From a virus: DNA of 20,283 nt. The translations under genes and the position numbers were made by a program. The stretch's first letter is position 1, and each line of letters starts with the position of its first letter. The DNA is taken from the IMG/VR virus record IMGVR_UViG_3300017917_001767, positions 1-20,283 of that record; one strand, written 5' to 3'. Positions 1 to 20,283 of this stretch are shown here, in pieces. A model generated the notes under the pieces. The model ran no database searches. It was not told the DNA's origin and was given only the letters and a program-made list of their open reading frames with translations.

Positions 1-1
1 A

Positions 2-952
2 AAACTTAAGGCATCTGAACAAAAAGGTTCAGGAGAACGTACAGGCGGTGATAATTCAATTTACCCGTTCTGGAACCTAAAAGAAGGCGGCGAATCCGTA
101 CTTCGTTTCTTACCCGACGGCAACCAAGACAACACATTTTTCTGGGTTGAACGTGCAATGATCAAACTGCCATTCGCTGGCGTCAAGGGTGAAGCAGAAT
201 CCAAACAAACAATCGTACAAGTACCATGCATGGAAATGTATGGCGAATCTTGTCCTATCCTCAGTGAGGTTCGCGGTTGGTTTAAAGACCCTGCGCTTGA
301 AGATATGGGTCGTAAGTACTGGAAGAAGCGTTCTTACATTTTCCAAGGTTTTGTTGTTGAAGATGGTTTGAAGGAAGAACAAAAACCCGAGAACCCAATT
401 CGCCGATTCATTATCGGTCCTCAAATTTTCCAATCAATTCGTGCGGCACTAGTTGACCCTGAGTTGGAAGATTTGCCAACTGACTTTGTGCATGGCTTGG
501 ACTATCGCATGAAGAAAGGTAGTAAAGGCGGTTATGCCGACTACTCAACTAGCTCATGGGCACGTCGTGAGCGTCCACTAGGCGACGACGAGCAAGCAGC
601 TATTAAAGCACACGGCTTGTTTAATCTATCAGATTTTCTCCCTAAGAAACCAACTGAAATTGAAGTTAAGGTTATGAAGGAAATGTTTGAAGCAAGTGTT
701 GACGGTGAGCCATTTGATATGGATCGCTGGGGTCAATACTTTAAACCAGCTGGCATGGGTCAAGCAACTGGTGATCCTGTTAAATCAACTCCTAAGGTAT
801 CTGCACCAGCAGATGATTATGACGACGAACCTGCTCCAGCGGCAAAAGCAGTTCCTGCTGTTGCAACTGAAACTAAAGCAGAAGCACCTGCAAGTGGTGA
901 TAGCCGAGCACAAGACATCTTGGCAATGATTCGCAATCGTCAAAAGCAATAA
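2..952 (+). CDS. 32: Single-stranded DNA-binding protein gp32 (5' partial)
   Basis: The reading frame is open from base 2, so the true start lies outside the window. It encodes the T4 gp32-type protein that coats ssDNA in replication, recombination and repair. Visible gp32 features are the YPFW...GGESVLRFLP segment at the left edge (T4 has a matching AVIRFLP region), a CMEMYGESCPI segment at the zinc-subdomain position, and the FKDP...W KKRSYIFQGFVVED core strand region. T4 gp32 holds zinc with one His and three Cys; here only two Cys are seen and the CPxC pair has become CPIL, so the zinc site is probably lost or rebuilt. The C-terminal region is Ala/Pro-rich with an acidic patch (ADDYDDE). 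It ends in a short basic helix-like tail (AQDILAMIRNRQKQ), not the acidic end of T4 gp32. uvsX and uvsY follow, supporting the call. Confidence is high for family. Confidence 0.88.
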   Translation, partial: KLKASEQKGSGERTGGDNSIYPFWNLKEGGESVLRFLPDGNQDNTFFWVERAMIKLPFAGVKGEAESKQTIVQVPCMEMYGESCPILSEVRGWFKDPALEDMGRKYWKKRSYIFQGFVVEDGLKEEQKPENPIRRFIIGPQIFQSIRAALVDPELEDLPTDFVHGLDYRMKKGSKGGYADYSTSSWARRERPLGDDEQAAIKAHGLFNLSDFLPKKPTEIEVKVMKEMFEASVDGEPFDMDRWGQYFKPAGMGQATGDPVKSTPKVSAPADDYDDEPAPAAKAVPAVATETKAEAPASGDSRAQDILAMIRNRQKQ

Positions 953-960
953 GAATACGG

Positions 961-993
961 CTTGGGCCACTGCAACCTAGTTGTACGCCCAAG
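961..993 (+). promoter_or_regulatory. Two-tier intergenic RNA hairpin after gp32
   Basis: CTTGGGC (961-967) is the exact reverse complement of GCCCAAG (987-993). Inside the loop, TGCAAC (971-976) pairs with GTTGTA (980-985), with one G-U pair and a CTA loop. No T-run follows, so it is a poor intrinsic terminator. It may protect the 3' end of gp32 mRNA, tune read-through into the 1019 gene, or be a processing site. The pairing is seen; the role is inferred. Confidence 0.6.
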
Positions 994-1018
994 TTCTCAC
1001 ACCTATTAGGAGAATAAT

Positions 1019-1210
1019 ATGACAAAATTAGCAAAACTAGCAAAAGTGAATGAAAACATCAGTATCAATCGTTACGACAATGGTTGGATGGTTGAAATTG
1101 GTGGAAGAAATAAAAAAGAAGATTGGTCTAATACAAAGACTCTATGCAACACAGAAGAAGAAGTAATCGCTCTAATTAAAGAGTGGAATTCATTACCATT
1201 GGATCAATAA
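1019..1210 (+). CDS. Small hypothetical protein, 63 aa
   Basis: The start is well supported: AGGAG at 1008-1012 sits six bases before the ATG. The product is short, with a Lys-rich N-terminus (MTKLAKLAKVNEN), a central NGWMVEIGG strand-like stretch and a C-terminal helix (EEEVIALIKEWNSL). This gives a beta-then-alpha pattern without membrane segments or metal motifs. It lies between gp32 and uvsX with a 2-base gap to uvsX, so it is probably co-transcribed with them and expressed early. I do not recognise the family. A role in recombination or DNA replication would be guilt by position only. Confidence 0.7.
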   Translation: MTKLAKLAKVNENISINRYDNGWMVEIGGRNKKEDWSNTKTLCNTEEEVIALIKEWNSLPLDQ

Positions 1211-1212
1211 TT

Positions 1213-2277
1213 ATGGCTACGAAAGCGTTTGATTTATCAAAATTTAGAAAAACCTTAACAAAGTCTATTGATGGACTTAGTGTTGGATTTACTGATCCTA
1301 CTGATTGGATCAGCACAGGCAATTATGCTTTAAATTATCTTATTAGCGGCGATTTCCATAAAGGAATTCCTCTTGGTAAGGTTACAGTATTCGCTGGCGA
1401 ATCTGGTGCAGGTAAATCTTATATCTGCTCTGGTAATATTGTTAAGAACGCTCAAGCACAAGGCATTTACGTTGTATTGATTGACAGCGAAAATGCTCTT
1501 GATGAAGCATGGCTACACGCACTTGGTGTAGATACAAGCGAAGACAAACTTCTTAAACTTAACATGGCTATGATTGATGACGTTGCTAAAACTATCAACG
1601 AATTCATCAAAGAATACAAGGAAATGCCTGAAGAAACTCGTCCAAAAGTTTTGTTTGTTGTAGATTCTTTAGGTATGTTGTTGACACCAACAGACGTCAA
1701 TCAGTTCGAAGCAGGTGATTTGAAAGGTGACATGGGTCGTAAACCTAAGGCACTTACAGCACTTGTTCGTAATTGTGTAAACATGTTTGGGAGTCTTAAT
1801 ATTGGACTTGTTGCTACAAATCATACATACGCTTCGCAAGATATGTTCGATCCTGATGACAAAATTTCAGGCGGACAAGGATTCATTTATGCATCTTCTA
1901 TTGTGGTTGCCATGAAGAAGTTGAAATTAAAAGAAGATGAAGATGGCAACAAGGTTTCAGAAGTAAATGGTATTCGTGCTGCTTGTAAGATTATGAAAAC
2001 ACGTTATGCCAAACCTTTTGAAGGCGTACAAGTTAAGATTCCGTACGAAACTGGTATGAATCCTTATAGCGGTGTTGTTGACTTGTTTGAAAAAGAAGGC
2101 CTACTTAAACAAGAAGGCAACAGACTCAAGTGGATTGATCCAGAGACTGGAGAAGAGTTCAAATTCTACCGAAAAGAATGGAAAGATGATAAATTAGATA
2201 TGATAATGGCGAAATTCCATATCAAATCTAATAATACAACTACCGTTCCTGAGGAGAATGAAGAACATGTTGAATGA
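1213..2277 (+). CDS. uvsX: UvsX RecA-like recombinase
   Basis: This is the T4 UvsX/RecA-family strand-exchange ATPase, which loads on ssDNA and drives recombination-dependent replication and repair. The Walker A motif GESGAGKS is at residues 62-69. Walker B lies in VLFVVDSLGML (Asp151). The NH(T/S)YASQDMFDPDDKISGGQGFIYASS segment is the L2/core region typical of UvsX. The product is 354 aa, somewhat shorter than T4 UvsX (about 390 aa). An in-frame ATG at 1183 would overlap the upstream gene; I choose 1213 because MATKAFDLSKFRK reads as a natural UvsX N-terminus. The ribosome site is weak (GGA at 1201-1203), suggesting coupling to the preceding gene. The C-terminus is acidic (PEENEEHVE) and overlaps the next gene. 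Confidence 0.95.
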   Translation: MATKAFDLSKFRKTLTKSIDGLSVGFTDPTDWISTGNYALNYLISGDFHKGIPLGKVTVFAGESGAGKSYICSGNIVKNAQAQGIYVVLIDSENALDEAWLHALGVDTSEDKLLKLNMAMIDDVAKTINEFIKEYKEMPEETRPKVLFVVDSLGMLLTPTDVNQFEAGDLKGDMGRKPKALTALVRNCVNMFGSLNIGLVATNHTYASQDMFDPDDKISGGQGFIYASSIVVAMKKLKLKEDEDGNKVSEVNGIRAACKIMKTRYAKPFEGVQVKIPYETGMNPYSGVVDLFEKEGLLKQEGNRLKWIDPETGEEFKFYRKEWKDDKLDMIMAKFHIKSNNTTTVPEENEEHVE

Positions 2278-2500
2278 AAGTCAAATTGGTGATATCTGGT
2301 TGCTGTTTGCTGACTATATCGATAAAAAACAATTAGAAGTAGCTGCTGAAAGATACGTTGACCTGTTGGCAGATTATGGTGTAAGCGACCGTGTCATGCA
2401 AAGTGCCATGGGTGTTGACCATACATTGGATCAGGCTATAGAATACTATCTAGACGAAGACGAAGACGAAGACGAAGATTACAAAGAACTGGATTTCTGA
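2267..2500 (+). CDS. Acidic small protein with Asp/Glu tail
   Basis: A 77-aa protein of unknown family follows and overlaps uvsX by 11 bases. GAGGAG at 2251-2256 stands one base from an ATG at 2258 but ten bases from the ATG at 2267, so I prefer 2267. The body is helical in appearance (QIGDIWLLFADYIDKKQLEV). The C-terminus holds alternating Asp-Glu (DEDEDEDED) encoded by four GACGAA units. Acidic tails on phage recombination and replication proteins (for example the T4 gp32 C-terminus) mediate partner contacts. The same use here, with UvsX or gp32, is an inference from position and charge. The stop overlaps the next start as TGATG. Confidence 0.75.
   Translation: MLNESQIGDIWLLFADYIDKKQLEVAAERYVDLLADYGVSDRVMQSAMGVDHTLDQAIEYYLDEDEDEDEDYKELDF
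2453..2476 (+). repeat. Four tandem GACGAA hexamers
   Basis: Four perfect GACGAA units lie in frame in the acidic tail of the 2267 gene. Each unit encodes Asp-Glu, so slippage would change tail length in steps of two residues without a frameshift. Confidence 0.85.
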
Positions 2501-2955
2501 TGAGTTGGTACACAAAAATTTCAAAAGACATCTCTAACATTCCAGATGCTGTGGAATACTATAAAGCTGAATTAATAGCCGCTAAAGATGAATGCCGTAT
2601 AACGGGAAATATTGAAAGAGCTGCGGCAGGTATGCCAGGTATTGTGGAACAGAGATTCAGTCAACTTCAAGAAATTGAAGCAATTTTGGAATATTTGAAC
2701 ATTGAACTTAGAAGATTGAAAAGTCAACATTTTCGTAAGTATCTAGAAAATTATCAACGTGCTCTCAGCAGTCGTGATTGTGAAAAGTTTGTAGAAGGCG
2801 AGGCAGATGTAGTTGATTTTGAAAAAATTATCAACGAGTTTGCCTTGCTAAGAAACAAATGGCTTGGAATCACGAAAGCGTTGGATCAAAAACAGTGGCA
2901 GTTAACAAACATCGTTAAGTTGCGGGTTGCTGGTATGGAAGATGCTACGCTATAA
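2500..2955 (+). CDS. uvsY: Probable UvsY-type recombination mediator
   Basis: A 151-aa, Lys/Arg- and helix-rich protein. In T4, UvsY is a 137-aa mediator that helps UvsX displace gp32 from ssDNA. The size, the position next to uvsX, and the sequence layout support UvsY: a long helical N-terminal half, then RRLKSQHFRKYLENYQRALSSRD, then VDFEKIINEFALLRNKWLGITKALDQ and a terminal helix. The layout echoes the T4 UvsY region around its ARLDYY motif, but identity is low and no single diagnostic motif proves it. It begins on the TGATG overlap with the previous gene. A strong terminator follows, making it the last gene of the left operon. Alternative: an unrelated conserved phage protein in the UvsY position. 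Confidence 0.62.
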   Translation: MSWYTKISKDISNIPDAVEYYKAELIAAKDECRITGNIERAAAGMPGIVEQRFSQLQEIEAILEYLNIELRRLKSQHFRKYLENYQRALSSRDCEKFVEGEADVVDFEKIINEFALLRNKWLGITKALDQKQWQLTNIVKLRVAGMEDATL

Positions 2956-2977
2956 CTAATTTGCCCAAAAAGCGAAC

Positions 2978-3011
2978 AATAGGCCTTAAATATTTATAGG
3001 CCTATTTTTTT
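2978..3011 (+). terminator. Intrinsic terminator after uvsY
   Basis: AATAGGCCT (2978-2986) pairs perfectly with AGGCCTATT (2998-3006), followed by a seven-T run (3005-3011). It would end the gp32-uvsX-uvsY transcript just before the promoter of the next operon. The loop itself contains the palindrome TAAATATTTA. Confidence 0.9.
2991..2998 (-). promoter_or_regulatory. T4-late-type element TATAAATA on minus strand (possible)
   Basis: Read on the minus strand, the terminator loop and the edge of its second arm give exactly TATAAATA, the T4 late-promoter consensus. It would fire leftward, antisense to uvsY and uvsX; no minus-strand gene lies there. The motif could be accidental, because an AT-rich loop often resembles it. 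Confidence 0.3.
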
Positions 3012-3020
3012 CTATAACTA

Positions 3021-3048
3021 TTGACTTTTGTTGTAATTCTGTTATCAT
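3021..3048 (+). promoter_or_regulatory. Sigma70-type promoter for the uvsW operon
   Basis: TTGACT (3021-3026) and TATCAT (3043-3048) are separated by 16 bases, and each matches consensus at five of six positions. Transcription should begin near 3055, exactly at the ATG of the next gene, leaving no room for a ribosome site. The promoter lies just after the uvsY terminator and is the only one I see for the following 8 kb. Confidence 0.75.
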
Positions 3049-3054
3049 AACACT

Positions 3055-4233
3055 ATGACACATATTGATAAAATTTTAATTAAGATTTTGAATTTACCAG
3101 AGAGTGCTGTGGCAGATGTGCCTCGCCGAGAAATGAAGATTTTGAAAAATCTGGGAAAATTGATAACCTCATCAAATTTTATAACAGAAAATCAAGGAAA
3201 GTTATTGGTTAAAATTTTAAACGAAAATTTAGACAAATTTTCAGGACTGTCAGAAGAAATTTCTTCTTCAATTTTATCACCTTCCTGGTCAAAAGTATTT
3301 AGGCCAGTAGACAGGACTAAAAAGATATACTTGGATTCGACAAATTCTGCAATTTTCATGGAATTTGCATTTTCAACCTCAATACGTAAAACACTACAGT
3401 CTATATGGAAGGACCTTGGTAGTGTCAGTCAAGAAAATTCTGGTAAAATTTACAACATAGAGCTAACTGAAAAAAATATTGTAAAGTTAGTTGAAACCTT
3501 TCAACCACTAGGTTTTGAAATTGACGAAAAAATTGAAGATTTTTACAAAATCATAAAATCTTGGTCAGAAAGCGAAATTAAGACTCAATTTTTCCTCAGT
3601 AGTATCGACCATACTGGATTTAAAAATGCAATTTCTGATGACCTAGGTCGCGACACTGAGTTGTCAGAATGTCTAATTGCCGACCGTAGTGTTAGGTACC
3701 AGTATTTTTTAGAAAATACCTCAAAAATTCCAGAAAATTTGACCGAAATTTTAGCCTATAGAAAAAATTCTAAAATATGGATTAATAAAAATTCTTTCAA
3801 GCTGGACGAGATTTTTAGTTCATTAAAAGAATTAAAAAGATTTCCAACACTGGTAATTTTTGACACTAATGACCATAAGCGTTGTTACGAGGATCTAGTA
3901 AATCTTCACAAAAATCTGGAAAAAAATGGAATTTCTGACAATGTAGGAATTTACTTCCGACTTGACAATAGTGAGCATGGATCTATGTTCAATAAATTCA
4001 TAGCTGAACACAAGTACAATGTACAATTAGATAATACAACAAAAATTGTGGGTGTACAAAATGGAAAAATTCCCAAATTTTTCCTAAAAAATGCGTGGAA
4101 GCCATTGAGTGTGGTTTCTATTGGCAGTAGCTTAAAACAAACAAAAACAGCGGTTTATGCCAACTGTTGCGATTTAATAATTTCTTATACAGAACAAGAA
4201 CCAATCATAGAGAATAGAGTGCTATGGGAGTAA
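3055..4233 (+). CDS. Orphan 392-aa protein, first gene of uvsW operon
   Basis: I do not recognise this protein. It is Lys/Ile/Asn/Phe-rich with no Walker A, no metal cluster and no membrane segment. The C-terminal half looks like an alpha/beta domain, with TLVIFDTNDH, an IYFRLDN stretch and PLSVVSIGSS strands. It begins at the predicted transcription start and ends by overlapping uvsW by 10 bases, so it is likely coupled to uvsW translation. Its base use differs from its neighbours: by eye I count about 37 AATT tetramers in 1.18 kb, against about 11 in the similar-sized uvsX. This suggests separate ancestry or a special DNA property. A helicase-related or UvsW-partner role is possible from position only. 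Confidence 0.85.
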   Translation: MTHIDKILIKILNLPESAVADVPRREMKILKNLGKLITSSNFITENQGKLLVKILNENLDKFSGLSEEISSSILSPSWSKVFRPVDRTKKIYLDSTNSAIFMEFAFSTSIRKTLQSIWKDLGSVSQENSGKIYNIELTEKNIVKLVETFQPLGFEIDEKIEDFYKIIKSWSESEIKTQFFLSSIDHTGFKNAISDDLGRDTELSECLIADRSVRYQYFLENTSKIPENLTEILAYRKNSKIWINKNSFKLDEIFSSLKELKRFPTLVIFDTNDHKRCYEDLVNLHKNLEKNGISDNVGIYFRLDNSEHGSMFNKFIAEHKYNVQLDNTTKIVGVQNGKIPKFFLKNAWKPLSVVSIGSSLKQTKTAVYANCCDLIISYTEQEPIIENRVLWE

Positions 4234-5693
4234 AATTAGTAATTCGAGACGAGGTTAACATAAAATTTGAGAATCTTCCATTAGATGCTCGAAAAAAACT
4301 TGTCTCAACTTTTAAGTATGTCGATCCGACTGCAAGATATAGACCTGCATACAAATTAGGACGATGGGACGGAACAATCAGCTTGTTTGGACTCGGTGGT
4401 AACGGTTATTTAAATCAGCTGGAAAAATGCTTCGAAGTGTTAGGATCAATGGGCATAGAGATCGACGAATTAGAAGATCTTAGAACTCCTGTAAAGATTG
4501 ATTTTGCACCTGTTACAAATAATTACTGGGGCGATCAAGGAAAAGTTTGGCCAGAAGGTCATCGATTTGCAGGCCAGCCGATAACTTTACGAGATGACCA
4601 AGTTGAGATTATAAACCGATTTTTCACTAACACACAATCACTGCAAGAAGTTGCAACTGGTGCAGGTAAAACTATCATGACTGCTACACTTGCTCATTGT
4701 GCGGAAAAATACGGACGAACAGTTACGATTGTGCCAAATAAAGACCTTGTAACACAAACAGAAGAAGATTTTGTTAATGTTGGCTTAGATGTTGGCGTTT
4801 ATTTTGGTGATCGTAAGATGATTGGGCATAAGCATACCATCTGCACGTGGCAAAGTCTTAACGTATTAGATAAAAAATCTAAAAATTGGGACCTAGAAGA
4901 AGCTCTGTCTTTATCAGAATTCTTGCACGGTGTACAGACAGTGATTGTTGACGAAGTACACATGGCAAAAGCAGATGTTCTTAAGAATTTACTTACACAT
5001 AATTTTTCTAGTACTCCTATTAGATGGGGGCTAACTGGTACTGTTCCTAAGGATGAGTTTGAGGCAGAACCAATCTTTGCCAGCATTGGGCCTGTAGTAG
5101 GCGGCATCAAGGCACACGAACTACAAGAGATGGGCATATTATCTAACTGTCATGTTAATATTGTACAAATGATTGATTTGCCTGAGTTCAAGTCCTACGC
5201 AGAAGAATTGAAATATCTTGTAACAAACAAAGACAGAATTACTTATATTAGTAAACTAATAGAAGGTATTGCAGATTCTGGCAATACACTAGTTTTAGTT
5301 AACAGAATCGATACAGGCAAAACACTAACAGAATTGTTGCCGGACGCAGCATTCATTTCAGGCGAAGTAAAAGGCAAAGACAGAAAAGAGGAATATAAAG
5401 AACATGCGACAAATGATAACAAGATTACTGTGGCGACTTACGGTGTGGCCGCTGTTGGTATTAATATTCCAAGGATTTTTAATCTGGTTCTTCTTGAACC
5501 CGGAAAGAGCTTTGTCCGCGTTATACAAAGCATTGGGAGAGGCATTAGAAAAGCAGAAGACAAGGACTTTGTCCAAATCTGGGATCTCACATCTACCTGC
5601 AAATACGCCAAGCGCCATCTCACCCAAAGGAAGAAATTTTATAAGGAAGCCAAATATCCGTTTACCTTGGAAAAAACGGATTGGTCTAAATAA
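4224..5693 (+). CDS. uvsW: UvsW superfamily 2 helicase
   Basis: The T4 UvsW ATPase unwinds D-loops, R-loops and branched DNA, performs fork regression and ends origin (R-loop) initiation. All key motifs are visible in 489 aa (T4: 503). There is an N-terminal DNA-binding region with RYRPAYKLGRWDG (39-50), Walker A ATGAGKT (144-150), the DEVH box (243-246), motif III LTGT (270-273), motif V near TYGVAAVGIN (405-414) and motif VI QSIGRGIR (435-442). Translation probably couples to the upstream gene, since the ATG lies inside that gene's last codons. Confidence 0.95.
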   Translation: MGVKLVIRDEVNIKFENLPLDARKKLVSTFKYVDPTARYRPAYKLGRWDGTISLFGLGGNGYLNQLEKCFEVLGSMGIEIDELEDLRTPVKIDFAPVTNNYWGDQGKVWPEGHRFAGQPITLRDDQVEIINRFFTNTQSLQEVATGAGKTIMTATLAHCAEKYGRTVTIVPNKDLVTQTEEDFVNVGLDVGVYFGDRKMIGHKHTICTWQSLNVLDKKSKNWDLEEALSLSEFLHGVQTVIVDEVHMAKADVLKNLLTHNFSSTPIRWGLTGTVPKDEFEAEPIFASIGPVVGGIKAHELQEMGILSNCHVNIVQMIDLPEFKSYAEELKYLVTNKDRITYISKLIEGIADSGNTLVLVNRIDTGKTLTELLPDAAFISGEVKGKDRKEEYKEHATNDNKITVATYGVAAVGINIPRIFNLVLLEPGKSFVRVIQSIGRGIRKAEDKDFVQIWDLTSTCKYAKRHLTQRKKFYKEAKYPFTLEKTDWSK

Positions 5694-5699
5694 GGAATC

Positions 5700-6206
5700 A
5701 TGCAGATATTAACATTAGAAAACAAGACATTCAGTTTAAACAATTTACCAGATGAGGTAGACGAAAACACTAGATTTGCGGTATTAGACAACAGCAACCC
5801 TAGCGAACCAGACTTCTTTTTCATGCCTCTAATATTTTTAGAATCGTTTAACAGTCCTGCTATGGTTCTTAAAATAGGTGAAGATGAAGTTACAATGCCT
5901 ATTGATTGGAGCATAGCAGTAGGTGACAGTTCCAGTTCAAATGATATAGAAATACTACCGCTTACCAGTCTAAACGATAGAGGATTTGAAGCAATGATCT
6001 TTAATCCACTAAGTAGCTTTAGACTAGAATTTAAAAAAATTGAGATTGTTAATTTTTACAACGATGTCAAATGGTACTTTCCTAAAATGAAAAACGGACA
6101 ACTGCTATCAGTCCCAACAAGGTTTAAAGAAAAACCAGATTGCGCATATTTTGTAAAAGAAATAAGTAGACAAAGCGAAATTATTCAACTAGACAAAATA
6201 CTATGA
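5700..6206 (+). CDS. Conserved-type hypothetical protein, 168 aa
   Basis: The start has a close AAGGA (5692-5696) that overlaps the uvsW stop. The product is soluble-looking, with strand-rich stretches (FFFMPLIFLESF, MVLKIGEDEVTMPIDWSIAVGD), a Ser-rich spacer, then LPLTSLNDRGFEAMIFNPLSSFR and a C-terminal YFPKMKNGQLLSVP...YFVKEISRQSEI segment. It reads like a protein kept next to uvsW in aquatic T4-like phages, but that is recollection, not a search, and I know no function for it. Its stop overlaps the next start (ATGA). Confidence 0.82.
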   Translation: MQILTLENKTFSLNNLPDEVDENTRFAVLDNSNPSEPDFFFMPLIFLESFNSPAMVLKIGEDEVTMPIDWSIAVGDSSSSNDIEILPLTSLNDRGFEAMIFNPLSSFRLEFKKIEIVNFYNDVKWYFPKMKNGQLLSVPTRFKEKPDCAYFVKEISRQSEIIQLDKIL

Positions 6207-6343
6207 TTGATAAAGAATGGTTACAAAAAATTGAAATAGCATATAAAGCATATCCTTATCCTAGTAAAGAAATTGAAAGATTCATTCAATGGATTTACAA
6301 ACAGTATGGAATCGTGCAGGAGAAAAAAGATGGGCAGTCTTAA
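6203..6343 (+). CDS. 46-aa protein
   Basis: This short gene begins on the ATGA overlap with the upstream stop and ends inside the next gene. The product starts MIDKEWLQKIEIAYKAYPYP and continues with a helical, aromatic C-terminal half (IERFIQWIYKQYGIVQ). The exact stop-start chaining on both sides and the lack of any other use for the bases support it as real. Function unknown; a small adaptor or anti-host factor would be guesswork. Confidence 0.7.
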   Translation: MIDKEWLQKIEIAYKAYPYPSKEIERFIQWIYKQYGIVQEKKDGQS

Positions 6344-6578
6344 ACCCGGCGCGACATACATATATGAACGTGCAGATGGTATAACTTATTGTAGAGAAAT
6401 GGGTGCCGATCCTTCGACTCGTTTTCCAGTGGGCTGGGACTATAATGAAGGTAACAATTATTTTAACTCAAAATTCTGGAACGACATTTTAGAAGAAGCA
6501 AAAACCAATCCTTCTTTACAAACAGCACTAGATCGTGCTATAATGATATACAAATTGAGTAAGGAAAAGTTAGAATGA
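6330..6578 (+). CDS. Hypothetical protein, 82 aa
   Basis: The start is set by AGGAG (6318-6322), seven bases before the ATG at 6330. An earlier in-frame ATG at 6273 lacks such a site and lies deep in the preceding gene. The protein opens with GATYIYERADGITYCREMGADP, then GWDYNEGNNYF, and ends in a helix (PSLQTALDRAIMIYKLSKEKL). No metal or membrane motif is seen. It overlaps the 46-aa gene by 14 bases and the next gene by 4, so it belongs to the same coupled chain. Confidence 0.8.
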   Translation: MGSLKPGATYIYERADGITYCREMGADPSTRFPVGWDYNEGNNYFNSKFWNDILEEAKTNPSLQTALDRAIMIYKLSKEKLE

Positions 6579-7201
6579 GTTTGAAAGTAGCATATTTTGC
6601 GCCAACAATTATGGCTATAGACGAGATTCCTGCAGGCACATTTAGTCAGATTTTTAATTTATCGGAAAATTTGCACAGCCATCCGGAATTAAATGACAGT
6701 GGGAATCCTCAAATAAGCATCAGAGGAGGTCAGCAAATTCAAGTCTATCCAAACGAACTAGGAATAGACGTTACTTGGCTGATCAAGTATCTTGAAGAGC
6801 TATGTACTGGTTATATGGAACTAGTAACTGCACAGAGCGGCGCAGAAGAACTAAAATTCTGTAAGCCTGTAGTTACAAGTATCTGGACAATAAGACAAGG
6901 CCCAGGCCAATACCAAGAAATGCACAGTCATCCGGCTGGAAATTTAAGCGGAAACATTTATATTCAAGCACCTGAACTAGCACCTGAGAGTATGCCTAGT
7001 GATGGACAAGTGTTGTTCAGGATGCCGCAGACAAAAGACATAACAAAGTTTATTATGAATGATACTTGGAAATTCACTCCATATCAAGGAGCAGTAATAT
7101 TATTTCCAAGTCATATTCCTCACACAGTATATCCTTGGAAGGGTTCTGGACACAGAACAGTTATGGCATTTGATGCAGTCTTGAGGCCTAAAGATGAGTG
7201 A
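6575..7201 (+). CDS. 2OG-Fe(II) oxygenase-like protein (HxH type)
   Basis: The 208-aa protein resembles the phage 2-oxoglutarate/Fe(II) oxygenases with a double-stranded beta-helix fold (Pfam 2OG-FeII_Oxy_5-like). The core reads SIWTIRQGPGQYQEMHSHPAGNLSG, with putative metal ligands His117 and His119. It is followed by GAVILFPSHIPHTVYPW, with His183 as third ligand, and Arg194 as the likely 2OG carboxylate anchor. The usual HxD is HxH here, as in relatives of this group. Substrate unknown; nucleotide, protein or small-molecule hydroxylation are all possible. It is the first of four such genes in this operon. Start by ATGA overlap with the previous gene. Confidence 0.75.
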   Translation: MSLKVAYFAPTIMAIDEIPAGTFSQIFNLSENLHSHPELNDSGNPQISIRGGQQIQVYPNELGIDVTWLIKYLEELCTGYMELVTAQSGAEELKFCKPVVTSIWTIRQGPGQYQEMHSHPAGNLSGNIYIQAPELAPESMPSDGQVLFRMPQTKDITKFIMNDTWKFTPYQGAVILFPSHIPHTVYPWKGSGHRTVMAFDAVLRPKDE

Positions 7202-7673
7202 AAAAATTGAGCTAAAAGAAAAAATTGCAGCTGTCGATCAAAACATTCGAGAGCTCTGGGATGCTATGGATCCTGATCAGCAAAAGAGTCTTAAGAGCGA
7301 GTTCTTTATTTTAAATCGCTATATTAGTAATGCAAGATCAAATAATCCAGAAGTGCAACAACACTTTGTACTAACAGTTAACGAATATTTCAACAAGCAT
7401 TGGAACACTCTACAGAAGCATCCTAAACTATTATGGTTGTTGCTATGTATGTGTAGCTATGACGGCCATACACAATTCTATCATGAGTGGATTGGAAATA
7501 AAAAGAAAACTGGAAGCGATAGTAAAAAAGTAAAATTTTTAACGGACATTTATCCTAATAAAAAAACTGATGAAATTGAATTGCTGGCTAAATTAGTTAC
7601 AGATAAAGATCTCAAAGAACTTGCTCGTAAGCACGGCATGGACGAGCCTACTATTGCAAAGAAATTTAAATGA
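7194..7673 (+). CDS. Possible sliding-clamp-loader small subunit (gp62-like)
   Basis: The 159-aa product has the layout of short gp62 homologues in aquatic T4-like phages: a FFILNRYIS block near residue 38, a VNEYFNKHWNTL helix, a LLWLLLC core, then a KKK-rich linker. This is followed by TDIYPNKKTDEIELLAKL and a C-terminal ELARKHGMDE helix. gp62 with gp44 loads the gp45 clamp. In T4 and relatives gp62 sits next to gp44, which is absent here, so context does not support the call. Identity to T4 gp62 is too low to see by eye. Alternative: an unrelated small helical protein. Confidence 0.45.
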   Translation: MSEKIELKEKIAAVDQNIRELWDAMDPDQQKSLKSEFFILNRYISNARSNNPEVQQHFVLTVNEYFNKHWNTLQKHPKLLWLLLCMCSYDGHTQFYHEWIGNKKKTGSDSKKVKFLTDIYPNKKTDEIELLAKLVTDKDLKELARKHGMDEPTIAKKFK

Positions 7674-8362
7674 TGAATTTGGTGAGTCAACCTTACACTT
7701 GTCAATATTGCAGTCATAAGTTTACAAAAGAAAAAACTTTGGCTGTGCATGTCTGCGAACAAAAGCGCCGAGCATTAGCTAAGACTGAACGACATGTTGT
7801 GCTAGGATTTGAAACCTACAATAAATTTTATAAATTGACACAAAATGCAAGACAGGATAAAACATATGAAGAGTTTGCTCGTAGTCCTTATTACAACGCA
7901 TTTGTAAAATTTGGTAGTTTTGTCAGCAATGTAAACCCGCTATATTTTGACAAATTTATCGACTATGTGATTAGATCTGGAACAAAACTTGATCACTGGT
8001 GCAGGGATGAATTATACGACAAGTATGTCATTGATTTGATTAAAACTGAACCTGTAGAAGTTGCATTAGAACGCAGTATCAAACATATGATGGAGTGGGC
8101 AGAGAATAATAACAGCGTGTGGAATCACTACTTTTTATATGTAAGTTTAAGCAGAGCTACATTTGACATCAAAGACGGGAAAGTAAGTCCGTGGTTAATC
8201 TTAAACAGTCCTAACGGAAAAGAACTTTTAAAAAAACTCAACGACGAGCAATTATCTACAATAAGTAATATTATTGATCCTCAATTTTGGTTGAGTAAGT
8301 TTAAAAAATTACCAGCAGATGTTGAATTGGTCAAGCAAGTAGTCAGGGAATCAAATATATGA
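7670..8362 (+). CDS. C2HC zinc-finger protein, 230 aa
   Basis: The N-terminus has a single zinc finger: Cys11-x2-Cys14, then His27-x-Cys29, with a Phe/Leu core (KFTKEKTLAVH). This is the C2H2 scheme with Cys in the last position, usable for DNA, RNA or protein binding. The rest is helical and aromatic (GFETYNKFYKLT, SPYYNAFVKFGSFVSNVNP, KLDHWCRDELY), with a C-terminal IIDPQFWLSKFKKLPAD block. I believe relatives exist in aquatic T4-like phages but cannot name a function. The start may be 7670 or the next ATG at 7673. It overlaps both neighbours. Confidence 0.82.
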   Translation: MMNLVSQPYTCQYCSHKFTKEKTLAVHVCEQKRRALAKTERHVVLGFETYNKFYKLTQNARQDKTYEEFARSPYYNAFVKFGSFVSNVNPLYFDKFIDYVIRSGTKLDHWCRDELYDKYVIDLIKTEPVEVALERSIKHMMEWAENNNSVWNHYFLYVSLSRATFDIKDGKVSPWLILNSPNGKELLKKLNDEQLSTISNIIDPQFWLSKFKKLPADVELVKQVVRESNI

Positions 8363-8556
8363 CAACTCCAACAAACCACATAAGCGGCGACCCTAATGCT
8401 CTGCATTTAGATTTAGAAGTTATTGTTTCTGAAGAAGATAATTCAGTGTATGTTAAATTTACTGGGTTCGAAAACGTAGACGAAGCAGACAATTATGCAA
8501 CCTATTTAACAGAGACATTACCTTTGCTACTTTTTGAATCAGGAACAAAACATTAA
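8359..8556 (+). CDS. Small acidic protein, 65 aa
   Basis: Starts on an ATGA overlap and ends on a TAATG overlap. The product has a strand pair (LDLEVIVSEEDNSVYVKFTGF) followed by a helix (VDEADNYATYLTETL) and is acidic. Family unknown. Its place in the tight chain and good gene ends make it a likely real gene. Confidence 0.68.
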   Translation: MTTPTNHISGDPNALHLDLEVIVSEEDNSVYVKFTGFENVDEADNYATYLTETLPLLLFESGTKH

Positions 8557-8744
8557 TGGCTGAAAGAATATTAAAAGACGGACGAATAGTTAAAGAGCTA
8601 GAAAAACCAAAAGTACTTGAGGTAAAAACTAAATGTCCAGAAAAATGGAAGTTAATTGATTTAGAAACAGGAGAAGAATACATTGGTTGGCACACCGATG
8701 GTCCTAGATCCTGGCGTAGAGTGGATGATATAAAAGATGCCTGA
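8556..8744 (+). CDS. Small protein, 62 aa
   Basis: Begins at the TAATG overlap with the previous gene. The central CPEKWKLIDLETGEEYIG segment has the look of a small beta domain seen in many phage proteins. The N-terminus is Lys-rich, and the C-terminus ends in a short helix inside the start of the DnaE-like gene (8-base overlap). Function unknown. Confidence 0.65.
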   Translation: MAERILKDGRIVKELEKPKVLEVKTKCPEKWKLIDLETGEEYIGWHTDGPRSWRRVDDIKDA

Positions 8745-9315
8745 TATTGACATAGACTTTGCAGATAGAACACGAGCACTTGAGCACTTCAAGCACGTCA
8801 CCGCGGCCATAGAAGAGAATGGTAGTTTTAAAAAGCACAATACTGGCATATATTGTACTTCTGTGCCGTATAACCCATTTACAGGACTAAGCACAATAGA
8901 TTACAAAACAGCAGAAGATAGAGGTTATTTCAAGATAGACTTTTTGAATGTTAGTGTCTACGAAGGTGTAAAAGACAGAGCACATCTTAAACAATTAATG
9001 GAGACAGAACCACTATGGGATCTACTAGAACAGAAAGATTTCGCGGATTTACTATTCCACGTAAATGGGCACAGTGGATTATTGAAACAGATGAAACCCC
9101 AAAATATAGAAGAGTTGGCAATGTGTATCGCTTTGATCCGCCCTGCCAAGAGACACCTCATTGGGAAGACTTGGACGGAGATTGGCGAGACGATTTGGAC
9201 GAAACCAGAGAACGGTGACTATTATTTTAAAAAGGCACACGCTATCGCCTATGCACATGTGATCGTTGTGCAGATGAATTTAATCTGCGAACAAATTAGT
9301 TACGAGTATTCCTGA
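8737..9315 (+). CDS. Miniature DNA polymerase III alpha-like (DnaE-like) protein
   Basis: The 192-aa product opens with MPDIDIDFADR, the sequence form of the bacterial Pol III alpha palm motif (PDxDxDF, whose two Asp bind metal). It then has DRGYFKIDFLNVSVYEGV, like the G-(L/Y)-x-K-(F/I)-DFLG segment of DnaE. KPQNIEELAMCIALIRPAKR resembles the KP-x-x-FEDI-x-AL-x-RPGP segment, and FKKAHAIAYAHVIVVQMN resembles the DnaE F-x-K-S/A-HA-x-AYA block. Full DnaE is about 1,160 aa, so the fingers insertions, PHP, beta-binding and OB regions are missing. Related short proteins seem to occur in aquatic T4-like phages, which otherwise use a family B polymerase. Polymerase activity is doubtful. The motif order argues for common descent. 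Confidence 0.72.
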   Translation: MPDIDIDFADRTRALEHFKHVTAAIEENGSFKKHNTGIYCTSVPYNPFTGLSTIDYKTAEDRGYFKIDFLNVSVYEGVKDRAHLKQLMETEPLWDLLEQKDFADLLFHVNGHSGLLKQMKPQNIEELAMCIALIRPAKRHLIGKTWTEIGETIWTKPENGDYYFKKAHAIAYAHVIVVQMNLICEQISYEYS

Positions 9316-9965
9316 TGCAAGTAATAGACTTACCTAATATTGGAATAGTGGCAACTGATGTTGGACTAGCTGTAATGGAAGCTGTTGGAAAAGAAATTTC
9401 TAAAATTCAATCAGATTTTTCCAAAGCAACTCCAAACAACAAGAGTCTTGTAGGTAATATTCTTCAAGAATATACTTTATATGATTGTAGAGACACCGTC
9501 TTCGAAAAAGCTAGAGAGTTAGCTTTACTACATCAAAAGACCTACGGGCAACACTATAATGTGGGCATGGTTCAGAATAATCAGTCAACACAGACAAAAC
9601 TAGCAGCATCCTTAAAATTAGGAGGACTGTGGGTCAATTTTATGAAAAAAGGAGAATTTAATCCTATTCATAATCACACGGGTATGTATAGTTTTGTTCT
9701 GTGGTACAAGGTTCCTTATTTTGCCAATATTGAAGACACTGCCAGCCCAGGAAGACGAGCCAGCAGCAATAGATCTGGTAAATTTGAATTTACTTTTACA
9801 AACATACTAGGCAATATTTCTGGATCTGTTATAGATGTCGACAAAACATGGGAAGGGCGTATGATATTGTTCCCTGCGTTACTCAACCACCAAGTGTATC
9901 CTTTTTACAGTAGTGATGACTACAGAATAAGTGTTGCTGGTAATTTATTCCTTGATGCAAAATAA
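9315..9965 (+). CDS. 2OG-Fe(II) oxygenase-like protein (HxH type), second copy
   Basis: 216 aa. The core GEFNPIHNHTGMYSFVLWYKVP gives putative ligands His119 and His121. EGRMILFPALLNHQVYPFYSSDDYRISVAGN supplies His192 and the 2OG-binding Arg204. This order is that of the phage 2OG-FeII_Oxy_5-type enzymes. Sequence identity to the 6575 gene is limited, so it is a divergent paralogue or a separate acquisition, not a recent duplicate. It starts on a TGATG overlap and is followed one base later by the next oxygenase. Substrate unknown. Confidence 0.75.
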   Translation: MQVIDLPNIGIVATDVGLAVMEAVGKEISKIQSDFSKATPNNKSLVGNILQEYTLYDCRDTVFEKARELALLHQKTYGQHYNVGMVQNNQSTQTKLAASLKLGGLWVNFMKKGEFNPIHNHTGMYSFVLWYKVPYFANIEDTASPGRRASSNRSGKFEFTFTNILGNISGSVIDVDKTWEGRMILFPALLNHQVYPFYSSDDYRISVAGNLFLDAK

Positions 9966-9966
9966 A

Positions 9967-10593
9967 ATGAATTTAGAGTACATTGAATCTCCTGTTCCTC
10001 ACATTATCATTCACGACCTATTCAATGAAGAAGATGTAAAACTTATATGGCGAGAGTTGGAATTTTTAACACATCCAGAAAAACTGCTGCCACCAGAAAA
10101 ATCTAGATCAGCTAAAGAAAACGGATTTATTCTAAAACAGAATCATGCTATTTTCTTAGAAGATGTTTATAAAAATCCTGCACACTCTGATATATTCAGA
10201 TCTATAAACAAAGTTTTTACCAAAGAATTCTTTGAGCAAGTATCGGAAAAGAATTCTCTATTTGAATGGACGAAACAGGTTAACAATATTTCGTTTCTTG
10301 TCAGTTATTACGACGAGAATAACAGTTATCTTCCTCACAAAGATAATGCAGTATACACACTATTGATTCATTTTTACAAAGAGCCACAAGCATTCACTGG
10401 AGGAGAGTTAACACTGGGCACAGTGGATTATAAAATTCCTTTAGAAAATAATAGACTTATACTATTCCCTAGTTGGGCTAAACACGGAGTAACTCCTGTT
10501 AAATTTAAAGAAAAACAACAACCGCTGTCAGGTAACGGTAGATATACCATAAGTATTTTCTTTTATATTCATAACATAGTACCCCAATCATGA
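9967..10593 (+). CDS. 2OG-Fe(II) oxygenase, prolyl-4-hydroxylase-like
   Basis: Start chosen at 9967 (MNLEYIESPVPHIII), one base after the upstream stop; earlier in-frame ATGs lie in the previous gene. The 208-aa enzyme has the classical facial triad: HKD with His124 and Asp126, then His173 in LFPSWAKHGVTPV, and Arg192 for 2OG. FTGGELTLG between them is the typical P4H loop. In cells such enzymes hydroxylate proteins; in phages the target is unknown. It belongs to a row of three adjacent oxygenase-type genes. Confidence 0.85.
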   Translation: MNLEYIESPVPHIIIHDLFNEEDVKLIWRELEFLTHPEKLLPPEKSRSAKENGFILKQNHAIFLEDVYKNPAHSDIFRSINKVFTKEFFEQVSEKNSLFEWTKQVNNISFLVSYYDENNSYLPHKDNAVYTLLIHFYKEPQAFTGGELTLGTVDYKIPLENNRLILFPSWAKHGVTPVKFKEKQQPLSGNGRYTISIFFYIHNIVPQS

Positions 10594-11180
10594 TTACTAT
10601 ATTAGATAACGTTATATCAAAAGAGTATCAAGATTATTTAGAAAATCTACTTCTAAATAACTCTGACATGACTTGGCATCTTATCAGGAATCTTAACGAA
10701 GTAAAATCAAATCAGAATCAAATTGAAACACCAGGGCTGTCAATACAGGCTATAAGTGACGGACAAGACCACGGAGCACTTGCATTTATCTTTCGTAGTC
10801 TAGCTTATAGTTTAGGTGAAAAGTTAGATATTAAAATTAAAGAAATTGTAAATGCTAGGACATTTTTACAACTTCCTGGTGGAGATTTAAGTGAGTTAAG
10901 TCCTAAAGAGTTTCATGTAGATTATGCAAGACCTCATAAAGTATTGCTCTATTATGTAAATGATTCAGATGGGCCTACTGTTTTACTGAAAGAACGTTTT
11001 CCGTTTTCTTATAACAAAATAAGTGGAATGTCAGGCGGAGAAATTTTACAGGAAATTGAACCAAAGAAAGGGAGAGTAGTGATGTTCGACGGATCACACT
11101 TTCACTCTAGTTCGATACCATCTAAACAGCTAAGATGTGTTATTAATTTAGATATAACTTTATCTAGTTTTTCTAATTAA
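10590..11180 (+). CDS. 2OG-Fe(II) oxygenase-like protein (HxD type)
   Basis: 196 aa, beginning on an ATGA overlap. The motif FHVDYARPHKVLLYYVND gives His109 and Asp111. GRVVMFDGSHFHSSSIPS gives His172 (or 170), and LRCVINLDI gives Arg182, matching the Fe and 2OG sites. The FHVD...LLYYVN...FDG..FH form is close to the phage P4H-like group. Its 3' end overlaps the convergent minus-strand gene by 21 bases. It is the last gene of the long operon; no terminator hairpin was seen here. Confidence 0.78.
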   Translation: MITILDNVISKEYQDYLENLLLNNSDMTWHLIRNLNEVKSNQNQIETPGLSIQAISDGQDHGALAFIFRSLAYSLGEKLDIKIKEIVNARTFLQLPGGDLSELSPKEFHVDYARPHKVLLYYVNDSDGPTVLLKERFPFSYNKISGMSGGEILQEIEPKKGRVVMFDGSHFHSSSIPSKQLRCVINLDITLSSFSN

Positions 11181-11534
11181 TTGAACGGATTTTCGTTTAA
11201 CTCGTTTAAGTGTTAAATTCATTAAATTAACTACTGGGCCTAAAACTACCCGTACATCTTTACTATTAAAAGTTTTAATAGCGTAGGCAAATGGTTTTAT
11301 TTGATCCCTACAGATAATACTTATAGGAAACTGCCTGTTTGATTCCCACCACCAAGTTTCGCCTATTTCTAAAAAAGTAGCCCGTTCTTCAGGGCTTCTT
11401 ATTGAATTTAGGTCGTAGAAGCTGGTAACAAACTGGTCCTGGTTAATTATTATGCCTACGTATTCGTCTTCACCGTAGTTTAAGACGCTAATAAAAGGCA
11501 AATTTTGTTCTATACTATCTCTTAATTTTGCCAT
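11160..11534 (-). CDS. Hypothetical protein, 124 aa
   Basis: Minus-strand gene converging on the last oxygenase gene. The product has a strand-rich first half (LPFISVLNYGEDEYVGIIINQDQ) and a WWWES motif (ETWWWESNRQFPISI). A central IKTFNSKDVRVVLGPVV and a very basic C-terminus (LKRVKRKSVQLIRKTR) suggest nucleic-acid or membrane-surface contact. It looks like a protein kept in aquatic T4-like phages, function unknown to me. Its ATG shares bases with the late-type motif CATAAATA of the opposite strand. No ribosome site or convincing promoter is visible for it. Confidence 0.82.
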   Translation of the reverse strand: MAKLRDSIEQNLPFISVLNYGEDEYVGIIINQDQFVTSFYDLNSIRSPEERATFLEIGETWWWESNRQFPISIICRDQIKPFAYAIKTFNSKDVRVVLGPVVNLMNLTLKRVKRKSVQLIRKTR

Positions 11535-11539
11535 AAATA
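11533..11539 (+). promoter_or_regulatory. T4-late-type promoter ATAAATA
   Basis: CATAAATA lies 20 bases before the 11560 ATG, with a ribosome site AAGGG (11546-11550) between. T4-like phages mark late promoters with TATAAATA, read by gp55-directed RNA polymerase. A structural-type gene follows, as expected. It overlaps the start codon of the divergent minus-strand gene. Confidence 0.65.
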
Positions 11540-11559
11540 TGTAATAAGGGTTTGTCCAA

Positions 11560-12660
11560 ATGCAAAAAATTTCAAGTTATTTATATCCAAATAGAATTGA
11601 GCTATTGGCTGATTTGGCAGGCTTTCCTACGGAGTGGACTAACGTGTACCAAAGAACAGTTAAAATTTATAATGGGATTGATAATACCCTAGAGTTTGAT
11701 ATTAAGAACGCAGATCAAAAGCGTATTGATTTAAGTACACTATCTTCTATTGAATTAAACGTAATGGATGCCAGCGGCCAAGCACTTAGTAATAGTCCGT
11801 ATACAGTTACACCGTTGAATCAAACAACTCTTAAAGGATTAGCATCTGTAACTATACCGCAAGAAGATTTAGTAAATTTACAAAATCAATATCTAACCTA
11901 TAGCGTCACTGCGGTTAAAGACGGTCGCGACGTAATCTTATATGGAGACAGCAGATTTGGAGCAACTGGAACTATTGAGCTTGTTGGAAACGCACTACCA
12001 GTTTTCAGAGATGAAAGAGTTTATAAAACATTTACAGCAGAGATTGATTTAAAAGGCCATCCGACTTATCATAGCCCTGCCATACCTGCAACATTCTATG
12101 AAGCAGAAAAAACTTCAACACTGAGTTTTGATGTTAGCCTTAAAGGATTCACTGGAAGTGTTTGGTTAGAAGCAACTGAACAAAGTACTATAAACACAGA
12201 AGCATGGAAGAAAGCCCCTTATATTGATTCTCAGACTTTTGAAGATTTTACTGGTATATGGCAACCCGATTATCAATCTTCTACAAATATTCCAATTGGC
12301 GAAAACAAGTATTTTAGAATCAGTTACACAACACCTCTGTCAAACGGTGTTGGTGCAAGTTTCAGCGTAGTCTTAAGTGACAACTCGTATACTGTAACTG
12401 TTCGTTCTGGCGGCACAGGCTATGCTGTTGGCAGTAAGATTAAAGTATTGGGCAGTACCATTGGCGGTGTTGACGGAATAAACGATTTGACTATTACTGT
12501 TTCAGCCGTGGATGGTGTTAGTGCCAATTACCCAAGTAGCTATAGCGTTAGTTCAATATCAGCAGTTACCATTTCTGGTACGGCACCTGTTGGATCTGGA
12601 ACCTATATTGTGACTGGTACGAACCTTACCGGAACCGTTGACAAAATAACAGTCAGTTAA
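11560..12660 (+). CDS. Virion structural-type protein, 366 aa
   Basis: The N-terminus (YLYPNRIELLADLAGFPTEWTNVY) followed by NGIDNTLEFDIKNADQKRIDL looks like a structural protein of aquatic T4-like phages. IELNVMDASGQAL and DVILYGDSRFGATGTIELVG suggest beta-sandwich domains. The last 130 residues are Ser/Thr/Gly/Val-rich with repeated strand turns (SYTVTVRSGGTGYAVGSKI), a form common in tail or capsid decoration domains. No signal peptide or membrane segment. A late-type promoter and an AAGGG ribosome site precede it. The promoter of the next gene is embedded in its last codons. The exact virion location is unknown. Confidence 0.72.
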   Translation: MQKISSYLYPNRIELLADLAGFPTEWTNVYQRTVKIYNGIDNTLEFDIKNADQKRIDLSTLSSIELNVMDASGQALSNSPYTVTPLNQTTLKGLASVTIPQEDLVNLQNQYLTYSVTAVKDGRDVILYGDSRFGATGTIELVGNALPVFRDERVYKTFTAEIDLKGHPTYHSPAIPATFYEAEKTSTLSFDVSLKGFTGSVWLEATEQSTINTEAWKKAPYIDSQTFEDFTGIWQPDYQSSTNIPIGENKYFRISYTTPLSNGVGASFSVVLSDNSYTVTVRSGGTGYAVGSKIKVLGSTIGGVDGINDLTITVSAVDGVSANYPSSYSVSSISAVTISGTAPVGSGTYIVTGTNLTGTVDKITVS

Positions 12661-12667
12661 GTATAAT
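12638..12667 (+). promoter_or_regulatory. Near-consensus sigma70 promoter for primase
   Basis: TTGACA (12638-12643) and TATAAT (12662-12667) are both perfect consensus hexamers with an 18-base spacer. The -35 box lies inside the coding end of the upstream virion gene. Only six bases separate the -10 box from the primase ATG at 12674, so the transcript should start at or next to the start codon. Confidence 0.85.
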
Positions 12668-12673
12668 AGTGCT

Positions 12674-13669
12674 ATGAGCCTCATAGCCGACACATTACTA
12701 ACATTCTTACCTGCCAAAAGAAAACAAACTCCTAGCGGTTGGATTAGCTTCAATGCCCCATGCTGTAATGACAAAAGACAGCGCGGCGGATTCATTATGA
12801 ATGCAGGAGATGCGGTCAGCTATCATTGTTTTAACTGCGGATTCAAAGCCAGTTGGCAACCAGGAAGAACTATCAGTGCCAAAATGAATAAGCTCATGCG
12901 GGACTTGAACATGCCCGATGATATTATCAGTCAACTAAGATTAGAAGCACTGAGACTTAATCAAAATGAAAATGCAACTGTAAGAGAAGTTATTCCTAAG
13001 TTCGATGAACGTGCATTGCCCATGGATGCAAAAAGTCTAGAAGAGTGGAGCACTTGGATCGAATTACAAGGTTGGGAAAATACTGATCAAGAACTAATCA
13101 ATGCGTTCTGTTATCTACGTAATATACGCAACATAGATCCATATTCATTTCCTTTCTATTGGACTAATAAGATTGGATTTAAGAACAGAATTATTATCCC
13201 TTTTTACAAAGATGGTATAATTGTAGGCTATACTGCCAGGGCTACTAACGATGCTAAACCTAAATTTATCAGCGAGCAACAGCCAGGATATGTGTTTAAT
13301 TTAGACAATCAAACACAGAACAAACAGTTCGTGATTGTTTGCGAAGGCCCGTTTGACGCGATAAGTATTGATGGATGTGCGCTACTGGGTGCCGAAATAA
13401 AAGACAGTCAGAACTGGCTGTTAAAACAGTTGGGTAAAGAGATAATACTAGTTCCGGATAGAGACCATGAAGGCCCTCGTACAGTAGAGCAAGCGTTAGA
13501 ATATGGATGGTCAGTGAGTATGCCAGACTGGCCTTCTGGCGTTAAAGATGTTAACGATGCTGTTTGTAAATTAGGCAAACTAGCAACACTATACCTAATA
13601 CTGCAACATCGAGAGTCAAACAGTCTTAAGATACAACTAAGGGCAAAGAAATGGTTCGTAGAACTATAA
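12674..13669 (+). CDS. 61: DNA primase gp61-type
   Basis: The 331-aa product has a zinc-binding N-terminus with Cys30, Cys31, His51, Cys52 and Cys55 around PCCND and YHCFNCGF. A TOPRIM domain follows: VIVCEGPFDAI with Glu224 and Asp228, then LVPDRDHEG with Asp262 and Asp264 for metal. T4 gp61 is 342 aa and makes RNA primers for the gp41 helicase, whose gene follows after one small gene. SWQPG after the finger and RIIIPFYKDG (the RNAP basic strand) fit primases. No Shine-Dalgarno is possible because the promoter -10 box is six bases upstream. The C-terminal codons overlap the next gene. Confidence 0.9.
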   Translation: MSLIADTLLTFLPAKRKQTPSGWISFNAPCCNDKRQRGGFIMNAGDAVSYHCFNCGFKASWQPGRTISAKMNKLMRDLNMPDDIISQLRLEALRLNQNENATVREVIPKFDERALPMDAKSLEEWSTWIELQGWENTDQELINAFCYLRNIRNIDPYSFPFYWTNKIGFKNRIIIPFYKDGIIVGYTARATNDAKPKFISEQQPGYVFNLDNQTQNKQFVIVCEGPFDAISIDGCALLGAEIKDSQNWLLKQLGKEIILVPDRDHEGPRTVEQALEYGWSVSMPDWPSGVKDVNDAVCKLGKLATLYLILQHRESNSLKIQLRAKKWFVEL

Positions 13670-13863
13670 AAATACCAAAACATGGCGGGCCCGACGGACA
13701 AGGGTTACCAAGAAATGCATTTGAGCAGTTGTATGCGGTTATCGAAGATTTGACCTTGACCGATGAAGAAGTTAAACTAGCAATAGAGCTATGTCTTGCT
13801 GTCAGCACACAGAAGCAGTGGAATGATGAATACAGACAAGATTTAATTAAGAGAATTGAATGA
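13651..13863 (+). CDS. Small protein between primase and helicase, 70 aa
   Basis: AAGGG at 13639-13643 lies seven bases upstream of the ATG, inside the primase gene. The product is basic at its start (MVRRTIKIPKHGGPDG) and then helical (AFEQLYAVIEDLTLTDEEVKLAIELC). It ends on an ATGA overlap with the helicase gene. Lying between gp61 and gp41, a link to the primosome is plausible, but the family is not recognised. Confidence 0.75.
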   Translation: MVRRTIKIPKHGGPDGQGLPRNAFEQLYAVIEDLTLTDEEVKLAIELCLAVSTQKQWNDEYRQDLIKRIE

Positions 13864-15293
13864 AACAGAATACCGACTACGGATACGAGATACAAAAAGT
13901 TTATTTAGAAATGATGCTGGCGGATGCAGCAACCTTTAGCCGATGCCAGGCTATCTTTGATCACTCATTATTTGATCGCAAACTACAAAACGCTGCCGAT
14001 TTTATCAACAACTATGTTAAAGAACACAACGTAGTTCCTACTGAAACGATTGTCAACGCCGCCACCGGCACTAATTTCAAAGTACCCAGTGATTTAAGAG
14101 AAGAACACTTTGATTGGTTACTTAATGACTTCGAAACTTTTATTAGACACAAGGGACTTGAAAAAGCCATCCTTGAAAGTGCTGATATGTTGGAAAAGGG
14201 AGAGTACGGTAGTGTAGAAGAAAAGATCAAGAAAGCTGTACAAATTGGTTTACAAAAAGACATGGGTACAGACTACTTTTTAGATCCTCGTGCTCGATTG
14301 TTGAAGATTAAAGATAAAAACGGACAGATTAGTACTGGATGGAAGGCCATCGATGACAAGTTGTTTGGTGGCATGAATCGAGGCGAGCTGAATATTTTTG
14401 CAGGTGGTAGTGGTGCAGGTAAGTCTTTGTTCTTAGCTAACTTAGGGCTTAACTGGGCACTACAAGGTTTAAATGTTGTATATCTTTCGCTAGAACTTAG
14501 CGAAGAGTTGGTTAGTATGCGTATGGATGCTATGCTAACCGGAATGCCAACAAAAGAAGTTTTCAAGAACATCGACGATGTTGAAATGAAAATTAAAATG
14601 ATTGGTAAAAAATCTGGGCAGTTCCAAGTCAAGTATATGCCGTCTGGGAAGACCGTAAATGACATACGTTCCTATATGAAAGAGTATGAAATCAAAATGG
14701 AACGTAAAGTAGATGTACTATTAGTAGACTACTTGGACTTGTTGATGCCCATTGGCAAAAAGATCTCTGCAGAGAACTTGTTCGTCAAAGACAAATATGT
14801 CTCTGAAGAGTTGCGTAATTTAGCCATGGAAAAACAATGCATCTGTGTAACAGCTGCACAGTTGAACCGTGGTGCTGTTGAAGAAGTAGAATTTGACCAC
14901 AGTCATATTTCGGGTGGTTTGAGTAAGATCCAGACTGCGGATAACGTGTTTGGTATCTTTACTAGCCGTGCTATGCGTGAGCGTGGTCGTTACCAAATTC
15001 AGCTGATGAAAACTCGTAGTAGTAGCGGTGTTGGACAAAAGATTGATTTAGAGTTTAATATCGACAGCTTACGTATTACGGACTTGGCTGAAGACGACAG
15101 CTACGGTAACGGTGCGCCCAGTGCAGGCAGTAGTTTACTCAATCAAATTAAACAGAGACAAACTGTGGTTGATCCTACAACGGGAGAAGTTGATCCTAAT
15201 AGTTTGAGCAATGCTCCAAAAGTTCGTGCTAATGTTGAAAGTAGTAAGTTAAGAGAACTTTTGAACAACCTACCTACTGATGATGTGGTGTAA
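13860..15293 (+). CDS. 41: Replicative helicase gp41 (DnaB-like)
   Basis: 477 aa, the hexameric 5'-3' helicase of the T4 replisome, partner of gp61 primase. Walker A GGSGAGKS is at 182-189. Walker B LLVDYLDLL is at about 287-295, and the sensor motif AQLNRG at 333-338. HISGGLSKIQTADNVFGI and QLMKTRSSSGVG (with the arginine finger type residues) complete the RecA-fold ATPase of the DnaB family. The N-terminal helical region holds the primase-contact domain. A Gly/Ser/Pro-rich C-terminal tail follows LEFNIDSLRI. Translation begins on the ATGA overlap with the 70-aa gene. Confidence 0.94.
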   Translation: MKQNTDYGYEIQKVYLEMMLADAATFSRCQAIFDHSLFDRKLQNAADFINNYVKEHNVVPTETIVNAATGTNFKVPSDLREEHFDWLLNDFETFIRHKGLEKAILESADMLEKGEYGSVEEKIKKAVQIGLQKDMGTDYFLDPRARLLKIKDKNGQISTGWKAIDDKLFGGMNRGELNIFAGGSGAGKSLFLANLGLNWALQGLNVVYLSLELSEELVSMRMDAMLTGMPTKEVFKNIDDVEMKIKMIGKKSGQFQVKYMPSGKTVNDIRSYMKEYEIKMERKVDVLLVDYLDLLMPIGKKISAENLFVKDKYVSEELRNLAMEKQCICVTAAQLNRGAVEEVEFDHSHISGGLSKIQTADNVFGIFTSRAMRERGRYQIQLMKTRSSSGVGQKIDLEFNIDSLRITDLAEDDSYGNGAPSAGSSLLNQIKQRQTVVDPTTGEVDPNSLSNAPKVRANVESSKLRELLNNLPTDDVV

Positions 15294-15298
15294 TAGAG

Positions 15299-15332
15299 TT
15301 GTAATCAGTTTTTTCCGGTGTTATAATAAATA
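15299..15332 (+). promoter_or_regulatory. Promoter with overlapping late-type box
   Basis: TTGTAA (15299-15304), 17-base spacer, TATAAT (15322-15327), and an overlapping AATAAATA (15325-15332) like the T4 late box. The gene could be read both early and late. The region also forms an imperfect inverted repeat: GGTGTTAT (15318-15325) with ATAATACC (15337-15344), allowing one G-U pair. Confidence 0.65.
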
Positions 15333-15358
15333 CGCATATAATACCGCCGGAGACTGCC

Positions 15359-15802
15359 ATGGAACTGCACCACATCAAAGATATCAACGACCCACTTGTA
15401 AAAGTTATCAAGGACGACCCAGTTCGTCCACACATTCCTCTTGAACAAAGAGTTAATGACCTAGCTGAAATACTAATCCTTAAAGCAGGAGAAGAAGTTT
15501 TAGCAGCCACTTGTATGCAGTGGCTTAAAGATATTCCTGCGGATGAAAAGGATCTTGTTGATTTAGCAGAAACACATGATGTAGCTGTATTCTACACTAT
15601 CTGGAGTTATGCTCCAGGTGCTGGCCAACAGTTGATTAAGGCTGCGGCAGATTGGCTATTGCAAGAGTACAAAGACGTCAAGAACATTGTAACTCTTAGC
15701 CCGCAAACTGAAATGGCCAAGCGGTTTCATTTAAAGAACGGTGCTAAGATTCGTAGAGAAAACCTAACTAGTGTTAACTACGAATACTACAGTAAAGAAT
15801 AA
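15359..15802 (+). CDS. GNAT-fold protein with malonyl-CoA-decarboxylase-like C-terminus
   Basis: 147 aa with a ribosome site GGAG (15349-15352). The pattern is GNAT-like: strand EVLAATCMQWL, then DVAVFYTIWSYAPGAGQQLIKAAADWLLQ (acyl-CoA pyrophosphate loop and helix), then VTLSP...MAKRFHLKNGAKIRRENL and NYEY at the end. Malonyl-CoA decarboxylases share a GNAT fold and carry a TLSP motif, an FHL-x-NGA motif and an NY-x-Y end in this same order. The phage version is a fraction of their size. Either acetyl transfer or another acyl-CoA reaction is possible; catalysis has to be shown. Convergent with the next gene over a shared terminator. Confidence 0.75.
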   Translation: MELHHIKDINDPLVKVIKDDPVRPHIPLEQRVNDLAEILILKAGEEVLAATCMQWLKDIPADEKDLVDLAETHDVAVFYTIWSYAPGAGQQLIKAAADWLLQEYKDVKNIVTLSPQTEMAKRFHLKNGAKIRRENLTSVNYEYYSKE

Positions 15803-15828
15803 AAAAGCCGCATTGTGCGGCTTTTTTT
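15801..15828. terminator. Bidirectional intrinsic terminator
   Basis: AAAAAAGCCGCA (15801-15812), loop TTG, TGCGGCTTTTTTT (15816-15828). The stem has a GC core with an A-run on the left and a T-run on the right, so it terminates from both sides. It lies between the stops of the GNAT-fold gene (plus) and the 15827 gene (minus). Confidence 0.92.
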
Positions 15829-16894
15829 ATTTGTAGGTTCTTGGAACGTCTGGAGAATAATTACTACCAGCACGTTTGTCACCCTGTAACATTTGATTAC
15901 GCAACATACGACTGTATGTGGCAATTTGATCAGCTGTATGTGATTTAGGATCTAACTGATATCCAATAGTTCCGTCAGCAAGACCAGCTAATACTTTCTT
16001 CACGTCCTGCTCTGTATAAGGCCCAGACTTTGCAATAACACCTTTAAGTTTAGCACGATTCAATGCGGTATTGATTCCCTGAGCATAGGTACTAGTGTTG
16101 CCAGTCGCGGCAGGAATTTCTGCAGGTTGAGTTTTAACACCGGTTCCAGTAGTATAAATTCCGCACCATTGAAATGTGTCGCATCCTGCTTTAACAGCTG
16201 CGGCGTAGGCTTGATTAAAATTGTTCATGTACTTGATACGAGCTTGATCTTCAATAGTACATTTTTGTTGTTCTGGTTGAGCAGCAGGCGTTTCGGCCGG
16301 CACTGGATCTAGTGGCTGTGCTGATACTGTACCAGAAGCAACTGGACTAGAAACTGCACCGTCTTGTTGTGCTGGTGCAGCTGGTGCAGCTGGTGCAGCT
16401 GGTGCATCAGGTTCGGCATACTGTACATTCCAAATTTCTCCTGTACCGCTCATTACAACATTGCCGCTGCCGTCTACTAGAGCTGAAACAATCTTTTTCC
16501 CATTACGGGGATCTATATCACCAATTTTTAATTCGTCTAATCTTGCCGCACGTCTTAGAGCTGCCAATGCTTCCTGTACTGCGGATCTTTTAACGTTGTT
16601 GCCACCTAAATAACTCCACTGATCCTGTGCTGCTGCAGGCTGTGTTTTAACAGGTGCAGCCGTACTTTTCTTAGTGCTGTACAGTTGGCAAAATCTAAAC
16701 TTCTTACCTGGGCCTAGTTGCTTTAAAGCTACTTCTTTAGCCTGTGTTAGATTCTTAGCGTCTATTACTGGAATGCCGTCTGCAGGTTTGTAAGCATCGA
16801 TATTTGTAGCACCTTGTGCTGGAGTTGCACCTGTATCTGCTTCTGCAATAGCACGTATTTTGTTGATAAAATGGTGTATAGAATTGTTGTTCAT
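15827..16894 (-). CDS. Late protein with two copies of an unknown domain
   Basis: 355 aa, family not recognised. Two similar units are visible: FRFCQLYSTK (66-75) followed by VKTQPA, and FQWCGIYTTG (241-250) followed by VKTQPA. Each continues with a helix containing an AL-x-RA-type motif and then a K-(K/I)-V-x-x-L-x-DG motif. An Ala/Pro linker (APAAPAAPAAPA, near 165-175) and a second Pro/Ala-rich stretch lie between them. The N-terminus (MNNNSIHHFINKIRAIAEAD) is an amphipathic helix with IAE, like the capsid-targeting peptides of T4 internal proteins (EFIAEA), which are cut by prohead protease after (L/I)xE. No membrane segment. A minus-strand late box lies upstream. Confidence 0.8.
   Translation of the reverse strand: MNNNSIHHFINKIRAIAEADTGATPAQGATNIDAYKPADGIPVIDAKNLTQAKEVALKQLGPGKKFRFCQLYSTKKSTAAPVKTQPAAAQDQWSYLGGNNVKRSAVQEALAALRRAARLDELKIGDIDPRNGKKIVSALVDGSGNVVMSGTGEIWNVQYAEPDAPAAPAAPAAPAQQDGAVSSPVASGTVSAQPLDPVPAETPAAQPEQQKCTIEDQARIKYMNNFNQAYAAAVKAGCDTFQWCGIYTTGTGVKTQPAEIPAATGNTSTYAQGINTALNRAKLKGVIAKSGPYTEQDVKKVLAGLADGTIGYQLDPKSHTADQIATYSRMLRNQMLQGDKRAGSNYSPDVPRTYK
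16372..16407 (-). repeat. Four 9-bp tandem units (CTGGTGCAG)
   Basis: CTGGTGCAG three times and CTGGTGCAT once, in frame. On the minus strand this encodes the Ala-Ala-Pro linker repeats of the duplicated-domain protein. A likely slippage hot spot that changes linker length by three residues. Confidence 0.9.
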
Positions 16895-16908
16895 AATAGT
16901 TCTCTTGT

Positions 16909-16916
16909 TATTTATC
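16909..16916 (-). promoter_or_regulatory. Late-type promoter for the minus-strand gene
   Basis: The minus strand reads GATAAATA, 14 bases before the ATG at 16894, with an AAGAGAAC ribosome-site-like stretch in between. It is divergent from the tail-fibre late box about 15 bases away. Confidence 0.65.
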
Positions 16917-16930
16917 AGTTTGTATTATTG

Positions 16931-16938
16931 GGTAAATA
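16931..16938 (+). promoter_or_regulatory. Late-type promoter for the tail fibre gene
   Basis: GGTAAATA lies 26 bases before the tail-fibre ATG (16965), with AGGA (16951-16954) as ribosome site. Together with the box at 16909-16916 it forms a divergent late-promoter pair in the 70-base gap. Confidence 0.65.
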
Positions 16939-16964
16939 TACTAGAACTCTAGGAATCCACAGAT

Positions 16965-18791
16965 ATGTCTACAACAAATCGTTCACTGCGACTAGTAGGA
17001 AGAACTGCTACTAGCTTAAATGGAACTGCAGCCGCTAAAGGCGAAATATTTTACGATCTTACCAATCAAACACTAAGAATCTTTGACGGCTCCACAGTTG
17101 GCGGCGTAACATTGGCCAACAGAGTATGGGTAACTGAACAGCTGACCACCAACGTTGATTACAATAATCTGTTAAACAAGCCTGTACAGCCTGTTCTGAG
17201 TACAGTTGCTACATCTGGTAACTATACAGATCTCACCAACAGACCCGTAATATTTTCTGGCAGTTATAACGACCTAACTGACAAGCCAGCACCAACGCCA
17301 ACTGCTACAACGGATACGCTAGGATTAGTCAAAGTTGACGGAACCACTATTACTATCACTAATGGAGTAATCAGCGCCGTTGGGGGCGGAGGAGGAGGTG
17401 CAGACATCAGCGCCAGCAGTATTAATGCACTGGCAGATGTGGACACACAGACCAGTGCTCCTACAACCAGTAGTTATTTAAAATGGAACGGAACTAACTG
17501 GGTACCTGCTGCTATCACAGCCGCAACTGTTGGATTAGGCAATGTAACTAACGAAAGTAAAGCCACAATGTTTACCAGTCCTACATTTACTGGTACAGTA
17601 GCTTTACCTGCAGGCACAACCATTGGTGGTGCTAACGTAGCCAGTACTGGTAATATCACGTTCTTGAACAATAGCATCAGTACTACCAGCGGCAACATAA
17701 CCATGGCTAGGACCACAGTATTCAGCAGTGGCATACAGGTTACAGGATCAATTGGCGCCAGTATAAATGCTCTCAGCGATGTAGATACTGTAACTACACC
17801 GCCTACAAGTGGACAGGTGTTAAAGTGGAATGGTACTAACTGGGCACCAGCAACTGACGCTACTTCGGGCGGCGGCGGATCTAACGCAGACACATTAGAT
17901 GGCTTGGACAGCACTTACTTCCTAGACTATGCTAACCTGACCAACAAGCCAGATCTTACAGCATTCACCGGTATTACCCTAACTGATACAACATTTTCAG
18001 GCATAGTCAACGGTCTAAGCGCAGCCAGTGTAGGACTAGATCAAGTGGCCAATGAATCAAAAGCCACTATGTTTACCAACCCTACGTTCACAGGTACTAC
18101 GGTAACCATACTCACACGTGGCATCACTGGATTTAGCGGCACAGGCGGTGTACTATTGACCAACACCAGTCCTACGATCAGTAACCCAACTTTCACAGGC
18201 ACTGTATCAGGTTTAACCATTTCAGCAGAGACAGTGGGCTTGGGCAACGTTACCAACGAAAGCAAGGAAACTATGTTTACCAATCCTACTTTCACAGGAA
18301 CAGTTACGGGCGTTACCAAGGGTGCGGTAGGTTTGAGTAATGTGGAAAACACAGCATTAAGTACCTGGGCAGGATCATCTAACATTACCACTATTGGCAC
18401 GTTGACCAGTAACGTTCGTACTTCAGGCAGTATACTCAGCACAGGAACCGCGGGTATTGGCTATACCACAGGTGCAGGCGGTACAGTTAACCAAACCACA
18501 AACCGTACCACAGGTGTTACTATAAACAGACTTACTGGAAGAATTACCCTATTCAATACTACCAGTGCAGCCAACGCTTACAGTATCTTTATTGTGACCA
18601 ACAGTACCGTAGCAGCCACAGATAATATCATCGTTAACGTGGTCAGCAGTAACGTGGCCAACTCACTTTACATTCCTACAGTAACCGCAGTGGCCGCAGG
18701 CAGCTTTAGGATCGGCGTATACACACCTACAGGTGTAGGCACAGACGCACCGGTGTTGAGCTTTACAGTGATCAAGGGCGCAACTGCTTAA
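16965..18791 (+). CDS. Tail fibre-like receptor-binding protein, 608 aa
   Basis: An N-terminal RLVGRTATSLNGTAAAKGEIFYDLTNQ segment (virion attachment type) is followed by several YNDL-type repeats ending in (N/D)KP or NRP. There are three 24-residue VGL..V.NESK.TMFT.PTFTGT repeats, as in T4-like fibre repeats. Two 30-residue (A)INAL.DVDT...LKWNGTNW repeats also occur. Gly runs (near residues 142 and 302) act as hinges. The C-terminus (VNQTTNRTTGVTINRLTGRITLF ... VLSFTVIKGA) matches a beta-rich receptor-binding tip common at the end of phage fibres. It ends in a double stop TAATAG. Function as host-recognition fibre is well supported by form; the receptor is unknown. Confidence 0.88.
   Translation: MSTTNRSLRLVGRTATSLNGTAAAKGEIFYDLTNQTLRIFDGSTVGGVTLANRVWVTEQLTTNVDYNNLLNKPVQPVLSTVATSGNYTDLTNRPVIFSGSYNDLTDKPAPTPTATTDTLGLVKVDGTTITITNGVISAVGGGGGGADISASSINALADVDTQTSAPTTSSYLKWNGTNWVPAAITAATVGLGNVTNESKATMFTSPTFTGTVALPAGTTIGGANVASTGNITFLNNSISTTSGNITMARTTVFSSGIQVTGSIGASINALSDVDTVTTPPTSGQVLKWNGTNWAPATDATSGGGGSNADTLDGLDSTYFLDYANLTNKPDLTAFTGITLTDTTFSGIVNGLSAASVGLDQVANESKATMFTNPTFTGTTVTILTRGITGFSGTGGVLLTNTSPTISNPTFTGTVSGLTISAETVGLGNVTNESKETMFTNPTFTGTVTGVTKGAVGLSNVENTALSTWAGSSNITTIGTLTSNVRTSGSILSTGTAGIGYTTGAGGTVNQTTNRTTGVTINRLTGRITLFNTTSAANAYSIFIVTNSTVAATDNIIVNVVSSNVANSLYIPTVTAVAAGSFRIGVYTPTGVGTDAPVLSFTVIKGATA
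17421..17852 (+). repeat. Two 90-bp repeats in the fibre gene
   Basis: The 90-base units at 17421-17510 and 17763-17852 both encode INAL(A/S)DVDT, then a variable stretch, then LKWNGTNW(V/A)PA. The two copies are diverged at the DNA level, so they are old duplicates held by protein selection, or spread by recombination. Confidence 0.8.
17529..18305 (+). repeat. Three 72-bp fibre repeats
   Basis: 72-base units at 17529-17600, 18030-18101 and 18234-18305 encode 24-residue modules of the VGL-x-x-V-x-NES form. A broken fourth copy is at about 18325-18360 (VGLSNVEN), and extra PTFTGT ends at about 18183-18210. These resemble fibre shaft repeats. Confidence 0.85.
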
Positions 18792-18793
18792 TA

Positions 18794-18872
18794 GGGCGAA
18801 GCCCGCAGCGCAGAAATCCGCAGTCGCGAAGCGCCGGCAAATTTACTAGCCGCGAAGCGGTAACGGCTACGC
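18794..18872 (+). repeat. Cluster of three GCGAAGC mini-hairpins
   Basis: GGGCGAAGCCC (18794-18804), CGCGAAGCG (18825-18833) and CCGCGAAGCGG (18850-18860) all share the core GCGAAGC. This is known as an exceptionally stable DNA mini-hairpin (a GAA loop closed by C-G pairs). TAGCCG (18847-18852) can instead pair with CGGCTA (18864-18869), giving an alternative structure. The stretch is strikingly GC-rich in AT-rich DNA and holds no gene. No T-run follows the last hairpin. Confidence 0.85.
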
Positions 18873-18898
18873 AAAAGTGCGTTCAGTTAGCTCTAGTC

Positions 18899-18906
18899 CA
18901 TAAATA
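18899..18906 (+). promoter_or_regulatory. Late-type promoter CATAAATA
   Basis: CATAAATA ends seven bases before the ATG at 18914, so the late transcript would start at or beside the start codon, leaving no ribosome site. Confidence 0.6.
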
Positions 18907-18913
18907 TTGTACT

Positions 18914-19174
18914 ATGCCTCGCACGTACTATCTACCAGAGTTGCATGACTTTGAATACATAGCTAGGGCACCATGGCCCGTAATTACCACGCCTAACCAG
19001 CAGTTAGATTGGATAGCGGCTGTTGATGAACTGGAAGCCTGGCTAAATCGCTATATAGGGTCACACTATGCAGAATGGGCCTATCACAATGGCACTACCA
19101 TAGACTACTGGACTGCCTGCATAGCCTTTCGCCGTGAACGCAACCGTACACTATTCTTATTAACATGGACTTAA
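18914..19174 (+). CDS. Hypothetical protein, 86 aa
   Basis: Starts just after a late-type box with no Shine-Dalgarno. The product contains LPELHDFEYIARAPWPVI, a helical LDWIAAVDELEAWLNRYIG stretch and a Trp/Tyr-rich YAEWAYHNGTTIDYWTACIAFRRERN segment. The aromatic content could suit a membrane-associated or virion-tail role, but there is no clear membrane segment. Overlaps the next gene by 10 bases. Family unknown. Confidence 0.72.
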   Translation: MPRTYYLPELHDFEYIARAPWPVITTPNQQLDWIAAVDELEAWLNRYIGSHYAEWAYHNGTTIDYWTACIAFRRERNRTLFLLTWT

Positions 19175-19293
19175 AGCAGCTACAACCTATAATAGAAAAT
19201 GACTGGTACTACTGCCTAGCAGTCACAGTCTTACTGGTAGTGGCATTTGACTTGGGTTTACTTATAGGTTGGATTTGGGTCGGCCTGTTGTAA
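19165..19293 (+). CDS. 42-aa single-pass membrane protein
   Basis: The ATG lies in the end of the previous gene. The product has a short polar N-terminus (MDLKQLQPIIENDW) and one long hydrophobic segment (about residues 16-42, starting YYCLAVTVLLVVAFDLG and ending WIWVGLL). Such small membrane proteins in late regions can be lysis factors (holin or antiholin-like) or superinfection-exclusion factors; no diagnostic motif decides. It overlaps the convergent minus-strand gene by 32 bases. Confidence 0.6.
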   Translation: MDLKQLQPIIENDWYYCLAVTVLLVVAFDLGLLIGWIWVGLL

Positions 19294-19483
19294 CATCCAA
19301 CCTAGGATCCACACAAGGACATGACTCGCTAAATCTAAGTAAGAACTCTGTAAGTTCTCGTCCTTCTGGCACCCAAAAGCGTGTACGATTCAAGTGTACT
19401 TCATAGTTAAACTGATGTGTTTCTATGTAGTTGAACACTTCCCGTAGTCTTGGGTTTAATGTTAGTATGTAGAATTCCTGCAC
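19262..19483 (-). CDS. Hypothetical protein, 73 aa, GTG start
   Basis: Minus strand, with GTG at 19483 directly abutting the palindrome TAAATATTTA. The product reads as a genuine protein: FYILTLNPRLREVFNYIETHQ, then YEVHLNRTRFWVPEGRELTEFLLRF and CPCVDPRLD at the C-terminus. The helix-strand-helix form and paired Cys suggest a compact fold, and the many Arg may hold nucleic acid. Family unknown. No ribosome site is visible. Confidence 0.72.
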   Translation of the reverse strand: MQEFYILTLNPRLREVFNYIETHQFNYEVHLNRTRFWVPEGRELTEFLLRFSESCPCVDPRLDVTTGRPKSNL

Positions 19484-19493
19484 TAAATATTTA
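19484..19493. promoter_or_regulatory. Palindromic bidirectional late-promoter core
   Basis: TAAATATTTA is a perfect palindrome, so TAAATA reads on both strands. It fills almost the whole 11-base gap between GTG (19483, minus) and ATG (19495, plus). Each start codon lies about five to six bases downstream of the TAAATA core, where a late transcript would begin. Confidence 0.6.
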
Positions 19494-19494
19494 C

Positions 19495-20163
19495 ATGAGA
19501 ATCCAAGAACTTGAAGAAAATGCGGCTATAAATGCTTTTTTACAGCGTATGGCACAGAACATGGCCAAAGGTGCAGCACAGTCAGCTGAACGAGCACTAC
19601 CTAAAGCAGCTGGTGCAGTGGAAAAGACTGCGGCAAAAACAGTGACAACTGCTGCAGATAAGTTGGCACAACAGGCACTATCAAAAGGTGTTAAGCTGGA
19701 ACCAATAACTAGTAAAGTTTGGGATAAGACAGCAAACACATTTGTAGAACGAGCAATACCAATAGTTAACTATGAAGGCCGTGCTATAGTGGTGGTAAAT
19801 GTAGATGGGGTGCGTGTGCCATTCTATTTGAGTACAGGAGATGCTGGAAAGAAGCTTGTTCCAAGTGGTCGTTGGTATCCTATATTTGGCATAGGCCCAG
19901 ATGGTTGGATTAATAAAGGCTCAGAAAAAGGCATTGCCAGTTACTACAACATGCCTAACTTGAAGCGAACTGCACAACAGTTAGATAGTAGTATAGGCGA
20001 TATACGCAGTCAAGTAAACAATATGGCAGAGTTCGGTGCAGGGAAATTTTCTGTAGCGGACATTAATCAAGGATTATCACCAGTAGCACACGGTGCAGAT
20101 ACAGTAGATGCATTTAAGAAGAACGCTTATGCACTATTCAAACGTTTGGGCGCAGCAGTTTAA
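19495..20163 (+). CDS. Alanine-rich late protein, 222 aa
   Basis: The start at 19495 is preferred over an in-frame one at 19450 because the 19450 start lies inside the opposite gene and upstream of the late-type box. The N-terminus MRIQELEENAAINAFLQRM is an amphipathic helix with IQE, resembling a capsid-targeting or prohead-protease (L/I)xE site. It is followed by a long Ala/Lys-rich helical stretch (residues 20-65). A strand-rich domain follows (AIVVVNVDGVRVPFYLS, SGRWYPIFGIGPDGWI), then helices. It may be a capsid-internal or ejected protein. Family unknown. Confidence 0.82.
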   Translation: MRIQELEENAAINAFLQRMAQNMAKGAAQSAERALPKAAGAVEKTAAKTVTTAADKLAQQALSKGVKLEPITSKVWDKTANTFVERAIPIVNYEGRAIVVVNVDGVRVPFYLSTGDAGKKLVPSGRWYPIFGIGPDGWINKGSEKGIASYYNMPNLKRTAQQLDSSIGDIRSQVNNMAEFGAGKFSVADINQGLSPVAHGADTVDAFKKNAYALFKRLGAAV

Positions 20164-20282
20164 CTGACAAAGAACGCTATGACTGTGAGCACAGCACAGA
20201 CATAGATCCAACCCCAACGATCCCAATGACTGTACTCCTCCCAAGAGTACACAGGGTAAAAACAGTCCCAGTCGGGATCATA
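20160..20282 (-). CDS. Partial minus-strand gene, C-terminal end with membrane segment
   Basis: Open from the right edge, stop TAA at 20160-20162. The 40 visible residues are Trp/Tyr/Asp-rich (YDPDWDCFYPVYSWEEYSHW) and then hydrophobic (WIYVCAVLTVIAFFVS), forming a terminal membrane segment. The stop overlaps that of the plus-strand gene tail to tail. It is short, so chance cannot be excluded. The competing plus-strand frame from 20226 is shorter and less protein-like. Confidence 0.42.
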   Translation of the reverse strand, partial: YDPDWDCFYPVYSWEEYSHWDRWGWIYVCAVLTVIAFFVS

Positions 20283-20283
20283 A

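Follow-up and report, generated by a model that had tools for sequence, protein, structure and literature searches.

The stretch of DNA analysed here, called the window below, comprises 20,283 nucleotides (positions 1 to 20,283 of the IMG/VR record IMGVR_UViG_3300017917_001767) with a GC content of 39%, and is a fragment of a T4-related phage genome. Pfam matches indicated a RecA/UvsX-like gene (1183-2277) and a UvsW-like helicase gene (4224-5693). The replication gene cluster includes a gp61-type Toprim primase gene (12674-13669, + strand, PF13155), followed by a gene for a gp41-type DnaB-like replicative helicase (13860-15293, + strand, PF03796, E = 1.3e-20), which is a fixed positional landmark; the named helicases most similar to it came from jumbo phages, PA5oct among them, at about 50% identity. 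Between an acetyltransferase-like gene and a convergent 355-aa ORF stands a bidirectional intrinsic terminator of canonical form (15801-15827), with a 12-bp stem, A6, and T6. Further along the + strand lie a repetitive tail-fibre-like ORF of 608 aa (16965-18791) and an ORF of 86 aa (18914-19174), neither of which matched Pfam. An ORF of 73 aa on the - strand (19262-19483), the first conserved opposite-strand gene, forms a convergent junction with them.

The first-pass annotation of this DNA had reported three hairpins with a GCGAAGC core within 67 bases, and these were confirmed at 18794-18860 on the + strand. The core occurs at 18796, 18826, and 18852 (+) and only once more in the window, at 1831 (-); dinucleotide shuffling was applied to the window 500 times, and three same-strand copies within 80 nt never arose. 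Mini-hairpin 1 (18794-18804, GGGC-GAA-GCCC, 4 bp) begins right after the stop codon of the tail-fibre-like ORF, and the relative L053 has C-G and A-T at the two outer pairs of this stem (CAGCGAAGCTG), both changed in a compensatory way. A spacer in which AGCGC is joined by a diverged AAAATT-like stretch (18805-18824, GCAGCGCAGAAATCCGCAGT) leads to mini-hairpin 2 (18825-18833, CGC-GAA-GCG, 3 bp, flanked by a T.C mismatch), and a second spacer with the AT-rich core CAAATTT (18834-18849) leads to mini-hairpin 3 (18850-18860, CCGC-GAA-GCGG, 4 bp), the repeat units being spaced by 30 and 26 bp. Mini-hairpin 3 corresponds to helix 2 of the family alignment described below, where it was 100% paired and three of its four pairs were changed on both sides somewhere.

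Three things had been overlooked in the first-pass annotation: a terminal stem-loop, a late-promoter-like motif, and the relatives. The terminal stem-loop reads TAAC...ACGC-AAAAGT-GCGT...GTTA (18861-18889, + strand) and is followed by GC, so that the feature extends to 18891. TAAC (18861-18864) pairs with GTTA (18886-18889), and the inner ACGC (18869-18872) with GCGT (18879-18882). Across relatives, the outer stem appeared as TAAC/GTTA, CAAC/GTTG, TAGC/GCTA, CAGC/GCTG, and AAGC/GCTT. The motif ATAAATA (18900-18906, + strand) resembles a T4-type late promoter by consensus match only. Together with the terminal stem-loop, the three hairpins form an element of roughly 100 bases (about 18794-18891), designated element A. 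The alternative stem that had been proposed to compete with the third hairpin, TAGCCG (18847-18852) with CGGCTA (18864-18869), is present in the window; it was not kept in the closest relatives, L053 and L142. As the whole region folded no better than shuffles (RNA z +0.56, DNA z -0.70), the case for an element must rest on comparison.

At least about 60 relatives of element A were found in IMG/VR, all in metagenomic records of related uncultured giant phages and mostly in fragments. A first scan was made for three spaced GCGAAGC copies; the matches listed were mostly coding repeats of GC-rich phages, with L053, L012, and L029 as clear relatives, and further members were collected with more specific patterns. 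The general form consists of 2-4 units of about 26-34 bp, in each of which a mini-hairpin is accompanied by an AGCGC-like piece and an AAAATTT-like spacer. The units are followed by a last hairpin (often CCGCGAAGCGG) and then by a stem-loop such as AGCGGTAAAACGC-GAACTA-GCGTTACCGCT. A late-promoter-like motif was observed downstream of A in 33 of 61 loci, and an opposite-pointing one upstream in 13 of the 61. In a subgroup (L440, L453, L456, L466, L471, and L474), the hairpins are GTGC-AAA-GCAC, GTGC-AGA-GCAC, or similar, and the T-runs are longer.

Covariance models were built from these members; one of them (R1) showed poor structure and was set aside, and the other (R2) was used instead. R2 was run on five records of 91-356 kb and gave exactly one match, A, in each; a motif scan with looser criteria, applied to the 356-kb record and to a 147-kb one, found matches only at the places of A and of the partner element B described below. 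The gene order around A was also constant when the loci were compared by marker proteins. Upstream on the same strand were the helicase gene (43/43 loci), the acetyltransferase-like gene (41/41), and the primase gene (17/17); downstream on the opposite strand were an AAA-ATPase gene (23/23) and the 73-aa convergent ORF (21/21). These loci span about 55-95% helicase identity to the window, and some contigs are closely related, hence not all counts are independent.

The direct neighbour of A varies, being a tail-fibre gene, the 86-aa ORF, a 145-aa ORF, the acetyltransferase-like gene, or the helicase gene, and the 86-aa ORF is a conserved neighbour that occurs on either side of A. By mechanical ORF calling, the nearest predicted upstream ORF lies on the opposite strand in 27 of the 61 loci. 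With its direct neighbour varying and its position fixed relative to the helicase gene and the opposite-strand block, A has the fibre gene beside it only incidentally, and the proposed link of the hairpins to fibre genes is not supported: hairpin clusters do exist in dozens of related phages, where they may follow the helicase gene, the acetyltransferase-like gene, or one of several small ORFs. Protection of the fibre mRNA, another suggested function, was likewise rejected as a general role, as mostly other genes adjoin A and the upstream gene often points away. The interval that separates A from the acetyltransferase-like gene (15803-18791 in the window) is nearly empty in some relatives and holds up to about 7 kb of genes in others, and is therefore a variable locus that can hold tail-fibre genes. 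The slot directly 3' of A is occupied, depending on the phage, by the 86-aa ORF or by an ORF of 143-145 aa (L012:347-778), and neither of them matches Pfam.

Outside this group, the repeat unit was absent from the distant named jumbo phages PA5oct, Atu_ph07, Phosso, and SCTP-2, on which ground the family may be confined to one lineage. Comparison of the element DNA with 50,697 phage records gave short chance matches only, and among the matches listed for 84,980 bacterial and archaeal genomes there was no convincing copy, just unrelated-looking repeats. No earlier description of the element was found in the literature searched, which covered few subscription journals.

Beyond the convergent junction lies a block of about 12-17 kb of genes on the opposite strand, and at its far end a second element, B, faces A. 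A facing B was found in all eight records with room for it (G001, G004, G005, G011, G012, G016, G019, and G020), at 11.8-17.1 kb from A; the distance in G016 spans the record ends and assumes circularity, no terminal repeat having been found. B is built of a mini-hairpin, AGCGnAAAAATTTT, CCATTC, a stem of 7-10 bp of changing sequence, and (A)CTCTGGG. It is located at G001:107478(-), G005:127717(+), G016:351083(+), G020:65387(+), and about 18718(+) in G012, and is shorter or variant in G004, G011, and G019. The B hairpin of G012 (CCGCGGAGCGG) has a GGA loop and was detected without the GCGAAGC seed. Since the window stops 1.4 kb after A, its own B would fall outside. The block between A and B (G001:93700-107400 and G005:127900-141000) is conserved in relatives and contains small opposite-strand genes, including an AAA ATPase and several ORFs annotated without function. 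The block is arranged differently in the L440-type subgroup, where the hairpins are followed by a gene found outside B in the other phages.

Both A and B sit at transcription strand switches with a shift in base composition, and GC skew flips at each of them. Skew was considered as a sign of an origin or terminus and dropped: in the 356-kb record, third-position GC skew was alike for plus-strand and minus-strand genes (-0.134 vs -0.143). The flips follow the coding direction and thus give no independent sign of an origin.

The stems were then compared across an alignment of 43 members. The covariation score was 0.219, as against 0.101 +/- 0.008 for shuffled alignments and at most 0.05 for slid controls, and 50 double-change cells were counted vs 11 in shuffles; the alignment had been fitted to the model and hence leans towards the structure. 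In a smaller, unfitted alignment (A2), covariation showed no clear excess over its shuffles. The mini-hairpins comprised 281 Watson-Crick cells, no G.T, and one A.C, and their stems vary through paired changes such as CTACGAAGTAG, GTGAAAC, and CTGCGAAGCAG. The terminal stem on the + strand had 34 G.T and 20 A.C, among many misaligned cells. The loops were mostly GNA, chiefly GAA, with AAA and AGA loops in one subgroup, counts that are biased since members were found via the GCGAAGC seed; the GGA loop of the G012 B element was found unseeded.

GNA loops with two or more G-C pairs have a very high melting temperature and nuclease resistance (PMC4686876), and the core of element A is identical to the ultrastable d(GCGAAGC) mini-hairpin of that work, which concerned synthetic oligonucleotides, whereas the motif here is natural, conserved, and repeated in phages. 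In phage N4, C-G-closed loops of the GNA type extrude at physiological supercoiling (PMC4496689), and the mini-hairpins of A have this C-G-closed GNA loop. Paired stem changes free of G.T, together with loops of the ultrastable and extruding class, favour the mini-hairpins acting as DNA hairpins; the terminal stem may act as RNA. The initial interpretation is partly supported: ultrastable mini-hairpins of DNA that serve as a structure or bind a protein fit the paired stem substitutions and the mostly GNA loops.

Among known systems, the closest resemblance is to T4 oriE, which has evenly spaced 12-nt iterons that are syntenic in close relatives; oriE, oriF, and oriG are all close to places where transcription changes strand and where the base composition shifts as well (PMC3016281). 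Like oriE, element A is a syntenic cluster of direct repeats at a strand switch with a compositional shift and with a promoter or promoter-like motif nearby (PMC3016281): its 2-4 units are evenly spaced at roughly 26-34 bp, its setting is conserved (helicase 43/43, AAA-ATPase 23/23), and the shift follows the coding strand. The 12-nt repeats of oriE are not described as hairpins, in contrast to the longer units of A with their GNA mini-hairpins, and A, as a candidate origin, differs further by its terminal stem-loop and late-type promoter motif. For T4 itself, the choice among origins and the role of the oriE iterons are stated to be unresolved (PMC3016281). With the N4 early promoters, which are DNA hairpins recognised by the virion RNA polymerase, A shares strand specificity, a dsDNA phage genome, and short, GC-based hairpins whose loop is C(GNA)G (PMC4496689). 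The stems of A are shorter, and its 2-4 hairpins are arrayed in one place. A further lead is the clustering of stem-loops. The complementary-strand origins of G4-like ssDNA microviruses have several stem-loops in a short stretch and provide single-stranded DNA for primase loading; those genomes are single-stranded, and the likeness serves as a lead only.

Because A has the feature set of oriE and adjoins the primase and helicase genes, we place first the interpretation of A as a single-copy, orientation-fixed cis element serving as a replication-origin-type site of a T4-related jumbo phage lineage. This assignment is tentative, and we hold it at somewhat below an even chance. It is favoured by the single A per genome, the fixed synteny, the facing B, the tandem units with AAAATTT-like spacers, the covariation, and the GNA loops. 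In such a site, the repeat units would serve as iterons, and negative supercoiling or passing transcription would extrude the C(GNA)G mini-hairpins of the + strand, with the AT-rich spacers assisting unwinding. The exposed strand would then load a putative initiator or the gp41/gp61-type helicase-primase encoded upstream, and the facing element B, at the other end of the opposite-strand block, would serve this system as its second site. Several observations count against an origin. The excess of G.T over A.C in the terminal stem could point to RNA, and the repeat unit is missing from the four distant named relatives. Moreover, the best-studied origins of T4 rely on middle or early promoters (PMC3016281), whereas the motif beside A is of the late type.

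Another view is that A is a structured RNA: the + strand transcript would fold into the mini-hairpins and the terminal stem-loop and would either be a small RNA or govern processing or stability at the end of the helicase-side transcripts. Strong covariation agrees with this view, as does the excess of G.T in the terminal stem. In 26 of the 34 sequences scanned, of which some are unrelated, the terminal-stem RNA of the + strand folded better than its reverse complement, and A often begins within 15 nt of the upstream stop codon. However, A is no 3' UTR at the 27 of 61 loci where the mechanically called upstream ORF is on the opposite strand, the mini-hairpins lack G.T altogether, and the window gave no Rfam match at the gathering threshold; we regard a structured RNA as rather unlikely, yet as a serious competitor. 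A and B could instead be DNA-hairpin binding sites used in transcription, their extruded mini-hairpins acting as promoters, enhancers, or boundaries for the adjacent late promoters, comparable to the early promoters of N4. The C(GNA)G core suits the N4 requirement for extrusion (PMC4496689), and late-promoter-like motifs lie on one or both sides of A in 39 of the 61 loci. Against this, each genome has just two such sites and dozens of late-promoter-like motifs, and the stems in the window are 3-4 bp long as compared with 5-7 bp known for N4. A query with the N4 vRNAP core was unmatched in four long records, a weak negative made without a positive control. A role of this kind seems improbable, but it too is a serious competitor.

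Three further explanations are disfavoured. For a transcription terminator speaks the short distance, a few kb in most members, between A and the convergent junction, but no U-tract directly follows any stem in the window, a lack that had already led the first-pass annotation to doubt simple termination. Downstream genes with their own promoter motifs also often run on in the same direction, and a terminator of the canonical bidirectional kind is present at another place in the window (15801-15827), which makes termination very unlikely. A packaging (pac) or segregation site would be expected to show the single copy and fixed orientation seen for A. Headful packaging of the T4 type, however, requires no pac site, and the large terminase gene is 21-27 kb distant in four records; there is very little probability in this explanation either. 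Finally, the hairpins had been thought possibly to belong to a mobile family, and a REP- or MITE-like repeat landed by chance beside the fibre gene would account for the unit-like tandem build with its changing count of 2-4 units. The finding that each genome has a single A and a single B, at orthologous places, contradicts and largely refutes this idea, and the matches listed for the bacterial and archaeal genomes included no convincing copy, leaving chance insertion as the least credible of the explanations.

Taken together, a single-copy, syntenic, and covarying element that is kept down to about 55% helicase identity probably has an important role. A broader proposal starting from the origin-type site is that A and B represent a new class of phage origin in an uncultured jumbo clade, in which arrays of supercoil-extruded GNA mini-hairpins, paired at the two ends of an opposite-strand gene block, would be recognised in single-stranded form and would load the replication machinery; we consider this unlikely. 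Should A and B prove to be origins, a natural role in replication would be added for GNA mini-hairpins, which are known mainly from work on N4 promoters and on synthetic DNA, and the covariance model would be an origin marker for metagenomic jumbo phages. Whatever its role, element A is a constant border next to a tail-fibre locus that varies.
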